Shown here: one piece after another, positions 1 through 64,000 of the stretch
How positions within the stretch are numbered: the first letter of the stretch is position 1
Layout: each line of letters begins with the position of its first letter
Source: Bacteroidaceae bacterium
GTDB lineage: Bacteria > Bacteroidota > Bacteroidia > Bacteroidales > Bacteroidaceae
Reading direction: 5' to 3'
NCBI GenBank assembly: GCA_017935785.1
Contig: JAGBGU010000075.1
Location: 1 to 64,000, forward strand
Length of the DNA: 64,000 nucleotides
Made by a program: the position numbers and the translations under genes
The notes under the pieces: generated by a model
The model's database searches: none
What the model saw: the letters and a program-made list of their open reading frames with translations, nothing else
What the model was told of the DNA's origin: nothing

Positions 1-155
1 AGCCAAGCTTGCTTGAGCTATGCCGAGTGTGAGCAAATTGAACAGTGTTAAACAAGTTATTCGCCTTCGCTCATCGAAAACATCTTATATTTTTTTGAAT
101 GAGGTATGGTCAGGATGACATTTGTGTGCTCACCACTCACAACTCATCGTTCAAG

Positions 156-175
156 TCTCCCCATAGAGGGGGAGA
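156..175 (-). terminator. possible hairpin just past the MG2-type gene
   Basis: A stem TCTCCCC/GGGGAGA lies immediately beyond the stop codon of the minus-strand gene. It has no clear T-tract on the minus side, so termination is only a guess. The rest of 1-155 shows no gene. It contains a short run of degenerate 7-bp units (131-150, inverted) like those at 3.2 and 5.4 kb. Confidence 0.3.
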
Positions 176-176
176 T

Positions 177-3095
177 TTAGAGGGGGTCTTCCCCCCACAA
201 CAACGTTCCGTCCGCAGCCTGTCCTGCGGCATCCACGCTGATTTGTGTCGTGCGCGCGTTATTATATAATGTAACGGTGGCCTTGCCGTCCTTGTCCAGC
301 ATCAGGTTGGGGTTCCAGTACAGCGTGCGGCGGTAGTCTTTGATGCTGTCCGGCGGTGTCTGCTTGCTGTAGTCGGGACTGTAGAACTCGGCAGGGTAGG
401 AATAACCTTGCAAGTTCATGAACCGGTCGCGGTAAGTACGCCTTTTTGCCTGTTCTGGAATGCGTTTGAACTGTACCCTTACATGAGGAATGTTGTCGCC
501 TTTGTACATGTTGTGCCCTTCCAACCTTGGGGAATATCCGGTGTAAACAAGAACGGAATCAAGATAACACAGCATGTTGTATTCCTGAATGGCAAGGTCC
601 GGGTTCTTTCCGTCAATCTGAAACAAACCAGCATCTTCATCCAGCTCATTTCCGTATTGTGTGCCCACATTATATCTTTCATCTATACCCATATCTTTGA
701 CAAGATAGCGTGCTACTGCTGCTGCTAAATCGGGCGTAGAGGAAAACCAAGCATCCATTAGACCGGCATCCACCACTGTATTAAACGCCTCATACGCATC
801 GAGGCAAGCAGCCGGTTTTTGGTATTTCCTTTGCAGTGAACCTTTTCTTTTCTTGCCTTTCACGCTTACGGTTTCCATAAGTGTGGTGTTTATAGATGAG
901 TCCTCTTCCGTGTCTTCCAATGGAAATGGTGTCTTCATGTCTATTTGGTAATAGCTGAATGGCTTTACGAATTTTGGGTACGGGAAATGCAGGCGTACAT
1001 AAAATTCGGGATAGTCCGCTTCAGAACTTGCAATCCATGCAAAGCTTTTTGTCTTTCGTTGTTCTTTAGTCCATTTTGTGGTGTCGCTTGCTGCAAGATG
1101 GAAATGGCATGCTCCGTAGAAATGCGGCATCTTGATGTTGAATACGCCTTTGCGGGTTGTTGTTTCGCCTACAACACCGTTGATTACTCCTTCCTCGCTA
1201 AAAAGTGCATGGACGAGCACTTCGCGCTTGAGGTTTTCACCATCAATCACAAGCCTTTCCCTTAAAGCCTCGCTTGCGCCGATTGAATCGCCCCAATTGT
1301 ACTTTTTCAGGTCTTTTCCTTTGGACTTTCTGGAGCCTCTTCCTTCATCCCGACCGAACTTCAAATTTACGCTCTCCCTTATGTCCTTTGTTTGTGCCAC
1401 TTCATCTATTTCCCGTTGAGGGTTATTAGACCTCTTCATGTTGTGTGTACCATGTCCTGCAAATCTGTCATTCGTTGATTGGTTGTCGCCAGCCGTTCCT
1501 TTTTGCATGAATGTATAGTGTTCAATCAGGTTGTTTGCCATCAAGGGGTCATACTTAATGAGGGCATCGTATGTATGAACGCTTCCAGTAATGACGGGTG
1601 TCTGCTCTGCCGGGTGAATTAGCTCAAATTCTCCTCTGACCGCCATTTCATTCCATTTGTAACGTCTCCATCCCTGTGTCATCATCAGCAGGTCAAGGGC
1701 TTGTATGCGTGTCGTATCATCTTTCTCGAAATACCAACCGGGTTGTGGAACAAATCCCCTGATTTCGCTACTTAACAGCATTTCAGTCATCATGTTGCCG
1801 TCGTCAAAGTTCTCATGATGCGTATTTTTGTCTTTTACGGAAACGGAAATACGTTCATTGGCCTTTCCTGTTGATGCGATTTCAAGGCTAATCTTCTCAT
1901 ACGGTTTGTATTCCTGTTGTATTCCGCTGAAGGTTACCGAAGGCGTAGACAGATTCTTCTCTTTTACAAAGAATAGTCTGTCTGCATAAACACGGCCTTG
2001 CGAATTGAAAAGTGTAATCTGATTAACGCCAACGGGAAGTTTATCCTTGCTTACGTTTATGATGGATGGTACTTGCAAGACGGGTACGGCCATTACCAGA
2101 ACACCCTGATGCATAATGCTCATGCACAATGAATCGCTGGTTGCACTGCCCTTGGCATCAACCTTTATCTGATATTCTCCGTTGTCCTGTTCCAGGGTTA
2201 GGGCAGCCCCGTCTGTCACAGGCTTCGGCAATTCCTTTTCTATGGTCGTTCCCCCTTTGACAACGAACTTGGCCGCAAGAGGCCTGTCCGCTTCGGGTAT
2301 CAGTGTAAAGATGCCTCTACCCCTCTCTTTTGTGGGATAGGTTTTTCCGTCAATCATCAGTTCCCCTTCCAAAGGGTGGCCGTTATCAGCTTTGGCCTCG
2401 AATGCCACACGGCATGGTACACCAGCCAACAGGTCTCCGCCTTCGGGATAGAAATTTATTTCCAGTTTTGTCACTTCTGCCACGGGCATGGAATATCCGG
2501 CCCTGTCTTTTACGCGTTCGGTGATGCTGGCATAATATGCTCCAGGAACAGTGGGCGCATCATATACGGGAAACACCCTGCTGTACAATTTCTCGTAGTC
2601 GCGGAAAAACTGGTGTGCCATGGCCTTGTTGAAAAACCAGTTTTCGCTTTTCTTGGTGTGTGGATGTTCATATGCGCCCCAATTCAATTGCCATCGGGTA
2701 TAGGCACGCAATTCATACATACCGCTGTACATGGTTGTGTCTTTGCTTAAATAGAAAAAGCCATCCCCTTCACCGTTCTTCATCTCAATGATTTTTCTCT
2801 CTACCAGATAGCCTTCGTGATTCAACAATTCTGCATAAAGCGTACCGCTGATTTTGGACGGTGTGTTCGTATTGGTCTGTCTGGTATAAGCCTTGAACCA
2901 GATGGTGTCACCGATGAAATAGCATGTGTTATCCATGTGTACATACACTTTTTCTTGGGGAATACGTTCGCCGAATGCTTTTTGTCGGTATATGTAATTG
3001 GCAAAGGGAGTGTTCTTATACTCGTTGCTCTGTGCAAAGATTTGAATGCTGAAGGATATCAGCATCATAATTAAGGTGAAGATTTTCTTTTTCAT
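177..3095 (-). CDS. large secreted MG2/macroglobulin-like protein
   Basis: About 972 residues. The start is taken at the Met at 3095, where a typical signal peptide begins (MKKKIFTLIMMLISF, ending IFAQ). The track's start 11 codons upstream lies next to the promoter box and adds only polar residues. Residues ~45-145 (KVYVHMDNTCYFIGDTIWF, then YELRAYT) look like the MG2 beta-sandwich found in alpha-2-macroglobulins and in Bacteroidetes outer-membrane-associated proteins. A middle segment near residue 738 (LMETVSVKGKKRKGS) resembles a TonB-plug lead sequence, and the C-terminus (RTLYWNPN, then KATVTLYNNA) is typical of this family. It is probably exported to the periplasm or outer membrane. The function and substrate are unknown. 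The gene is monocistronic and borders a repeat-rich island. Confidence 0.75.
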   Translation of the reverse strand: MKKKIFTLIMMLISFSIQIFAQSNEYKNTPFANYIYRQKAFGERIPQEKVYVHMDNTCYFIGDTIWFKAYTRQTNTNTPSKISGTLYAELLNHEGYLVERKIIEMKNGEGDGFFYLSKDTTMYSGMYELRAYTRWQLNWGAYEHPHTKKSENWFFNKAMAHQFFRDYEKLYSRVFPVYDAPTVPGAYYASITERVKDRAGYSMPVAEVTKLEINFYPEGGDLLAGVPCRVAFEAKADNGHPLEGELMIDGKTYPTKERGRGIFTLIPEADRPLAAKFVVKGGTTIEKELPKPVTDGAALTLEQDNGEYQIKVDAKGSATSDSLCMSIMHQGVLVMAVPVLQVPSIINVSKDKLPVGVNQITLFNSQGRVYADRLFFVKEKNLSTPSVTFSGIQQEYKPYEKISLEIASTGKANERISVSVKDKNTHHENFDDGNMMTEMLLSSEIRGFVPQPGWYFEKDDTTRIQALDLLMMTQGWRRYKWNEMAVRGEFELIHPAEQTPVITGSVHTYDALIKYDPLMANNLIEHYTFMQKGTAGDNQSTNDRFAGHGTHNMKRSNNPQREIDEVAQTKDIRESVNLKFGRDEGRGSRKSKGKDLKKYNWGDSIGASEALRERLVIDGENLKREVLVHALFSEEGVINGVVGETTTRKGVFNIKMPHFYGACHFHLAASDTTKWTKEQRKTKSFAWIASSEADYPEFYVRLHFPYPKFVKPFSYYQIDMKTPFPLEDTEEDSSINTTLMETVSVKGKKRKGSLQRKYQKPAACLDAYEAFNTVVDAGLMDAWFSSTPDLAAAVARYLVKDMGIDERYNVGTQYGNELDEDAGLFQIDGKNPDLAIQEYNMLCYLDSVLVYTGYSPRLEGHNMYKGDNIPHVRVQFKRIPEQAKRRTYRDRFMNLQGYSYPAEFYSPDYSKQTPPDSIKDYRRTLYWNPNLMLDKDGKATVTLYNNARTTQISVDAAGQAADGTLLWGEDPL

Positions 3096-3125
3096 GTTTG
3101 TGTGCTTTTTAGTGGTTTGTTGTTG

Positions 3126-3133
3126 CAAAAATA
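3126..3133 (-). promoter_or_regulatory. putative -7 element (TATTTTTG) for the MG2-type gene
   Basis: Read on the minus strand this matches TAnnTTTG, the Bacteroidetes -7 element. It lies about 30 bp upstream of the chosen start. No convincing TTTG -33 partner was found. Confidence 0.4.
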
Positions 3134-3235
3134 ACGATTTATCCCGGAACGACCTAATGATAAGGAAACTTTTTGATTATCTGACAGCAAATTAGTGGTT
3201 TTGCAAACGGTAGATGCAGTTTTCAGCGGCGAATG

Positions 3236-3284
3236 GTGAGCGATGAGCAATGAGCAATGAGCGGTGAGTTTTGAGTAATGAGAG
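3236..3284 (+). repeat. seven 7-bp tandem units (ATGAGCA type)
   Basis: Seven consecutive heptamers: GTGAGCG, ATGAGCA, ATGAGCA, ATGAGCG, GTGAGTT, TTGAGTA, ATGAGAG. The same unit occurs at 5367-5394, and inverted at 3634-3655. Confidence 0.85.
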
Positions 3285-3285
3285 G

Positions 3286-3314
3286 GTAGGGACGTCTGCG
3301 TGCAGCGTCCGAGG
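3286..3314 (+). repeat. REP-like palindromic word, left copy
   Basis: A 29-bp sequence containing a near-palindrome (GGACGTCTGC / GCAGCGTCC). It is present as a perfect inverted copy at 3602-3630. Each copy can fold alone, and the pair can fold on each other. Confidence 0.85.
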
Positions 3315-3489
3315 AAAACACAAGAGTTATAATCTCACGCTCTCACGAAAAGGACTAGACATAAGAACATAAGAATCAAAAGAGAAAAACATGTCTTCCT
3401 GTTACGGCGAATATGTTATTCACTGTTTTTGAGTATAAGGGTCTGTGACCCGATAGCATAGAAGGGGATTGTAAATTCCCACCTCAATT

Positions 3490-3512
3490 CCATCGGATGG
3501 CATATCCGATGG
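3490..3512. repeat. perfect 9-bp-stem hairpin
   Basis: CCATCGGAT and ATCCGATGG are separated by 5 bases. There is no T-tract, so it is not an obvious terminator. It sits midway between the two REP-like words. Confidence 0.7.
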
Positions 3513-3601
3513 TACGGAACATTGGGTTATAATCCCACGAATCTCACGAAATATTGCTCTAAGCCTTTGGCGGGATTGGCGTGATTGGCGTGAGTAAAAA
3601 A

Positions 3602-3630
3602 CCTCGGACGCTGCACGCAGACGTCCCTAC
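3602..3630 (-). repeat. REP-like palindromic word, right inverted copy
   Basis: Exact reverse complement of 3286-3314 over 29 bases. Confidence 0.85.
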
Positions 3631-3633
3631 CTC

Positions 3634-3655
3634 TTCACCGCTCACCGCTCGCCGT
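3634..3655 (-). repeat. inverted heptamer run
   Basis: On the minus strand it reads as three degenerate heptamers (GGCGAGC, GGTGAGC, GGTGAA-). It mirrors the array at 3236-3284 and so extends the inverted-repeat structure outward. Confidence 0.65.
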
Positions 3656-3660
3656 TTAAT

Positions 3661-3720
3661 AATGGCACGCAGATGACGCCAATGCGACAGATTACCGCAG
3701 ATTTATTTTTTGTAGGTAAT
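3661..3720 (+). repeat. ~60-bp dispersed repeat, left arm
   Basis: An imperfect inverted copy lies at 5067-5130. Shared words include GGCACGC-GATGAC, GACAGAT and CAGATTT. Internally the ATCTGYG-like word recurs every 9-10 bp. The two arms enclose the broken recombinase gene and the GIY-YIG-like gene. Confidence 0.75.
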
Positions 3721-3724
3721 AGTC

Positions 3725-3752
3725 GAGGGTGTGTCAAAATAGGCACATCCTC
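3725..3752. repeat. imperfect hairpin (GAGGGTGTGTC / GGCACATCCTC)
   Basis: An 11-bp stem with two mismatched or wobble positions around AAAATA. There is no T-tract. The word GGGTGTGTCAAAA resembles the ends of some Bacteroidetes insertion sequences, so it could be an element footprint. That is inference only. Confidence 0.4.
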
Positions 3753-4031
3753 CCCTCATGGTTTATAGTCTACATTACAATTCCAATATTATTGTAAATT
3801 TTCGTAATAAATGATAATAAAACCTGTTGGCGGAATTAATTACATCGCTTAAGCCACATAAGGCATGTAGTTTATATCCAAAGAAATAAAACCATATCTT
3901 GTGCCAGTTTGATTTAAACTTTATGTTATTTTAAATATCCTATTCACAAAGGTATGATTTACGCAGTTTGCGAATGGCAAGTTGAAGAACCGAGAGTTTC
4001 ATAAATATGCATAATTGTTAATATAGTATGA

Positions 4032-4061
4032 TTTGCAGTCCGAAAAATTTTTATACCTTTG
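4032..4061 (+). promoter_or_regulatory. Bacteroidetes-type promoter
   Basis: TTTG at 4032-4035, 18 bp, then TACCTTTG at 4054-4061. The spacing is slightly short. It would drive the degraded recombinase gene and perhaps the GIY-YIG-like gene behind it. Confidence 0.55.
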
Positions 4062-4142
4062 CATTTGGAAGTCTTGCGACAGTCCTCTGATATTATTTGT
4101 AACAACCCAATAACAGATTGATTATGGCTAGATAGGTTAATC

Positions 4143-4436
4143 ATGGTAACCGCCCATTACGACAAACTTGAAGAAGACCGTCAGTGGATGTAGCAGTATG
4201 GTTGTGTGAAGATTGTTGAAGAGAACTACGCTGATAAAAAGAACCGTCCGCTTTGGAAACAGCTGATGATTGTCCTTAAACGTGGTGCTGAACTTGTTAT
4301 CAGCATGTATAGCAACGCCATTCGTGGCGCACGAGAACTGGCTATGTTCCTGGAATTTCACAGGGTGAAGGTCATACGTGTTATCAGCATTCAGGACCGA
4401 TTAAAAAGAAAAATAAAGTGTAAAAGTGCTATCTGA
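4143..4436 (+). pseudogene. degraded serine-recombinase catalytic domain
   Basis: Translation from the ATG at 4143 gives YDKLEEDRQWM, an in-frame amber codon at 4191-4193, then QYGCVKIVEEN, RPLWKQLM, ELVISMYSNAIRGAREL and IRVISIQDR. These line up with the resolvase/invertase N-terminal fold: the Gly-Cys turn, the RP word, GDxLvV-k-l-dRlgR, and the v-s-i-D-r strand. The expected N-terminal strand with the catalytic Ser is missing. A second ATG in another frame at 4124 (M-A-R-stop) suggests a small deletion destroyed it. No DNA-binding C-terminal domain is present, so the gene is truncated at both ends as well as carrying a stop. Family assignment rests on motif spacing only. Confidence 0.7.
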
Positions 4437-4454
4437 TACATTGTTTACAGTAAT

Positions 4455-5000
4455 ATGAATGAGATTAAAAGATTATACGCTCTTGAATGGTTTGGCCCTT
4501 ACGAATCGATTGAGGATATTTGGAATGATGATGATACACAATCGTGTTCTATATATCTTATTACAGGAAAGGAATCTTATGAAAGAGGGTCACAGCATAT
4601 AAAATATGTTGGAATCACAGAACGAGATCCTGCTAAAAGATTATCCGATAAAGACCATCTTAAAAAACAGGAGAAGATTAAATACAAAAAGTATTGGGTA
4701 GGCAGATTCTCAAAATCTTCAAATCGAAACCAACGAGCACATGTCGAATTGATAGAAACACTATTCATTCGTTTTTTGTTTTTGGCTGATGTGAAAATTA
4801 TAAATGATAAGAAATCGAAATCAATACCAAGAACTCCAGTAACAGTGCTGAGTAGGTGGTTTCTGAAGAACTCATATCAACATCGGCAGAACAAACCAAC
4901 TTTGTTGAGAGACCTGCCAGACGTTATAATGTTTGATGGGGATGAATACTGGACATCTGGGAAACTTGCATTTTCTGACAAAGAAAGTAACTATCGTTGA
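4455..5000 (+). CDS. GIY-YIG-like nuclease domain protein
   Basis: 181 residues starting 18 bp after the recombinase remnant. The order IYLITG (residues ~36-41), KYVGITE-D-AKRL (~54-66) and a later ELIET (~100-104) resembles GIY-YIG catalytic folds: the two-strand signature, the conserved Arg, then the metal-binding Glu. The C-terminal half has basic and aromatic stretches and no recognised domain. It could be a stand-alone DNA-cleaving enzyme or a remnant of a mobile or defence cassette. It is AT-rich relative to the flanking genes and enclosed by inverted repeats, which suggests acquisition. Activity is not established because the first Gly-Ile-Tyr is replaced by Ser-Ile-Tyr. Confidence 0.55.
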   Translation: MNEIKRLYALEWFGPYESIEDIWNDDDTQSCSIYLITGKESYERGSQHIKYVGITERDPAKRLSDKDHLKKQEKIKYKKYWVGRFSKSSNRNQRAHVELIETLFIRFLFLADVKIINDKKSKSIPRTPVTVLSRWFLKNSYQHRQNKPTLLRDLPDVIMFDGDEYWTSGKLAFSDKESNYR

Positions 5001-5066
5001 ATTGTAATAATTTAATTATTACTAAATGTGTCTACCTATCTCAGTATAAGGCAGTCAGCATGACAT

Positions 5067-5130
5067 GTTACCTGTAAGAAAATAAAAATCTGTGGTCATC
5101 TGTCGAATCTGTGTCATCAGCGTGCCAATG
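5067..5130 (-). repeat. ~60-bp dispersed repeat, right arm
   Basis: Imperfect reverse complement of 3661-3720, with GATGACACAGATT and GACAGATGACC as recognisable words on the minus strand. The ATCTG word recurs every 9-10 bp. Confidence 0.75.
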
Positions 5131-5144
5131 AAAATTCTTTACAA

Positions 5145-5276
5145 AACTGAATTTTTGTATAAAACCAGCTGGAAAGGCGAAAATGCCCAGTTGGAAAATT
5201 TTTATTTCCCTGTTGGAAAATTATTTTTTCACAGTTGGAAAATCAAAATTTCGCAGTAGGGCAATATAGGGTGGCA
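5145..5276 (+). repeat. 22-bp-period degenerate tandem array (locus A)
   Basis: Units begin at 5167, 5189, 5211, 5233 and 5255, each exactly 22 bp apart, with a weaker unit at 5145. The constant part is AGTTGGAAAAT (variants AGCTGGAAAGG, TGTTGGAAAAT) followed by ~11 variable bases. The core resembles the GTTGGCAAAGTATT word of the array at 15.5 kb. Confidence 0.85.
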
Positions 5277-5366
5277 TTTTAGGTTTGTTTTTGAACTATT
5301 TTGAGTGATTTTTGTTCATTTTAGCACCAATGTGCGCTTTGTGGACAAAAGGAAAAATATTTGACA

Positions 5367-5394
5367 GTGAGCGATGAGCAATGAGCAATGAATT
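5367..5394 (+). repeat. four 7-bp tandem units (ATGAGCA type)
   Basis: GTGAGCG, ATGAGCA, ATGAGCA, ATGAATT. Its first three units are identical to those of the array at 3236. Confidence 0.8.
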
Positions 5395-5419
5395 TTAGAT
5401 ATAGAACCACCCTTTAGTC

Positions 5420-6184
5420 TTATTGTTCCCTGATTTTTTTTTCTGAGATCCAGTCGTCTATCATTTCGCGGGCAATAGAACCTTGGGCTGGGAGTTCGGG
5501 CAGATTGTTGAGGGTGAACCATCCGCCGCCGCCAAGTTCTTCTTTTTGCAGAAGGAGGGTCCCACTTTCATATTGGGCTGTGAATCCAACCATAAGTCCG
5601 CAAGGATAGGGCCAGGGTTGGCTTCCATAATAACGTATGTCCTTGATGCGTATGTGGGTTTCCTCCCACACTTCGCGAGCCACACATTCTTCAAGGGTTT
5701 CGCCCGTTTCAACAAAGCCTGCCACAAGGCCGTAGAAATTGCCTCTGAAACTGTTGGCGTGTACCATGAGGATTTCATCTCCGCGTTCCACCCTTACGAT
5801 TGTGGCTATGGCAAGTGTGGGCCACCATTCCTTTTGGCACTCTGGGCATTGCTTGCTGATTGGCGTTTGCCATTTGAGTGGCGAGCCGCATACACCGCAA
5901 TATTTTGTGTTTCGGTCCCAGTAGATCAGTTCGGCACATTTGCCGGCAAATTGGTAGGTTTGTGGGGAGAGAATCTCTGCGCTTTTGCGTAAGGGAACCA
6001 TCTTGAAGTGGCTGTTTCCGCTTACGGGGGTGTCCAAACGGATGATCTTGCAGGTGTCGTTCCCGTTGCAAAGCGTGGTTACCAATTGCCAGGGTTTGAT
6101 GTCAATTGGGGGAGTTGAACCAAAGGGGATATTCCCCTCGGATGTGAGAAGAATATCCCCTTGGCAAAAGATATAATAATACAT
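5420..6184 (-). CDS. nudC: NAD(+) diphosphatase / NADH pyrophosphatase, Nudix family
   Basis: 254 residues from the Met at 6184. The longer open frame upstream is basic, low-quality sequence that overlaps the 3' end of the phosphohexomutase gene. A four-Cys zinc site is visible (C96, C99, C113, C116, in CGVCG and CPEC), followed by the Nudix box starting GFVETGETLEE and ending REVWEETHI (~residues 156-178). The NudC hallmark SQPWPYP follows at ~187. Enzymes of this type hydrolyse NAD(H) to NMN(H) and AMP, and some remove NAD caps from RNA. It lies 59 bp downstream of the phosphohexomutase gene on the same strand and may be co-transcribed with it. Confidence 0.9.
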   Translation of the reverse strand: MYYYIFCQGDILLTSEGNIPFGSTPPIDIKPWQLVTTLCNGNDTCKIIRLDTPVSGNSHFKMVPLRKSAEILSPQTYQFAGKCAELIYWDRNTKYCGVCGSPLKWQTPISKQCPECQKEWWPTLAIATIVRVERGDEILMVHANSFRGNFYGLVAGFVETGETLEECVAREVWEETHIRIKDIRYYGSQPWPYPCGLMVGFTAQYESGTLLLQKEELGGGGWFTLNNLPELPAQGSIAREMIDDWISEKKIREQ

Positions 6185-6243
6185 ATTTATATTATATATA
6201 CAGGTAACAGGTTTGCCGATGCGCAGCGGCATGCGGTTTTGGG

Positions 6244-7983
6244 TCAGACACCGAGTGACTTCTTGACCTCTTCTACGCGGGCGCGTGCCTTTTCTACACA
6301 AGCGGGGTAGCAGTTGGCGCATCCCATGGTGTCCTTCAGTTCCAGATAGAACTTGATCTTGGGCTCGGTTCCGCTGGGGCGTACGCTTACCTTGGTGCCG
6401 TCCTCGCAGAAGTACTGGAGCACGTTGCTCGTGGCGGGCATGTCAATGTCGGTTTCGTTTCCTTCGCCGTCATACTGCTTCAGAGTGCCGAAGTCCTTTG
6501 TGCATACAACCTTGCTTCCGGCAATCTCGGTGGGACGGTTGGTGCGGAGGTTCTCCATCATGGCCTTTATCTCGTCCGCTCCGCTCTTTCCTGGCTTTGT
6601 TACGTTGATGGTGTGTTCAAAGCTGAATCCGTAGTCGAGATAGATTTGCATGAGCAGGTCGTAGAGTGTCATTCCGTTATCGCGCGCCCATGCTGCAATC
6701 TCGCAGATGAGACAGATGCTTGCGGGGGCGTCCTTGTCGCGTACCTTGTCGTAGGGGAGGAATCCGAAGCTTTCTTCACCGCCGCCGATGTACTTCTGCT
6801 TGCCTTCGCTGAGGGCTATTTCGCGGGCAATCCACTTAAAGCCGGTATAGCAGTCGCGCAGTTCCACATTGTTCTTCTTGGCCATTTCGGCAATCACTTC
6901 TGTGGTAACGATAGTCTTTACAAGGAAGTCGGTGGGTTTGAGCTGGCCAAGGGCCTTCTTGTTCTTGATGATGTAGTAGCAGAACATCATTGCGGTCTGG
7001 TTGCCGTTGATGATGGTCCATTCTCCCTTGCTGTCGCGGCATACAATGGCCAGACGGTCTGCGTCAGGGTCGGTTGCCACTACAAGGTCGGCATTGAGCT
7101 TGGTACCCAGTTTCATACCCAGGGTCATTGCTTCGGCATTCTCGGGGTTGGGGCTGATAACGGTGGGGAAATTACCGTCTACCACCATCTGTTCGGGCAC
7201 TACATGGATGTTCTGGAATCCCCAGCTTCGCAGGCACAGGGGTACGATTACGCGACCGGTGCCGTGCATGGCGCTGTAGACAATGTTGAGGTCTTTCTGG
7301 CGCATGATAACTTCCTGGTCAATCATGGCTTCCTTAACGGCTGTCATATAGTCGTAGTCCATTTCTCCGCCGATGATTTCAATCAGTTCGTTGTCGGCTT
7401 GGAACTTTACGTCCTCAATCTCCACCTTGTTCACCTCGTCAATGATACCCTTGTCATGGGGAGCCAATACCTGTGCGCCGTCTGCCCAGTAAGCCTTGTA
7501 ACCGTTGTATTCCTTGGGGTTGTGGCTTGCTGTTACGTTCACACCGGCAATTGCACCGAGCTGGCGGATGGCAAAGCTGATTTCGGGAGTGGGGCGCAGG
7601 CTTTCAAAGAGATATACCTTGATGCCGTTGGCGCTGAAAATGGCCGCTACGGTTTCTGCAAAGAGGCGGCTGTTGTTGCGGCAGTCGTGACCCACAACCA
7701 CACTGCTCTGCTGTCCGGGGAAAGCCTTCAGAATGTAGTTGGCGAAGCCCTGTGTGGCCATGCCCACAATGTATTTGTTCATTCTGTTGGTTCCAGCACC
7801 CATAATGCCGCGAAGACCGCCGGTTCCGAACTCAAGGTTCTGATAGAACGCGTCAACCAGATCAGTCTTGTCCTCCTTGTCAAGCAGGGCCTTTATCTCT
7901 GCTTTAGTCTCTGCATCAAATACAGGACTGTCAATCCACTTCTGTGCCTTTGCTATACAGGCATTTGTCAATTCAATATCCAT
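6244..7983 (-). CDS. alpha-D-phosphohexomutase (phosphoglucomutase/phosphomannomutase)
   Basis: 579 residues, the usual size for the large bacterial family. Three signature loops are present: the phosphoserine loop TASHNPKEYNGYK, the metal loop DPDADRLA and the sugar-binding loop GGGEESFG, then the phosphate-binding SGTEPKIKFY near the C-terminus. It interconverts hexose 1- and 6-phosphates in the cytosol, feeding glycolysis and nucleotide-sugar synthesis. Whether glucose or mannose phosphate is preferred cannot be read from the sequence. A TATCTTTG box lies upstream. Confidence 0.92.
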   Translation of the reverse strand: MDIELTNACIAKAQKWIDSPVFDAETKAEIKALLDKEDKTDLVDAFYQNLEFGTGGLRGIMGAGTNRMNKYIVGMATQGFANYILKAFPGQQSSVVVGHDCRNNSRLFAETVAAIFSANGIKVYLFESLRPTPEISFAIRQLGAIAGVNVTASHNPKEYNGYKAYWADGAQVLAPHDKGIIDEVNKVEIEDVKFQADNELIEIIGGEMDYDYMTAVKEAMIDQEVIMRQKDLNIVYSAMHGTGRVIVPLCLRSWGFQNIHVVPEQMVVDGNFPTVISPNPENAEAMTLGMKLGTKLNADLVVATDPDADRLAIVCRDSKGEWTIINGNQTAMMFCYYIIKNKKALGQLKPTDFLVKTIVTTEVIAEMAKKNNVELRDCYTGFKWIAREIALSEGKQKYIGGGEESFGFLPYDKVRDKDAPASICLICEIAAWARDNGMTLYDLLMQIYLDYGFSFEHTINVTKPGKSGADEIKAMMENLRTNRPTEIAGSKVVCTKDFGTLKQYDGEGNETDIDMPATSNVLQYFCEDGTKVSVRPSGTEPKIKFYLELKDTMGCANCYPACVEKARARVEEVKKSLGV

Positions 7984-8023
7984 AGATTTATAATGATTAA
8001 ATATTATTTAATGTTCTTCTCTG

Positions 8024-8031
8024 CAAAGATA
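8024..8031 (-). promoter_or_regulatory. putative -7 element for the phosphohexomutase gene
   Basis: TATCTTTG on the minus strand, ~41 bp upstream of the start. The -33 element is weak. It is divergent from the nuclease promoter. Confidence 0.45.
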
Positions 8032-8075
8032 AGTTTTTTTTGATTCATAACTTACTTATTTTATGAATATTTTAA

Positions 8076-8083
8076 TAAATTTG
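8076..8083 (+). promoter_or_regulatory. putative -7 element for the nuclease gene
   Basis: TAAATTTG, 25 bp before the ATG at 8109. No exact -33 TTTG is found. Confidence 0.45.
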
Positions 8084-8108
8084 CAAAAAAAATATTTACT
8101 GAGTAATC

Positions 8109-8996
8109 ATGTGTGCAAGACGTAAAAAGAAAAAATACCCGCTGCCGGTGGTGGTGGCCGCATTGTGTGTATGCGCATTTACGCTGTATAGAAACGTAAA
8201 TGCCCCTAATCAGACGGATGCCGTTTCCGCTGCGGAACAGCCGGTTTCCACCTCTGACAATGAAGCGCCTAATCGCGAAGGCAAGCCTGCGAAAACCGAC
8301 AATCTGCTTCTGCCTTCCTATCTTACGGACCGCAATGAGGAAATAGTCCGCCACGAGGGCTTTGTGCTTTCCTACAACAGCAGGCATCTTCTGCCCAATT
8401 GGGTCTCCTGGCTTCTGACCCGCGAACGTACCAAGGGTAAGGAGAAGAGGGCGGACAACTTTCAGCCCGACACGGATATCAGAAAGGGCCCTATTGCGGA
8501 GGACAGCGACTACAGGGGTTCGGGTTTTGACCGCGGCCACATGTGTCCCTCCGCCGATTGCAAGCATTCAAGACAGAGCCAGAACCAATGCTTTCTGCTC
8601 AGCAACATTTGTCCGCAAACACATGCTCTGAACGCCGGAGACTGGAAAGAACTGGAGGAACTGACGCGCGACTGGGCGCAGCGCTATGACAGCATATATG
8701 TGGTGTGCGGCCCTGTGATAGAACATGGCAAGGAATACAAGACCATTGGCGAGAATGGCGTTACCGTGCCCGAGCGTTATTTCAAGGTATTATGGCGAAA
8801 CACGTCTGACGCGGCAGTTTGCATCGGCTTTATTTTTGAAAACGGCAGTCAGAACAAACCGCTTTCAGCCTATGCCTTATCAGTGGACGATGTGGAGAAG
8901 GCAACGGGTATAAACTTCTTTAGCAAGTTTCCCAAACATATTGAGCGCAAGGCTGAATCTTCTGTTGATGTAAGTCAGTGGAAGGGATTGAAATAG
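8109..8996 (+). CDS. DNA/RNA non-specific endonuclease, membrane-anchored or exported
   Basis: 295 residues. A basic N-terminus (ARRKKKKY) precedes a hydrophobic segment at residues ~13-27, so the protein is anchored in or exported across the inner membrane. The catalytic beta-beta-alpha-Me signature is DRGHMCPS (His ~144), followed by NQCFLLSNICPQ and an Asn-Trp region where the metal-binding Asn lies. This is the Serratia/EndA (NUC) family, which cleaves single- and double-stranded DNA and RNA. Likely roles are nutrient scavenging or degradation of incoming DNA. It is convergent with the following gene and has no visible immunity partner. Confidence 0.88.
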   Translation: MCARRKKKKYPLPVVVAALCVCAFTLYRNVNAPNQTDAVSAAEQPVSTSDNEAPNREGKPAKTDNLLLPSYLTDRNEEIVRHEGFVLSYNSRHLLPNWVSWLLTRERTKGKEKRADNFQPDTDIRKGPIAEDSDYRGSGFDRGHMCPSADCKHSRQSQNQCFLLSNICPQTHALNAGDWKELEELTRDWAQRYDSIYVVCGPVIEHGKEYKTIGENGVTVPERYFKVLWRNTSDAAVCIGFIFENGSQNKPLSAYALSVDDVEKATGINFFSKFPKHIERKAESSVDVSQWKGLK

Positions 8997-9002
8997 TATG
9001 CG

Positions 9003-10448
9003 TTAAATGTTAGGAAAACAGCCGTATATATTTTTGTAGGCGTAATAGTATATGTCCTCGGGCTGCACGCCGGGGAACAGCTCCTCAAAGAGTTGTGCGG
9101 TGAGTTCCGTACAGTGTGTGGTGGCCAGACGAAGGTACTTCAGATACAATTCCGTATTCTCCAGTTTCATGTGGCAGAGTGCCAGATAGGGCAAGGCAAA
9201 ATTTGCCGTCACGCTGTCCGGCTTATCTGCTAGTTTAGACAGGATTTCCGCAGCCATTCTGTAATGCTCCTGTTCGTAGTAGGCAATGCCAATCACAAGA
9301 ACGGCCTTATCCGTGTCTTCGCATTTTGTGAGGGCATTCTCGAAGTGTTCCCTTGCCTTGTCTGCAAAGCCATTCTCAAGCATTACCTGTCCGTAAAGCA
9401 CTTCATAGTCAATCAGGCCGCGCTTGTCTCTGATGAGCGACTTTACTCTTTTCAGATAAGACATAGCCTCGTCAAACAAATGGAGCTTGCTTGCCACAGT
9501 TGCCAACTGCATGGCTACGTATATCTCCTTTTCGGGGTCGTCTTCTATGATTTCTCTGGCTTTTTTCAGCTGTACCAGCGCCTGTTCAAACTCTCCCATT
9601 TGGAAAAGGCTGACTGCATCCATGTGATAGAGCGCATCGTCCTGCCTCATCATCAGCGCCTTTTCATAGTATTCATGCGCCTTAGAGAAGCTGGACGTAT
9701 GGTAATAGCAGTCGGCAAGTGTGGAGATGGCCTTGAAGTCGTCTTCGTTTATGGCAAGTGCAAACTGGCATGCCTCAATAGCCTCTTCAAATGTACCCTT
9801 TGAGAAATACGACTCTGCCAACATATTCCATGCCTGTGAGTTATAAGAGTTTATATCAAGTATGCCATTAAGAATGTCTATGGCGCTGTCATAATCTCCG
9901 GTACACATCTTTATCTCTGCTTCAATCTCGGGAAGTCCTTTGTATTGGGGGGCTATGTGTTTAAGACGCATGCACCAGCTTTCTGCATAGTCCCACAGCA
10001 TATAGTCCATAAAGATGCCGATGGAGTCATATATGAAGTGGTCCTGTTCCTCGTTGCTGCATTCGCATGCAGCCTGTAAGAGCAGTTCGGCCTCTGCCGG
10101 CCTTTCGTCCCTGATGAGCAGTTCGGCTCGCAGGAACTTCACTTCGCGGTCGTCCTGGTTAGGTATCGCATTGCAGATTTCATAGGCTCTGTCCATGCGG
10201 TTGTTGAACATTTCTTGTCGTGAGAGGAACACTTGGGGGTCTACACTGTCAGGGTGGAGGCTTACAGCCAGGCTGATGGCTTCGTTGGCCTTGTCCTCCT
10301 GGCTGTTTACCATATAGTATTCGGCAATGTCCGTAAGCTCGTCAGCATCCATGTAGATGGACTGTCCGTGCTTGCGGGCATCTTCGTAAGCATGCAATAT
10401 CTGCTTGAACTCTTTGTTGTTAAAATAAGAAATGTCCTCTTCGCGCAT
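9003..10448 (-). CDS. tetratricopeptide-repeat protein
   Basis: 481 residues with no signal peptide. A series of 34-residue helical repeats can be followed from ~residue 40 to ~440, for example SQAWNMLAESYFSKGTFEEA, then FKAISTLADCYYHTSSFSKA and ALYHMDAVSLFQMGEFEQA. Such proteins are cytosolic scaffolds, and the partner is unknown. It begins 18 bp after glnS ends, so it probably shares the glnS transcript. Confidence 0.85.
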   Translation of the reverse strand: MREEDISYFNNKEFKQILHAYEDARKHGQSIYMDADELTDIAEYYMVNSQEDKANEAISLAVSLHPDSVDPQVFLSRQEMFNNRMDRAYEICNAIPNQDDREVKFLRAELLIRDERPAEAELLLQAACECSNEEQDHFIYDSIGIFMDYMLWDYAESWCMRLKHIAPQYKGLPEIEAEIKMCTGDYDSAIDILNGILDINSYNSQAWNMLAESYFSKGTFEEAIEACQFALAINEDDFKAISTLADCYYHTSSFSKAHEYYEKALMMRQDDALYHMDAVSLFQMGEFEQALVQLKKAREIIEDDPEKEIYVAMQLATVASKLHLFDEAMSYLKRVKSLIRDKRGLIDYEVLYGQVMLENGFADKAREHFENALTKCEDTDKAVLVIGIAYYEQEHYRMAAEILSKLADKPDSVTANFALPYLALCHMKLENTELYLKYLRLATTHCTELTAQLFEELFPGVQPEDIYYYAYKNIYGCFPNI

Positions 10449-10466
10449 TATTGGCTCCGGTCGCTT

Positions 10467-12218
10467 TTATACACTTTTTTTCCAAGTATCCTTCAGACCT
10501 ACGGTCTTGTTGAAAACCAAATGGTCTGGTGTGCTTTCGGTATCTACGTTGAAATATCCGATGCGTTGGAACTGCAGATAGGAAAGCGCGGGCAGATTCT
10601 TTACGTATTCTTCCACATAGCATTCCTTAAGTATGTGCAGGCTGTCTGCGTTGAAAATCTGCTTCATGGCGGTTACGGCGTCACAATCCTGTTCTTCGCG
10701 TATTTTGGCCATGGCATCACGTGGATTCTCAACCTTCCAAAGACGGTCGTAAAGTCTGACTTCGGCCTGGATGGAATGGTCACAGCTTACCCAATGCAGC
10801 GTCTTTCCCTTTATCTTACGGTTTGCTCCCGGCATTCCGCTCTTGCTTTCGGGGTCGTACGTGCAGTAGATTTCAATGATATTGCCTTCGTCGTCTTTCT
10901 TAAGACCGGTACACTCTACAATATATGCGTTTTTCAGGCGTACCTCTTTTCCGGGTGCCATGCGCATGAATTTCTTTTCGGCCACTTCCATGAAGTCATC
11001 TCGTTCAATCCAGATTTCGCGGCTGAAGGTGATTTCATGCGTTCCGTCTGCTTCATTCTCCGGATTGTTCACGGCAGTCATCTGCTCGGTTTGTCCTTCG
11101 GGGTAATTGGTAATGACAACCTTTACGGGGTCCAGTACGGCGCTGACGCGGATACTGCGCTGGTTGAGGTCTTCTCTGACGGCGCTTTCCATAAGCTCCA
11201 TCTCGTTTAGTGCATCATAGGTGGTATAGCCAATCTTGTTGATGAACTTGTTGATGCTTTCGGGGCTGTAGCCTCTTCTTCTGTAACCGCAGATGGTGGG
11301 CATTCGGGGGTCGTCCCATCCGGCTACCATGCCTTCCTGAACAAGTGCGAGCAGGTTGCGCTTGCTCATGAGGGTGTAGCTCAGGTTGAGTTTATTGAAT
11401 TCTGTCTGGCGAGGACGGAAGTCTTCAATGTTTTCAGTCTCGCCGCGCATCTCCTTCATCCAAGTAACGAACAGGTCGTACAAGGCTCTGTGCTCTACAA
11501 ATTCAAGCGTACACAGACTGTGTGTCACTCCTTCGAGATAGTCGCACTGGCCGTGTGTGAAGTCGTACATGGGATATGCGTTCCACTTGTTGCCGGTACG
11601 GATATGCGGAATGTTGAGCACACGGTAGATCAGCGGGTCGCGGAAGTGCATGTTGGGATGGGCCATGTCTATCTTGGCTCTGAGCACCATTTTGCCGGGC
11701 TCCATCTTTCCGCTGTTCATCAGTTCGAACAGTTCCAGACTCTCTTCAACGGGACGGTTGCGGTATGGGCTTTCAATACCGGGCGATGTGGTTGTGCCCT
11801 TCTGACGGGCAATTTCTTCGGCACTCTGCTCATCCACATAGGCTCTGTTCGTCTTAATCAGATACACGGCAAAATCCCAAAGCTGCTGGAAGTAGTCGCT
11901 TGCATAGTATATGTTGTCCCATTGGAATCCGAGCCATTGAATGTCCTGTTCAATGCTTTCCATGTATTCCGTGTCCTCTTTCTGGGGATTGGTGTCATCA
12001 AAGCGAAGGTTACAGGTTCCGCCGTATTTCTTTGCCATTCCGAAGTCAATGGCTATGGCCTTGGCATGGCCGATGTGAAGGTATCCGTTTGGTTCGGGCG
12101 GAAAGCGTGTCTGCACCTTTCCTCCGTTTTTACCTTCCGCCAAATCGTTTTCTATTTTTTGTTCAATAAAGTTCAGGCTTTTCTTCTCCTCAACCTCGTT
12201 AATTTCTTTTACTTCCAT
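10467..12218 (-). CDS. glnS: glutaminyl-tRNA synthetase
   Basis: 583 residues. The class I signature PPEPNGYLHIGHAKA lies near residue 41 and the KMSKS-type loop reads LMSKRNL. The sequence FDDTNPQKED and the two C-terminal anticodon-binding beta-barrels (IRVSAVLDPVKVVI, then YFNVDTESTPDHLVFNKTV) distinguish GlnRS from GluRS. It charges tRNA-Gln directly. It heads a likely two-gene transcript with the TPR protein. Confidence 0.95.
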   Translation of the reverse strand: MEVKEINEVEEKKSLNFIEQKIENDLAEGKNGGKVQTRFPPEPNGYLHIGHAKAIAIDFGMAKKYGGTCNLRFDDTNPQKEDTEYMESIEQDIQWLGFQWDNIYYASDYFQQLWDFAVYLIKTNRAYVDEQSAEEIARQKGTTTSPGIESPYRNRPVEESLELFELMNSGKMEPGKMVLRAKIDMAHPNMHFRDPLIYRVLNIPHIRTGNKWNAYPMYDFTHGQCDYLEGVTHSLCTLEFVEHRALYDLFVTWMKEMRGETENIEDFRPRQTEFNKLNLSYTLMSKRNLLALVQEGMVAGWDDPRMPTICGYRRRGYSPESINKFINKIGYTTYDALNEMELMESAVREDLNQRSIRVSAVLDPVKVVITNYPEGQTEQMTAVNNPENEADGTHEITFSREIWIERDDFMEVAEKKFMRMAPGKEVRLKNAYIVECTGLKKDDEGNIIEIYCTYDPESKSGMPGANRKIKGKTLHWVSCDHSIQAEVRLYDRLWKVENPRDAMAKIREEQDCDAVTAMKQIFNADSLHILKECYVEEYVKNLPALSYLQFQRIGYFNVDTESTPDHLVFNKTVGLKDTWKKSV

Positions 12219-12249
12219 ACATTTTACGTGTTTTCGAATTTTTATAATG

Positions 12250-12257
12250 CAAATTTA
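12250..12257 (-). promoter_or_regulatory. putative -7 element for glnS
   Basis: TAAATTTG on the minus strand, about 32 bp upstream of the start codon. Confidence 0.5.
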
Positions 12258-12424
12258 TATTATTTTTTCTGTTTTTTTAATGCGTTCAATGTGAAAATTA
12301 CTTTTTTTTCCATTTTATGTTGCAAAACATATAATTTAATTTGTTTCATTGGCGGAATTAACGGAAATTTGCATAGCATAAACAATCTTTTTTACCTTAA
12401 TAAAACTGATATTTACTAAACCAG

Positions 12425-12461
12425 AAATGAGGCGAGTCGTGAGACCCACCTCATTTTTTTT
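12425..12461 (-). terminator. bidirectional hairpin terminator after the GH43/CBM6 gene
   Basis: AATGAGG and CCTCATT close a stem that continues inward with wobble pairs when read as minus-strand RNA (loop TCAC). A run of eight T follows on the plus side. It lies 29 bp beyond the minus-strand glycosidase stop codon. Confidence 0.65.
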
Positions 12462-12489
12462 ACTGCTCTTTCCTGAACAGGCCGGTGAC

Positions 12490-13863
12490 TTATTTTTTCA
12501 TCTCCCACCAGTCGAAGTTCATCAGATGAGGACCCTTACGACCGGTAAAGCAGAGGTAGAGGTCGTGTATGCCGCTTGTACTGCCTTTTATTTCCGCCTT
12601 AATGGTTTTCCAGTTTTCCCATCCGCCCGTTCCCGGCACTTGAAGGCTTGCTATTACCTGTCCCCCGATGCTGTCTGTGCGCACTTCAATGGTGCCGCCA
12701 CGCAAACCGCTAGCAACTCTGGCTGTAAAGGTACAGGGAGAGATGTTGCCGAAATCAACCTGTCTCAGCTTTATATAGTCGCCGTTGTGCGCATCTGTAA
12801 CATATACGCCCACCTTGTTGTTCTGCTCAGTCCTTAATCCGCGGGAGAATGCCATTGTTTCCGCTTCAACCTTTCGGTAGGGATTAAAGGCGGCGATGGG
12901 TTTAACGCCTTCATCCGTTGGATGGATAGTAGGGAAAGAACCGTCGCTGTTGTAGCTGAATTCCTCCACAGCCACGCTGCGGCCGAAACCTCCTCCGCCT
13001 GGGAGCTTCCCTGTATGGTAGAAGAAGTAGCTGTGTCCCTTGTAGTCGATTACTCCGGCATGGTTCGTAAATGAGTTGGTATGGCTCAAAGGCATTATTT
13101 CCCCGGCATATTTCCAAGGACCGGTAGGAGAGGATGCCGTACTGTATGAAATGTGTTCGGGTACTCCGCCTGCGGCATAAATCAGCTGATATGTTCCGTT
13201 GCGTTTGGTAAGCCACGGGCCTTCCACATAGCTGTCCCTGTATTTGCGACCTTTCTCGCGGTTCTTCATCAGCGGAGCGCCGAACGCTTCTTCTGTCATG
13301 TCGGCAAGGATAACGTCACCCTGGTACGAAATCATGTCTTCGTTCATCTTCAGGAAGTAAAGTTGCGGATTTCCCCAGCATACCCAAGCCTGTCCGTCGT
13401 CATCTATAAAGACACTTGGGTCTATGTGGTCCCACGAACCGTTTTCATACAGGGGCTTTCCGATTGCGTCCTTGAAAGGACCGGTTGGCGAATCACCCAC
13501 GGCAACGCCTATGGCCATGCCTCCGGATATCTTTGAATGGGCGCAGATGTACCAGTAGAACTTCCCGTTGCGTTCTATTGTCTGCGCCGCCCATGCACGG
13601 TCGTCTGCCCATGAAAAGGATTCCAAGGCAAGCGGTGAGCCATGGTCAGTCCAATTGGCCATGTCGTCAGTTGAATAGACACGCCATTCCTGCATCCAGA
13701 AGAAGTCGGCTCCGTTCTCGTCATGTCCAGTATAAACGTACAAACGGCCGTCGTGTACCATTGGTGCAGGGTCGGTAGTGAAGCATGTCTGTACAATGGG
13801 ATTTTGCGCGAGCCCCTTCATGGCTATGGTCGCAAGCAAGGCAATGGAAATCTTTTTAAGCAT
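12490..13863 (-). CDS. GH43 glycoside hydrolase with C-terminal CBM6
   Basis: 457 residues with a signal peptide (MLKKISIALLATIAMKGLAQ). The five-bladed propeller carries the expected acidic residues: Asp in TDPAPMVHDGRLY (catalytic base), Asp in HIDPSVFIDDDGQAW (pKa modulator) and Glu in YVEGPWLTKRNG (catalytic acid). From ~residue 335 a carbohydrate-binding CBM6 domain begins with VEAETMA and ends MNFDWWEM. GH43 enzymes of this layout act on arabinoxylan or arabinan side chains. The exact substrate is inferred. It lies 26 bp downstream of another GH43 gene, so the two probably work together in the periplasm or at the cell surface. Confidence 0.88.
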   Translation of the reverse strand: MLKKISIALLATIAMKGLAQNPIVQTCFTTDPAPMVHDGRLYVYTGHDENGADFFWMQEWRVYSTDDMANWTDHGSPLALESFSWADDRAWAAQTIERNGKFYWYICAHSKISGGMAIGVAVGDSPTGPFKDAIGKPLYENGSWDHIDPSVFIDDDGQAWVCWGNPQLYFLKMNEDMISYQGDVILADMTEEAFGAPLMKNREKGRKYRDSYVEGPWLTKRNGTYQLIYAAGGVPEHISYSTASSPTGPWKYAGEIMPLSHTNSFTNHAGVIDYKGHSYFFYHTGKLPGGGGFGRSVAVEEFSYNSDGSFPTIHPTDEGVKPIAAFNPYRKVEAETMAFSRGLRTEQNNKVGVYVTDAHNGDYIKLRQVDFGNISPCTFTARVASGLRGGTIEVRTDSIGGQVIASLQVPGTGGWENWKTIKAEIKGSTSGIHDLYLCFTGRKGPHLMNFDWWEMKK

Positions 13864-13889
13864 AATTCTATATTGTTATGGATGTTGGG

Positions 13890-15464
13890 TTAATGGTTGT
13901 CTTTTGTATAATTGAAGTGGTCCACATCAATGTATCCTCCGCTTTGCTTTGTGGCATAGTTGAAGATGGCATATCTTGTGCCCATGAAGAACAGGCGGTA
14001 GTCGAAAATCATCCTGAACGGTTTGCCTATGGGTTTCCATTCAGAGCCTTTTGTGCGGTAGTAGAATGTGGCAATGTCTTTGCCGGGATTGAAGTCGCCG
14101 TCTATGCGCAGTTCTATTTTCTTTCCTTTAAGGGCCACTTGTTCAATTATTTCCTCATCAACCTTTGTAACGGCCTTTTCACGGTCGCTAAGATGCACTT
14201 GTGCGGCAGATTGCGTGAGCGTGAAGTGTTTTCCGTTCTTCCTGATGGTAAGGATACCAGAGTGGCCGTTGAAGGCAGCCAGTCCGCAGCAGTCGCCGTC
14301 TTTCATGTGGCTGATGTCTATACTTACCGATGCCGAACAGCGCGGTCCTTCCATGCGCTGGCTAATTGTGTTTCTTGCCAGATACAGGTTGGGCGTTATG
14401 CGGTTTGTCTTAAGGCGGAGATAACCTTTGCGTTCAGTAAGAGACCATGCTTCATCCAGCGGATTGTGGTTCCATTGCCACAAGTTGTGCAGCTCGGGTT
14501 GTGAGAAATCGTCGCTGATTACCAGCGGGTTTCCCTTTACTTCGGTCCCGCCTACAGGCATAGTGTCCGGCACACTTCCGTTCTCGTCTCCCAGTATGGG
14601 CCATCCGTCTATCCATCTGCAGGGTACGAGCATTGGTACGCGTCCCACTCCTCCGCGGTCTTGGAAAAAAATGCCGTTCCATCCGCCTTTACCATCGTCC
14701 ACTATTGTTCCCTGTGCTACACCGCCGCCGAATCCGCCGAATCCGCTCTCAAGGATTACTTTCTTTTCATACGGGCCGTCAATACGGTCGGCGCGATAGC
14801 ATACCTGTCTGCGTATGCCACCCGGAGGCCATGAAATCATCAGCAGATAGTACTTTCCTCCGTGTTTTATAAGGCGGCTACCCTCCAGCAGTCCTCTTTC
14901 TGTTGCATCGCGCTCAAAAGTCTTACGGCGGCTGCCGGGCACAACGCTCTTCATGTCTGCCGATAGCTCAACGATGTCTCCCGTACCGTAGCAGACATAA
15001 ATACGATTGTTGTCGTCAAAGAAGAGTGCGGCATCGTGGAAGTGGGGCAGGCGTGAATGTATTTCCCATGGTCCTTCCGCCTTCCTGGCCTTCATGATGT
15101 AGGTGTCTGAATTCACGTCATCGTTAGTGGAGAATAGGGCATAGAACCATCCGTTGTGATACCGTAGTGATGTGGCCCATTGGCCGCGTCCGTATGCGGT
15201 GCCTTGTTCCATCTCGTATCTGGGCGAATCTGTCAGCTTGTCAAAAAGATAGCTTACCACCTCCCAGTTGGTAAAATCCTTTGACCGCATAATGGGTGCT
15301 CCTGGCATCAGATGCATTGTGGTGGACACCAAATAGTAATATTCTCCTACACGAATGATGTCGGGGTCGGGTACATCGGCCCACATCATGGGATTGCGCA
15401 ATGTGCCGAATGTGGTTTGGAATGCGGAAATAAGCAGGAATACTGACAAAAAGTATCGTTTCAT
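13890..15464 (-). CDS. GH43 beta-xylosidase/arabinofuranosidase-type enzyme
   Basis: 524 residues with a signal peptide ending near FQTTFG. The propeller starts with NPMMWADVPDPDIIRVG (catalytic base Asp) and has FFDDNNRIYVCYG, with the acid Glu likely in LLEGSRLIKHGGKYYL. The C-terminal ~200 residues form a beta-sandwich typical of GH43 xylosidases (DDFSQPELHNLWQWNHNP, then RMEGPRCSASVSID). It is expected to trim xylo- or arabino-oligosaccharides. It is the first gene of the pair. Its putative promoter at 15623-15630 is separated from the start by a 22-bp repeat array that would be transcribed as a leader. Confidence 0.86.
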   Translation of the reverse strand: MKRYFLSVFLLISAFQTTFGTLRNPMMWADVPDPDIIRVGEYYYLVSTTMHLMPGAPIMRSKDFTNWEVVSYLFDKLTDSPRYEMEQGTAYGRGQWATSLRYHNGWFYALFSTNDDVNSDTYIMKARKAEGPWEIHSRLPHFHDAALFFDDNNRIYVCYGTGDIVELSADMKSVVPGSRRKTFERDATERGLLEGSRLIKHGGKYYLLMISWPPGGIRRQVCYRADRIDGPYEKKVILESGFGGFGGGVAQGTIVDDGKGGWNGIFFQDRGGVGRVPMLVPCRWIDGWPILGDENGSVPDTMPVGGTEVKGNPLVISDDFSQPELHNLWQWNHNPLDEAWSLTERKGYLRLKTNRITPNLYLARNTISQRMEGPRCSASVSIDISHMKDGDCCGLAAFNGHSGILTIRKNGKHFTLTQSAAQVHLSDREKAVTKVDEEIIEQVALKGKKIELRIDGDFNPGKDIATFYYRTKGSEWKPIGKPFRMIFDYRLFFMGTRYAIFNYATKQSGGYIDVDHFNYTKDNH

Positions 15465-15479
15465 AATGAGGGATGTATT

Positions 15480-15611
15480 GTTAGACAGTTGGCAAAGTAT
15501 TGTTAGACAGTTGACAAAGTATTGTTAGACAGTTGTCGAAGTATTGTTAGAAAGTTGGCAAAGTATTGATTCACATTGGGCGAAATTCGTCCGATTGTTG
15601 GAGAAATAACG
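15480..15611. repeat. 22-bp-period tandem array (locus B) in the GH43 leader
   Basis: Units start at 15480, 15502, 15524 and 15546, exactly 22 bp apart, each GTTAGAC followed by AGTTGGCAAAGTATT with 1-3 changes. Two more degraded units follow at 15568 and 15590, the second still carrying GTTGG. The array begins 15 bp upstream of the GH43 start codon. Confidence 0.92.
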
Positions 15612-15622
15612 CTCCATGTCTG

Positions 15623-15630
15623 CAAATATA
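15623..15630 (-). promoter_or_regulatory. putative -7 element for the GH43 pair
   Basis: TATATTTG on the minus strand. If it is used, the transcript has a ~150-nt leader consisting mainly of the 22-bp repeats. Confidence 0.45.
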
Positions 15631-15705
15631 AGGTTTTCTGTTGAAATATGCGATGTAAAAAAGTCTTTTTATGAATATATTTCAGAAATACTTAAAACTT
15701 TGCCA

Positions 15706-15713
15706 TACCTTTG
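15706..15713 (+). promoter_or_regulatory. putative -7 element for the ProX-like gene
   Basis: TACCTTTG 18 bp before the ATG at 15732. The -33 position has TTTC instead of TTTG. Confidence 0.5.
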
Positions 15714-15731
15714 CGCTTAGAAAACAAAATT

Positions 15732-16295
15732 ATGCAATATATGGAACGACAAAAGATAGTACTTGACTACCTGGACAGCCACGGTATTCCCTATACTTGT
15801 TACAATCATCCCGAAGGTAAGACCATAGAGGAGGCCAAACGATGGTGGAAGAATGACGGAAGCGTGCATTGCAAGAACATTTTTCTTCGCAACCATAAAG
15901 GTAACCGACATTATCTGGTTTGCTATCATTGTGATGCGCAATTGGACATTCATTCCCTTGAACAACGGCTAAAGCTTTACTTGCAGGAACGCGGTCTGCC
16001 GGCACCAGGCAAGTTGTCCTTTGCTTCGGCAGAACGCATGGAGCGCTATCTGGGGCTTGAACCCGGAAGTGTTTCGCCCTTCGGACTCATAAATGACGGA
16101 GATAACCATGTACATTTATTTCTGGATGAAAATCTGCGCAATGCAGGCTCGTTAAGTTTTCATCCCAATGACTGTCGCGGAACGGTTGTTATCAAGACGG
16201 CAGATTTTATGCTCTACCTCGAATATGTAGGCAACAGTTTTGAGTTTGTTGAATTGTATGACTCTTCTCAGATAGCGTGCATACAGTCCGTATGA
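15732..16295 (+). CDS. ProX/YbaK-type aminoacyl-tRNA editing protein
   Basis: About 187 residues. ATG 15732 is chosen because the upstream TTG lies inside the promoter box, and ATG 15741 is also possible. The fold is recognisable from the N-terminal helix with YNHPEGKTIEEA, the conserved Lys in HCKNIFLRNHKGNRHYLV, a FGLINDGDNHVHLFLDE strand pair, and the C-terminal FHPNDCRGTVVIKTADF. Family members deacylate Ala- or Cys-mischarged tRNA-Pro in trans. It stands alone on its own promoter between a divergent GH43 pair and an esterase-like gene. Confidence 0.85.
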   Translation: MQYMERQKIVLDYLDSHGIPYTCYNHPEGKTIEEAKRWWKNDGSVHCKNIFLRNHKGNRHYLVCYHCDAQLDIHSLEQRLKLYLQERGLPAPGKLSFASAERMERYLGLEPGSVSPFGLINDGDNHVHLFLDENLRNAGSLSFHPNDCRGTVVIKTADFMLYLEYVGNSFEFVELYDSSQIACIQSV

Positions 16296-16314
16296 TAAGT
16301 TTTTGTCGGCATTA

Positions 16315-16346
16315 TTTGTACACCTCTTTTATTTTTAATACTTTTG
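16315..16346 (+). promoter_or_regulatory. Bacteroidetes-type promoter for the esterase-like gene
   Basis: TTTG at 16315-16318, exactly 20 bp, then TACTTTTG at 16339-16346. The consensus spacing is typical of the major sigma factor of this phylum. Confidence 0.7.
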
Positions 16347-16379
16347 CAGTCCGTTTTTAATGACAGCAGCAAGATAACA

Positions 16380-16979
16380 ATGAATAAGAAAGTCCTGTAT
16401 CTGCATGGATTTGCATCTGCCGGCAGTAGCGGTACGGCTGTACAGATGCGAAACCATCTGTATCCCATGAATGTCTCGGTACTCAGTCCGGACATACCCG
16501 TAAGTCCGCTTGCCGCAATGGAAATGCTACAAAAGCTCGTTTGTGATGAACAGCCTGATGTGATAGTTTCCACAAGCATGGGTGCCATGTATGCCGAACA
16601 ACTATACGGATTCCCCCGCCTGCTGGTGAACCCCTCGTTTCACATGGCACGCCTGCTCATGCTGAGAGGGATGGGACGTCAGGAGTTCCGCAACAAGCGA
16701 CAGGATGGGATGCGCGACTTTAAGGTAGACCGACAAATGATAAGCGAATTCCAGCAAATAGAGAGGAATTCCTTCAGCGGTGTGGACAAAGAGGAAAAGG
16801 GTAGGGTATACGGACTTTTCGGTACACTGGACAAGAAGGTAAACTGCCAGCCAGATTTCAAGAAACATTACGGCACCGGCAACCTTATGCTTTTCCAAGG
16901 AGACCATTATCTGAACGGCCAGATTTTAAGCGGAACAGTGATGCCTCTGGTGGAGAAACTTCTTTTTGAGGACAATTGA
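16380..16979 (+). CDS. YqiA/UPF0227-like alpha/beta-hydrolase
   Basis: 199 residues from ATG 16380. The upstream start at 16344 falls within the promoter. The N-terminal strand VLYLHGFASAGSSGTA carries the oxyanion turn, and the nucleophile elbow reads VSTSMGAMYAEQL (Ser in S-x-S-M-G). NPSFHMARLL and the final GDHYLNG supply the Asp/His region. Members are small cytosolic esterases of poorly known physiological substrate. It lies 42 bp before ffh and may be co-transcribed with it. Confidence 0.75.
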   Translation: MNKKVLYLHGFASAGSSGTAVQMRNHLYPMNVSVLSPDIPVSPLAAMEMLQKLVCDEQPDVIVSTSMGAMYAEQLYGFPRLLVNPSFHMARLLMLRGMGRQEFRNKRQDGMRDFKVDRQMISEFQQIERNSFSGVDKEEKGRVYGLFGTLDKKVNCQPDFKKHYGTGNLMLFQGDHYLNGQILSGTVMPLVEKLLFEDN

Positions 16980-17021
16980 TATAGTAATAGGAAAATAAAT
17001 AAACAAAAATAAGACTAAGAT

Positions 17022-18371
17022 ATGTTTGAGAATTTAAGTGAACGCCTTGAACGGTCTTTTAAGATATTGAAAGGTGAAGGCAAAATTACAGAAATCAATG
17101 TAGCGGAAACTCTTAAGGACGTACGGCGTGCGCTTCTGGATGCTGACGTAAACTATAAAGTGGCAAAAAACTTTACGGATACAGTCAAGCAAAAAGCTAT
17201 AGGCCAGAATGTACTGACTGCCGTTAAGCCGCAGCAGCTGATGGTAAAGATTGTTCACGACGAACTGGCTCTTCTGATGGGTGGCGAAACCACGGACATG
17301 AATCTGAAAGGTCATCCCGCTGTAATACTTATGGCCGGACTCAACGGTGCCGGTAAGACCACCATGAGCGGAAAACTGGCCAAGATGCTCAAGGAAAAGC
17401 GCCACATGAAACCGCTTCTTGCAGCATGCGATACTTTCCGTCCCGCGGCTATGGAGCAGTTGCGCGTACTGGGCGAACAGGTAAATGTGCCCGTATATTT
17501 GGAGTCAGATGCCAAAGACCCTGTTAAAGTGGCGCTGAATGCTATGCAGGAAGCACGTGCAAAAGGTCATGATGTGCTTATTGTGGATACCGCCGGACGC
17601 CAGTCAATTGATGAAGAACTGATGCAGCAGATTCAGGACATCAAAGAGGCAGTACAGCCCGATGAAATCCTTCTTGTTGTAGACGCCATGACCGGTCAGG
17701 ATGCGGTTAATACGGCTAAAGAGTTCAATGACAGGCTGGATTACACCGGAGTTGTGCTTACAAAACTCGATGGTGATACGCGTGGCGGTGCTGCACTTAG
17801 CATACGTACAGTAGTGGACAAGCCTATCAAGTTTGTCGGTATCGGAGAGAAGATGGATGCGATAGACCCCTTCCACCCCGACCGTATGGCAGACCGAATT
17901 CTTGGAATGGGTGACATCGTTTCGTTGGTAGAGCGTGCACAAGAGCAGTATGACGAAGAAGAAGCCAAACGCTTGCAACGCAAAATTCAAAAGAACCAGT
18001 TCGACTTCAATGACTTCTACAACCAGATACAGCAAATCAAAAAGATGGGTAATCTGAAAGATTTGGCAAGCATGATTCCCGGTGTGGGCAAGGCATTGAA
18101 AGATGTTGACATTGATGATGATGCATTCAAGGGCATAGAAGCTATAATCCAGAGTATGACCCCGCATGAACGCACTCATCCAGAAGTACTTAACTCCAGC
18201 CGGCGCCAGCGAATAGCAAAAGGTTCTGGAACTAACATACAGGAAGTAAACCGTCTTATCAAGCAGTTCGATCAAACACGTAAGATGATGAAGATGGTAA
18301 CAAGTCCCAGAATGGCTGATATGATGAAACGTATGCCTAAGGGTAAAATACCCGGAATGGGCGGTATGTAA
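17022..18371 (+). CDS. ffh: signal recognition particle protein Ffh (SRP54)
   Basis: 449 residues. The N-terminal helical bundle precedes the G domain: G1 GLNGAGKTT (~106), DTFRPAAMEQL, DTAGRQ (~189) and TKLDGDTRGGA. The methionine-rich M domain from ~300 carries SSRRQRIAKGSG, which binds 4.5S RNA, and ends in MMKRMPKGKIPGMGGM. It targets nascent membrane proteins to the receptor FtsY, which is also encoded in this window at 41.7 kb. Confidence 0.97.
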   Translation: MFENLSERLERSFKILKGEGKITEINVAETLKDVRRALLDADVNYKVAKNFTDTVKQKAIGQNVLTAVKPQQLMVKIVHDELALLMGGETTDMNLKGHPAVILMAGLNGAGKTTMSGKLAKMLKEKRHMKPLLAACDTFRPAAMEQLRVLGEQVNVPVYLESDAKDPVKVALNAMQEARAKGHDVLIVDTAGRQSIDEELMQQIQDIKEAVQPDEILLVVDAMTGQDAVNTAKEFNDRLDYTGVVLTKLDGDTRGGAALSIRTVVDKPIKFVGIGEKMDAIDPFHPDRMADRILGMGDIVSLVERAQEQYDEEEAKRLQRKIQKNQFDFNDFYNQIQQIKKMGNLKDLASMIPGVGKALKDVDIDDDAFKGIEAIIQSMTPHERTHPEVLNSSRRQRIAKGSGTNIQEVNRLIKQFDQTRKMMKMVTSPRMADMMKRMPKGKIPGMGGM

Positions 18372-18398
18372 TACATAACAAGACAATATAAGAAACGT

Positions 18399-19277
18399 AT
18401 GCAGTTAATTGACGGAAAGGCAACAGCAGCCGCTATCAAAGCCGAGATTAAAGAAGAAGTAGAGCGCCTGGTCTCGCTTGGTATAAGACGTCCGCATCTG
18501 GCGGCAATACTGGTAGGTCACGATGGAGGTTCTGAAACATATGTCAAAAATAAGGTGTTAGCCTGCGAAGCATGTGGCTTTGAAAGTACACTATTGCGTT
18601 TTGAGGACACTATTAGCCAGGAAGAACTCCTCATGCAGGTAAAGCGCCTTAACGAGGACGATAATGTAGATGGTTTCATCGTGCAGCTTCCGCTCCCGGC
18701 ACATATAAGCGAACAAAGTGTGATAGAAGCTATTGATTATAAAAAAGACGTAGATGGCTTCCATCCTATCAATGTTGGTCGTATGGCTATCGGACTGCCT
18801 TGTTATGTCAGTGCCACCCCTCGCGGAATCATTGAGTTGCTGAAACGTTACAATATAATTACAAGTGGTCGTAAGTGTGTGGTGTTGGGACGCAGTAATA
18901 TTGTGGGCAAACCCATGGCGCAACTGATGATGCAGAAGGAATATGGTGACAGTACCGTGACCGTATGCCACAGCCATAGCAGCAACCTGAAGGAAGAGTG
19001 CCGCCAGGCGGATATCATTATTGCTGCAATAGGACGTCCTGGTTTTGTTACGGCAGACATGGTAAAGCCGGGTGCCGTAATTATCGATGTGGGTACAACC
19101 CGCGTACCGGATGCTACACGTAAAACTGGTTTTCGGTTGAGCGGAGATGTTGACTTTGAAAACGTATCTCCAATCTGTAGTGCCATCACACCGGTTCCTG
19201 GTGGAGTAGGCCCCATGACCATTTGTATGCTTATGCTCAACACACTGGCAGCGGCAAAGCACGAATATTACAAATAA
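18399..19277 (+). CDS. folD: bifunctional methylene-THF dehydrogenase/cyclohydrolase
   Basis: 292 residues, the normal length. Signatures are the catalytic-Lys region [14 protein letters not shown], the QLPLPAHI loop, the DVDGFHPIN motif, the NADP-binding [14 protein letters not shown] and the closing [14 protein letters not shown]. It interconverts 5,10-methylene-, methenyl- and 10-formyl-THF for purine and Met-tRNA formylation. It is 27 bp after ffh on the same strand. Confidence 0.96.
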
Positions 19278-19299
19278 TTCAAAAAAAGTGCTCCGATAA

Positions 19300-19331
19300 T
19301 TTGGTTGGTATGTAAAAAAGCACTACCTTTG
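19300..19331 (+). promoter_or_regulatory. Bacteroidetes-type promoter for tRNA-His
   Basis: TTTG 19300-19303, 20 bp, TACCTTTG 19324-19331. The 17 bases ending at the -7 box (AAAAAGCACTACCTTTG) are identical to those in front of rpmB. Confidence 0.75.
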
Positions 19332-19372
19332 CACTCGCAATCAAGGAAAGCTTCCTGGTTGACACTTTAGAT

Positions 19373-19447
19373 GGTGACTATAGTTCAGTCGGTTAGAGCG
19401 TCAGATTGTGGTTCTGAATGTCGTGGGTTCGAATCCCACTAGTCACC
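19373..19447 (+). tRNA. tRNA-His (GTG)
   Basis: An eight-base acceptor pairing GGTGACTA/TAGTCACC includes the extra G-1:C73 pair diagnostic of tRNA-His. The anticodon loop is TTGTGGT between TCAGA and TCTGA. The T arm has GTGGGTTCGAATCCCAC. CCA is not encoded. Confidence 0.97.
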
Positions 19448-19460
19448 CTCCCCTCCCTCC

Positions 19461-19506
19461 GAATCTCCGGTTAACGACTTTTTGTTAGCTGGAGATTCCC
19501 TCTTTT
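19461..19506 (+). terminator. terminator of tRNA-His
   Basis: GAATCTCC-GTTAAC pairs with GTTAGC-GGAGATTC around a T-rich loop and is followed by CCTCTTTT. Confidence 0.7.
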
Positions 19507-19564
19507 AAGACTCTTCTGACCTTCTAGTGTGTATATAAAATCCGCTAATCTATAATAATGAAAA

Positions 19565-19594
19565 CAAAAAAAGGATGTCTTAAAGGACATCCTC
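19565..19594 (-). terminator. terminator of tRNA-Thr
   Basis: On the minus strand AGGATGTCC and GACATCCT form a stem followed by seven T, beginning ~10 bp beyond the tRNA. Confidence 0.8.
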
Positions 19595-19603
19595 GCGTCT
19601 TTG

Positions 19604-19676
<73 letters not shown>

Positions 19677-19687
19677 AAAACCGGATG

Positions 19688-19695
19688 CAAAGATA
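19688..19695 (-). promoter_or_regulatory. putative -7 element for tRNA-Thr
   Basis: TATCTTTG on the minus strand, 11 bp upstream of the tRNA 5' end. It is divergent from the mltG promoter. Confidence 0.5.
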
Positions 19696-19734
19696 GTGCT
19701 TTTTTTATATTCGGGAAAGAAATGAATCTATTTT

Positions 19735-19766
19735 TTTGTCTACAAGGTAAGAAATATGTAATTTTG
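19735..19766 (+). promoter_or_regulatory. Bacteroidetes-type promoter for mltG
   Basis: TTTG 19735-19738, exactly 20 bp, TAATTTTG 19759-19766. It fixes the gene start downstream and excludes the longer open frame that runs back into the tRNA. Confidence 0.75.
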
Positions 19767-19805
19767 CCCTCTGTAATATTTATGTTATTCATAGGCACAG
19801 ACAAA

Positions 19806-20813
19806 ATGTTTTGTTTTCGTAATAAAAAGGTTTGGTATATAGCTTTAGCAATCTTCCTTTTGTTGGCGGGTGTGGGTGCTGTGTGTATCAGTATCGTCTG
19901 CCAAAAGCCCAATACATCGCCTAATACATTATATATATATATAGACGCCGATGACGATGAGGATTCTGTAGCGGTCAAGTTAGGACAGCCCTTTGGCTGG
20001 GATGTGCTCACTATGGGCGGATATAACGTGCTTACCGGACGGTATGCCATTCAGCCCGGAGAAAAGATTCTACCCGTATACCAGCGGCTGCGCCGCGGAC
20101 AGCAGGAGCCTGTCAGACTGGCAGTGCCCAGTGTGCGAACTATGCGCCAGCTTGGCATTTTCTTGGGTAAAAACCTCATGATGGACTCAACGGAGGTCAT
20201 CCGCCAGTTTACCGACAGCACGTTCTGTGCCTCGTACGGATATACGCTTCACACTCTGCCCGCACTGTTTATTCCCAACACCTACGAAATCTACTGGAAT
20301 ACATCGCTGCCCAACTTCATGAAACGTATGCTGCGTGAGCACGAAGCTTTCTGGAATGCCGAAAGGCAGAGACGTGCCGATTCGCTTTCGCTCACTCGCA
20401 TTGAGGTATCTACGCTGGCAAGCATTATCGACGAGGAAACGGCCAATAATGCCGAAAAGCCCATGGTGGCTGGTATGTACCTCAACCGTCTGCGTATTGG
20501 CATGCCTCTGCAAGCCGACCCGACCGTGAAGTTTGCACTTGGCAACTTCGGTGCACGCCGCATATACCACAGTTTTCTTGAAGTGGAGAGTCCGTACAAT
20601 ACGTACAAGCACAAGGGGCTTCCGCCTGGCCCCATCCGTATCCCCAGCATAATGGGCATCGATGCTGTACTTCACGGCGTGCATCACGGCTATTTGTACA
20701 TGTGTGCCAAGGAAGACTTTAGCGGAACGCACAATTTTGCACGCACATACGCTCAACATCTGGCTAACGCACGCAGGTATACCAGGGCTTTGAACGCCAG
20801 AAAGATAAAGTAG
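19806..20813 (+). CDS. mltG: endolytic murein transglycosylase MltG
   Basis: 335 residues from ATG 19806, chosen because the preceding promoter rules out the track start and because it leads straight into the membrane anchor (VWYIALAIFLLLAGVGAV). The YceG/MltG domain includes FIPNTYEIYW, the catalytic Glu in ASIIDEETANNAEKPMVAG (~208), NRLRIGMPLQADPTV, and YNTYKHKGLPPGPI. MltG cleaves nascent peptidoglycan strands at the inner membrane and sets glycan chain ends. It has its own promoter, divergent from tRNA-Thr. Confidence 0.94.
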   Translation: MFCFRNKKVWYIALAIFLLLAGVGAVCISIVCQKPNTSPNTLYIYIDADDDEDSVAVKLGQPFGWDVLTMGGYNVLTGRYAIQPGEKILPVYQRLRRGQQEPVRLAVPSVRTMRQLGIFLGKNLMMDSTEVIRQFTDSTFCASYGYTLHTLPALFIPNTYEIYWNTSLPNFMKRMLREHEAFWNAERQRRADSLSLTRIEVSTLASIIDEETANNAEKPMVAGMYLNRLRIGMPLQADPTVKFALGNFGARRIYHSFLEVESPYNTYKHKGLPPGPIRIPSIMGIDAVLHGVHHGYLYMCAKEDFSGTHNFARTYAQHLANARRYTRALNARKIK

Positions 20814-20847
20814 TGTAGCGGGGGAGAGTACAGAATTGTTTAAGCCC

Positions 20848-21564
20848 CTATTGTAATCCCATACATCCTTTGATTAGGAAGAAGATGACCGGCACAAACA
20901 GACTGGGCAGTAGATTCAGCGTACGGCAGTCCTTTATGCCAAGTATCGACAGTCCTGATGCGGAAATGAGAATGCCGCCCACAATGCTCATCTCGCAAAG
21001 CAGTTCGTTGGAAATCAGGTTGCCGAACATGCTTGCAACTGCATATATGCTGCCCTGCCATACAAAGAGAACGGGCGCAGCCAGTACCATGCCGATACCG
21101 TATGTGGCAGCCAGTACCATGGAGGTAACCAGATCCAGCGTGGCGTTGGTAAAGAGATAGGTGTGGTCGTTCATCAGCGCGCTGTTCACCGGACCCAGTA
21201 TACTGAGAGTGCCGATGCAGTAGAGCAGGATGCCTGTGCTCAGTCCTTGCGCCAGAGCGGGTCTGCTATTATCTGGCTGACCTGTATCCCCCCTTTTGAA
21301 TTTGTCTACTAATCGTTTGAAGCGTTCGTCAATTCTTAGCATGGTGCCAACCAGTCCGCCAATGCTCAGACTTACTATAAACAGTACCGGGTAAGTGCTT
21401 TGCGGCATATAGCGGCACACAGCGTTCATGCCAAGCGCCACTGCAGCAAGCCCCATGGCTGTGAACATGACATGCTGCCACTCGGGCCGAATCCGTTTCT
21501 TGAGTATGCTCCCCAGGCAAGAGCCAGCCACAATTGTGGCTACGTTGGTAATGGTTCCTAACAT
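20848..21564 (-). CDS. DUF554 family integral membrane protein
   Basis: About 238 residues from the Met at 21564. The longer reading frame upstream lies in the AT-rich promoter region. The family pattern begins MLGTITNVATIVAGSCLG, followed by MGLAAVALGMN and then several hydrophobic helices with GLSTGILLYCIGTLSILGPVNSAL and SGLSILGIKDCRTLNLLPSL. It has six or seven predicted membrane spans. Homologues (YqgA/YdfK) are putative transporters with no agreed substrate. Confidence 0.85.
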   Translation of the reverse strand: MLGTITNVATIVAGSCLGSILKKRIRPEWQHVMFTAMGLAAVALGMNAVCRYMPQSTYPVLFIVSLSIGGLVGTMLRIDERFKRLVDKFKRGDTGQPDNSRPALAQGLSTGILLYCIGTLSILGPVNSALMNDHTYLFTNATLDLVTSMVLAATYGIGMVLAAPVLFVWQGSIYAVASMFGNLISNELLCEMSIVGGILISASGLSILGIKDCRTLNLLPSLFVPVIFFLIKGCMGLQ

Positions 21565-21599
21565 AATATGTAATGGTGATATATATTGGCTTAACCATG

Positions 21600-21607
21600 C
21601 AAAGTTA
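21600..21607 (-). promoter_or_regulatory. putative -7 element for the DUF554 gene
   Basis: TAACTTTG on the minus strand, 36 bp upstream of the start. It is divergent from the DUF1080 promoter. Confidence 0.45.
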
Positions 21608-21639
21608 CAAAATATGTTACAATTATTTATATATATTAT

Positions 21640-21669
21640 TTTGGTTTTGCTGATATTTTTGTATATTTG
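21640..21669 (+). promoter_or_regulatory. putative promoter of the DUF1080 lipoprotein gene
   Basis: TTTG 21640-21643, 18 bp, TATATTTG 21662-21669, with ATG 46 bp downstream. Confidence 0.5.
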
Positions 21670-21715
21670 CATCAGAATTGAATACATATATTAACATTTA
21701 ATTTAGAAAACAGAC

Positions 21716-22594
21716 ATGAAAAAAGTTCTTTTGATGGCTTCATGCGTGGCCATGATGATGGCATCATGCACACAGAAGTGCAACTGCAATTGTGAAGCCT
21801 GCCAGAATTGTGAGAAGAAGGGTGGCGAAGCTCCCGCAGCAGCTGCCGCAGCTGTACCCGAGTATGAAATTGTTGAAAACAAGCAGGTTGACCTTTCAAC
21901 CCTGAAGCAGGATGCTGACGGATATTACATTCTCTTTGACGGTACCTCACTTGACGGATGGCGCGGATATGGACAGGATGCTGTGCCCGCAAGCTGGGAA
22001 CTGGCTGACGGTACCATCCATCTGAAGGGATCCGGAACTGGAGAAGCTCAGGCAGAAGGCGGTGGTGACCTTATCTTTGCGCACAAGTTCTGCAACTTCA
22101 CTCTGGAACTGGAATACAAGATCAGCAAGGGAGGTAACTCTGGTATCTTCTACATGGCTCAAGAGGTTAAGAGCGGTGGCGAATATCTGCCCATCTGGCA
22201 GTCAAGTTCTGAGTATCAGGTACTGGACAATGAGAACCACATCGATGCACAGCTTGGTGTTGACGGCAACCGCCAGTCTGCCTCTCTGTACGACATGATT
22301 CCTGCCAAACCCCAGAACGCCAAGCCTTTCGGCGAATGGAACAAGGTTAAGATTATGGTGTTCAAGGGCACCGTTATCCACTTCCAGAACGATGAAAAGG
22401 TTTGTGAGTACCATCTGTGGACTCCCAAGTGGAACGAAATGCTTGACAACAGCAAGTTCAACGCCACCGGTGATTTCCCCATCGCGTATGAACTGCTCAA
22501 GAACATGGGCGGAGAGAAGCGCGAAGGTTATATCGGTCTGCAGGATCATGGCGATGATGTATGGTACCGCAACGTAAGAGTAAAAGTTCAATAA
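21716..22594 (+). CDS. DUF1080 (3-keto-disaccharide hydrolase-like) lipoprotein
   Basis: 292 residues. The lipoprotein signal ends MMMASC with Cys18 as the lipidated residue. It is followed at once by a short Cys-rich tract (C22, C24, C26, C29, C32) and an Ala-rich linker. The DUF1080 jelly-roll follows from ~residue 65: YYILFDGTSLDGWRGYG, FTLELEYKISKGGNSGIFYM, YEILDNENH-like YQVLDNENHID and EGYIGLQDHGDDVWYRNV. Related proteins act on glucosides, some on 3-keto intermediates. The substrate here is unknown. It is probably attached to the outer or inner membrane facing the periplasm. Confidence 0.88.
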   Translation: MKKVLLMASCVAMMMASCTQKCNCNCEACQNCEKKGGEAPAAAAAAVPEYEIVENKQVDLSTLKQDADGYYILFDGTSLDGWRGYGQDAVPASWELADGTIHLKGSGTGEAQAEGGGDLIFAHKFCNFTLELEYKISKGGNSGIFYMAQEVKSGGEYLPIWQSSSEYQVLDNENHIDAQLGVDGNRQSASLYDMIPAKPQNAKPFGEWNKVKIMVFKGTVIHFQNDEKVCEYHLWTPKWNEMLDNSKFNATGDFPIAYELLKNMGGEKREGYIGLQDHGDDVWYRNVRVKVQ

Positions 22595-22617
22595 CATCAT
22601 TTATAAATTGATTACAC

Positions 22618-22718
22618 AATTCTCACCTGCTCCTTTATTCGTGAGAATTTAATCAGAACATTCTCCGCCGTGAGGTGTAGAATGTAAGGCACAGAAACCA
22701 TTCCGGTATCTGTGCCTT
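22618..22718 (+). terminator. three consecutive hairpins after the DUF1080 gene
   Basis: Stems are AATTCTCAC/GTGAGAATT (22618-22650), ACATTCT/AGAATGT (22658-22685) and AAGGCACAGA/TCTGTGCCTT (22686-22718). The last is followed by TCTGCTTT and is the best terminator candidate. Confidence 0.6.
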
Positions 22719-22843
22719 TCTGCTTTCAGTATGCAACTACTTTAAATATAAATGTTCTGCAGTCATTTATCCACTATGCATTAACAATGTTTCAACAGTG
22801 CGTGTCTTTGCAATGCAAAATGTCCCACAAATATCCCTAAATT

Positions 22844-23044
22844 CTATAGCTTGCCCCTCAATTCCTCGATGAATTCGGCCTCAAGGTGTGTTCTATCTTG
22901 GGTGCTCATTTGGGGGAAGTTTCTCTCCATTACTATAGCAAAAGCTTCTCTGGCGTGCTTTTGCATTATTTGGGCTCCCATCTTCATTCCGCTGCGGTAA
23001 GGAGTGCTTGGGAGCAATGCTCTGTTAAAATTGCCGTCGCTCAT
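22844..23044 (-). CDS. small conserved protein of unknown function
   Basis: 66 residues, start SDGNFNRALLPSTPYRSGMK, then a helical stretch with charged residues (AREAFAIVMERNF, EAEFIEELRGK). I recall similar short proteins, opening with the same NFNRALLPSTPY word, from Bacteroides. No function is known to me. It has no signal peptide or membrane segment. A TACCTTTG box lies 33 bp upstream, and its start is divergent from the amidase gene. Confidence 0.65.
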   Translation of the reverse strand: MSDGNFNRALLPSTPYRSGMKMGAQIMQKHAREAFAIVMERNFPQMSTQDRTHLEAEFIEELRGKL

Positions 23045-23077
23045 TGTGCTCTAAACATTTTTTGATTTACAGTGTTA

Positions 23078-23085
23078 CAAAGGTA
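23078..23085 (-). promoter_or_regulatory. putative -7 element for the 66-residue protein
   Basis: TACCTTTG on the minus strand. Confidence 0.5.
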
Positions 23086-23118
23086 CGCTGATTCTGTGGA
23101 TTTATCATATTTTTTTTA

Positions 23119-23126
23119 TACTTTTG
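23119..23126 (+). promoter_or_regulatory. -7 element only 4 bp before the amidase ATG
   Basis: TACTTTTG ends 4 bases before ATG 23131, which implies a leaderless or nearly leaderless transcript if it is used. No clear -33 TTTG is present. Confidence 0.4.
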
Positions 23127-23130
23127 CATC

Positions 23131-24747
23131 ATGAAAAGCAAACTTCTGGTTCTTTTACTTTTGTTCCCTGTACTGTTGCTCGCACAGGGGAAGAGACAGC
23201 TTGTATGGGTAATAGACGCGGGACATGGCGGCAAGGACGTGGGAACCAAGGGCCGGAACATCACCGAAAAGGAGATTAACCTTAAGGTGGCGCAGGAGGT
23301 GGTGCGCCTTATCCGTCAGCACAAGCCCGGCATTAAGGTGATAACCACACGTAACAGCGACAAGTTTGTATCCCTGGCCGAACGGTGCCGTATAGCAAAT
23401 AGCGCCAGGGCAGATCTCTTCCTGAGCATCCACGTGAACTATGCCAGAAAAAGAAGTCTGCGCGGTACGGAAACATTCTATGCAGGCCGAGCCCGCACAT
23501 CAAAAGGAAGTGCCAATGCCAGCAAGAGCGAGCTGCTTGCCAGACTGCTGCAGAACAGCTATGCTGCATCAGGCAGACCCACCTACCGTGGAGTAAGAAC
23601 CAACCGTATGTACGTTACCGCCAACACTAACATGCCCGCTGCGCTAACTGAAATAGCCTTCATCAGTAATACATCGGACGCAGCATACATTACTACTGAC
23701 AAGGGCATGAAGGAAACCGCAAGGATGATTTTCAACGGACTGATGGAATACTATACTGCCACTCAGACCAAGACGCACACTAAGGCACTCAATACACTGA
23801 GACGTACACGCGACCACAAGAGCGGTGTGAAGAATGCCACGCGCATTTCCGTCAAGGCTACAGGCGGAAAGGCTGCCGCCACAGATCTTGTTGAACTTCA
23901 ACCTGAAGAGGAGAAAACTCCTGTAGTTGCAGAGGAAAAGGAAACCAAAGCCGTTAAGGAGCCACAGTCTGAAGAACAACCTGACGAACAGGTCGCTTCC
24001 GTCGCATTGCCCGTGTTCAGCATACAGCTGTTCAGCTGCGACAGGGAACTGAAGCAGACAGATAAACGTCTGAAAGGACTCACGCCTGTAACCTTCCAAA
24101 AGGACGGTAAGATGTATAAGTGTCTCTATGCCGGCACCACTGACTATCAGCAGGTAAAAACCCGTCTGAAGACTGTTCGCCAGAAGTTCAGCGACGCCTT
24201 TATTGTGGCATATCTGGGCGAAAAATGCATCTCCACCGCAGAGGCTTTGAAACTTGTCAACAAGGCAACTCCTGCCAAAACAACCCCTAAGACAGCAACG
24301 AAGACAACTGCCAAGCCAGCTACCAAAACACCCTCAAAAACAAAGGTGGCAACAAAGCCTAAGCCAACAGGGGCGGCAACCAGCAAGTCCAAGACTGCAA
24401 CCAAGCCCAAGACTGCAACCAAGCCCAAGGCAGCAACTAACCCCAAGGCAGCAACTAAGTCTAAGGCAGCAACTAAGTCTAAGACAGCAACTAAGTCTAA
24501 GACAGCAACTAAGTCCAAGACTGCAACAAAACCCAAGACTGCAACGAGGACTACGAGCAAGGCAAAAACCTCTGCTAAGCCCAAGACAACCAGCAAAAAT
24601 AGCAAAGCCAGAGTTTCTAGTAAATCTAGTACTTCTAGTAAGTCCAGTACCTCTAGAAAAACTAACACTTCTAAGAAAACTAGTACCTCCAGCAAATCAA
24701 AAACATCCGGTAATTCTGGCAAAACCAAAACAAATGCTCAGCGTTAA
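23131..24747 (+). CDS. N-acetylmuramoyl-L-alanine amidase with SPOR domain and Lys/Ala/Thr-rich tail
   Basis: 538 residues. Signal peptide KLLVLLLLFPVLLLAQG. The Amidase_3 domain (~24-215) carries the zinc ligands: His in IDAGHGGKD, Glu in GRNITEKEINL, His in LFLSIHVNYA, and the catalytic Glu in PAALTEIAFISN. A SPOR-like domain lies at ~290-370 (FSIQLFSCDRELKQ, then YKCLYAG, and FSDAFIVAYLGE), which in this family binds denuded glycan at division sites. The last ~165 residues are low-complexity K-T-A-T and K-S-T-S repeats encoded by imperfect 15-18-bp DNA repeats (about 24380-24540), resembling histone H1 tails. The enzyme cleaves stem peptides for cell separation. The tail is likely to hold anionic polymers, which is inference. 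Confidence 0.9.
   Translation: MKSKLLVLLLLFPVLLLAQGKRQLVWVIDAGHGGKDVGTKGRNITEKEINLKVAQEVVRLIRQHKPGIKVITTRNSDKFVSLAERCRIANSARADLFLSIHVNYARKRSLRGTETFYAGRARTSKGSANASKSELLARLLQNSYAASGRPTYRGVRTNRMYVTANTNMPAALTEIAFISNTSDAAYITTDKGMKETARMIFNGLMEYYTATQTKTHTKALNTLRRTRDHKSGVKNATRISVKATGGKAAATDLVELQPEEEKTPVVAEEKETKAVKEPQSEEQPDEQVASVALPVFSIQLFSCDRELKQTDKRLKGLTPVTFQKDGKMYKCLYAGTTDYQQVKTRLKTVRQKFSDAFIVAYLGEKCISTAEALKLVNKATPAKTTPKTATKTTAKPATKTPSKTKVATKPKPTGAATSKSKTATKPKTATKPKAATNPKAATKSKAATKSKTATKSKTATKSKTATKPKTATRTTSKAKTSAKPKTTSKNSKARVSSKSSTSSKSSTSRKTNTSKKTSTSSKSKTSGNSGKTKTNAQR
24380..24545 (+). repeat. imperfect 15/18-bp coding repeats in the amidase tail
   Basis: Units such as AAGGCAGCAACTAAGTCT and AAGACAGCAACTAAGTC recur in frame and encode K-(A/T)-A-T-K-(S/P). 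The near identity of neighbouring units suggests recent copy-number change. Confidence 0.8.
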
Positions 24748-25357
24748 GGACGTATCCATATCTTTTGGCAAGGAAAGCGTAATACGGCATTTCTCTTGTC
24801 ATATATCCCCCGCAGAACTGATATGTCTGACGGGTAAGTCGGGTTGTGGAAAGTCGTCATTGCTAAGGGCATTTATCGGTCTTACCCCCTTTAACGGCGA
24901 AATATGCGTACAGGGCATCCCTGTAAATGAACGTTCGTGCGAGAGTATCCGCCGAAATACGGCCTATCTGCCTCAAGACCTCTCCTTTCCCGGAGAGTTA
25001 GTCAGTGATATCATTAGCCAGATAAAACGACTGGGTAGGGTGGTGGCAGGAGAGAGGGCAGAGCAGGCTTTGATTAAAAATCTTGCCCTCCTGGGACTTG
25101 AGGACGATATTGTACACAAGCGTATGTCTGAGATATCGGGCGGACAGCGGCAGCGCATCATACTGGCAGCAATAGCGCTGCTCGATAAGGACCTGTGGTT
25201 GCTGGACGAACCCACCTCTGCGCTCGATTGCGCATCGCGTAACCTTGTGCTTCACTTTCTACGCATACAGCAGCAGGAGGGACGTACTATAGTTGCTGTA
25301 ACGCATGACAAAGAATTTGCAGAACAATGTTCAAGAGTGATCAATTTAGACACCTGA
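24734..25357 (+). CDS. FetA-like ABC transporter ATP-binding subunit
   Basis: About 207 residues starting at ATG 24734, overlapping the amidase stop by 14 bp. The longer open frame upstream is the amidase tail read out of phase. Walker A is LTGKSGCGKSS, the Q-loop is AYLPQDLSF, the signature is ISGGQRQRI and Walker B is LWLLDEPTSALD, followed by the switch His in VAVTHDKE. It is short, lacks extra domains, and is paired with the UPF0014 permease next door, which matches FetAB (YbbLM), linked to iron export and oxidative stress in enterobacteria. Translational coupling to the amidase is likely. Confidence 0.85.
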   Translation: MLSVKDVSISFGKESVIRHFSCHISPAELICLTGKSGCGKSSLLRAFIGLTPFNGEICVQGIPVNERSCESIRRNTAYLPQDLSFPGELVSDIISQIKRLGRVVAGERAEQALIKNLALLGLEDDIVHKRMSEISGGQRQRIILAAIALLDKDLWLLDEPTSALDCASRNLVLHFLRIQQQEGRTIVAVTHDKEFAEQCSRVINLDT

Positions 25358-25373
25358 CAAAGTACACACACCT

Positions 25374-26159
25374 ATGCATACTATAGACATCTCCTATACG
25401 AGCCTTGCGGTGGGACTGTTCCTGCTGCTCATTCCGGCATATTACATTTGGCGTTACCAGACGGGGCTGCTCAGAGGTATATGTGTGGGTGCCTTGCGAA
25501 TGATTGCACAAATGCTGTTTATCGGTGTTTATCTGCGTTATCTTTTCCAGTGGGACAATCCCTGGGTTAATTGTTTGTGGGTGCTTGTGATGGTGGTGAT
25601 AGCCACTGAAACCGCACTATCACGCACGGGCATAAAACGGTCGGTGCTGATGGTCCCGCTCATTGTGGGATTCATTGTTTCCAGTCTTCTTGTCGGCATG
25701 TATTTTCTTGGTATAGTGCTGCAGTTGGACAATGTCTTCAGTGCACAATACTTCATACCCATATTCGGCATTCTGCTTGGCAATATGCTGTCAGTAAACG
25801 TGATAGCTGTAGACAGTTTTTACAGTAACCTGTTAAGGGAACAGAATCTGTACTATTTTTTGCTTGGTAACGGTGCCAGTCGAAGCGAGTCTCTACAGCC
25901 CTTCATGCGCATGGCCATTGCCAAGGCCTTCAGTCCTGCCATAGCCAACATGGCGGTAATGGGGTTGGTAGCGCTGCCCGGTACCATGATTGGCCAGATT
26001 CTTGGCGGAAGCAGTCCAAATGTAGCCATAAAGTATCAGATTATGATAGTTGTTATAACAATGTCTGCATCAATGCTTTCGCTTATTATATCCATTTGGC
26101 TTTCCCAGCGTAAGGCATTCGACGGATACGGCCGGATCCGTCAGGTGGCAAAGGGGTGA
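25374..26159 (+). CDS. FetB/YbbM-type (UPF0014) membrane permease
   Basis: 261 residues with about seven hydrophobic spans. Family words include LGVLRMIAQ-like ALRMIAQMLFIGVYL, FIPIFGILLGNMLS, FSPAIANMAVMGLVALPGTMIGQ and GGSSPNVAIKYQIMI. It begins 16 bp after the ATPase gene. Together they form a two-component exporter, with iron as the suspected substrate by homology only. Confidence 0.87.
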   Translation: MHTIDISYTSLAVGLFLLLIPAYYIWRYQTGLLRGICVGALRMIAQMLFIGVYLRYLFQWDNPWVNCLWVLVMVVIATETALSRTGIKRSVLMVPLIVGFIVSSLLVGMYFLGIVLQLDNVFSAQYFIPIFGILLGNMLSVNVIAVDSFYSNLLREQNLYYFLLGNGASRSESLQPFMRMAIAKAFSPAIANMAVMGLVALPGTMIGQILGGSSPNVAIKYQIMIVVITMSASMLSLIISIWLSQRKAFDGYGRIRQVAKG

Positions 26160-26545
26160 ATAGTGGGTTACAAAGTTGTCTGTTCCCATAATTTGAAGTT
26201 GTAAAGGTTGGTGTTTGTGCTATTTTTTTTTATTTGTAAACATTTTTTAGCATCATTCTCTACTTCTACCTTCGCTTTTTATACTGAATGTAAATATGTG
26301 TCTTTATTAACATTAAGCCATCATAAATAAATATTATAGCGGTAAAAGCATGCCTTAATGCCGCAATCTCCGCTTTTCTTAAAAAAACTTAAAGTTTTCC
26401 TTTGTAGATTGTATGGAAAATACTAATTTTACGCATCAAACCCATATTCATGGAGAAAACGTGCATTAGGTGCAGAAAACCCTCATGTTCCGTGTGCACA
26501 GAATATTAAATTTTTTTGAGGGTACACTTTAAATTTTTTAACCCA
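26160..26545. other. 386-bp AT-rich upstream region of the giant protein gene
   Basis: No gene is seen. A promoter-like pair lies at 26401-26431, leaving a ~110-nt leader. No strong hairpin or repeat array was found. Confidence 0.6.
26401..26431 (+). promoter_or_regulatory. putative promoter of the giant secreted protein
   Basis: TTTG 26401-26404, 19 bp, TAATTTTA 26424-26431 (one mismatch to TAnnTTTG). Confidence 0.45.
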
Positions 26546-29500
26546 ATGAGGAAAAACAACTTTTTCTCTTTGTGCTCTTTCATCGCTTTGATGTTTGCAT
26601 TCCTGTTCAGCGGATCTGCCGCGGCTCAGAATGCAGATGCCTTTGGCTTTGATGACGGGTACAAAAACAATGCGACCGTTACCCAGCAGGAAGACGGTTC
26701 GTGGACAATTGCCACTACGGGCAGCGACCCCTACGTGGCAACGTCTCGTCTGATGAAAGATCTGGCCGAGACAGAGACCTCTCTCACCTTCGAGTACAAG
26801 GCCGACACTTTGGCCAACCTCGAAGTATTCTTCTCAACCGAGGCAGGTAACAAGTATGCCACCGGTAAGAGTTACAACTTGGGTAACGCTCCCGCAACTG
26901 ATGAGTGGACACGCGTGACCATCGACATCACCAAGGCCCGCACAAAGTGGGGCTGGGGTAAGGCTGGCCACACTTTGCGTGTAGATGTCGGCAATGTCGA
27001 AGGCATCAACTTCCAGATTCGTGACCTGCGTCCTTGCGCAGATGCTCCCGCTAAGCTGGAAGGCTTCACCATGAAGGACGGCGCCATCCAGATCAACTCA
27101 CAGGAAGACTTTGACAAGTGGGTTGCCGGCTTCAGCACATTCATCACCGCTTCAATGATCAGCGATGTGAACGTAGACCTGAACGCCGACGTAGTTGCTG
27201 CTTCAAAGACCGGTTCTGTGATTCCTACCTACGCCGGTGTGTTCAATGGTAACGGTAACAAGATTACCCTGGACGTAACCTACGTGGTAAAGGGCACTGA
27301 AGGTCTTTCTCTGTTCCATGGTCTGTATGGTACTGTTAAGAATCTTGAGCTTGACGGAACCATCACCGGTAACAACAAGTTCATGGCTTCCGTAACAGCA
27401 GAAACTTTCACCGATGCCGTTATTGAAGGTGTGACCAGTAACGTAAACCTCCTCTCCTTGGTGAATGGAGACGGTACACACGGAGGTCTGGTAGGTCGTA
27501 CATCTGGTGCCACAACCATCCGTAACTGTGTGTTTGCCGGTAGTATCGATGGTGAAACCACCAGTATGTGTGGTGGTCTTGTAGGTTGGTTCAACGGAGC
27601 CACCAATATGGAAAACTGTCTTATGGTTGGTACTGTCAACGTACAGCACACCAGCGGTAACACCATCGGCCGTAACCCTGGCAACCTGAGAGGCAGCAAC
27701 TTGTTCGCCAGTTCAACAGTTAATGAAACTCCCGCAAGCTGTACTATCGTTACTCCCCAGCAGCTGGAAAGCGGCGAGGTTTGCTTCGCACTGAACAGCG
27801 ACCAGAAGAACATCGCATGGTACCAGAACATTGGCGAGGATGCCATCCCCGTTCTGGACAATACCCACAAGCAGGTATATGCCAGCGGTGAGTTCACCTG
27901 TAACGGTATGCTCGTAGGCGAAGGTACCTTCACAAACGAAGTAACAGAAACCAACATCCCCGACCACACTTACAACTGTGGTGTATGCGACAGCTGCGGA
28001 CACGTAATCCCCAACTACGTAACTCAGGATGCTGAAGGCTTCTACATTATTGACACTCCTGAAAAGTTGGTTTATATTGCCAACTTTGCAACATTGAATC
28101 CCAAGACTAACATCCGCATCACCAAGGATTTGGACATGACTGAGGTTACTGAGAGATACAACCCCATCATGAATACATACTCTGGTATCTTCGACGGTGG
28201 CGGCCACACCATTTCTAACTTGGTAATCAGCCGTCCCACCACCACCAATCAGGGTTTGATCGGTGTTGCAGGTAACTGTACAGTCAAGAACCTGACCTTG
28301 GACGCTTCTTGTTCAATTGAAGGTGCAGGTTATACAGCCGGTTTCGTTGGACAGACCAACGGTGCTGTAACCATCCTGTTGGAAGGCCTTGTAATGAAGG
28401 GTAACGTAGTGGCAAACGGTATCAACGCCGCCGGTATCTGGGGCTGTAACATGGGTAACGCCGCCAAGGCACACATCAAGAACTGTGCCGTAACAGGTTT
28501 CATCAAGGGTAAGGACCAGACTTCTGCATTCAGCGGATATGCCGGAACCGGCCATAAGACCGTTATGGAAAACTGCTGGTTCATGGCCGACAACCTTGAA
28601 GGTGTTTACCAGAACAAGCAAGACGAAATCTTCGTACGCCCCGGTGGTGACAATGTAAAGTACATCAACTGCTACTCTTCACTGGGTTCAAACAGCAATC
28701 CTGAAACAGGCGAAGATCGTTATGTTGAACTGACTCCTGAAATGGCTGAAAGCGGAGAGCTGGCCTACAGACTGAACGGCAACCAGAGCGAAATTGCTTG
28801 GTACCAGACACTCGGCGAAGACATGCTCCCCACTCTGGACAAGACTCACAAGCAGGTATTCTTCAGCGGCGAAACCGCATGTAACGGTGAATTGCTCACC
28901 GATGGTGACTTCAGCAACGACGGCGAGAACAATGTGGCCGATCACGAGTACACCGACGGTGTCTGCGAACACTGTGGCGCTGAAGAGCCCGGATTTGCTG
29001 CTGTAGAAATGGACCAGTTCGGTTTCTACCTCATTGACACCGCTGACAAGTTTGCTTACATCGCAAAGAAGGCCAGCAAGGATCCCACCATCAACATCCG
29101 CATTACCGAAGACCTCGACTTTGGTGAAATCAGCGAGTACTACGAGCCCATCGTTGGCGGTTACGCTGGTACCCTCGACGGTGGTGGCCACATCATCTCT
29201 AACTTCATTATTGACCGTCCCGACGTACAGATGCAGGCGCTCATCGGTCTGGCTGGTGCTTGTACCATCAAGAACCTGACCTTGGATGCCACCTGTAACA
29301 TCGTTGGTGCGGGTTATAGCGCAGGTTTCGTTGGCGAGACCACCGGTAGCGGTACCATCACCTTCGAAAACGTGTACATGCACGGTGACGTAACCTGTAA
29401 CGGTGCCAACGGTGCTGCCATCTACGCTTGTAACATGGGTTCAAGCATGACAGTTGTAATGACCAACTGTGGTGTTACCGGTAATGTATATGGCGGTCGC

Positions 29501-32500
29501 GAGGCTGGTAGCTTGAGCGGCTGGCTGGGTGCTGACAAGGCAACTCTGACCAACTGCTGGTCTATCGGTACTGTTGAGGCTCCCCGTGGCCAGGATACCT
29601 ATTTCGTAGCTCCTGTAGGTGTGAAGTTCAACAACTGCTGGTCTGCTTACGGTTCTCGTTCTGGCGTAGGTCAGATTTCAGAAGACGCTCCCATGACCGG
29701 AGAACTTACATGGAAGCTCAACGGCAGCAAGTTCACTGACGTAACATGGTACCAGAACCTTGACGAAGGTGACGCTTATCCCACACTGGACAAGACTCGC
29801 GGTATCATTTACAAGACCGAAGAAGGCTATGCCACTCTGATTGAAGGCGATGCTGAAAGCGTTGAAAACTTCATCAACACATTCGCTGCTGTCAGCAAGG
29901 CTTATGTTGAAAATGAAGAGGTTCAGAATTATGCCAACATAGCTCTGTTCGAAGAGTACACCGCATTGGTTGAGGCTTACGAAACAGTAACAGACATTGC
30001 TTCATTCATGGAAGTTTACACTCCCGAACAGGCTATGTATGCAGAGGTTAAGGCTTCTGTCGCTGCTTACAAGAACTACGAGGCAGCAATGCTCGCAATG
30101 AAGGAACAGCTGGCCGGACGCGACGACTTCAGTGGTCCCGACCGTGAATTCCTGGAAGACACCTACCTGGGTGATGATGAAGTAGCTCCCGGTACATACG
30201 AGGCTGCTCCCAACGGTAACTTCACTTACATTATGGAGAACCGTGTACTCACCGTAGATGAACTGACTGCTGAAATCGCACTCGCTAACGAACTGCTCCG
30301 CATAGCCGTTGCCAACGGATACGAAGCCGGAACTGACATTACCAATCTGCTGGTCAATGCAAACTTTGCCGACAACTTCAATGGTTGGAAGGGTTCAGTT
30401 TACAACCTCATTATTGGTTCTAACGTTGAGGGCAGCACCATGCGTGCAGCTGAAGCCTTCAGCAAGAACAACTATGACATGTATCAGGAACTGGTTGTTG
30501 CCAAGGGTGGTGTATACGAACTGCAGGTTCGCGGTGGAACCCGTGTAAACAACGACTGGCATTCTACCCAGTTGTCTCCCTACTTCTATCTGAACGGTAA
30601 CGCCAACTACCTGCAGGCAGTTAGAGAAGGTGCAATCCCCGTAGAAGATGCTGTTGACGGTGTAAACGCTCACCTCACCGGTTCAATCACCGACCTGCCC
30701 ATCCTCAACGACGAAGGCGACACTATCGCTTGGGTACCCCAAGGTCCTCTGGGTTCTAGCATCGCATTTGATGCCGGCCGTTATGACAACCGCATTGTAG
30801 TAAATGTAAATGCTGGTGATACCCTCCGCATCGGTATCAAGCAGGATTACTTCGGAAATGTTTCTAACGACTGGAGCTGTATCGGTGATATTCACCTGAT
30901 TTACCAGGGTGCGCTTGAAGATAGCGAAGAGGCTATCAACCGCAGTGCTGAAAGTATGATTGCTCGTGCTAACACATTGCTTGCTACCGAAGTGAAGACC
31001 GATGGCGATTATGGCAAGTATCCCAACTGGAGCCAGGCACTGAAGGATCAGGTTGCCGCTACCATCGAAAAGTTGCAGAATGGCGACGCTACTGCCAAGT
31101 ATGCAGCAATCGTAGAGATGAGCAACCTCTTCAAGGAAGCTGTTGATTGTAAGAAGGCTTACAGAAACTACTTCACAAGAAATGAAGAAATGTATGATGC
31201 TATTGTTACAGCAGAAGTACTTGATCCCGAAAATCTTGGTGAATTGTCAATTAAGGCAGCTGAGGTGTGGGCTCAGGCAACTGACGCTTATGCAGCTGGT
31301 AGCCTTTCAACTCAGGAAGCCAAGGATTATCTGTACATCAATACAATCCCCGTATTCTGTACTCAGGACGAGAATGGTGTTTACCACATTGCAAACACTG
31401 CTCAGATGATTGCGTTCACTAAGATGGTTAATGGTGGAACCAACAGAGTCAATGCTGTTCTTGACAGCGATGTTATGTTCGAAACGAGCATGATAATGAA
31501 TGACTTCTACGGAACATTTGACGGACAGGGTCACACCATGAACGTGAATATCGAAATCAGCGGTAAAGAAGGTGCTGCTCCCTTCTTTAATCTGCGTGGC
31601 GCAACTGTGAAGAATCTGACTGTAGAAGGTGAGATTACCACAGACAACAAGTTTGCCGCTGCTATTGCCGCTCATGCTTACGATGCTTCTACTATCGAGA
31701 ACATCCAGAGCTATGTGAATATCCACGGCACTACAGGTGGCGACGGTACACACGGTGGTATTCTCGCAGTAAACAATTCTGGTGCCGGTAAGGTTAACAA
31801 CTGTCTTGTTGCCGGTGTAATGGATGGTACTGCCAGCATGAACGGTGGTATTATCGGTTATGGTGGAGAAGATGCTACCATCAGCAACTGTCTGATTATT
31901 TCCCCCATTACATGGGATCCCTACAGTTCTAACATCATGGGACGTAATAAGGTAAAAGCTGTGAACAGCTACTACCTTAATCCTTATGGCGGCACAATGG
32001 ATGGTGCTACCCAGGTAACTCAAGAACAGCTCCTTGACGGTTCAATAGCACTCGCATTGAACGCAAACAAGACTCACTTGAACGTAGCATGGCGCCAGGA
32101 TCTGGGTGCAGACATTCACCCCGTTGTTGATCCTACCCACAAGATTGTTTACAAGAAGGCTGACGGTACTTACACCAATGAAGTACAGAACGAAATCCAG
32201 AAGCATGAAGGAACAGAATCTGATCCTTATATCATCAATACTGCTGCCGACATGGCTATGCTCCGCGAATTCATGGTTCCCGGTCGCGTGAACTACGTAC
32301 AGCTGGGTGCTGACATTGACATGAGCGAAGTAACAGCTTGGACTCCTCTGAACATGGGTGGCGACGTTGCCAACGGTGTTGATTACCAGAACCTCATCGA
32401 CTTCGATGGTAAGGGACATGTTATCAGCAACTTCTCTTGCACAGACGCAACCACTTCTTACAACAGCTTCTTCGGTATTCTGAATGGTAACGTTCGCAAC

Positions 32501-33922
32501 GTTGGCTTCAAGGATGCAGTAGTAGCTTGCGAAAAGAGCGGAACCGGTATCCTCGCAGGATATGTAGGACACGACCAGTTCAAGAATGAAGATGCCACCA
32601 AGGCATACAGCAAGATTGAAAATGTATGGGTTAGCGGTAAGATTACCGGTAGCAACAGCTACATCGGCGGTTTCTTCGGAACCGTTGCAGGTCCCACCGC
32701 TATGAAGAACTGCTACAGCAATGTAGAAATTATCAGTGACGCCGCTTATGTCGGTGGTATCGCAGGTCGCGTTCGTGACCAGTTCCATCTGGAGCAGGCT
32801 TATTCTGCAGGTAGCATTACTACTACCAAGACCGACAATACTGTTGGTGGTATCATTGGTGGTGCACAGCAGGAAGCCACATCTCCCAGCTATTATAATA
32901 ATGTAGTGGTATGGAACGGCCAGACAGAGTTTGGTCCCACCATCGCAGCTCAGAATGTAACACTTCCCACAGCCGACCTGTTGGATGTTGTATTCAATGA
33001 GGAAGGTGTTGCTGACCAGTCTGCAGCTCAGATGAATGTAGAGGTAATCGGTACTCCTCAGATTGTTTACAACGAAGAGCTGAAGCAGAATGTCATCATG
33101 ACAGAAGCTGACGTAGAAACTCCTGTAAGCTACCTGAAGGTTGACTACGCTGGCAACCAGGCGTTCATGGACAACCTGGCTGACGGTTTCACATTCGAGA
33201 CCACATTCGCTCTGCGCAGCGAGAACATCCCCGGCGATATCACTCCCTTCCGTGCAACTGAAAGCGGCGGCTTCGGTATCGACCTGCTGGCCAGCGGCCA
33301 AATCAAGACCGTTGTTCGCACTGAAATCGAAGGTGTAGGCGCATACCGCTATGCTAACACTTCCGCTTATGTTAAGCCCAACCTTTACTACCATGTAGTG
33401 GGTGTTTACAACAAGGCCACCAACGAGGTAGCTTGCTATGTTAACGGCGGCAACGCTGCAAGCGCTTCTGCTGTAGGTAACTTCCAGTTCCCCGCTAACG
33501 AGGACAGCCACTGGCTGGGTATCGGTGCTGACTGCGGTGGTACCACTGCAACTGACGGAGGCGACTTCGAAATCGTTAACGCACGTATCTACAGCGAACC
33601 TATGACAGAAGCAATGGCCAAGGCTCTGTACTTCAAGCAGACCGGACGTGACTTCTATGCAGGCGACAAGGTTAACAACATCTCATTCTTCGATGGTACC
33701 AACTTTGCAGCACTGCAGTCAACAGTAGTAGGCTGGGGCGCTCCCTGGCAGTGCGACATGAGCGAAGGCACATATCCCACCTTCGACGGTTCTTTGGCTG
33801 ACGGTATCAACAAGGTTGAGAACATGGCTAAGGGTAAGATCTTCAATATCAATGGTATCCAGGTAGAGAAGACCACTAAGGGTCTCTACATCATTGATGG
33901 CAAGAAGGTTATGGTTAAGTAA
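26546..33922 (+). CDS. giant secreted GLUG-repeat/LamG protein
   Basis: 2458 residues from ATG 26546, where a clear signal peptide begins (LCSFIALMFAFLFSGSAAAQ). Order: an N-terminal beta-sandwich (~30-170); three beta-helix-like modules with GLUG-type words (GGLVGRTSGA, GAGYTAGFVGQTNGA, GAGYSAGFVGETTGS); a helical section (~1110-1270); a galactose-binding-like domain (NLLVNANFADNFNGWKG, ~1272); a second helical section; two more GLUG-type modules; a LamG-like domain (~2190-2370); and a C-terminal tail KIFNINGIQVE ... GLYIIDGKKVMVK of the sorting-signal type. Two CxxC words (GVCDSCG near 479, GVCEHCG near 806) close modules 1 and 2. It is probably a surface adhesin or glycan binder. Codon use is strongly biased (AAC, GGT, CCC), suggesting high expression. 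Confidence 0.82.
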   Translation: MRKNNFFSLCSFIALMFAFLFSGSAAAQNADAFGFDDGYKNNATVTQQEDGSWTIATTGSDPYVATSRLMKDLAETETSLTFEYKADTLANLEVFFSTEAGNKYATGKSYNLGNAPATDEWTRVTIDITKARTKWGWGKAGHTLRVDVGNVEGINFQIRDLRPCADAPAKLEGFTMKDGAIQINSQEDFDKWVAGFSTFITASMISDVNVDLNADVVAASKTGSVIPTYAGVFNGNGNKITLDVTYVVKGTEGLSLFHGLYGTVKNLELDGTITGNNKFMASVTAETFTDAVIEGVTSNVNLLSLVNGDGTHGGLVGRTSGATTIRNCVFAGSIDGETTSMCGGLVGWFNGATNMENCLMVGTVNVQHTSGNTIGRNPGNLRGSNLFASSTVNETPASCTIVTPQQLESGEVCFALNSDQKNIAWYQNIGEDAIPVLDNTHKQVYASGEFTCNGMLVGEGTFTNEVTETNIPDHTYNCGVCDSCGHVIPNYVTQDAEGFYIIDTPEKLVYIANFATLNPKTNIRITKDLDMTEVTERYNPIMNTYSGIFDGGGHTISNLVISRPTTTNQGLIGVAGNCTVKNLTLDASCSIEGAGYTAGFVGQTNGAVTILLEGLVMKGNVVANGINAAGIWGCNMGNAAKAHIKNCAVTGFIKGKDQTSAFSGYAGTGHKTVMENCWFMADNLEGVYQNKQDEIFVRPGGDNVKYINCYSSLGSNSNPETGEDRYVELTPEMAESGELAYRLNGNQSEIAWYQTLGEDMLPTLDKTHKQVFFSGETACNGELLTDGDFSNDGENNVADHEYTDGVCEHCGAEEPGFAAVEMDQFGFYLIDTADKFAYIAKKASKDPTINIRITEDLDFGEISEYYEPIVGGYAGTLDGGGHIISNFIIDRPDVQMQALIGLAGACTIKNLTLDATCNIVGAGYSAGFVGETTGSGTITFENVYMHGDVTCNGANGAAIYACNMGSSMTVVMTNCGVTGNVYGGREAGSLSGWLGADKATLTNCWSIGTVEAPRGQDTYFVAPVGVKFNNCWSAYGSRSGVGQISEDAPMTGELTWKLNGSKFTDVTWYQNLDEGDAYPTLDKTRGIIYKTEEGYATLIEGDAESVENFINTFAAVSKAYVENEEVQNYANIALFEEYTALVEAYETVTDIASFMEVYTPEQAMYAEVKASVAAYKNYEAAMLAMKEQLAGRDDFSGPDREFLEDTYLGDDEVAPGTYEAAPNGNFTYIMENRVLTVDELTAEIALANELLRIAVANGYEAGTDITNLLVNANFADNFNGWKGSVYNLIIGSNVEGSTMRAAEAFSKNNYDMYQELVVAKGGVYELQVRGGTRVNNDWHSTQLSPYFYLNGNANYLQAVREGAIPVEDAVDGVNAHLTGSITDLPILNDEGDTIAWVPQGPLGSSIAFDAGRYDNRIVVNVNAGDTLRIGIKQDYFGNVSNDWSCIGDIHLIYQGALEDSEEAINRSAESMIARANTLLATEVKTDGDYGKYPNWSQALKDQVAATIEKLQNGDATAKYAAIVEMSNLFKEAVDCKKAYRNYFTRNEEMYDAIVTAEVLDPENLGELSIKAAEVWAQATDAYAAGSLSTQEAKDYLYINTIPVFCTQDENGVYHIANTAQMIAFTKMVNGGTNRVNAVLDSDVMFETSMIMNDFYGTFDGQGHTMNVNIEISGKEGAAPFFNLRGATVKNLTVEGEITTDNKFAAAIAAHAYDASTIENIQSYVNIHGTTGGDGTHGGILAVNNSGAGKVNNCLVAGVMDGTASMNGGIIGYGGEDATISNCLIISPITWDPYSSNIMGRNKVKAVNSYYLNPYGGTMDGATQVTQEQLLDGSIALALNANKTHLNVAWRQDLGADIHPVVDPTHKIVYKKADGTYTNEVQNEIQKHEGTESDPYIINTAADMAMLREFMVPGRVNYVQLGADIDMSEVTAWTPLNMGGDVANGVDYQNLIDFDGKGHVISNFSCTDATTSYNSFFGILNGNVRNVGFKDAVVACEKSGTGILAGYVGHDQFKNEDATKAYSKIENVWVSGKITGSNSYIGGFFGTVAGPTAMKNCYSNVEIISDAAYVGGIAGRVRDQFHLEQAYSAGSITTTKTDNTVGGIIGGAQQEATSPSYYNNVVVWNGQTEFGPTIAAQNVTLPTADLLDVVFNEEGVADQSAAQMNVEVIGTPQIVYNEELKQNVIMTEADVETPVSYLKVDYAGNQAFMDNLADGFTFETTFALRSENIPGDITPFRATESGGFGIDLLASGQIKTVVRTEIEGVGAYRYANTSAYVKPNLYYHVVGVYNKATNEVACYVNGGNAASASAVGNFQFPANEDSHWLGIGADCGGTTATDGGDFEIVNARIYSEPMTEAMAKALYFKQTGRDFYAGDKVNNISFFDGTNFAALQSTVVGWGAPWQCDMSEGTYPTFDGSLADGINKVENMAKGKIFNINGIQVEKTTKGLYIIDGKKVMVK

Positions 33923-33942
33923 TTGACTATCCCTCTCTTTAT

Positions 33943-33980
33943 AATAATCCCCCGGGTTTCGCTCGGGGGATTATTGTTTT
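33943..33980 (+). terminator. terminator of the giant protein gene
   Basis: Twelve-bp stem AATAATCCCCCG/CGGGGGATTATT followed by GTTTTC, 20 bp after the stop codon. Confidence 0.88.
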
Positions 33981-34075
33981 CTATAGTTCCACATATTGGT
34001 TCTGCAGAGATTCACGTCGTTTATCGTAACAGTTATGTGGTTCTTTTTGGCGGATAAATATGGAAGAAAAAAGTA

Positions 34076-34171
34076 AGATAGCTTAGTTGGCCTGTAAAGA
34101 TAGCTTTGCAGCTCTGAGGAGATAGCTTAGTCGGTCCGAGGAGATAGCTTCTTGGAAAGTTAAGATTGTTG
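34076..34171 (+). repeat. 22-bp-period array C1 (AGATAGCTT)
   Basis: The word AGATAGCTT is repeated exactly at 34076, 34098, 34120 and 34142, each followed by 13 changing bases. A degraded copy AGATTGTTG lies at 34163. Confidence 0.9.
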
Positions 34172-34216
34172 GCGATGAATGTTGAAAGACAAAATGCAAC
34201 AAAATTCAAAAAATAA

Positions 34217-34392
34217 CGCACTATAGTCCGTTGTCGATCGCACCATAGTGCGTTAGCCATTGCACTATAGTCAATTGGTCATCGCACCATAGTCCGTTAG
34301 CCATCGCACTATAGTCTGATTGACAATAAAGTATTCTCCGGCCTTTAACAAAGTATTGTCAAGTCTTTGGCAAAGTATGGACGCTTCTCCGT
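34217..34392 (+). repeat. 22-bp-period array C2 (CGCACTATAGT, then CAAAGTATTG)
   Basis: Eight units in perfect 22-bp register at 34217, 34239, 34261, 34283, 34305, 34327, 34349 and 34371. The first five carry CGCACTATAGT or CGCACCATAGT. The last three switch to TAAAGTATTC, CAAAGTATTG and CAAAGTATGG without losing register. CAAAGTATTG is also the core of the array at 15.5 kb. Confidence 0.92.
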
Positions 34393-34494
34393 TTTCGCTT
34401 TTTCGCTGTTTATAAATCACGTATGTGGAATGAATGGTTGTGCTTATGATATTGGTTGTTTGAATATGACAGGGTATAGAATTAATGTATACAA

Positions 34495-34524
34495 AAAAAG
34501 CATGCCCATGGGGGCATGCTTTAG
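34495..34524 (-). terminator. terminator of rplU-rpmA
   Basis: AAAGCATGCCC/GGGCATGCTTT stem with a run of T on the minus strand (TTTTTTTG). It is symmetrical, so it could act in both directions. It lies 21 bp past rpmA. Confidence 0.88.
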
Positions 34525-34544
34525 TTTTTCTAATGTAATTCTGA

Positions 34545-34808
34545 TTATGCCTCAGCTACGGGCAATACAGATACGGTTGAACGGTCCATACGACCCTTCT
34601 TGAAGGTTACGATACCATCAGTGAGTGCATACAGTGTGTTGTCCTTACCCATACCTACATTCTGGCCGGGATAGTGACGAGTACCGCGCTGACGTACGAT
34701 TACGTTACCGGCGATGCACTTCTGTCCACCATAAATCTTAACACCTAATCTTTGAGCTGCTGACTCGCGGCCGTTCTTAGAACTACCAACACCTTTTTTA
34801 TGTGCCAT
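34545..34808 (-). CDS. rpmA: 50S ribosomal protein L27
   Basis: 87 residues starting [15 protein letters not shown], with [14 protein letters not shown]-like [21 protein letters not shown] and GKDNTLYAL, all typical of L27. It sits near the peptidyl-transferase centre. It starts directly with MAHKKG, with no cleavable N-terminal extension of the Firmicutes type. It lies 25 bp downstream of rplU. Confidence 0.97.
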
Positions 34809-34833
34809 TTTCTGTTCCTCCTAAATTAAATTG

Positions 34834-35151
34834 TTAAGCAATTACATTTTTAATAACCACTTCTGAGAACTGCTGACGGTGACCGTTCAGTTTACGGTAA
34901 CCCTTGCGGCGCTTCTTGTGGAATACGAGAACCTTGTCACCCTTAACCAGGGGAGTGATGATTTCGCACTCTACCTTTGCTCCTTCAATTACGGGAGCGC
35001 CTACGGTTACATTACCATCGTTGTCTACCAACAACACTTTCTCAAACTCAACAGTCTGACCAGCTTCTACATTCTGGATGTGGTGAACAAACAACTTCTT
35101 GCCTGCCTCTACCTTGAACTGCTGACCGTTAATCTCTACGATTGCGTACAT
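34834..35151 (-). CDS. rplU: 50S ribosomal protein L21
   Basis: 105 residues: [40 protein letters not shown], then the C-terminal [19 protein letters not shown]. It binds 23S rRNA. It is the first gene of the rplU-rpmA pair and has a consensus promoter with an ~80-nt leader. Confidence 0.97.
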
Positions 35152-35237
35152 TTTTTAATATTGTTAAACGGGTTTGACCATGGGGCGGAACCAACTCGTG
35201 ATCCTCTTTTCTGAGCCTCTATGGCATAAATCGGGTG

Positions 35238-35269
35238 CAAAATTATACAATTTTCGTTAAACTGCCAAA
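35238..35269 (-). promoter_or_regulatory. Bacteroidetes-type promoter for rplU-rpmA
   Basis: On the minus strand TTTG (35266-35269), exactly 20 bp, then TAATTTTG (35238-35245). Confidence 0.75.
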
Positions 35270-35272
35270 TGT

Positions 35273-35932
35273 TTAGGTGTAATTCTTTCTGAATGGTCTT
35301 ACATAGGGGTTGTTCTGCATTTCCCATGCCGCTGTTGTGCTTGGGCCGTGTCCCGGATATATAAGTGTTTCACCTGGCAGCGTAAGTATCCTTTTTTTTA
35401 TACTGTTTAATTCTTCGTCCATATCACCGCCCAAGTCGGTTCTGCCAAGGCTGCCTCGGAAGAGCGTGTCACCGCTGAACAGCACACCGCTTTTTTCTGC
35501 ATAATAGCAGACGCCTCCCCATGTATGTCCGGGAGTGTGGATAATCTTAATCGTTTCTTCCCCTAATGTTAATTCATCGCCGTCTTTTACATATCTGTGA
35601 GGTGCCGGCATAGGCAGGGGCATACTTATTCCGAATTGTGCGGCCATCTGCGGCATGGCATCGTACACCCTTTGGTCCATTTCGTGGAAAATAGGACATA
35701 AACCATATGTGCGATGTATGAACGGAAGCCCCATGATGTGGTCGAAATGGCAGTGTGTAAGCAATGCATATTTCAGCATGAGATTCCTTTCCTTCATTTC
35801 TATGTTTATGGCGTCCCATTCATATTCTGCCTGCGCTCCACAGTCTATCAATGCTGCCTCCCTGCTCTTATCATCCCAAATGAGGTAGCAGTTTACGCCT
35901 AATTCGTTTACTTGGAAAGCCTTTATATTCAT
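35273..35932 (-). CDS. metallo-beta-lactamase-fold hydrolase (glyoxalase II-like)
   Basis: 219 residues. Metal ligands are HCHFDH (~60), His in IIHTPGHTWGGVCYY, Asp in LFSGDTLFRGSLGRTDL and His in YPGHGPSTT. It is short and lacks the C-terminal glyoxalase II domain, like the YcbL type. It is probably a cytosolic thioester hydrolase, with the substrate not determined. Its ATG overlaps the rsmG stop by four bases, so translation is coupled. Confidence 0.87.
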   Translation of the reverse strand: MNIKAFQVNELGVNCYLIWDDKSREAALIDCGAQAEYEWDAINIEMKERNLMLKYALLTHCHFDHIMGLPFIHRTYGLCPIFHEMDQRVYDAMPQMAAQFGISMPLPMPAPHRYVKDGDELTLGEETIKIIHTPGHTWGGVCYYAEKSGVLFSGDTLFRGSLGRTDLGGDMDEELNSIKKRILTLPGETLIYPGHGPSTTAAWEMQNNPYVRPFRKNYT

Positions 35933-36549
35933 AAGCTTGTATATACTACTGATTTTGTGCTGTAGAATTCCTCTTCAAAATAGTCGGATAGTGGAGTAAT
36001 GAGCGTATGGCTTCGCATGGGAAGTGTCTCATTGGCCAGTTCGCCACCCTTTAGGCAAATAAGTCCGTTAGGCATGGAGTTTATCTGCTCTGTTGCGATG
36101 TTTTTACGTACTATCTTTACAAGGTCTGCCAATGGCATAACCGCTCGCGAAACCACAAAGTGGTACTTGTCACGGATGTTCTCGGCGCGGGTCCACTCTG
36201 TAGTCACGTTTTTAAGATTCAGAGCCTGTGCTACCTCGGTGCAAACCTTTACTTTTTTTCCAATTGAATCAACCAGATGGAAATGGCATTCGGGAAACAT
36301 TATGGCAAGAGGAATACCAGGGAATCCGCCTCCCGTTCCTAAGTCCATTATTTTTGTTCCCGGCTTAAAGTTTATCACTTCAGCGATGCCCAGCGAATGG
36401 AGTACATGATGCTCGTACAGGTTGTCAATATCCTTGCGGCTGATTACATTGATTTTTGAATTCCAGTCGTGGTACAACTCGTCAAGTTGCTCAAACTGCG
36501 CGATTTGTGTGGGGGATAGGTTCTTGAAATATTTCTTTATCAGTTCCAT
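35929..36549 (-). CDS. rsmG: 16S rRNA m7G527 methyltransferase
   Basis: 206 residues from ATG 36549 (the upstream alternative is a TTG). The RsmG pattern is INVISRKD, HVLHSLGIAE, the SAM-binding MDLGTGGGFPGIPLA and VVSRAVMPLADL. It methylates N7 of G527 in 16S rRNA. It is the third gene of the nhaC-lipoprotein-rsmG-MBL operon. Confidence 0.95.
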   Translation of the reverse strand: MELIKKYFKNLSPTQIAQFEQLDELYHDWNSKINVISRKDIDNLYEHHVLHSLGIAEVINFKPGTKIMDLGTGGGFPGIPLAIMFPECHFHLVDSIGKKVKVCTEVAQALNLKNVTTEWTRAENIRDKYHFVVSRAVMPLADLVKIVRKNIATEQINSMPNGLICLKGGELANETLPMRSHTLITPLSDYFEEEFYSTKSVVYTSL

Positions 36550-36572
36550 ATTATGATGTTTGTTCAAAAAAG

Positions 36573-37424
36573 TTATCTTAAAAGTCCGTCAAGGGCGCTA
36601 TAGGGAATTTTTACGTAGATTGTGCCTGCTGACCAAGGTGCGATCTCGTAGGGGTTGAAGAGTATCTCAACGGCATCCTTGCCGAGTTGGAAGTTGTAGT
36701 CGGAGAGGAATACGTCGCCCAAGAGCAGGATTGAGGTGGTTTCCTGCAAGGTCTCAAGGTCTTTGCACTGGTTGTCCACGCAAATCTGCTGGCGGATGAT
36801 GTCCTTTATCGCTTCTTCCTTGTCCATGTTGAACACTTGGTCGTGGGTTAAGAACTTACCGGTGTTGCGGTCAAAGTTGAACCATTGTTCGTAATAGCCT
36901 CCATGTGCGCCACCCTCGTATGAGCTGATTTTTAGTTTGTAGGGAATGATGTCTGCCCTGCTGTCTGTTGTGATGCAGCCTTCGGCCTCGTAGAGGAACT
37001 CGTATGCGAAGTCTAACTTAGCGGTAGTGTCCGTATATATCTCTACAAGGGACGCGCGGTATGTGTTGCGGATGTTGTCCCCGAACGCCATCACGGCTTC
37101 ATTTAAGGATTGGCTTTCTTTGCCGTTGAAGATATAGCGCAGTTTGTCCCTGACGGGTTCCAAGGCTTCCTCGGGGCAGTTGTCAAGGTTGAGGTCTATG
37201 CGGACTTTATATGAGGGGCGCGACTCTTCCTCTCCTTGCTTGATGGTGGGACCCACTTCCTCTTCCACATTGTAGAGGACGTTGTTGGGCGCCGTTGCTG
37301 CAATGGGTTCGCTCGTGGTTACGGAGTCTTGGAGATTCTGGCTCTCTTTCTTCTCTTGTCCGGAGAAGCAGGCGCTAAAGGCGATTACACCTAAAAGCAC
37401 GATTGGAAAAAATCTTGTTTTCAT
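36573..37424 (-). CDS. lipoprotein with RsiV-like DUF3298 domain
   Basis: About 283 residues from ATG 37424. Signal MKTRFFPIVLLGVIAFSAC with a lipobox-like FSAC (Cys19). The C-terminal half matches DUF3298/RsiV: GGAHGGYYEQWFNFDRNTGKFLT, HDQVFNMDKEEAIKDIIRQQ and VEILFNPYEIAPWSAGTIYVKIPYS. It probably lies in the periplasm. The related RsiV domain binds lysozyme in Bacillus, but nothing here shows that role. Its start overlaps the nhaC 3' end by 50 bp in another frame. Confidence 0.82.
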   Translation of the reverse strand: MKTRFFPIVLLGVIAFSACFSGQEKKESQNLQDSVTTSEPIAATAPNNVLYNVEEEVGPTIKQGEEESRPSYKVRIDLNLDNCPEEALEPVRDKLRYIFNGKESQSLNEAVMAFGDNIRNTYRASLVEIYTDTTAKLDFAYEFLYEAEGCITTDSRADIIPYKLKISSYEGGAHGGYYEQWFNFDRNTGKFLTHDQVFNMDKEEAIKDIIRQQICVDNQCKDLETLQETTSILLLGDVFLSDYNFQLGKDAVEILFNPYEIAPWSAGTIYVKIPYSALDGLLR

Positions 37425-38697
37425 AGGAAAATACAATGTTTAATAGTGAAAAAATGGCTAAAATAAACGGATAATATAAATAAGGTATTATCTCAATTGG
37501 GTTTATAGCAGCCAAACCGGATGCTATCAGCAATTGCGCCCCGTATGGAATAAGGCTTTGGGCAATACAACTGAAGGTATCCAGCAGACTTGCGCTTTTA
37601 CGTCGGTCCACGTTGTATTTGTCTGCAACTTCTTTGGCTAAAGGACCGATTGTCAGTATGGTAATGGTGTTGTTTGCCGTGCAGAAATTTGTGAGGACCG
37701 TAAGTGCGGCAATACACATTTCCGCCCCTTTTTTGCTTCGTATACATTTGGTGAGGCTTTGGATAATGAAATGTATTCCACCCTGGTTTCTGATTACTTC
37801 AACAAGTCCCGCTGCAAGGATGGTGGCTATGATAAGTTCGCTCATGCCCAGAACTCCGCTGTTCATGGTGTCAAGCCATGTAAAGAAATCAAATTGTCCC
37901 AATGCTATCCCCATAGCACCTGCAATCAGAATGCCTACAGCCAAAACGGTAAGGACATTGATGCCGAATATTCCGGCCACCAGTACAAAGATATAAGGAA
38001 TAACCAACAGAATGTGATTTATTGACACTGTTGAATCAACAGTTCCCGGATGACCTAAAAAAAGGTAAAGGATCAGGGTGGCAATTGCTGCCGGACCGGC
38101 TATCCAGATGTTCATCCTGAACTTGTCCTTGAGTTCGCAGTCCTGTGTCTTCGTTGCCGCAATTGTCGTGTCAGAAATAAAGCTGAGATTGTCACCGAAA
38201 TACGCACCGCCTACTACTGTGGCCACCAGTAATGGAATACTGTGTCCGGTGTGTTCGGCCATATTTGTGGCAATGGGTGTCAGTGCGGCAATGGTACCTA
38301 CGCTTGTTCCAACAGACAGGGAAATAAAACAAGCGGCCGCAAAAAGACCTCCTAAAATCAGTTTTGACGGTAGTATGCTAAGCGTCAGCTCTATTGTGGC
38401 GTCTATTGCACCCATTTCTTTTGCTGTAGATGCAAATGCACCAGCCAAAATAAATATCCAAATCATTAGAAGAATGTTAGGCTGTGCCGCACCTCGTGTC
38501 AAGAGCTCAAACCGTTTTCCCCACCGCATATTGGGGATGATGCACATTGCATACAGGCAGGCGACCATAAATGAAATGGTTATGGGTACGGCATAGAAGT
38601 CTTGTCTGCACAGGCTCAAGACAAGGTAGAAGGCCACAAAAACAATTAGTGGACTTAATGCAAGCATTCCTTTTTGTAATGATATCTTTTCTTCCAT
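37375..38697 (-). CDS. NhaC-family Na+/H+ antiporter
   Basis: About 440 residues from ATG 38697. The upstream open frame runs through the AT-rich intergenic DNA. There are ~11-12 hydrophobic spans with family words GGAYFGDNLSFISDTTIAATKTQ, LGVAALTPIA-like VGTIAALTPIATNMA and TNFCTANNTITILTIGPLAKE. It exchanges sodium for protons across the inner membrane. The TIAATKTQ and CTANNT words, both in re-entrant regions, are intact. It heads the four-gene minus-strand operon. Confidence 0.88.
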   Translation of the reverse strand: MEEKISLQKGMLALSPLIVFVAFYLVLSLCRQDFYAVPITISFMVACLYAMCIIPNMRWGKRFELLTRGAAQPNILLMIWIFILAGAFASTAKEMGAIDATIELTLSILPSKLILGGLFAAACFISLSVGTSVGTIAALTPIATNMAEHTGHSIPLLVATVVGGAYFGDNLSFISDTTIAATKTQDCELKDKFRMNIWIAGPAAIATLILYLFLGHPGTVDSTVSINHILLVIPYIFVLVAGIFGINVLTVLAVGILIAGAMGIALGQFDFFTWLDTMNSGVLGMSELIIATILAAGLVEVIRNQGGIHFIIQSLTKCIRSKKGAEMCIAALTVLTNFCTANNTITILTIGPLAKEVADKYNVDRRKSASLLDTFSCIAQSLIPYGAQLLIASGLAAINPIEIIPYLYYPFILAIFSLLNIVFSYENKIFSNRAFRCNRL

Positions 38698-38814
38698 GAT
38701 GCTAAGGTACACTTTTTTTTGTATTGCTCTTCTTTGTTTTCGAAAATTTAACTCCAAATCAAGGAAAACAAAACAAAATTTAACGGAATTAGGCGATTAT
38801 TAGTGAATAATCTA

Positions 38815-38822
38815 TAATTTTG
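38815..38822 (+). promoter_or_regulatory. putative -7 element for map-tsaD
   Basis: TAATTTTG, 22 bp before the map ATG. The -33 element is not clear. Confidence 0.45.
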
Positions 38823-38844
38823 CATATAAAATATAATAAGATAC

Positions 38845-39711
38845 ATGGCAAAGAAAGTCAAACAGAGGTGGATTGTGCCCGATGGGATTGTCCCAACAGA
38901 AATGGATAAGAGAATTATGGAATTTGAGGCACGCGGTAAGATTGTGCCCACCCGCAACCTGATCAAAACTCCTGAGCAGATAGAAGGGATAAGAAAAGCA
39001 GGTGTGTTGAACACTGCGGTCTTAGACAAAGTTGCCGAAAAGATAAAGGCGGGCATGAGTACGCTTGACATTGACAAAATTGTATATGATTATACCACTT
39101 CCCATGGGGGCATCCCCGCGCCTTTGAATTATGAGGGCTTTCCGTGCAGTTGCTGTACAAGCGTGAACGATGTAGTTTGCCATGGTGTGCCTGCTGACTG
39201 GGAAATATTGGAAGAAGGGGATATCATCAATGTGGACTGTACCACTATCGTTGACGGTTATTATGCTGATGCCAGCAGAATGTTTGTGATAGGCAAAACG
39301 GAACCATCATGGCAAAGACTTGTCGATGTGGCCTGGGAATGCCTTAAGATTGGAGAACAAGTATGCGGCACACCATATGTATTTGTTGGTGATATGGGAA
39401 ATGCCATTGCCAAACATGCTCACAAGAACCATTGCACTATCGTTCGGGATTTGTGCGGTCACGGAATAGGTCTGGAATTCCATGAAAAACCCGATGTTGA
39501 ACACTATGGCCACAAAGGAACCGGGATGCTTCTTGTACCAGGCATGACTTTTACCATAGAACCTATGGTGAATATGGGGCATTGGGACGTATGTATGGAT
39601 GATGAAGACGAGACAGGATGGGTGGTGCTTACAGATGACGGTCTGCCCAGCGCACAATGGGAACATACTTATTTGATGACGGAAAACGGTGTGGAGATTA
39701 TCTCCCACTAA
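38845..39711 (+). CDS. map: methionine aminopeptidase, type I
   Basis: 288 residues, with ~37 more N-terminal residues than the minimal E. coli form (KKVKQRWIVPDGIVPTEMDK). Metal ligands are in INVDCTTIVDGYYADAS (two Asp), GHGIGLEFHEKP (His), FTIEPMV (Glu) and AQWEHT (Glu). It removes the initiator Met from nascent proteins. It is followed 17 bp later by tsaD. Confidence 0.95.
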   Translation: MAKKVKQRWIVPDGIVPTEMDKRIMEFEARGKIVPTRNLIKTPEQIEGIRKAGVLNTAVLDKVAEKIKAGMSTLDIDKIVYDYTTSHGGIPAPLNYEGFPCSCCTSVNDVVCHGVPADWEILEEGDIINVDCTTIVDGYYADASRMFVIGKTEPSWQRLVDVAWECLKIGEQVCGTPYVFVGDMGNAIAKHAHKNHCTIVRDLCGHGIGLEFHEKPDVEHYGHKGTGMLLVPGMTFTIEPMVNMGHWDVCMDDEDETGWVVLTDDGLPSAQWEHTYLMTENGVEIISH

Positions 39712-39728
39712 AGACATAAGGAAGAAAT

Positions 39729-40757
39729 ATGAGTGACAAGCATATATATATATTAGGTATAGAGAGCAGTTGTGATGATACATCAGCTGCAGTTATCAAA
39801 GATGGAATATTGTTGAGCAATATAACGTCCAGTCAGGCTGTCCATGAAGCTTATGGTGGTGTGGTTCCTGAACTGGCAAGCCGTGCGCATCAGCAAAACA
39901 TAGTTCCGGTGATTGACCGGGCATTAAAGTTGGCCGGAATAGGTGCAGAACAATTGTCGGCCATTGCCTTTACCAGAGGTCCCGGACTGATGGGCTCATT
40001 GTTAGTCGGTGTGTCATTTGCCAAAGGTTTGGCAGCGTCGTTGGGCATTCCTCTGATAGACGTTAACCATTTGCACGGACATGTTCTTGCGCACTTTATC
40101 AGAACTGAAGACGACAATGAGCCGTGTCCCGAATATCCTTTTTTATGTCTTTTGGTAAGCGGTGGGAACAGCCAGATAGTGCTTGTGAAATCGTATAAAG
40201 ACATGGAGATTATCGGGCAGACAATTGATGATGCGGCCGGTGAAGCTATTGACAAATGCAGCAAGATAATGGGACTTGGTTATCCGGGAGGTCCTATAAT
40301 CGACCGTTTGGCCAGAAAAGGCAATCCTGACGCCTTTCAATTTGCCAAACCCCAAATCAAAGGATATGATTACAGCTTCAGCGGATTGAAAACTTCATTC
40401 TTGTATTCTTTGCGTGATTGGCTAAAAGAAGACGAGGATTTTATTAATCACCATATGGAAGATTTGGCGGCAAGTCTGGAAAAAACAATTGTCGATATTT
40501 TGATGAAGAAACTTTACAAGGCATCAAAAGATCTGAAAATAAAACAAATTGCCGTGGCCGGAGGTGTTTCTGCCAATACCGGACTTAGGGAGGCATTCCA
40601 GGAATATGCCAAGCGATATGGTTGGAAAATATTCATTCCTAAATTCAGTTATACTACTGACAATGCCGCTATGGTTGCGATAAACGGTTATTTTAAATAT
40701 CTGGATAATGATTTTTGTCCAATATCAGCACCGGCATACAGCAGAGTGGAAGTATAA
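39729..40757 (+). CDS. tsaD: tRNA N6-threonylcarbamoyladenosine transferase TsaD
   Basis: 342 residues. Signatures are LGIESSCDDTSAAV, the iron-binding NHLHGHVLAH, LVSGGNSQIVLV, DDAAGEAIDKCSKIMGLGYPGGP and AVAGGVSANTGLRE. It transfers threonylcarbamoyl to A37 of ANN-decoding tRNAs. It is probably co-transcribed with map. Confidence 0.96.
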   Translation: MSDKHIYILGIESSCDDTSAAVIKDGILLSNITSSQAVHEAYGGVVPELASRAHQQNIVPVIDRALKLAGIGAEQLSAIAFTRGPGLMGSLLVGVSFAKGLAASLGIPLIDVNHLHGHVLAHFIRTEDDNEPCPEYPFLCLLVSGGNSQIVLVKSYKDMEIIGQTIDDAAGEAIDKCSKIMGLGYPGGPIIDRLARKGNPDAFQFAKPQIKGYDYSFSGLKTSFLYSLRDWLKEDEDFINHHMEDLAASLEKTIVDILMKKLYKASKDLKIKQIAVAGGVSANTGLREAFQEYAKRYGWKIFIPKFSYTTDNAAMVAINGYFKYLDNDFCPISAPAYSRVEV

Positions 40758-40848
40758 TGATGGATTATATAACCGCCCTATAATGCGTTTTTTAGATATT
40801 TTACTTTCTATTTTTCAAAAAAATACAAATAAATTTTTCTATTCAGAG

Positions 40849-40865
40849 AAAAAGCACTACCTTTG
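40849..40865 (+). promoter_or_regulatory. promoter box for rpmB-rpmG-DUF4295
   Basis: TACCTTTG (40858-40865) within AAAAAGCACTACCTTTG, identical over 17 bases to the tRNA-His promoter. Confidence 0.65.
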
Positions 40866-40919
40866 TGCGCTGTTTGGAAGAAGTTATTTGGAATAGACAA
40901 AAAAGAAAGGAAGATAGAA

Positions 40920-41180
40920 ATGTCTAAGATTTGTCAAATTACCGGAAAGAAAGCCATGATTGGCAACAATGTTTCACACTCAAAGCGCCGCACTAAGCGT
41001 CATTTTAATGTGAATCTGTTTAGCAAGAAATTCTACTATGTAGAAGAAGACTGCTGGATAAAATTGAGCATTAGTGCACGTGGTTTGCGTTGTATCAATA
41101 AGCTTGGCTTGGATGCAGCACTGAAGAATGCTGTAGCTAATGGTTATTGTGATTGGAACAGCATAAAAGTAATCGGTTAA
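40920..41180 (+). CDS. rpmB: 50S ribosomal protein L28
   Basis: 86 residues from ATG 40920 ([19 protein letters not shown]), chosen over the longer frame that begins inside the promoter. It has [12 protein letters not shown] and the C-terminal [11 protein letters not shown]. It starts the three-gene ribosomal cluster. Confidence 0.96.
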
Positions 41181-41201
41181 TTATTTTAGAAGCTACACAT
41201 T

Positions 41202-41390
41202 ATGGCAAAGAAAGCTAAAGGTAACAGAGTGCAAGTGATATTGGAGTGCACCGAGATTAAGCAGAGTGGTCTGCCCGGAACATCTCGTTATATTACCACA
41301 AAGAATAGAAAGAACACCCCCGAACGTCTTGAGCTCAAAAAGTACAACCCCATCTTGAAGCGAATGACTGTTCACAAAGAAATCAAGTAA
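41202..41390 (+). CDS. rpmG: 50S ribosomal protein L33
   Basis: 62 residues: [37 protein letters not shown]-type core. The paired zinc-binding CxxC motifs of the C+ form are absent, so this is a zinc-independent L33. Confidence 0.95.
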
Positions 41391-41403
41391 TAAATTATAG
41401 ACT

Positions 41404-41562
41404 ATGGCAAAGAAAGCTGTGGCCACCTTGCGTACTGGTAAGACTGATGGCCGTTCATACACCAAAGTAATAAAGATGGTTAAGAATCCTCAGACTGGAT
41501 CTTACAGTTTTGAAGAGGAAATGGTTCGTAACGAAGAGGTAAAGGATTTCTTCAAGAACTAA
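41404..41562 (+). CDS. DUF4295 family small basic protein
   Basis: 52 residues (MAKKAVATLRTGKTDGRSY, then VKNPQTGSYSFEEEMV and VKDFFKN). This short basic protein nearly always follows L33 in Bacteroidetes and is suspected to be ribosome-associated, although I know of no assigned function. It is co-transcribed with rpmG (13 bp gap) and ends before a strong terminator. Confidence 0.85.
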   Translation: MAKKAVATLRTGKTDGRSYTKVIKMVKNPQTGSYSFEEEMVRNEEVKDFFKN

Positions 41563-41587
41563 AAAAGAAGAATATTTTATACTATAA

Positions 41588-41621
41588 GCGAGGTAGACTT
41601 TTGGTCAACCTCGCTTTTTTT
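41588..41621 (+). terminator. terminator of the rpmB cluster
   Basis: GCGAGGT/ACCTCGC stem followed by seven T. Confidence 0.92.
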
Positions 41622-41654
41622 GATGGTTTATGTCCTTTTATCGTATTTTTTATA

Positions 41655-41662
41655 TACCTTTG
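41655..41662 (+). promoter_or_regulatory. putative -7 element for ftsY
   Basis: TACCTTTG 23 bp before the ATG. The -33 region has only a partial match (TTTA). Confidence 0.5.
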
Positions 41663-41685
41663 CAAATAAATAAAACAAGTACTTT

Positions 41686-42642
41686 ATGGGATTCTTTAAT
41701 TTCTTCTCAAAAGAGAAAAAGGAAACGTTAAACCAAGGTTTGGAGAAAACCAAAACAAGTTTTTTTGACAAGTTGTCCAAAGCAATTGCGGGCAAATCTA
41801 AAGTTGATGACGATGTTTTAGATAACCTTGAAGAAGTGTTGGTTACAAGTGATGTGGGTGTAGACACAACACTAAATATAATCAAGCGTGTTCAAGATCG
41901 TGTTGCACGTGATAAATATGTTACAACGTCTGAACTGAATAATATATTGCGCGATGAAATAGCAAGCCTCCTTAATGACAATAATTCAAGCGATACAGAA
42001 GGATTTACCATTCCGGAAACCGCTCGTCCATATGTGATTATGGTTGTAGGGGTGAATGGTGTAGGAAAGACAACCACTATCGGAAAATTGGCATATCAGT
42101 TCAAACAGGCCGGATTGAAGGTTTATTTAGGTGCTGCGGATACTTTCCGTGCCGCAGCTGTAGAACAGTTGGTTATTTGGAGTGAGAGGGTAGGAGTGCC
42201 TATCGTGAAACAGCAAATGGGTAGTGACCCTGCCAGTGTGGCTTATGATACCTTATCCAGCGCTATCGCCAACAACGCAGATGTTGTTTTGATAGATACA
42301 GCAGGCCGCTTGCATAATAAAAAAGGCTTGATGGATGAACTATCAAAAATTAGACGAGTAATGCAAAAGTTGCTGCCTGACGCTCCACATGATGTAATGC
42401 TTGTGCTTGATGGCAGTACAGGACAAAATGCTTATGAGCAAGCCAAACAATTCTCCGCAGCCACTGAAGTGACCAGTTTGGCAATAACTAAATTAGACGG
42501 TTCTGCCAAGGGTGGTGTCGTTATTGGCATAAGTGACCAATTCAAGATTCCTGTACGTTATATCGGACTTGGCGAGAAGATGGAAGACCTGCAACCATTT
42601 AACCGCAGAGAGTTTGTAAATACGCTTTTTGATAAAAACTGA
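41686..42642 (+). CDS. ftsY: signal recognition particle receptor FtsY
   Basis: 318 residues with a short N-terminal lysine-rich segment instead of a long acidic A domain. The NG domain has GVNGVGKTTTIGKLA (~122), LGAADTFRAAAVEQL, DTAGRLHNK (~204) and TKLDGSAKGG. It docks Ffh-ribosome complexes at the inner membrane. It is the first of a tightly packed group with rimO (3-bp gap) and two HU-type genes. Confidence 0.96.
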   Translation: MGFFNFFSKEKKETLNQGLEKTKTSFFDKLSKAIAGKSKVDDDVLDNLEEVLVTSDVGVDTTLNIIKRVQDRVARDKYVTTSELNNILRDEIASLLNDNNSSDTEGFTIPETARPYVIMVVGVNGVGKTTTIGKLAYQFKQAGLKVYLGAADTFRAAAVEQLVIWSERVGVPIVKQQMGSDPASVAYDTLSSAIANNADVVLIDTAGRLHNKKGLMDELSKIRRVMQKLLPDAPHDVMLVLDGSTGQNAYEQAKQFSAATEVTSLAITKLDGSAKGGVVIGISDQFKIPVRYIGLGEKMEDLQPFNRREFVNTLFDKN

Positions 42643-42645
42643 TAA

Positions 42646-43950
42646 ATGGTAGCAAATAAAATAGATATCATAACATTAGGCTGCAGCAAAAACCTCGTTG
42701 ACAGTGAACGTTTAATAAAGCAGTTGGAACTGAATGGATTTGAAGTAGCCCATGATGCTGAAACTTTAACCGGTGAAATCGCAGTAGTCAATACTTGCGG
42801 CTTTATTGGTGACGCTAAAGAAGAAAGCATTAATATGATTCTTGAATTGTGTGAACGTAAAAAAAGCGGTCAACTTGGTAAATTGTTTGTAATGGGATGT
42901 CTCTCTGAGAGATACCTTAATGAATTATCAAATGAGATACCGGAAGTTGACGGTTATTTCGGTAAATTCAATTGGAATGAATTGCTTGACGTTTTAGGTA
43001 AAACGTATCATACAAACAAAAGCAGAAGCAGACGTATTACAACACCCTCTCATTATGCCTATTTGAAGATTTCTGAAGGTTGCGATAGGCGTTGTGCTTA
43101 TTGTGCCATACCCATAATTACAGGAAAACATGTCAGCCGACCTATAGAAGATATATTGGATGAAGTCAGGGAACTGGTGGCATGTGGCGTAAAAGAGTTT
43201 CAGATGATTGCTCAGGAACTTACGTATTATGGACTTGACCTTTATAAAGAACGCAGAATTGCTCAGCTTGTATCTGATATTGCTGATATTCCAGGTGTAA
43301 AATGGTTGCGTTTGCATTATGCATATCCAACCCAGTTCCCAATGGAACTACTTGATGTTATGCGAGAAAAGCAGAATGTGTGCAAGTATCTTGATATAGC
43401 ATTGCAGCATATATCCGATAGTGTGCTTTCTTCTATGCACCGTAATGTAACTGCCAAGGAAACATACGACTTAATAACTACCATAAGGGAAAAAGTGCCA
43501 GGTATTCATTTGAGAACAACGCTTATGGTTGGTCATCCTGGTGAAACAGATGATGATTTTGAACAACTTATAGAATTTGTCAAATGGGCGAAATTTGAAA
43601 GAATGGGAGCCTTTGCCTACAGTGAGGAAGAAGGGACTTACAGCGGCGACAATTATGAAGATGATGTTCCGGATGATGTGAAACAAAACAGGTTGAGTAA
43701 ACTGATGCGTATCCAACAGCGTATTTCAAGCGAAATACAAGAAAGAAAAAAAGGGTGCGTGTTGTCAGTCATTATAGATAGGATTGAAGGTGAGTACTAT
43801 GTTGGAAGAACAGAGTTTGATTCGCCCGATGTAGACCCCGAAGTACTTATCTCGTGTCACGATAATCAGAATGTTGTTATTGGAGAATTTTATAATGCGC
43901 AAATTGACAGCTCTGATGATTTTGACCTATATGCACACATTGTAGAATAA
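42646..43950 (+). CDS. rimO: ribosomal protein S12 methylthiotransferase RimO
   Basis: 434 residues. The N-terminal UPF0004 domain has the three cluster Cys (LGCSKN, NTCGFI, MGCLSER). The radical-SAM motif is SEGCDRRCAYCAIP (~143-156), and a TRAM domain closes the protein. It adds a methylthio group to an Asp of S12 using two 4Fe-4S clusters. Confidence 0.95.
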   Translation: MVANKIDIITLGCSKNLVDSERLIKQLELNGFEVAHDAETLTGEIAVVNTCGFIGDAKEESINMILELCERKKSGQLGKLFVMGCLSERYLNELSNEIPEVDGYFGKFNWNELLDVLGKTYHTNKSRSRRITTPSHYAYLKISEGCDRRCAYCAIPIITGKHVSRPIEDILDEVRELVACGVKEFQMIAQELTYYGLDLYKERRIAQLVSDIADIPGVKWLRLHYAYPTQFPMELLDVMREKQNVCKYLDIALQHISDSVLSSMHRNVTAKETYDLITTIREKVPGIHLRTTLMVGHPGETDDDFEQLIEFVKWAKFERMGAFAYSEEEGTYSGDNYEDDVPDDVKQNRLSKLMRIQQRISSEIQERKKGCVLSVIIDRIEGEYYVGRTEFDSPDVDPEVLISCHDNQNVVIGEFYNAQIDSSDDFDLYAHIVE

Positions 43951-43970
43951 TAATTCAAAATGAAGACAGA

Positions 43971-44249
43971 ATGAATAATAAGGAGTTTTTAACTGAATTA
44001 GGTCGACGATTGAATTATAATTCAAAGGAAACTAAAGCATTGACAGATGCATTAGTTCAGGAAATATGTACCCAATTGGAAGAAGAGAATATCATTGCCA
44101 TTTCAGGTTTTGGGACTTTTGAAGTTAAAAAGAAGTTGGAAAGGGTTGTTGTAAATCCAGCCACTAAGCAACGTATGCTTGTCCCACCAAAAATGTCTGT
44201 TTCTTTTAAGGTTGCACCCGTGCTAAAAGATAAAGCAAACGAGAAATAA
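43971..44249 (+). CDS. HU-family DNA-binding protein
   Basis: 92 residues: an N-terminal helical dimer (FLTELGRRLNYNSKETKAL), ISGFGTFEVKKK and a beta-arm region RVVVNPATKQRMLVPPKMSVSF. It bends DNA and shapes the nucleoid. Its immediate neighbour carries a divergent HU-like domain joined to a membrane and wall-binding part. Confidence 0.93.
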   Translation: MNNKEFLTELGRRLNYNSKETKALTDALVQEICTQLEEENIIAISGFGTFEVKKKLERVVVNPATKQRMLVPPKMSVSFKVAPVLKDKANEK

Positions 44250-44283
44250 TTTTATTTAAGCATAATAGGAAAACTATCTCTAT

Positions 44284-45588
44284 ATGGATGTTAAATTCAA
44301 CATACAAGATCTGGCAGAATTATTTGCACGTAAAAACAATATTTCGCGTAAAGAGGCAGACCTGTTTGTCCGGACCTTTTTTGATACAATTTCCACATAT
44401 CTATTGCGTGAAAAAATTGTAAAAATAAAAGGTTTTGGTACTTTTAAATTGGTTGAAGTATCTGATAGAGAAAGCGTAGATGTAAATACTGGTCGCCGTA
44501 TTTTAATAGAAGGCCATTCAAAGGTTTCTTTTACTCCAGATAATTCGTTACGTGACCAAGTTAACAAACCATTCTGTGACTTTGAAACAGTTGTTCTGAA
44601 TGAAGGGACTGAAATATCAGATATGGAGAGAATTGACGATCCTGTCATTGAACCCCATATAAGTTCTGATTCTGATGCCGGTATTGATGATGATTCTGAT
44701 GTTGAAAATCATAAACCGTTAGTAGTTGATACTTCATTGGTCTCTGAACCTATTTCTGTGGTAGAAGAAGGTATAGATTCCGATGAAAATGAAAATAGTG
44801 AAACTAAAGCGCCTTTAGCGGACAATACAAATCCAGAAGAAATTGAAGTTGACTTGGAGGAAGTCTTGGAAGAAATAGATGTGCAAAGTGTTGAAAGTCA
44901 TAATGAAGCGGAAATTCCATCCCAGACATCAGATGAAAATGAGCCATTCATAGAAAATGCTGATACAGAGAGTCAGTTCAATCTAACGGCAGCCTGTTCA
45001 GAAGAAAGGAAAGAAACTAATGAAGTTGTATCAACTTCTAATTCAGAATGTGCAATTTCTGAAGACATAACAAACCGACCTAAGTATGTCAGTGTGGCAA
45101 AATATGTTTTTATACTTCTACTGATCATAGCCAGTTATTTTATAGGTTATTACAGGATACTTTGTCCCTGTTCATTTACCCCTATAATTGACAGGATATC
45201 CAATGATGATACAGAGGCTAACATAGCAGTTGAAACTGACGATTCCCTAACCGTTTTGGTTGAAGATACCGCAACTAATATACCTGACTCAGCAGTAGTA
45301 GCCGGGAACACAAATGACAATGCGCAGACAGAAGCAGATTCTTTAACACGCGATAAATCCGCCGATATAGAACAATACCCTCAAATTCCCGGCGGTAAAT
45401 ACCTGATAGTGGGGACGCGTGGAGTACATGTCATGAAACGTGGTGACAATCTGTATAAAATTGCCCGATCAAATTATGGACATAATGATTTTGTGAAGTA
45501 TATTATTGTCTATAATCAGTTCAAAAATCCTGATGTTATCCCCCCTGGATATTCAATTAAACTGCCCGAGTTGGAAGAAGTAAAGTGA
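44284..45588 (+). CDS. HU domain-transmembrane-LysM fusion protein
   Basis: 434 residues. Residues 1-95 are an HU/IHF-like domain (LAELFARKNNISRKEADLF, KIKGFGTFKLVEV, then VNTGRRILIEGHSKVSF). Residues ~100-265 are strongly acidic and Ser/Thr-rich, probably disordered. One membrane span lies at ~272-292 (VFILLLIIASYFIGYYRIL). A periplasmic acidic linker leads to a LysM domain at ~378-430 (GVHVMKRGDNLYKIARSNYG, then IPPGYSIKLPEL). The topology would put HU in the cytoplasm and LysM on peptidoglycan, so the protein could tether DNA to the cell wall. Related HU-plus-wall-binding fusions are known in Bacteroidetes, but I know of no characterised role. It starts 34 bp after the HU gene. Confidence 0.82.
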   Translation: MDVKFNIQDLAELFARKNNISRKEADLFVRTFFDTISTYLLREKIVKIKGFGTFKLVEVSDRESVDVNTGRRILIEGHSKVSFTPDNSLRDQVNKPFCDFETVVLNEGTEISDMERIDDPVIEPHISSDSDAGIDDDSDVENHKPLVVDTSLVSEPISVVEEGIDSDENENSETKAPLADNTNPEEIEVDLEEVLEEIDVQSVESHNEAEIPSQTSDENEPFIENADTESQFNLTAACSEERKETNEVVSTSNSECAISEDITNRPKYVSVAKYVFILLLIIASYFIGYYRILCPCSFTPIIDRISNDDTEANIAVETDDSLTVLVEDTATNIPDSAVVAGNTNDNAQTEADSLTRDKSADIEQYPQIPGGKYLIVGTRGVHVMKRGDNLYKIARSNYGHNDFVKYIIVYNQFKNPDVIPPGYSIKLPELEEVK

Positions 45589-45636
45589 TTTTAACTTATT
45601 TAAACATTGTAATAACCATATTTAATCTTTTATGTT

Positions 45637-45667
45637 GTTGATTATTGCTTGAAAAGCACTATATTTG
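45637..45667 (+). promoter_or_regulatory. putative promoter of the moxR-bat block
   Basis: GTTG at 45637-45640 (one off TTTG), 19 bp, TATATTTG at 45660-45667. The box shares AAAAGCACTA with the tRNA-His and rpmB promoters. No later strong promoter or terminator was seen up to 59.6 kb. Confidence 0.5.
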
Positions 45668-45705
45668 TGTGTTTTTGAATAATATTATTAACAATATAAT
45701 AGATT

Positions 45706-46701
45706 ATGACACAATCGGTTGATATTCGTGAACTAAATGAGCTGATAGAACGTAAAAGTGCTTTTGTTACCAATTTGGTGACAGGAATGAACCAAGTAAT
45801 TGTAGGTCAGAAGCATTTGATAGAATCATTGTTGATAGGTCTTCTGAGTGATGGCCATGTATTGCTGGAAGGTGTGCCCGGTCTTGCAAAAACAAAAGCT
45901 ATCAAGACTTTGTCACAATTGGTTGATTCAAAATTTAACCGTATCCAGTTTACTCCTGACTTGTTGCCGGCTGACGTTATCGGTACAATGATCTATAGTC
46001 AAAAAGATGAAAAGTTTGTTGTAGAACAAGGACCGGTTTTTGCTAATTTCGTTTTGGCTGATGAAATAAACCGTGCACCGGCTAAAGTGCAGAGTGCTTT
46101 ATTGGAAGCTATGCAGGAGAGACAAGTGACAATTGGTAAGAATACCTTTAAGCTTCCTAAACCTTTCTTGGTACTTGCAACTCAAAACCCCATAGAGCAG
46201 GAAGGTACTTATCCATTGCCTGAAGCACAGGTAGACCGTTTCATGTTGAAGGTAATTATCGATTATCCCAAATTGGAAGAAGAAAAATTAATTATCCGCC
46301 AACAAATAAAAGGCGAGGAACAACCTGTTCGCCCGATTCTCTCAACAAATGAGATTATAGAAGCAAGAGATGTAGTACGTCAGGTATATCTTGATGAGAA
46401 AATAGAACAATATATTGCAGATATCGTTTTCTCTACTCGCTATCCGGAAAAGTATGGACTCAAGGAAATTAAAGACTACATAGAATTCGGAGGTTCACCT
46501 CGAGCAAGTATCAATTTAGCGTTAGCGGCTCGCGCTTATGCGTTTATCAAACGCAGAGGCTATGTGATTCCCGAAGATGTCAGATCTGTAGCGCATGATG
46601 TTTTGCGTCACCGTATTGGTATTAGCTACGAGGCTGAAGCTAACAATGTGAATAGCGATGAAATCATCAGTAAGATTTTGAATAAGGTTGAAGTTCCCTG
46701 A
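45706..46701 (+). CDS. MoxR-family AAA+ ATPase
   Basis: 331 residues. Walker A is GVPGLAKTKAI (~56), Walker B FVLADEINRAP with KVQSALLEAMQE, sensor-1 LATQNPIEQEGTYPLPEAQVDRF, and the C-terminal lid with GGSPRASINL. MoxR proteins act as chaperones on VWA-domain partners, which are encoded directly downstream. It is the first gene of the Bat block. Confidence 0.94.
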   Translation: MTQSVDIRELNELIERKSAFVTNLVTGMNQVIVGQKHLIESLLIGLLSDGHVLLEGVPGLAKTKAIKTLSQLVDSKFNRIQFTPDLLPADVIGTMIYSQKDEKFVVEQGPVFANFVLADEINRAPAKVQSALLEAMQERQVTIGKNTFKLPKPFLVLATQNPIEQEGTYPLPEAQVDRFMLKVIIDYPKLEEEKLIIRQQIKGEEQPVRPILSTNEIIEARDVVRQVYLDEKIEQYIADIVFSTRYPEKYGLKEIKDYIEFGGSPRASINLALAARAYAFIKRRGYVIPEDVRSVAHDVLRHRIGISYEAEANNVNSDEIISKILNKVEVP

Positions 46702-46714
46702 TAAACATTACTAG

Positions 46715-47584
46715 ATGGAAACATCAGAACTTTTAAAACGTGTTCGTCAGATTGAAATAAAAACGAAGGGTCTGAGCAGAAATATCTTTGCCGGAGAGTA
46801 TCATAGTGCTTTCAAAGGTCGGGGTATGGCTTTTGCCGAGGTTCGTGAATATCAATACGGTGATGATATACGTGACATAGAATGGAATGTAACAGCAAGG
46901 TTCAACAAACCGTTTATCAAGGTTTTTGAGGAAGAGCGTGAACTGACTGTAATGTTGCTGGTAGATGTAAGCGGAAGCCACAACTTTGGAACCTCTCGCC
47001 AAATGACACGAGAAATGGTTGCAGAAATTGCGGCTACGTTGGCTTTCTCCGCCATTCAGAACAACGATAAAATTGGTGTGATCTTTTTTTCTGACCGGAT
47101 AGAAAAATTTATCCCTCCGCAGAAAGGAAGAAAACATATTTTATATATTATTCGTGAATTGCTCGAATTCAAACCTGAAAGTTTGCGGACTAATGTATCT
47201 CAGGCTGTCGAATTTTTGACACAAGTTATCAAGCGTCGTTGTACGGCCTTTATATTAAGCGATTTCTTGGATACGAAAGATTTTCGTCAGCCACTAACTA
47301 TAGCCAATCGGAAGCATGATGTTGTCGCTATTCAGGTTTATGACAGAAGAATAGCCGAGCTGCCTGATATTGGCCTTATGAAAGTTCGAGACGCTGAAAC
47401 GGGATATGAGACTATTATTGATACAAGCTGTAAGGCAGTCCGAAATGCGCAAGCCTCTTGGTGGAAACGTCATTCAATGCATATTCAAGATATTTTTAAC
47501 AGAAGTAATGTTGATTCTGTTAGTATCAGAACTGACCAGGATTATGTAGTTTCATTGATGGGACTTTTTGCCAAGCGTATTTAA
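46715..47584 (+). CDS. DUF58 protein with degenerate VWA fold
   Basis: 289 residues. The DUF58 core is GEYHSAFKGRGMAFAEVREYQYGDDIRDIEWNVTAR, followed by a MIDAS-like LLVDVSGSHNF (~84). It is cytosolic or peripherally membrane-bound. Its position between moxR and the bat genes is the standard arrangement, and it is a likely MoxR substrate. Confidence 0.92.
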   Translation: METSELLKRVRQIEIKTKGLSRNIFAGEYHSAFKGRGMAFAEVREYQYGDDIRDIEWNVTARFNKPFIKVFEEERELTVMLLVDVSGSHNFGTSRQMTREMVAEIAATLAFSAIQNNDKIGVIFFSDRIEKFIPPQKGRKHILYIIRELLEFKPESLRTNVSQAVEFLTQVIKRRCTAFILSDFLDTKDFRQPLTIANRKHDVVAIQVYDRRIAELPDIGLMKVRDAETGYETIIDTSCKAVRNAQASWWKRHSMHIQDIFNRSNVDSVSIRTDQDYVVSLMGLFAKRI

Positions 47585-47595
47585 CCCTGAGTAGT

Positions 47596-48681
47596 ATGCA
47601 AAAAAGAAAGTTATTATATATTTTTATCTCGTTGTTTACCTTGTACTCGGCCACAATCAGTGCCCAAGTACAGATAGACATTAAAATTGACAGTGTACAG
47701 TTGTTTGTTGGGGAACAGACAGGAATCACCCTTAAAGTGACAGCCGATTCAGGAAAAAAAGTATCCTTTCCTGAATTAAAACCAGGTAATGAGCTAGTTC
47801 CTAATATTGAGATAATAGATGTACAGTCTGTAGATACTGTGTTTCTGAATGAAGGTAAAAGAGTTGAACTTATTCAAAAGTATACCATTACGGCTTGGGA
47901 CTCTGCATTATATTATTTACCGCCCTTTAAGGTTAATGTAGATAACAAGGTTGATAGTTCAAAAAGCTTGGCTCTCAAAGTGTATACATTGGATGTAGAC
48001 ACACTTCATCTCGATAAATTCTATCCCCCTAGAGGAGTTATGGAGCCACCTTTTGACTGGAACGATTGGGACAATTTGCTGTATTCGGCCTTCGCTATTG
48101 TTCTGATGGTTATTATAGCCTTTTTCTTGTTTGATTTTGCTCGTCGTGGCAAACCCATCGTACGAATTATACGAAGAAAGAAGAAGCTGCCTCCTCATCA
48201 GGTTGCAATAGAAGAAATCGAACGAATTAAAGCTGACAAAAAATGGGCGGAAGAGGATAGTAAGGAATATTATACATTGTTGACTGATGCATTGAGAAAT
48301 TATATTAGGGAACGATATGGCTTCAATGCGATGGAAATGACTTCATCGGAAATTATAGAACATTTGCTAAATGAAGGTAATCCTGAATGTCTTAATGAGT
48401 TGCGTGAGATATTTATTACTGCTGATTTAGTGAAGTTTGCCAAACATTCAACATTAATAAACGAGAATGACGCTAATCTGGTAGCTGCTATAGAATACAT
48501 TAACCAGACAAAGATTGAAGTTGACCCCAATCAGAAACCAGAACCCGAGATTATTAAGGAAACAGATAGCCGCAGGCTTAACCAAGTTGTGGCTATGTGG
48601 ATAATTTCCGCATTACTATTGACAGTTTCTGTCGGTCTCTTATGCTGGGTTGTTTGGAAAAGTATGGATATTTTGATGTAA
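47596..48681 (+). CDS. BatD-like membrane protein of the Bat cluster
   Basis: 361 residues with a signal peptide ending ATISAQ, an N-terminal beta-domain (VQIDIKIDSVQLFVGEQTGI), a membrane span at ~155-178 (FAIVLMVIIAFFLFDF), a cytosolic helical region with YTLLTDALRNYIRERYGFNAMEMTSSEIIEHL, and a second span at the C-terminus (WIISALLLTVSVGLLCWVV). It resembles a shortened BatD. A structural role in the Bat membrane complex is inferred from position. Confidence 0.75.
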   Translation: MQKRKLLYIFISLFTLYSATISAQVQIDIKIDSVQLFVGEQTGITLKVTADSGKKVSFPELKPGNELVPNIEIIDVQSVDTVFLNEGKRVELIQKYTITAWDSALYYLPPFKVNVDNKVDSSKSLALKVYTLDVDTLHLDKFYPPRGVMEPPFDWNDWDNLLYSAFAIVLMVIIAFFLFDFARRGKPIVRIIRRKKKLPPHQVAIEEIERIKADKKWAEEDSKEYYTLLTDALRNYIRERYGFNAMEMTSSEIIEHLLNEGNPECLNELREIFITADLVKFAKHSTLINENDANLVAAIEYINQTKIEVDPNQKPEPEIIKETDSRRLNQVVAMWIISALLLTVSVGLLCWVVWKSMDILM

Positions 48682-48688
48682 TTGTACT

Positions 48689-49687
48689 ATGGACTTTGCT
48701 AATTTTGAATATTTGTTTCTGTTTGTTCTGCTTGTACCCTATATAATCTGGTACATGATTAATAGAGGACATTCTACGCCCTCTATGAGAATAAGTACAA
48801 CAGAATCTTTCTTTCATGCGCCAAAATCTTTCAGGCAACATTTAATTCATCTGCCTTTTTTATGCCGTATTATATGCCTTTCTTGTGCAATAATCGCTTT
48901 GGCCCGACCTCAAACCACTAATAATTGGAGCAATAAAACCGTAGAGGGCATAGACATTATGCTTTGTATGGATATGAGTACCAGTATGTTGGCCGAAGAC
49001 TTGAAACCAAATCGTATTGAAGCCGCAAAGAAGGTAGCCATTGAGTTCATCTCTGGCAGACCTGATGATAATATCGGACTGACCGTTTTCGCTGGCGAAG
49101 CTTATACGCAGTGTCCTATGACAGTAGACCATGCCGCACTTTTGAATATGCTTAATGGAATGCGTGTTGATATGGCACAACAAGGATTAATAGAGGATGG
49201 TACAGCGATTGGTATGGGTATTGCTAATGCAATTACCAGATTAAAGGACAGTAAGGCTAAAAGTAAAGTAATCATTCTGCTTACAGACGGTACCAACAAT
49301 AAAGGTCAGATAAGCCCCAATACTGCCGCAGATATTGCCAAAAGTTTTGGTATCAGAGTTTACACGATAGGTGTCGGTACTAACGGAACTGCCCCATATC
49401 CGGTTTCTGTGGCTGGAAGAATAGAATATATGAATGTTCCTGTTGAAATTGATACCAAAACGCTTGCGACGATTGCAGCCAAAACTGATGGTGAATTCTA
49501 TAGGGCACAAAATACTGAGAAGTTGAGAGAGGTATACCAGCAGATTGACAAATTGGAAAAGACTAAAATGAACATTAAAAAATATTCCAAGAAATATGAA
49601 TCCTATGGTATTTTTGCTCTGATAGCCGTACTTTCTTTAATGTTGGAAGTTCTTTTACGTAAAACATTGTTAAAGCGAATTCCATAA
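48689..49687 (+). CDS. batA: BatA, VWA-domain membrane protein
   Basis: 332 residues. Membrane spans flank a VWA domain with the MIDAS DMSTSMLAEDLKPNR (~93), TVFAGEAYTQCPMT and LLTDGTNNKG. The C-terminal span has GIFALIAVLSLMLEVLL. Bat proteins were named for Bacteroides aerotolerance, although later work questioned that role. It forms a pair with BatB. Confidence 0.93.
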   Translation: MDFANFEYLFLFVLLVPYIIWYMINRGHSTPSMRISTTESFFHAPKSFRQHLIHLPFLCRIICLSCAIIALARPQTTNNWSNKTVEGIDIMLCMDMSTSMLAEDLKPNRIEAAKKVAIEFISGRPDDNIGLTVFAGEAYTQCPMTVDHAALLNMLNGMRVDMAQQGLIEDGTAIGMGIANAITRLKDSKAKSKVIILLTDGTNNKGQISPNTAADIAKSFGIRVYTIGVGTNGTAPYPVSVAGRIEYMNVPVEIDTKTLATIAAKTDGEFYRAQNTEKLREVYQQIDKLEKTKMNIKKYSKKYESYGIFALIAVLSLMLEVLLRKTLLKRIP

Positions 49688-49699
49688 ATAGTATATTTT

Positions 49700-50722
49700 A
49701 TGTTTAGATTTGAAAACCCGCATTATCTGTATTTACTATTTGTATTGGCAATTCTTGTCGTACTTCACTATCTTTCCATATACCGCCAAAAACAAAACAT
49801 AAAAAAAATCGGTGATCCGGATTTGGTAAAACAATTGCTCATTGATGTTTCAAAAGTAAGGCCGGAAATAAAGTTCTGGTTAGTTCTTTGCGCTTTGGCC
49901 TCTTTTATTATCGCATTGGCAAGGCCTCAATACGGTACAAGAGTAGAGACTGCCGAGAGACAAGGAATAGAATGTATTATTGCTTTGGACGTAAGCAATT
50001 CAATGTTAGCCGAAGATGTCAAGCCGAATCGTCTTTCAAAAGCCAAAATGTTAATAAGCAGTATGGTAGACAATATGAAAGATGATAAAGTAGGATTGAT
50101 TGTTTTCGCTGGTCAGGCTTTTACACAACTCCCGATAACGAGCGATTATGTTAGTGCAAAAATGTTCCTTGAAACTATTGATCCTTCCATGATCAGCGTG
50201 CAAGGAACCGATGTGGCTGAAGCATTGAAACTGGCTTCAAAAAGCTTTACCCAACAAGAAAATGTGAGTCGTGCAATTTTTGTCATTACAGACGGAGAAG
50301 ACAATGAGGGTATGGCAGTTGAGGCTGCAAAGGATGCAGCGTCAATGGGAATGAACGTATATATGTTAGGTGTTGGTAACCCCAATGGTGCACCAATACC
50401 TATTCCTGATACGGACCGTTATATAATAGATGACGAAGGCAATACTGTGATGTCCAAGCTTAATGAAGAAATGTGTAAAGAAATAGCCAAAGCCGGAAAC
50501 GGTTCATATATATATGTTGATAACAGCAGTTCTGCACATGACAAGCTTCAGGCTCAAATAGACAAACTGTCCAAATCAACATTAGAAAGTCATGTTTATA
50601 GCGAATTTGACGAACAGTATCAGGGATTTATAATTCTTGGACTTCTGCTTTTGCTATTTGATATTTTAATAATAGAGCGTGTAAACCATTTGTTGAACTT
50701 TTCACGTTTTTTCAAAAAATAG
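49700..50722 (+). CDS. batB: BatB, VWA-domain membrane protein
   Basis: 340 residues. It has the same plan as BatA, with MIDAS ALDVSNSMLAEDVKPNR (~96), VFAGQAFTQLPIT and VITDGEDNEG, and a C-terminal span before the end (FIILGLLLLLFDILII). The MIDAS residues D-x-S-x-S are intact, so it can bind metal and a partner. Confidence 0.93.
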   Translation: MFRFENPHYLYLLFVLAILVVLHYLSIYRQKQNIKKIGDPDLVKQLLIDVSKVRPEIKFWLVLCALASFIIALARPQYGTRVETAERQGIECIIALDVSNSMLAEDVKPNRLSKAKMLISSMVDNMKDDKVGLIVFAGQAFTQLPITSDYVSAKMFLETIDPSMISVQGTDVAEALKLASKSFTQQENVSRAIFVITDGEDNEGMAVEAAKDAASMGMNVYMLGVGNPNGAPIPIPDTDRYIIDDEGNTVMSKLNEEMCKEIAKAGNGSYIYVDNSSSAHDKLQAQIDKLSKSTLESHVYSEFDEQYQGFIILGLLLLLFDILIIERVNHLLNFSRFFKK

Positions 50723-50731
50723 TTTTTCCTT

Positions 50732-51427
50732 ATGAATAAAATACAGTCTATCCTATTATTGTTCTTGTTAACGTCCATCTCAGCGATTGCACAAAGTGAC
50801 CGCGATTACATTCGTAGGGGAAACCGCTTTATGCGAGACAGCATTTTTGATAAGGCACAAATTGAATATCAGAAAGCAATAGAAGCAGATAATACAAATG
50901 CTTTGGCCCATTATAATCTTGGTAATGCTTTGCTTTATCAAAATAAGGCAGAAGATGCCATGAAAGAATATGAGCAGGCAGCAAAGATGGAGACTAACAA
51001 AGTTCGTAAAGCCCAGGTTTACCATAATATGGGTGTTCTTTTACAGTCTGCAAAACAAATAGACAAAGCTTTGGCCTGTTATAAAGAATCTTTGCGAAAT
51101 GATCCTTCACAAGACGATACACGATATAATTATGTTCTTTGTCTTTATCAACTAAAGAATAACCAGAACCAAGATGACCAAAACCAAGAGCAGGACGATC
51201 AGGGTGAGGACAAAAAGAATGAAAAAGACAAGCAAGAGCAGCAAAAGCAAGATCAGAAAAATGAGGATAAACAGGAGCAAAAAGAACAGCCCGACCCCAA
51301 TAAAATGAGTAAGGAAAATGCTGAACAGATGTTGCAGGCAGCAATGCAAGATGAGAAAGAAACGCAAGAAAAGATTCAGCAGGCCATGCAACAACCACAA
51401 CGTAAACAGCTTAAGAAACAATGGTAA
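50732..51427 (+). CDS. batC: BatC, TPR protein with acidic Gln-rich tail
   Basis: 231 residues with a signal peptide (LLLFLLTSISAIAQ). Three TPR units (ALAHYNLGNALLYQNKAEDA, QVYHNMGVLLQSAKQIDKA) precede a charged D/Q/E/K low-complexity tail (residues ~145-200). It is a periplasmic scaffold between BatB and BatD by gene order. Confidence 0.9.
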   Translation: MNKIQSILLLFLLTSISAIAQSDRDYIRRGNRFMRDSIFDKAQIEYQKAIEADNTNALAHYNLGNALLYQNKAEDAMKEYEQAAKMETNKVRKAQVYHNMGVLLQSAKQIDKALACYKESLRNDPSQDDTRYNYVLCLYQLKNNQNQDDQNQEQDDQGEDKKNEKDKQEQQKQDQKNEDKQEQKEQPDPNKMSKENAEQMLQAAMQDEKETQEKIQQAMQQPQRKQLKKQW

Positions 51428-51472
51428 AGTATTGATAATACATTTGTAATAATAGATATAAATTATTCTAAG

Positions 51473-53299
51473 ATGCGGAAATATATTTTGATATTATTCA
51501 TCTTTCTCACTACAATAGTTTCAGCCCAAGTAACTGTACAACTTCAGGCACCCAATCAAGCTGAAGTGGGGGATAAAATAAGAATCAGTTATGTAGTGAA
51601 TACAAATGACGTTGAAGATTTCCAGGTTAAGGATTTTCCGGGATTCAGAGTGCTGTACGGACCAAGTACCAGCTCTCAAAGCAGTTTTTCAATGGTTAAC
51701 GGTAAAACTACACGCAATAGCAGTATCACGTTTACTTATACCGTACAGCCGACCGAAGAAGGCGTTTTTGAAATTCCAGCTGGTACTGTTGTAGTAAAAG
51801 GAAAAACTTATACCAGCAAAAGTGGACAGATAGAAATCCTGCCAGCTTCATCTTCATCGTCCAGTAATTCATCCGGACATAATGGAATGCATGATAGTGC
51901 TGAAAATGAAGAACCACAGGGCAGAAGCAACTTATCTATTGGCGACAAAGAACTATACATGGATGTGTCTGCATCTAAAACAACTGTTTATGAACAAGAA
52001 GCAGTTTTGCTGACATATAAATTGTATACTCTTGTCAATATCCAGCAACTTTCGGGAGAGATGCCTGAGCTTGATGGCTTTCATGTACAGGAAATAGATT
52101 CTAAGGCACAAATGTCGTTAAAATACGAGCGTGTCAATGGAAGAAACTATGGTACTGCAATATGGCGGCAGTATGTGCTTTTCCCCCAAAAGAGTGGAAA
52201 AATGACAGTTCCGTCAATTGATTTTGAAGCGCAGATAGAGGTACACAATACAAGTATGGATCCCTTTGACATATTCTTTGGTGGGGGAAGCTTGTCACAA
52301 TTAGTAAAGAAAAAGATAAAAACACCAGCCGTAGAACTGGATGTTAAACAATTGCCTTCTCCACGTCCCGATAATTTCAACGGAGCGGTAGGCAGTTATC
52401 AAGTTTCAGGATCTCTTACCCCTCAGGAACTAAAAGCTAATGATGCTGCAACATTAAGACTTGTCATCAGCGGTTATGGCAATATGAAACTGATGAAAGC
52501 CCCAGTTGTCAAGTTTCCCAAAGATTTTGAAGTTTATGATCCCAAAAAAGAGGACAAGACCGTACACACGCATCAAGGTGCCAAAGGCAATGTGCTCTAC
52601 GATTATATTGTTGTGCCCAGACATGGGGGTAAATATAATATCCCACCTGTAGAATTCTGCTATTTTGACATTGATAAAAACAGTTACCAGACGTTAAGAA
52701 CGGATTCATTCCGTTTGTCGGTGGAGAAATCAGCAAATGAAAGCCATGTATCTGCCCAGTCGCAAGAAGATTTGAAAGTATTGGGTAGTGACATTCATTT
52801 TATCAAATTAGGAAAAGTGAATGTAGACAACAATGACAATGCTTTCATTGTAAGTGCCAAGTATAAACTGATCTACATCGTTTTGTCTGTACTTTTTATT
52901 ATTCTTTCTGCCATTTTCAAACGTTATATTAAAACGAATGCAAATTATACTCGCAATCGTATTAAAAAGGCTGGAAAAGCAGCAAATAAGCGTTTGCATA
53001 CTGCTGAAAAACTAATGCACGAAAGAAAAGTTGAAGCTTTCTATGATGAAGTAATGAGGGCCTTGCTCGGATATGCCGGTGATAAGTTGAACATGCATAC
53101 TGTTGATTTGACAAAGGATAATGTTCGGCAGGCTTTAGCCCAAAAACAAGTGGATAATGCAATAATTGATGCTTATCTTGATATTGTAGCCCAGTGCGAG
53201 TATGCACGTTTTGCCCCTGGAGATCCTAATGCTACTATGGACAGAATCTTTACGGAAGCCACTGAGGCCATAAACAAATTGGACACCATATTAAAATAA
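51473..53299 (+). CDS. batD: BatD, large periplasmic/membrane Bat protein
   Basis: 608 residues with a signal peptide ending VSAQ, repeated beta-sandwich domains (QVTVQLQAPNQAEVGDKIRISY, then KELYMDVSASKTTVYEQEAV, and YQVSGSLTPQELKANDAATLRL), one C-terminal membrane span (YIVLSVLFIILSAIF, ~470) and a cytosolic helical tail. The family is defined by this tandem sandwich layout. The function within the Bat complex is not known. Confidence 0.92.
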   Translation: MRKYILILFIFLTTIVSAQVTVQLQAPNQAEVGDKIRISYVVNTNDVEDFQVKDFPGFRVLYGPSTSSQSSFSMVNGKTTRNSSITFTYTVQPTEEGVFEIPAGTVVVKGKTYTSKSGQIEILPASSSSSSNSSGHNGMHDSAENEEPQGRSNLSIGDKELYMDVSASKTTVYEQEAVLLTYKLYTLVNIQQLSGEMPELDGFHVQEIDSKAQMSLKYERVNGRNYGTAIWRQYVLFPQKSGKMTVPSIDFEAQIEVHNTSMDPFDIFFGGGSLSQLVKKKIKTPAVELDVKQLPSPRPDNFNGAVGSYQVSGSLTPQELKANDAATLRLVISGYGNMKLMKAPVVKFPKDFEVYDPKKEDKTVHTHQGAKGNVLYDYIVVPRHGGKYNIPPVEFCYFDIDKNSYQTLRTDSFRLSVEKSANESHVSAQSQEDLKVLGSDIHFIKLGKVNVDNNDNAFIVSAKYKLIYIVLSVLFIILSAIFKRYIKTNANYTRNRIKKAGKAANKRLHTAEKLMHERKVEAFYDEVMRALLGYAGDKLNMHTVDLTKDNVRQALAQKQVDNAIIDAYLDIVAQCEYARFAPGDPNATMDRIFTEATEAINKLDTILK

Positions 53300-53308
53300 A
53301 TAACAGCC

Positions 53309-54070
53309 ATGTATAAAGTAATCCTCATATTATCCTTAATGCTCTTTTCTGCTAAAGGGTACTCCAATGACAGCATTCAATATATAAAGTCTGAAGCGGA
53401 CAGCGCATATATACAAAACCAATACGAACGTGCTGTTGAACTTTATCTGCAGCTTGCCAATGAATGCAAAAACGACGCTCAATTATACTATAATTTAGGT
53501 TGTGCATATTATCGTATGGACAGTATAGCCAAGAGTGTTCTTTGGCTTGAGCGTGCAGCAAAGATTGCACCGGACGACAGCGATATAATTTATAATCTTG
53601 ATTTGGTGCGCACTAAAACCATTGACCGTTTCATTCCCCTTCATGAAATATTTTTTCTGAGAGTATACCGCAGTGTGGCTAATATGTTCAGTTCGTATAA
53701 GTGGTGTTGTATAGGCATTACCTTTTTTGTGTTGTTCCTTTTTGCACTCGCCCTATACATTTTTTCTCCAAAGATGTCATTACGTAAAACTGGATTTTTT
53801 ACAGCCATTTTGTTCCTGCTGTTAACTGTTTTTTCAAACGTATTTGCATATAATCAGTATAAAATTGCCGAATCAAGCATTAAGGGGGTTGTTATGTCGA
53901 CATCAGTTACGGTAAAAAGTACGCCTTCACAAAGCGGTAACGACCTTTTTATAATTCATGAAGGAACATGTTTTGAGATAAAGGATGACTCAATGAAAGA
54001 GTGGGCACAGATAAGGCTGTCAGACGGAAAAACAGGTTGGATTGAGAAGAAATCCTTTGAACGGATATGA
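53309..54070 (+). CDS. batE: BatE, TPR and SH3-like domain protein
   Basis: 253 residues. Signal peptide, two TPR units (LYYNLGCAYYRMDSIAKSVLWL), two membrane spans (~134-152 and ~162-182), then a small SH3b-like domain (SVTVKSTPSQSGNDLFIIHEGTCFEI, then GKTGWIEKKSFE). It ends the batA-E series and overlaps the next start by four bases. Confidence 0.9.
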   Translation: MYKVILILSLMLFSAKGYSNDSIQYIKSEADSAYIQNQYERAVELYLQLANECKNDAQLYYNLGCAYYRMDSIAKSVLWLERAAKIAPDDSDIIYNLDLVRTKTIDRFIPLHEIFFLRVYRSVANMFSSYKWCCIGITFFVLFLFALALYIFSPKMSLRKTGFFTAILFLLLTVFSNVFAYNQYKIAESSIKGVVMSTSVTVKSTPSQSGNDLFIIHEGTCFEIKDDSMKEWAQIRLSDGKTGWIEKKSFERI

Positions 54071-54762
54071 TGTTTGCCGATACTATAAAACAGTGGGATA
54101 TAAACCTTTTGCTTGCGCTGAACGGCAGTGAGTGTGCATATCTGGACGGCATAATGTGGACCATTACTCACACTTCAACCTGGCTTCTCCTCTTTTGTGC
54201 TATATTTTATCTTCTTATTAAGAATAATGATTTTAGAACAAGCCTGTTGGTCTTCCTGCTTGTCGCACTTTTGATTACTGTGGCAGACCAGGTGGCGAGC
54301 GGAATATGCAAACCGCTGTTCCAACGCTTAAGGCCCACACATGACCCGGTTGTGGGAAGTATGATAGATATAGTCAACGGTTATAAGGGGGGCAGATATG
54401 GTTTCTTTTCCAGCCATGCATCCAATACTTTTGCCGCCGCTACTTTTTTTTCATTGCTGTTTCATAAAAAGTCGTTTACAATCATTTTATATATATGGGC
54501 GGCATTATGTACATACAGCCGATTGTATTTAGGTGTACATTATCCTTCCGACGTAATTGTCGGAATGGGGTTTGGGGTATTATGCGGTATTGTCTTTTAT
54601 GAACTGTACCTTTTTTCTATAAAGGTTATTTCACGTTATAAACATTTAAGTGGAGGCAAAACCGGAGAGCCAAAGCATGATTTTCCAATGCTGTTATTTT
54701 CATTTGCATTGACTGGTGTCTATATTTTAATAAGGGCAAGATGGTATGCAGATTCGTTCTAA
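54067..54762 (+). CDS. PAP2-family membrane phosphatase
   Basis: 231 residues with five or six spans. The phosphatase triad is complete: K-x6-RP (KPLFQRLRP), SSHASNTFA in place of PSGH, and SRLYLGVHYPSDV. Members dephosphorylate undecaprenyl-PP, phosphatidate or PGP. Given the envelope context, undecaprenyl-PP recycling is plausible but unproven. Its ATG overlaps batE and its 3' end overlaps the sensor gene by 17 bp. Confidence 0.9.
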   Translation: MMFADTIKQWDINLLLALNGSECAYLDGIMWTITHTSTWLLLFCAIFYLLIKNNDFRTSLLVFLLVALLITVADQVASGICKPLFQRLRPTHDPVVGSMIDIVNGYKGGRYGFFSSHASNTFAAATFFSLLFHKKSFTIILYIWAALCTYSRLYLGVHYPSDVIVGMGFGVLCGIVFYELYLFSIKVISRYKHLSGGKTGEPKHDFPMLLFSFALTGVYILIRARWYADSF

Positions 54763-57700
54763 GTCCATATTTGCTACAGTCCTGTTTTGTGTTTTTTTGT
54801 GTGCCATAAGCATGCAAACCACTTCATGTTCCGCTCTTGTCTCATCTGAAAATCCTAAAGCCGATTCGCTTAATGTAAGAGCATATAAGTTCCGTTATGT
54901 CAATATTGACTCATCTTTGACGTGTGCGAAAGCCGCTTTGGCTATGTCTGAAGATAAGTCAGCCAGTCAGGCCTTTGCCTTGAACAATCTTGCGTACATA
55001 GCATACCAGCAGATGAGGTATGGAACATCAATAGATTACCTTGACAAAATATATAAGAAAAGCCGCAACCAGATTGAATTGCTTTGTGCTGACGTGATGT
55101 ATATGAAGGTAGCACAAAGAACCGGTCAGGGACTTATGTTCTTCAAGCACAGAAATACTGCTTTAAGAAGATTGGAGCGACTTGCCGAGGAAGAGAACAT
55201 ATTGACGGAAATGCAATATGCCAGACTTACCTATGCAAAATCAGAAATGCACATTGTCTCCAGTACATATTATTTCTATTACGGACAGGCAGAGCAGGCT
55301 ATAACCGAAATCAACAAGACCTACCTTGACCCTTCTCTTCCCACCGATACGGCACAATGGCTCTATTACAGGTATATGTTAGGTAGCGGCGGACTTCTTA
55401 AAGGCCAGGAAAAAGATGTAGTCTTACAGGAATTTGACCATCTGTTTGCCGTTTATACGACAGCCAGCACCGGCGGACTGGTGTATTTTCTTGCCAATTC
55501 GCTGCAGTCCATGGCATCGTTGTTGGATAATCCCGAGACTTTTGCGTATATCTCAGCCAACAGACCGAATTCACTTGCATTTCTTCAAAACCAGCATAAA
55601 CAATGGCATCAGTTGCCGGATATCGAAGATTATGCAAGGTTGTCACTTGTAATGGCTGACCGAGCCTTGCATCTGTTCCGCAACTATAAGGATCTGTTCC
55701 AGCTGGCCTGCGCATACAGAACTGTGGGCGAAATTTATTTCCGTCACGGAAAGTACAATTATGCCTTGCGGCAATTTACCCATGCTCTTGACCTTGTTGA
55801 AAGTCAGAAGCAGCGAAGTAAGTGGCAGGTTCCTTTCTGGACGTTCAGTATAAGGGAATATCTCAGCCTTACATACAGTGCTTTGGATGACAAACATAAC
55901 TCAGACCTCCACCGAAACGCGTATCTCAAATTCTTGGAGCAGTATACACAGGATTATGAGCTGGAAGAACGCAAGCAACAGCTTGAGATGGAGCTGCACC
56001 ATACGCGTGTCAGCCTTTTGATATTAGTCGGACTGATTTTATTGAGTGTTATCCTGTTATGGCTTCTCATCAGAAGAATACTGCATCAGTCCCGGCATCT
56101 AACGGATTCCATTCTTAGTATAAGACAATCTTCGGAGTGGAAAAGATTCGCGGAAAGTGCGGAACTTGCCGACACCGAATTATCAGATTACAGACAGGAA
56201 CTTGAGGAAATCATACTTCTGCACCAAAAGCATATCAGGGAATATCGGCATGGCAACGTAGAACGCAGGGCAAAGGTGTCGCTTGTATATGCCATCATCC
56301 CTTATCTCGACCGCATTATTGCCGAAGCCAATAAGATGCAGAGAGACGGTGCTGCCGATGAGAACCGTTTGCGTTATATCAGCGAATTGTCCGGCGAAAT
56401 CATGAATGTCAACGATGTCCTCACTGACTGGATTCAGATGCGCCAGGGGCAGTTCAAACTGCATATAACAACTTTCCCTCTCCAGGAAGTCTTTGATATC
56501 ATATCGGGTAGCCGGACGATTTTTGCAAAAAAGGGAATAACGCTTAATGTCAGTCCCACCAGCTGCAGGGTTAAGGCGGATATGGCATTGACCATGTTCA
56601 TGATTAACACCTTGTGCGACAATGCCCGAAAGTTTACGCCCACAGGCGGCCATGTCAATATCAGCGCCCGGCCTAATGAGGATTATGTTGAGGTTTCCGT
56701 GTCAGACTCCGGCATCGGATTGTCTGAGCACGATGTGGAGGTGCTTAATCAGAGCAAAATTTACGATCCCTCCCAATTGGGCGGACAGAATGAGAACAAA
56801 GGTTTCGGCTTTGGCATAATGAATTGTAAGGGCATTATTTCAAAATATAAGAAAACGTCTAAAAAATTCAGTGTCTGTGACTTTGGCGTTGAAAGTACGT
56901 CCGGAAAGGGTAGCCGTTTCTGGTTCAGGCTTCCTGGCATAATGACAGTATTGCTATTTTTCAGCCTTTCGGCTTTTTCCCAGACCGGTAATGTGTACCA
57001 AATGGCAAGCGACAGCATCAGCCGTGCCAATAAAGCCGGTAATTATAATGAGGCCTATGCCTACGGTGATGCGTTTTTGCGTGATATGCCGCATCCTGTG
57101 GACACACCCTCGGTAATCTACATTCTAAACGAGATGGCCGTATCTTCCCTCTCGTTGAAACAGTGGGACAAATACTATTCCTGCAATAAGGAATGTGTCC
57201 GTTTGCACCATCTCTTTACAGCTGACAGTTCCCTTCCTGCCTATTGCCGGCAGATGGAGCAAATGAAGAGCAACAATGTCTTTGTCTATGCCCTTTTGGT
57301 GCTGTTGTCCATTGTTGCGCTGGTGCTCTTCTATCTGCTTTCCCTTCGCGGCATCATGCGCCGAGATTCTTATGCCCATGTCTTTTATAATTGGCTTGTG
57401 GAACGTATAGAAGGTTTTGCCGTTATGATGAACAACTATGCCGCCCAACGGCAAAAACAGGATTGGAAGCCTGTGTTGTCGGAAAAGCCGGAATGGCTGT
57501 CAAATGTTCCTGAAAACATGATGCATCTCAATACGGACTGTATGCGCATTATCGAGGAACGTTTCTGCAAAATGGACAAGATGATTGACAAGACAGATTC
57601 ACTTACCGCAACCGGCAGAAAACTCCGTTACGAGGAAGACCGGCTGTATGTAATGAATCAGGTGCTTGACAATTGCCTCAGCACCATCAAGCATGAAACC

Positions 57701-58237
57701 ATGTATTATCCGGCCCGCACACAACAGCTGGTGGATTATATGCGCCAGCCAGGCTCTGCTCAGGACGAGAAGGCTTATCTGAACGAGCTTACCGAACTGG
57801 TTAATTTTTACCGCAACATATATGTGCTCCTTTACCAGCAGGCTGTGCGGCAGACCGAACAGAATAATTTCTACCGCGAGCAGATATTCTTGTCCGAACT
57901 TGACAAAAGTCTGCCCCAAATCCGTGTAAACGGAGACAGGATGCTCCTTACGCTGTTGCTGCAGACACTCAGTGATGCCGAACCGGTTGTTCCGCGCCTT
58001 TCCGCTGTTTGTCGTCCGCCCTTTGTCTATGTCAAGTTTGAATACCCGCAGGTTCAGCGTACGGCCTACGACTTGGAAAACCTTTTCCAACCCCTGTCGC
58101 GCCACATACCGTTTCTTGTGGCAAAGCAAATTATCCGTGAGCACGATTCATACTGCAACCATGCCGGACTCCGCCTCTATGCCGAGGCTACGGCAGACGG
58201 TTACTGTATTGTATTTACCCTTTTAGAATCTAAGTAG
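54746..58237 (+). CDS. double-module sensor protein (DUF5112/DUF5113-type)
   Basis: 1163 residues. After an export signal with Cys (TTSC, ~residue 28) comes an ~380-residue TPR-like helical sensor, a membrane span at ~421-445 (LLILVGLILLSVILLWLLI), and a helical segment without a canonical H-box (RRAKVSLVYAIIPYLDRI, ~508). An intact HATPase domain follows: N box LCDNARKFTPTGG (~623), G1 SDSGIGL (~652), G2 NKGFGFGIMNCKGI (~684). A second hydrophobic segment (~731-745), a helical sensor and another span (~846-868) follow. The C-terminal part carries a DHp-like STIKHETMYYPARTQQL with His983 and then a degenerate ATPase fold without G boxes. Phosphoryl transfer between halves is inferred. The partner is the regulator 25 bp downstream. 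Confidence 0.78.
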   Translation: MQIRSKSIFATVLFCVFLCAISMQTTSCSALVSSENPKADSLNVRAYKFRYVNIDSSLTCAKAALAMSEDKSASQAFALNNLAYIAYQQMRYGTSIDYLDKIYKKSRNQIELLCADVMYMKVAQRTGQGLMFFKHRNTALRRLERLAEEENILTEMQYARLTYAKSEMHIVSSTYYFYYGQAEQAITEINKTYLDPSLPTDTAQWLYYRYMLGSGGLLKGQEKDVVLQEFDHLFAVYTTASTGGLVYFLANSLQSMASLLDNPETFAYISANRPNSLAFLQNQHKQWHQLPDIEDYARLSLVMADRALHLFRNYKDLFQLACAYRTVGEIYFRHGKYNYALRQFTHALDLVESQKQRSKWQVPFWTFSIREYLSLTYSALDDKHNSDLHRNAYLKFLEQYTQDYELEERKQQLEMELHHTRVSLLILVGLILLSVILLWLLIRRILHQSRHLTDSILSIRQSSEWKRFAESAELADTELSDYRQELEEIILLHQKHIREYRHGNVERRAKVSLVYAIIPYLDRIIAEANKMQRDGAADENRLRYISELSGEIMNVNDVLTDWIQMRQGQFKLHITTFPLQEVFDIISGSRTIFAKKGITLNVSPTSCRVKADMALTMFMINTLCDNARKFTPTGGHVNISARPNEDYVEVSVSDSGIGLSEHDVEVLNQSKIYDPSQLGGQNENKGFGFGIMNCKGIISKYKKTSKKFSVCDFGVESTSGKGSRFWFRLPGIMTVLLFFSLSAFSQTGNVYQMASDSISRANKAGNYNEAYAYGDAFLRDMPHPVDTPSVIYILNEMAVSSLSLKQWDKYYSCNKECVRLHHLFTADSSLPAYCRQMEQMKSNNVFVYALLVLLSIVALVLFYLLSLRGIMRRDSYAHVFYNWLVERIEGFAVMMNNYAAQRQKQDWKPVLSEKPEWLSNVPENMMHLNTDCMRIIEERFCKMDKMIDKTDSLTATGRKLRYEEDRLYVMNQVLDNCLSTIKHETMYYPARTQQLVDYMRQPGSAQDEKAYLNELTELVNFYRNIYVLLYQQAVRQTEQNNFYREQIFLSELDKSLPQIRVNGDRMLLTLLLQTLSDAEPVVPRLSAVCRPPFVYVKFEYPQVQRTAYDLENLFQPLSRHIPFLVAKQIIREHDSYCNHAGLRLYAEATADGYCIVFTLLESK

Positions 58238-58262
58238 TTTCATCATTATATAATTATTCACA

Positions 58263-58985
58263 ATGAATCCGTTTAAAGTAATCATAGTAGAAGACGTCAA
58301 GTTGGAACTTAAGGGAACAGAACAGATATTCCGTTCAGACATTCCCGAAGCAGAGATAATCGGTACCGCCCAAAATGAAAGCGAGTTCTGGAAACTTATG
58401 CGCATTCAGGTGCCCGACCTGGTGTTGCTTGATTTGGGACTTGGGGGCAGCACAACTATCGGAGTGGACATCTGCCGCCAGTTGCGCAACAAATACTCCA
58501 ACCTGCGCATTCTCATATTCACTGGCGAAATCCTTAATGAGAAACTATGGGTGGAGGTGCTGAACGCAGGAGCGGACGGAATCATACTCAAAACCGGAAA
58601 CCTGTTGCAGCGCGACGACGTACAGCTGGTGATGAACGGCCGCAAGATGGTGTTCAACGAACCGTTCCTTGAGCGTGTGATGGCACGTTTCAAAGCAGTC
58701 ATCAACGAAGAGTCTGTACAGAGCGATGCCCTGATTGACTACGAGATTGACGAGTATGACGAGCGTTACCTCCGCCACCTTGCGTTGGGCTATACCAAGG
58801 AGATGATTGCCAATCTTGAAAATATGCCTTTCAGTACAAAGACACTTGAAAAGCGTCAGATGGAAATTATAAACCGTCTGTTTCCTGAGAGTGAGCGTGC
58901 GGGCGTCAATAATGTCCGTCTGATCACAAAGGCCATACAGCTGAACATACTCGATCCCCATAACCTTGAGCCGGATGAGGTTTAG
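58263..58985 (+). CDS. response regulator with LuxR-like HTH
   Basis: 240 residues. The receiver (1-125) has the acidic pair E10-D11, phospho-acceptor D57 in LVLLDLGLGG, Thr87 in IFTGE and Lys110 in IILKTG. The C-terminal part (~165-230) has the HTH pattern DERYLRHLALGYTKEMIANL, STKTLEKRQMEIINRL and a final recognition-region VRLITKAIQLNIL, similar to DUF5932/LuxR-type effectors. It probably acts on transcription downstream of the sensor encoded just before it. Confidence 0.87.
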   Translation: MNPFKVIIVEDVKLELKGTEQIFRSDIPEAEIIGTAQNESEFWKLMRIQVPDLVLLDLGLGGSTTIGVDICRQLRNKYSNLRILIFTGEILNEKLWVEVLNAGADGIILKTGNLLQRDDVQLVMNGRKMVFNEPFLERVMARFKAVINEESVQSDALIDYEIDEYDERYLRHLALGYTKEMIANLENMPFSTKTLEKRQMEIINRLFPESERAGVNNVRLITKAIQLNILDPHNLEPDEV

Positions 58986-59562
58986 ACCATTGCTTTTGTC
59001 GCGCCTGATCTGCGTCTGTCTGGCCATAGCCATTGCACTGCCGTTCATTTCGTGGCTTACGTGGTCCTTCGGCCTTCCCGTTGCCTCGCTTTTTGAACCG
59101 GAAGGGCTGCTGTGGCTGTGTGTAGGCTCCATTTCGCAGAGTTTCAATGCCTACTTTTTTATCTGCGTCATGTTTTCCAGCGCCTTGGGCGTATGGCAGC
59201 GCGCCCTTTCTCATCCCACTATAGCCGATATACGGCGGCGTGCCGTTATCGCGTGTGTTCTGACCGCCATCTTTATGTTGGCTGTGGCATCCTTTGCCGT
59301 TTTCCGCCCCGACAGCCCCCTGCTCAGTATCAACGGCACGTTGGCTAACAGTCCGTTCAGCCGCGGATTTGTTCCGTTCTTTCTGCTGTCCGTGATAGAG
59401 CTGGGTGCGCTTTTCGGCTTTATCGTAGGCAATATCCGCAGTCTGGACAGCCTTGTCGATGCCATTGTCCATGGGGTCAGAAAATATGCGGCGTGGCTGC
59501 TTTTCTTTTTCCTTGTTTCTTTTGATTACTCCTGCATAGCGTATGTCCTGCAAGACTGGTGA
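58975..59562 (+). CDS. multi-span membrane protein, AbgT-like fragment family
   Basis: 195 residues from ATG 58975, which overlaps the regulator stop (58966 is an alternative start). It has four or five spans (RLICVCLAIAIALPFISWL, FFICVMFSSALG, VIACVLTAIFMLAVASF, FVPFFLLSVIELGALFGFIVG) and a loop LLSINGTLANSPFSRG resembling the AbgT family loop. Bacteroidetes often carry such shortened AbgT-like proteins. Transport activity is unproven, and the assignment is tentative. Confidence 0.55.
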   Translation: MRFRPLLLSRLICVCLAIAIALPFISWLTWSFGLPVASLFEPEGLLWLCVGSISQSFNAYFFICVMFSSALGVWQRALSHPTIADIRRRAVIACVLTAIFMLAVASFAVFRPDSPLLSINGTLANSPFSRGFVPFFLLSVIELGALFGFIVGNIRSLDSLVDAIVHGVRKYAAWLLFFFLVSFDYSCIAYVLQDW

Positions 59563-59594
59563 GACGCGTGCAACAATGATATTCTACTGACGGT

Positions 59595-61889
59595 ATGAAT
59601 CTTGACAAATTGAACGAAGTACAGCGACAGGCGGTTCTTTGCACCGATGCGCCCATGCTTGTGATAGCAGGGGCGGGGAGCGGCAAGACGCGTGTGCTGA
59701 CGTATAAGATAGCCTATCTGCTTACCCAGGGGTACCAGCCGTGGCAGATTCTGGCCCTCACCTTTACCAACAAGGCCGCACGCGAGATGCAGAGCCGTAT
59801 TGCCGAACTGGTGGACGGCGGGCAGGCATCCCAACTGTGGATGGGCACCTTCCACAGCATCTTCTGCCGCATACTGCGATACGAAGCCGAGCGCATTGGC
59901 TTCCGGCCCGACTTTACCATTTACGACGCCTCCGACAGCAAGGCGCTCGTTTCCGCGCTGATCAAGGAGATGGGACTCGACGAAAAACTCTACAAGGCCT
60001 CGCACGTCTGCAGTCAGATAAGCCGTGCCAAGAACGCGCTTGTGTGGCCCTCGCAATATGCGGCCGACCCTCAGCTGCGCCAGTCGGACAATGCTGCCCG
60101 TATGCCTATGATCCATGCCGTCTACGCCCGTTATCATGAACGGTGCCGTATGGCCAATGCCATGGACTTTGACGACATTCTGCTATATACCTGGCATCTG
60201 CTTGAGAGCCATCCCGACGTGGCCGAACGCTATGCCGAGCGTTTCCGCTATGTACTGGTGGATGAGTATCAGGACACCAACTATGCCCAGCACAAGATTG
60301 TATGGCAACTGGCGCACACCCACCGCCAGGTATGTGTGGTGGGCGACGATGCGCAAAGCATTTACAGCTTCCGCGGCGCCAATATTGACAACATACTGCA
60401 GTTCCGCCAACAGTATGCCGGAGCAAGGCTCTTCAAGCTGGAGCAGAACTACCGCAGCACACAGACCATCGTCAATGCAGCTAACAGCCTGATCCACCAC
60501 AACCGCAATCAGATACATAAGGATGTCTTCAGCAGGAACAGCGCAGGCGATCCCGTTCTGGTGCTCCATGCCTACAGCGATGCCGACGAGGCCAACCAGC
60601 TGGTTCAGTGCATACGCCAACTGGCGCTGAAGGAGAATATTGCCTATATGGACATGGCCATACTGTACCGTACTAACGCCCAAAGCCGCAGCATTGAAGA
60701 GGCGCTCAGACGCGACAGTATTCCGTACCGCATCTTCGGCGGACTGTCCTTCTACCAGCGTAAGGAGATAAAGGACGTGACGGCCTACTTCCGACTGGCC
60801 GTGAATCCGCATGACGAGGTGTCGCTCAAACGCGTGATAAATTACCCCGCACGCGGAATCGGGCAGACTACGCTCGACAAGGTATTCGCCTTTGCCCTGC
60901 AGCATTCCCTTACGCCGTGGCAGGTCATCTGCCAGCCCGAACAGCTGGGGGTAAACCGCGGAACACAGGCAAAACTTTCCGCCTTTGCCCAAATGATAAC
61001 CCAGTTCAATGCCGAAGCCGGTCAGACCGATGCCTACCACATGGCCCTGCGCATACTGGACGAAAGCGGAATCAGACGCGAAGTTTTCACAGGTCAAAGC
61101 CCCGAGGACATCAGCCGCCAGGAGAACGTACAGGAACTGTTGGACGGCATTAGCGCCTTTGTGGAGGAAAGCAAGGAGCTGGACCAGGGTACGTTGCTCA
61201 CCCATTATCTGCAGAAGATCAGTCTGCTTTCTGACCAGGACGAGGACGAACAGAACGACGACAACCGTGTTACGCTCATGACGGTACACTCGGCCAAGGG
61301 ACTGGAGTTCGATGCCGTAATGGTTTCCGGTATGGAGGAGAATCTGTTTCCCAGCCAGATGTCGTTGGAAAATCCGCGGCAGATTGAGGAGGAACGCCGT
61401 CTGTTCTATGTGGCAATGACCCGAGCCCGCCATCATCTCGTGCTCTCCCATGCCCGAAGCCGTTTCCGCTACGGCAAGACAGAGTTTTGTGCGCCGAGTC
61501 GTTTCCTGCGCGAGATTGATCCGCGCTTTGTGCAGCTACATGGTGCTGCCGGGGAAATGCGCAGACCCCTGCACAGTCCGGAGCCGCAGAGGCACTTTGT
61601 TGAGAAACCAAGCCAAGAGAAAACCAGACTGGAACAGACAAGACAGCAGTCCGCGCCGCGCATCCTGCGTCCGCTCAGAGCTGCCGCCACCACACGTTTG
61701 CAAAGTCCGGCTTCTTCTTTTGCCGGAAAACTTGAGTCAGGTACGCGCATTGCGCACGAGCGTTTCGGACAGGGAACTGTCCTTAGCGTTGAAGGAAGCG
61801 GACTTGATGCAAAGGCGCGTGTCAGCTTTGACAATGCCGGCGAAAAACAGCTGCTCCTTCGTTTTGCCAAGTTTACCGTAATTGGTTAG
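59595..61889 (+). CDS. UvrD/PcrA-type superfamily 1 DNA helicase
   Basis: 764 residues. Motif I is AGAGSGKTRVLTYKIA, Ia TFTNKAAREM, II LVDEYQDTNYAQ, III VVGDDAQSIYSFRGA, IV EQNYRSTQTIV, V LMTVHSAKGLEFDAV and VI FYVAMTRARHHLVLSHA. The C-terminus has the tudor-like GTRIAHERFGQGTVLSVEGSG. It is a 3'-5' helicase for repair and replication restart, closer to PcrA in layout. It starts 32 bp after the membrane protein gene, but its role is not related to the Bat block. Confidence 0.95.
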   Translation: MNLDKLNEVQRQAVLCTDAPMLVIAGAGSGKTRVLTYKIAYLLTQGYQPWQILALTFTNKAAREMQSRIAELVDGGQASQLWMGTFHSIFCRILRYEAERIGFRPDFTIYDASDSKALVSALIKEMGLDEKLYKASHVCSQISRAKNALVWPSQYAADPQLRQSDNAARMPMIHAVYARYHERCRMANAMDFDDILLYTWHLLESHPDVAERYAERFRYVLVDEYQDTNYAQHKIVWQLAHTHRQVCVVGDDAQSIYSFRGANIDNILQFRQQYAGARLFKLEQNYRSTQTIVNAANSLIHHNRNQIHKDVFSRNSAGDPVLVLHAYSDADEANQLVQCIRQLALKENIAYMDMAILYRTNAQSRSIEEALRRDSIPYRIFGGLSFYQRKEIKDVTAYFRLAVNPHDEVSLKRVINYPARGIGQTTLDKVFAFALQHSLTPWQVICQPEQLGVNRGTQAKLSAFAQMITQFNAEAGQTDAYHMALRILDESGIRREVFTGQSPEDISRQENVQELLDGISAFVEESKELDQGTLLTHYLQKISLLSDQDEDEQNDDNRVTLMTVHSAKGLEFDAVMVSGMEENLFPSQMSLENPRQIEEERRLFYVAMTRARHHLVLSHARSRFRYGKTEFCAPSRFLREIDPRFVQLHGAAGEMRRPLHSPEPQRHFVEKPSQEKTRLEQTRQQSAPRILRPLRAAATTRLQSPASSFAGKLESGTRIAHERFGQGTVLSVEGSGLDAKARVSFDNAGEKQLLLRFAKFTVIG

Positions 61890-62232
61890 CTGCTCTTGCT
61901 GAATTCACCCAAAATAGTCATCAGGTATTTCCGCAAAACCTTTAGCAGACATCTCGGAGGGCTTGGATTTGTCCGCAACGCTGTTTTCGGACATCTCGGA
62001 GGGCTTGGATTTGTCCGCAAAGCTGTTTTCGGACATCTCGGAGGGCTTGGATTTGTCCGCATAGCTGTTTTCGGACATCTCGGAGGGCTTGGATTTGTCC
62101 GCAAAGCTGGTTTCGGACATCTCGGAGGGCTTGGATTTGTCCGCAACGCTGGTTGCGGACATCTGGGAGGGCTTGGATTTGTCCGCAACGATGGTTGCGG
62201 ACATCTGGGCGGTTTCTGAAATTTTGTCTCAA
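61890..62232. other. 343-bp intergenic region occupied by a 42-bp array
   Basis: Convergent ends of the helicase and CapA genes. Because the repeat unit is a multiple of three, four or five frames stay open across it on both strands, but none has protein-like composition or a plausible start. Confidence 0.7.
61948..62220. repeat. seven 42-bp tandem units with inverted half-sites (locus D)
   Basis: The word GGACATCTCGGAGGGC recurs at 61948, 61990, 62032, 62074, 62116, 62158 and 62200, in exact 42-bp register. Each unit contains CGGACA and, about 23 bp on, TGTCCG. The next unit follows ~19 bp later, so inverted half-sites alternate about every 21 bp. Spacer bases AACGCT, AAGCTG and ATAGCT vary. 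Confidence 0.93.
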
Positions 62233-63390
62233 TCAGAATTCCTTTTCCGCAATGCCGGTGTTGTGCTGCTCAAACAGTGTGCGGGCCTGTTTTAGGAAAC
62301 GGCGGAAAAGATACTGTGCCGAGGGTTGTAGGGAATCTATGTGGCTGGGGGGAATCAGACTGTAGTCCTTTAGCGCATTGTGTGCGGGGCGCAGCGTCCA
62401 TACCAGACTGTAGTCGGCATGTTTCAGCGTGGTCTTTTGCCGGTGTTTTTCCAGTGTCATGCGCACCATCAGTCCGCCGTCGGTCTTGTTGGCAGACATG
62501 CCCGAAATGAAGTTGCCCAGAGAATACACAAGCAGTCGGCGCGTGGCTGCGGCCGAGTCTGTACGCAGTTCTATGGGCTGTACCACATGGGGGTGCGAGC
62601 CGATGATGTGCGTTACACCCTGCGAAAACAGTTTGTCGGCGAGTGTCTTTTGTGCCTTTGAAGGGAGCGAATGGTACTCCTCGCCCCAGTGCATAAGGGC
62701 AATGATGGCGTCGGGCTGTTGGGACTTGGCACGGGCTATATCCTGGGCAATCTGCTTTTCGTCGATGTAGTTTACCCTGAACGGTGGAGTGGCTTTTATG
62801 CCGTTTGTGGCGTATGTATAGGCTATCAAGGCCAGCTTTATGCCGTTTTTTTCTATAATCAGGGGGTGTGTGGCGGCTTGGCGGGCTGAGTCGGGATAGG
62901 TGCCGAGGTGGGGGATGGAGAGCGAGTCGAGAAGATGTATGGTTCGCAGTCCGCCCTTGCTGCCGCGGTCAAGACAATGGTTGTTGGCCGTGCTCAGCAC
63001 ATCGACCCCGGCATCTCTTATGGCATGGAGGAATTCGTCTGGGGCGCTGAAGCAGGGGTATCCCGCATAAGGTTTTCCGCCCATTGCGCATTCAAGGTTT
63101 CCTATGGCTATGTCGGATTTCTGAATCTCCTGCGCTACATGGCGGAACGATGCGGAATAGTCGAAGCCTTCCTTCCGCATGGCGGCATCAATCTGGCTTT
63201 GGTGCTGCATGAGGTCGCCCACAAAGATAAGGGAAAGCGTGGCGGGTAGGGTGTCGGTCTGTTCCTCCTGCACGGGTGCTTCTTCCCTGGGCTGCGACGC
63301 TGTGCAGGCAGGCAGACACATCATGCCCAATGCAAGGGCGGCAATGCGTAACCGTTGTGCTGAAGCATGTAGGCCGTGCATGGGGGGCAA
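62233..63390 (-). CDS. CapA-like calcineurin-fold lipoprotein
   Basis: 385 residues with a lipobox-like MMCLPAC near residue 29. The CapA/PgsA metallophosphatase-like fold shows IFVGDLMQHQ, IAIGNLECAMGG, TANNHCLDRGSKGG, ALMHWGEEYHS and IIGSHPHVVQPIE. Such proteins are tied to poly-gamma-glutamate capsule formation in Bacillus. Here there are no other capsule synthesis genes nearby, so the substrate is unknown. It lies 21 bp downstream of the DUF4270-like gene. Confidence 0.85.
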   Translation of the reverse strand: MPPMHGLHASAQRLRIAALALGMMCLPACTASQPREEAPVQEEQTDTLPATLSLIFVGDLMQHQSQIDAAMRKEGFDYSASFRHVAQEIQKSDIAIGNLECAMGGKPYAGYPCFSAPDEFLHAIRDAGVDVLSTANNHCLDRGSKGGLRTIHLLDSLSIPHLGTYPDSARQAATHPLIIEKNGIKLALIAYTYATNGIKATPPFRVNYIDEKQIAQDIARAKSQQPDAIIALMHWGEEYHSLPSKAQKTLADKLFSQGVTHIIGSHPHVVQPIELRTDSAAATRRLLVYSLGNFISGMSANKTDGGLMVRMTLEKHRQKTTLKHADYSLVWTLRPAHNALKDYSLIPPSHIDSLQPSAQYLFRRFLKQARTLFEQHNTGIAEKEF

Positions 63391-63411
63391 ACCTTAATGG
63401 GTGATTCTCTC

Positions 63412-64000
63412 TTATTTGAAACGGCTGTAGATGACCTGCATCTGCAGGGGAGCGTGAGGACCGCCTACAAGACGGACGCTGTTCATGTCCATGTCGTGTG
63501 TGACACTGGTTTCATAGACATTGCCGTAAGCATCCTGTGTGGTGCTTCGTTTGACGGGGATAACCACGCATTTGTTCCAGTCGGGGTTGCGTGCCTCCCA
63601 TTCGCTTTCGCTGATGCGTTCGGTCTGCATTCCCTTCTTCTTCTCAGCGTGCAGGTAAGATACCAGACGGCACAGGTTCTCGAATGTGTATGTGTTGTAG
63701 GTGGCGTCAAAGCTGGTGGTGAACGATGTAAGCGAGTTGCTCACTTCCTTGTTCTCGAAGAAGGATTTCATCTCCGACTTGCGCACCAGCAGTACGTTTG
63801 AGGGCGTGCCCAGCGCATAGGTGTCGTCCTTCTTGTTGTATCGGGACAGTATGAGGCGGGCCTTGCTCAGGCTGTCCTTCTCGTGTCCGTCCATAATTTC
63901 GTCAACGGGGATGGTCACCTCAGTGCCGATTCCTGCGGGGGTCTTCAGATAGGTGCATCCTTCCTCGTCAATGAGCTGTTGCAGGTCGTCATTGACAAAC
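63412..64000 (-). CDS. C-terminal part of a DUF4270-like lipoprotein (partial)
   Basis: The reading frame stays open from 63918 to the window edge, giving about 195 residues of the C-terminal part. The upstream section includes LIDEEGCTYLKTPAGIGTEVT, the characteristic DUF4270 strand. The remainder (ARLILSRYNKKDDTYALGTP, then VRLVGGPHAPLQMQVIYSRFK) is consistent with the family's C-terminal beta-domain. The true start is outside the window. It is secreted and probably lipid-anchored. The function of DUF4270 proteins is unknown. Confidence 0.78.
   Translation of the reverse strand, partial: FVNDDLQQLIDEEGCTYLKTPAGIGTEVTIPVDEIMDGHEKDSLSKARLILSRYNKKDDTYALGTPSNVLLVRKSEMKSFFENKEVSNSLTSFTTSFDATYNTYTFENLCRLVSYLHAEKKKGMQTERISESEWEARNPDWNKCVVIPVKRSTTQDAYGNVYETSVTHDMDMNSVRLVGGPHAPLQMQVIYSRFK

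Follow-up and report, generated by a model that had tools for sequence, protein, structure and literature searches.

Among the systems described so far, the closest to the repeats considered here is BrickBuilt of Porphyromonas gingivalis, a 23-nt minisatellite situated inside a MITE (PMC4596501). Tandem direct repeats of 22 and 23 nt were also reported for P. gingivalis W83 in its genome paper, as cited in the BrickBuilt study (PMC4596501). The ends of Tn7-type transposons carry arrays of TnsB sites arranged as 22-bp repeats, three in the left end and four in the right (PMC8649781), and in Streptomyces promoters the regulator BldC forms cooperative multimers on 9-bp head-to-tail direct repeats (PMC5859096). 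A literature search covering 22-bp repeats, palindromes and helical phasing in Bacteroidetes, Prevotella and Parabacteroides returned the P. gingivalis work alone, and within that scope the class of arrays presented below is undescribed.

The window, by which we mean the entire 64,000-nucleotide stretch that was analyzed, comes from a draft genome of 2.95 Mb whose family placement is shared by other Bacteroidaceae-like genomes. Genes were taken as the ORFs called by a script, and the genomes used for comparison were mostly MAGs. Eight 22-bp units at 34217-34392 lie, together with an adjoining array, in a 622-bp intergenic gap (33923-34544) that has convergent genes on either side, and the arrays are placed between the intrinsic terminators of those two genes. 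The features of this locus, and two further arrays of the window, are as follows.

26516..33922, forward strand: gene upstream of the arrays, encoding a secreted-type protein of 2468 aa with a Laminin_G_3 domain
33941..33977, forward strand: intrinsic terminator of the upstream secreted-protein gene, with the arrays beyond it
34056..34158, forward strand: array 1, a family A element with an A-rich left flank and four AGATAGCTT cores, period 22
34205..34314, forward strand: array 2a, family D, TGC-N10-GCA dyads plus a 6-bp gap (ctatag or ccatag), five gaps, period 22; the first five of the eight units
34315..34384, forward strand: array 2b, three AAAGTATTG-type units of family E in the same 22-bp register as array 2a; same family as the array at 15453-15586
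34497..34522, reverse strand: intrinsic terminator of rpmA, likewise with the arrays beyond it, seen from the other side
34545..34808, reverse strand: rpmA (L27), identified by sequence, convergent with the upstream gene
34834..35151, reverse strand: rplU (L21), identified by sequence
5165..5268, forward strand: family C array (CAGTTGGAAAA) within a longer dispersed element
15453..15586, forward strand: family E array of at least four GTATTGTTAGACAGTTGGCAAA units

The first-pass annotation had described the eight units as standing in strict 22-bp register while their sequence changes, and the register was confirmed. Cores of the form GCAC[TC]ATAG start at 34218, 34240, 34262, 34284 and 34306, every step being exactly 22 bp, and AAAGTAT cores starting at 34328, 34350 and 34372 continue that register exactly. 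The gap 33923-34544 contains 246 lag-22 matches, compared to 158.5 +/- 10.2 in 1000 dinucleotide shuffles, and the highest value reached at any lag from 10 to 50 in all shuffles was 201. Both blocks of the array were called independently by TRF. While the phase is exact, the change of word is only partial: the D and E blocks have 9.5 of 22 bases in common when compared in register, which is the best of 23 registers (the rest giving 2.3-7.6), so the difference between the words is partly divergence. The two blocks fit a frame of T-C-N13-A plus a hexamer, and both retain a hexamer that contains TAT. Each block nevertheless represents a separate family with members elsewhere in the genome, and the two are joined here without loss of phase. 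The cores of array 1 (34076, 34098, 34120 and 34142) keep the same period in a register other than that of the eight units. This array had been overlooked, as had those at 5165-5268 and 15453-15586.

The eight-unit array belongs to a class that extends through the genome and across the order Bacteroidales. Autocorrelation of intergenic DNA had been suggested as a check, and when it was run, tandem similarity in non-coding DNA peaked at lag 22 and its multiples in the source genome, in its genus and in Parabacteroides. Lag-22 arrays in non-coding DNA numbered 16 for 406 kb of the source genome (at most four at any other lag of 11 or more, leaving aside multiples of 22), 17 for a 361-kb sample of 20 genomes of the genus (at most three at other lags) and 11 for 297 kb from Parabacteroides (at most four). 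B. fragilis gave three in 200 kb sampled; there were none in 200 kb sampled from P. vulgatus, and none in 300 kb from 15 genomes of other families of the class and phylum. All of these frequencies derive from sampled stretches of genomes. The carriers by name include Parabacteroides, Bacteroides and Prevotellaceae records. TRF returned 94 arrays of period 22 and at most 24 of any other period of 10 or above, with only eight of period 23 among the arrays listed. Copy number was confined to 2-5, and long arrays were absent.

Core occurrences fell on the array register 291 times and at +/-1 or 2 bp about five times, a statistic that is conditional and carries an ascertainment bias because lag 22 was itself the means of finding the arrays; neither TRF nor the search for the family D pattern, described below, was tuned to it likewise. 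Against a column-shuffle control, 57% of 91 arrays were palindromic at p<=0.05. Neighboring units are 86% identical in their best 10-bp core (a figure biased upwards, as the core was chosen as the best window) and 61% identical in the remainder, and linkers between adjacent units that agree at only 61% argue that the arrays are not freshly duplicated. No motif common to the flanks of all arrays was detected, only weak 6-mer enrichments. Register between neighboring arrays with different words was also considered, and 6 of 11 distinct pairs were offset by a multiple of 11 to within 1 bp, which is too few to support a claim. An origin in phages or plasmids was rejected, as the arrays matched nothing in either; in viral contigs, families A and B had zero matches and family D had four scattered ones.

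In the source genome the arrays form several dispersed intergenic families with family-specific flanks, families A to D having from 9 to more than 20 loci each. Family A, with the AGATAGCTT word, occupies about 18 dispersed loci; its 8-bp core is almost invariant and its spacer variable, the genes beside its copies are diverse and unrelated to one another, and inverted repeats are not apparent at its ends. Family B (ACTTAAGT) has nine loci and family C at least 20. Inverted-repeat-like ends, TCAAAATTCTTTAC and GTAAAAAAGTTTGA (12 of 14 matched by eye), were seen in family C alone. The units of family E end in GCAAAGTATTG, and the family has a separate array elsewhere in the window, at 15453-15586 (around 15475).

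Other repeats surround these families, and the intergenic DNA of the source genome can be described as a mosaic of short repeats. The left flanks of family C copies (L235-L250) hold other dispersed modules, for example CTTATGTTCTTTTGTCGAAAAAACTC. Simple 7-bp repeats, TGAGCAA or TGAGCGA, are present at 3237-3282 and 5368-5391 and recur in intergenic DNA of the genome, and they account for many of the signals at lags 7, 14 and 21. At 61948-62206 a 42-bp unit (GACATCTCGGAGGGCTTGGATTTGTCCGCAAAGCTGGTTTCG) is repeated six times in tandem, the copies being 96% alike and probably within coding DNA, and at 24385-24698 nine copies of an 18-bp tandem repeat (AAGTCCAAGACAGCAACT) are followed by a second 9/18-bp array, a coding-like period. 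Copies of family A are located near the ends of contigs C27, C29, C50, C56 and C89 of the source genome, and such repeats therefore probably break assembly.

In family D the unit is a TGC-N10-GCA dyad, roughly TGCGWTGGCCAWCGCA, conserved over 16 bp, and after it come exactly 6 bp whose sequence is nearly free. In 18 arrays (65 units) from the source genome and two relatives, the 47 gaps contain 25 different hexamers and are constant at 6 bp in length, and chains of three dyads number 30 at period 22 compared to 0-5 at the other periods among 18-27. This gap, along with the scarcity of off-register cores, upholds the earlier observation of fixed spacing with varying sequence. The family D pattern is present in 19 of the 139 genomes of the genus, with a gap hexamer characteristic of each species, and the reversed pattern, used as a control, was near zero in the 139 genomes. 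The sister species G025 yielded 172 matches on the forward strand and 161 on the reverse, and these counts include some places that match in both directions. In G025, 22 loci were inspected; they have two to four dyads in register, most are intergenic, and many begin with AAAAAC and finish with GTTTTT. Matches are found every few kb on every contig among those listed (L356-L377). G025 is the best system for studying the class.

Our leading, if tentative, explanation is that the arrays are platforms, namely cooperative, face-aligned DNA sites for putative dimeric proteins, spread as dispersed elements of about 100 bp. Each array would offer about four dyad-symmetric recognition words two helical turns apart, on which dimers of a putative sequence-specific DNA-binding protein would lie side by side on one face of the DNA and bind cooperatively. 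The differing words of the families would probably serve different paralogous proteins under a 22-bp rule common to all, and the intergenic elements would multiply while gaining and losing whole units by slippage or unequal exchange. On this explanation selection, rather than a copying mechanism, would keep the 22 bp. This explanation is favored by the dominance of period 22 over unrelated words, the palindromy, the family D gap, the rarity of off-register cores and the copy number of 2-5, as well as by the near-invariant core of family A beside its variable spacer. It is also favored by the family B locus L219, where the array is nearly unchanged in three species and the flanks have diverged.

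Against the platform explanation stands the patchy occurrence of arrays among relatives. In the two nearest relatives found, the rpmA gap has zero arrays in the DNA examined; in two other genomes it holds arrays with different words. Loss of whole units between orthologues also counts against it. At one orthologous family A locus, four units are present in the source genome but three and three in two relatives, each of which lacks a different unit, with all steps exactly 22 bp; register can therefore be kept by duplication and deletion alone. The proposal of the first-pass annotation that spacing itself is selected thus survives in part: the units do keep a fixed distance while their words change, but whole units gained by duplication or lost by deletion also contribute to keeping the register. 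The related suggestion of a phased binding platform on the same DNA face fits, with the protein as a putative component, although 22 bp corresponds to 2.1 turns of B-DNA at 10.5 bp, so face alignment would be imperfect over four units. A nucleoid or envelope protein as the binder is not indicated. A broader extension, which we consider unlikely, is that the arrays make up a general address system of Bacteroidales, in which many dyad-array families under one 22-bp geometry, their words fast-turning and species-specific (such as the family D hexamer), would be read by matching, fast-evolving DNA-binding proteins that organize or mark the chromosome.

Ranking close behind the platform explanation, and on balance somewhat unlikely, is the possibility that the arrays are MITE-type selfish or neutral elements whose 22-bp step is set by copying, the register being a by-product without host function. 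Each event would then add 22 bp, either through an enzyme whose nicks in the dyad are staggered by about two turns or through slippage from one dyad to another. The dispersed families and their family-specific flanks agree with this, as do the inverted-repeat-like ends of family C, the two relatives that lack different whole units, the patchy occurrence and the precedent of BrickBuilt (PMC4596501). Homology to relatives likewise ends at the edge of one copy, at the orthologous family A locus: in L019 (1-330), the left edge of a family A element is where the contig loses its homology to two relatives, a break that may reflect ectopic recombination between copies, or else a rearrangement or a chimeric contig. 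Copying alone accounts less well for the narrow copy number and the absence of long arrays, for a family D gap that is fixed in length though free in sequence, and for orthologous arrays that are better conserved than their flanks and lack indels, as in the spacing at the family B locus L216 in two species. Neither a target-site duplication nor an autonomous parent was found. L216 was considered as a clean empty site for family B and set aside, since the third species, relative G249, has different DNA there, with what reads as an ordinary terminator, and not a simple lack of the element.

A role as structured RNA, in which transcribed arrays would form tandem hairpins acting as terminators, 3'-end stabilizers or small RNAs, seems improbable. 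The arrays do fold with z of about -4.5 relative to shuffles on both strands, but folding of this strength is expected of any palindromic array. Family B lies 4-21 bp past a stop codon in five of its nine copies, and its copy at L216 takes the place of the apparent ordinary terminator in G249. T-runs are found at 41% of array ends in G025, compared to a background of 12%. In contrast, array ends in general show no enrichment of T-runs, and those in G025 are independent of whether a gene points at the array, and the arrays were accordingly rejected as general intrinsic terminators. At the present locus, moreover, the arrays sit between two separate terminators, and no Rfam family matched the arrays. 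Covariation was weak or absent in 71 family A units, and none was detected among stem pairs of 64 arrays when partners were shuffled within the array (z -2.5 and -0.9); an early signal (z 3.5) disappeared once the central three pairs were omitted. The lack of covariation between arms does not support a hairpin RNA, and implies that the arms follow a half-site consensus. Conserved half-sites without covariation, together with fixed spacing, are features of an operator array for a dimeric regulator, and they favor putative half-site recognition in double-stranded DNA with fixed geometry, and with it a protein platform over RNA hairpins. Ordinary minisatellites produced by replication slippage, with 22 bp arising by chance or recent duplication, are very unlikely: the units are tandem and differ by whole units between orthologues (4 vs 3 and 3), but a single period dominates over unrelated words in many genomes, the linkers are too dissimilar for fresh duplicates, and there are neither long arrays nor a broad distribution of copy number or period.

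If conservation acts on spacing and not on sequence, one functional class would include many of the intergenic repeats that stand unannotated in abundant gut bacteria, and such a class would escape searches based on sequence similarity. It would predict that a family of proteins, either DNA-binding or copying enzymes, acts with a fixed geometry of two turns. The 22-bp arrays may also help to explain why contigs of the present draft genomes often end near such repeats.

Compared to known systems, the arrays are similar to BrickBuilt in that both are found in Bacteroidales, are intergenic and dispersed, consist of tandem units of similar length, and gain or lose whole units (PMC4596501). BrickBuilt differs in its 23-nt unit, its single sequence family, its length of up to 991 nt, and its leader, tail and TIRs in common with IS elements (PMC4596501), whereas the present arrays have 22 bp, many unrelated words, 3-5 units and mostly no recognized TIR. 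The P. gingivalis W83 repeats agree with ours in order and unit length, and are probably the same phenomenon, although the account available through the citing paper does not describe their locations, words, dyads or spread. Tn7-type ends also place about four 22-bp sites in a row over a total of some 90 bp (PMC8649781). Unlike those ends, the present arrays have no apparent surrounding transposon and are dispersed genome-wide as dyad units with locus-specific words. REP/BIME elements, associated with RAYT transposases, are likewise short palindromic intergenic repeats in dispersed clusters. To our knowledge, REP elements do not show exact 22-bp phasing. A RAYT/REP origin was rejected, as Y1_Tnp/RAYT occurred in only 4 of the 10 genomes searched and was absent from the array carriers B. 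fragilis Q1F2 and P. chinchillae. In manner of working, the arrays may be compared with Tn7 ends (PMC8649781) and with BldC, which multimerizes on phased repeats whose number varies (PMC5859096).
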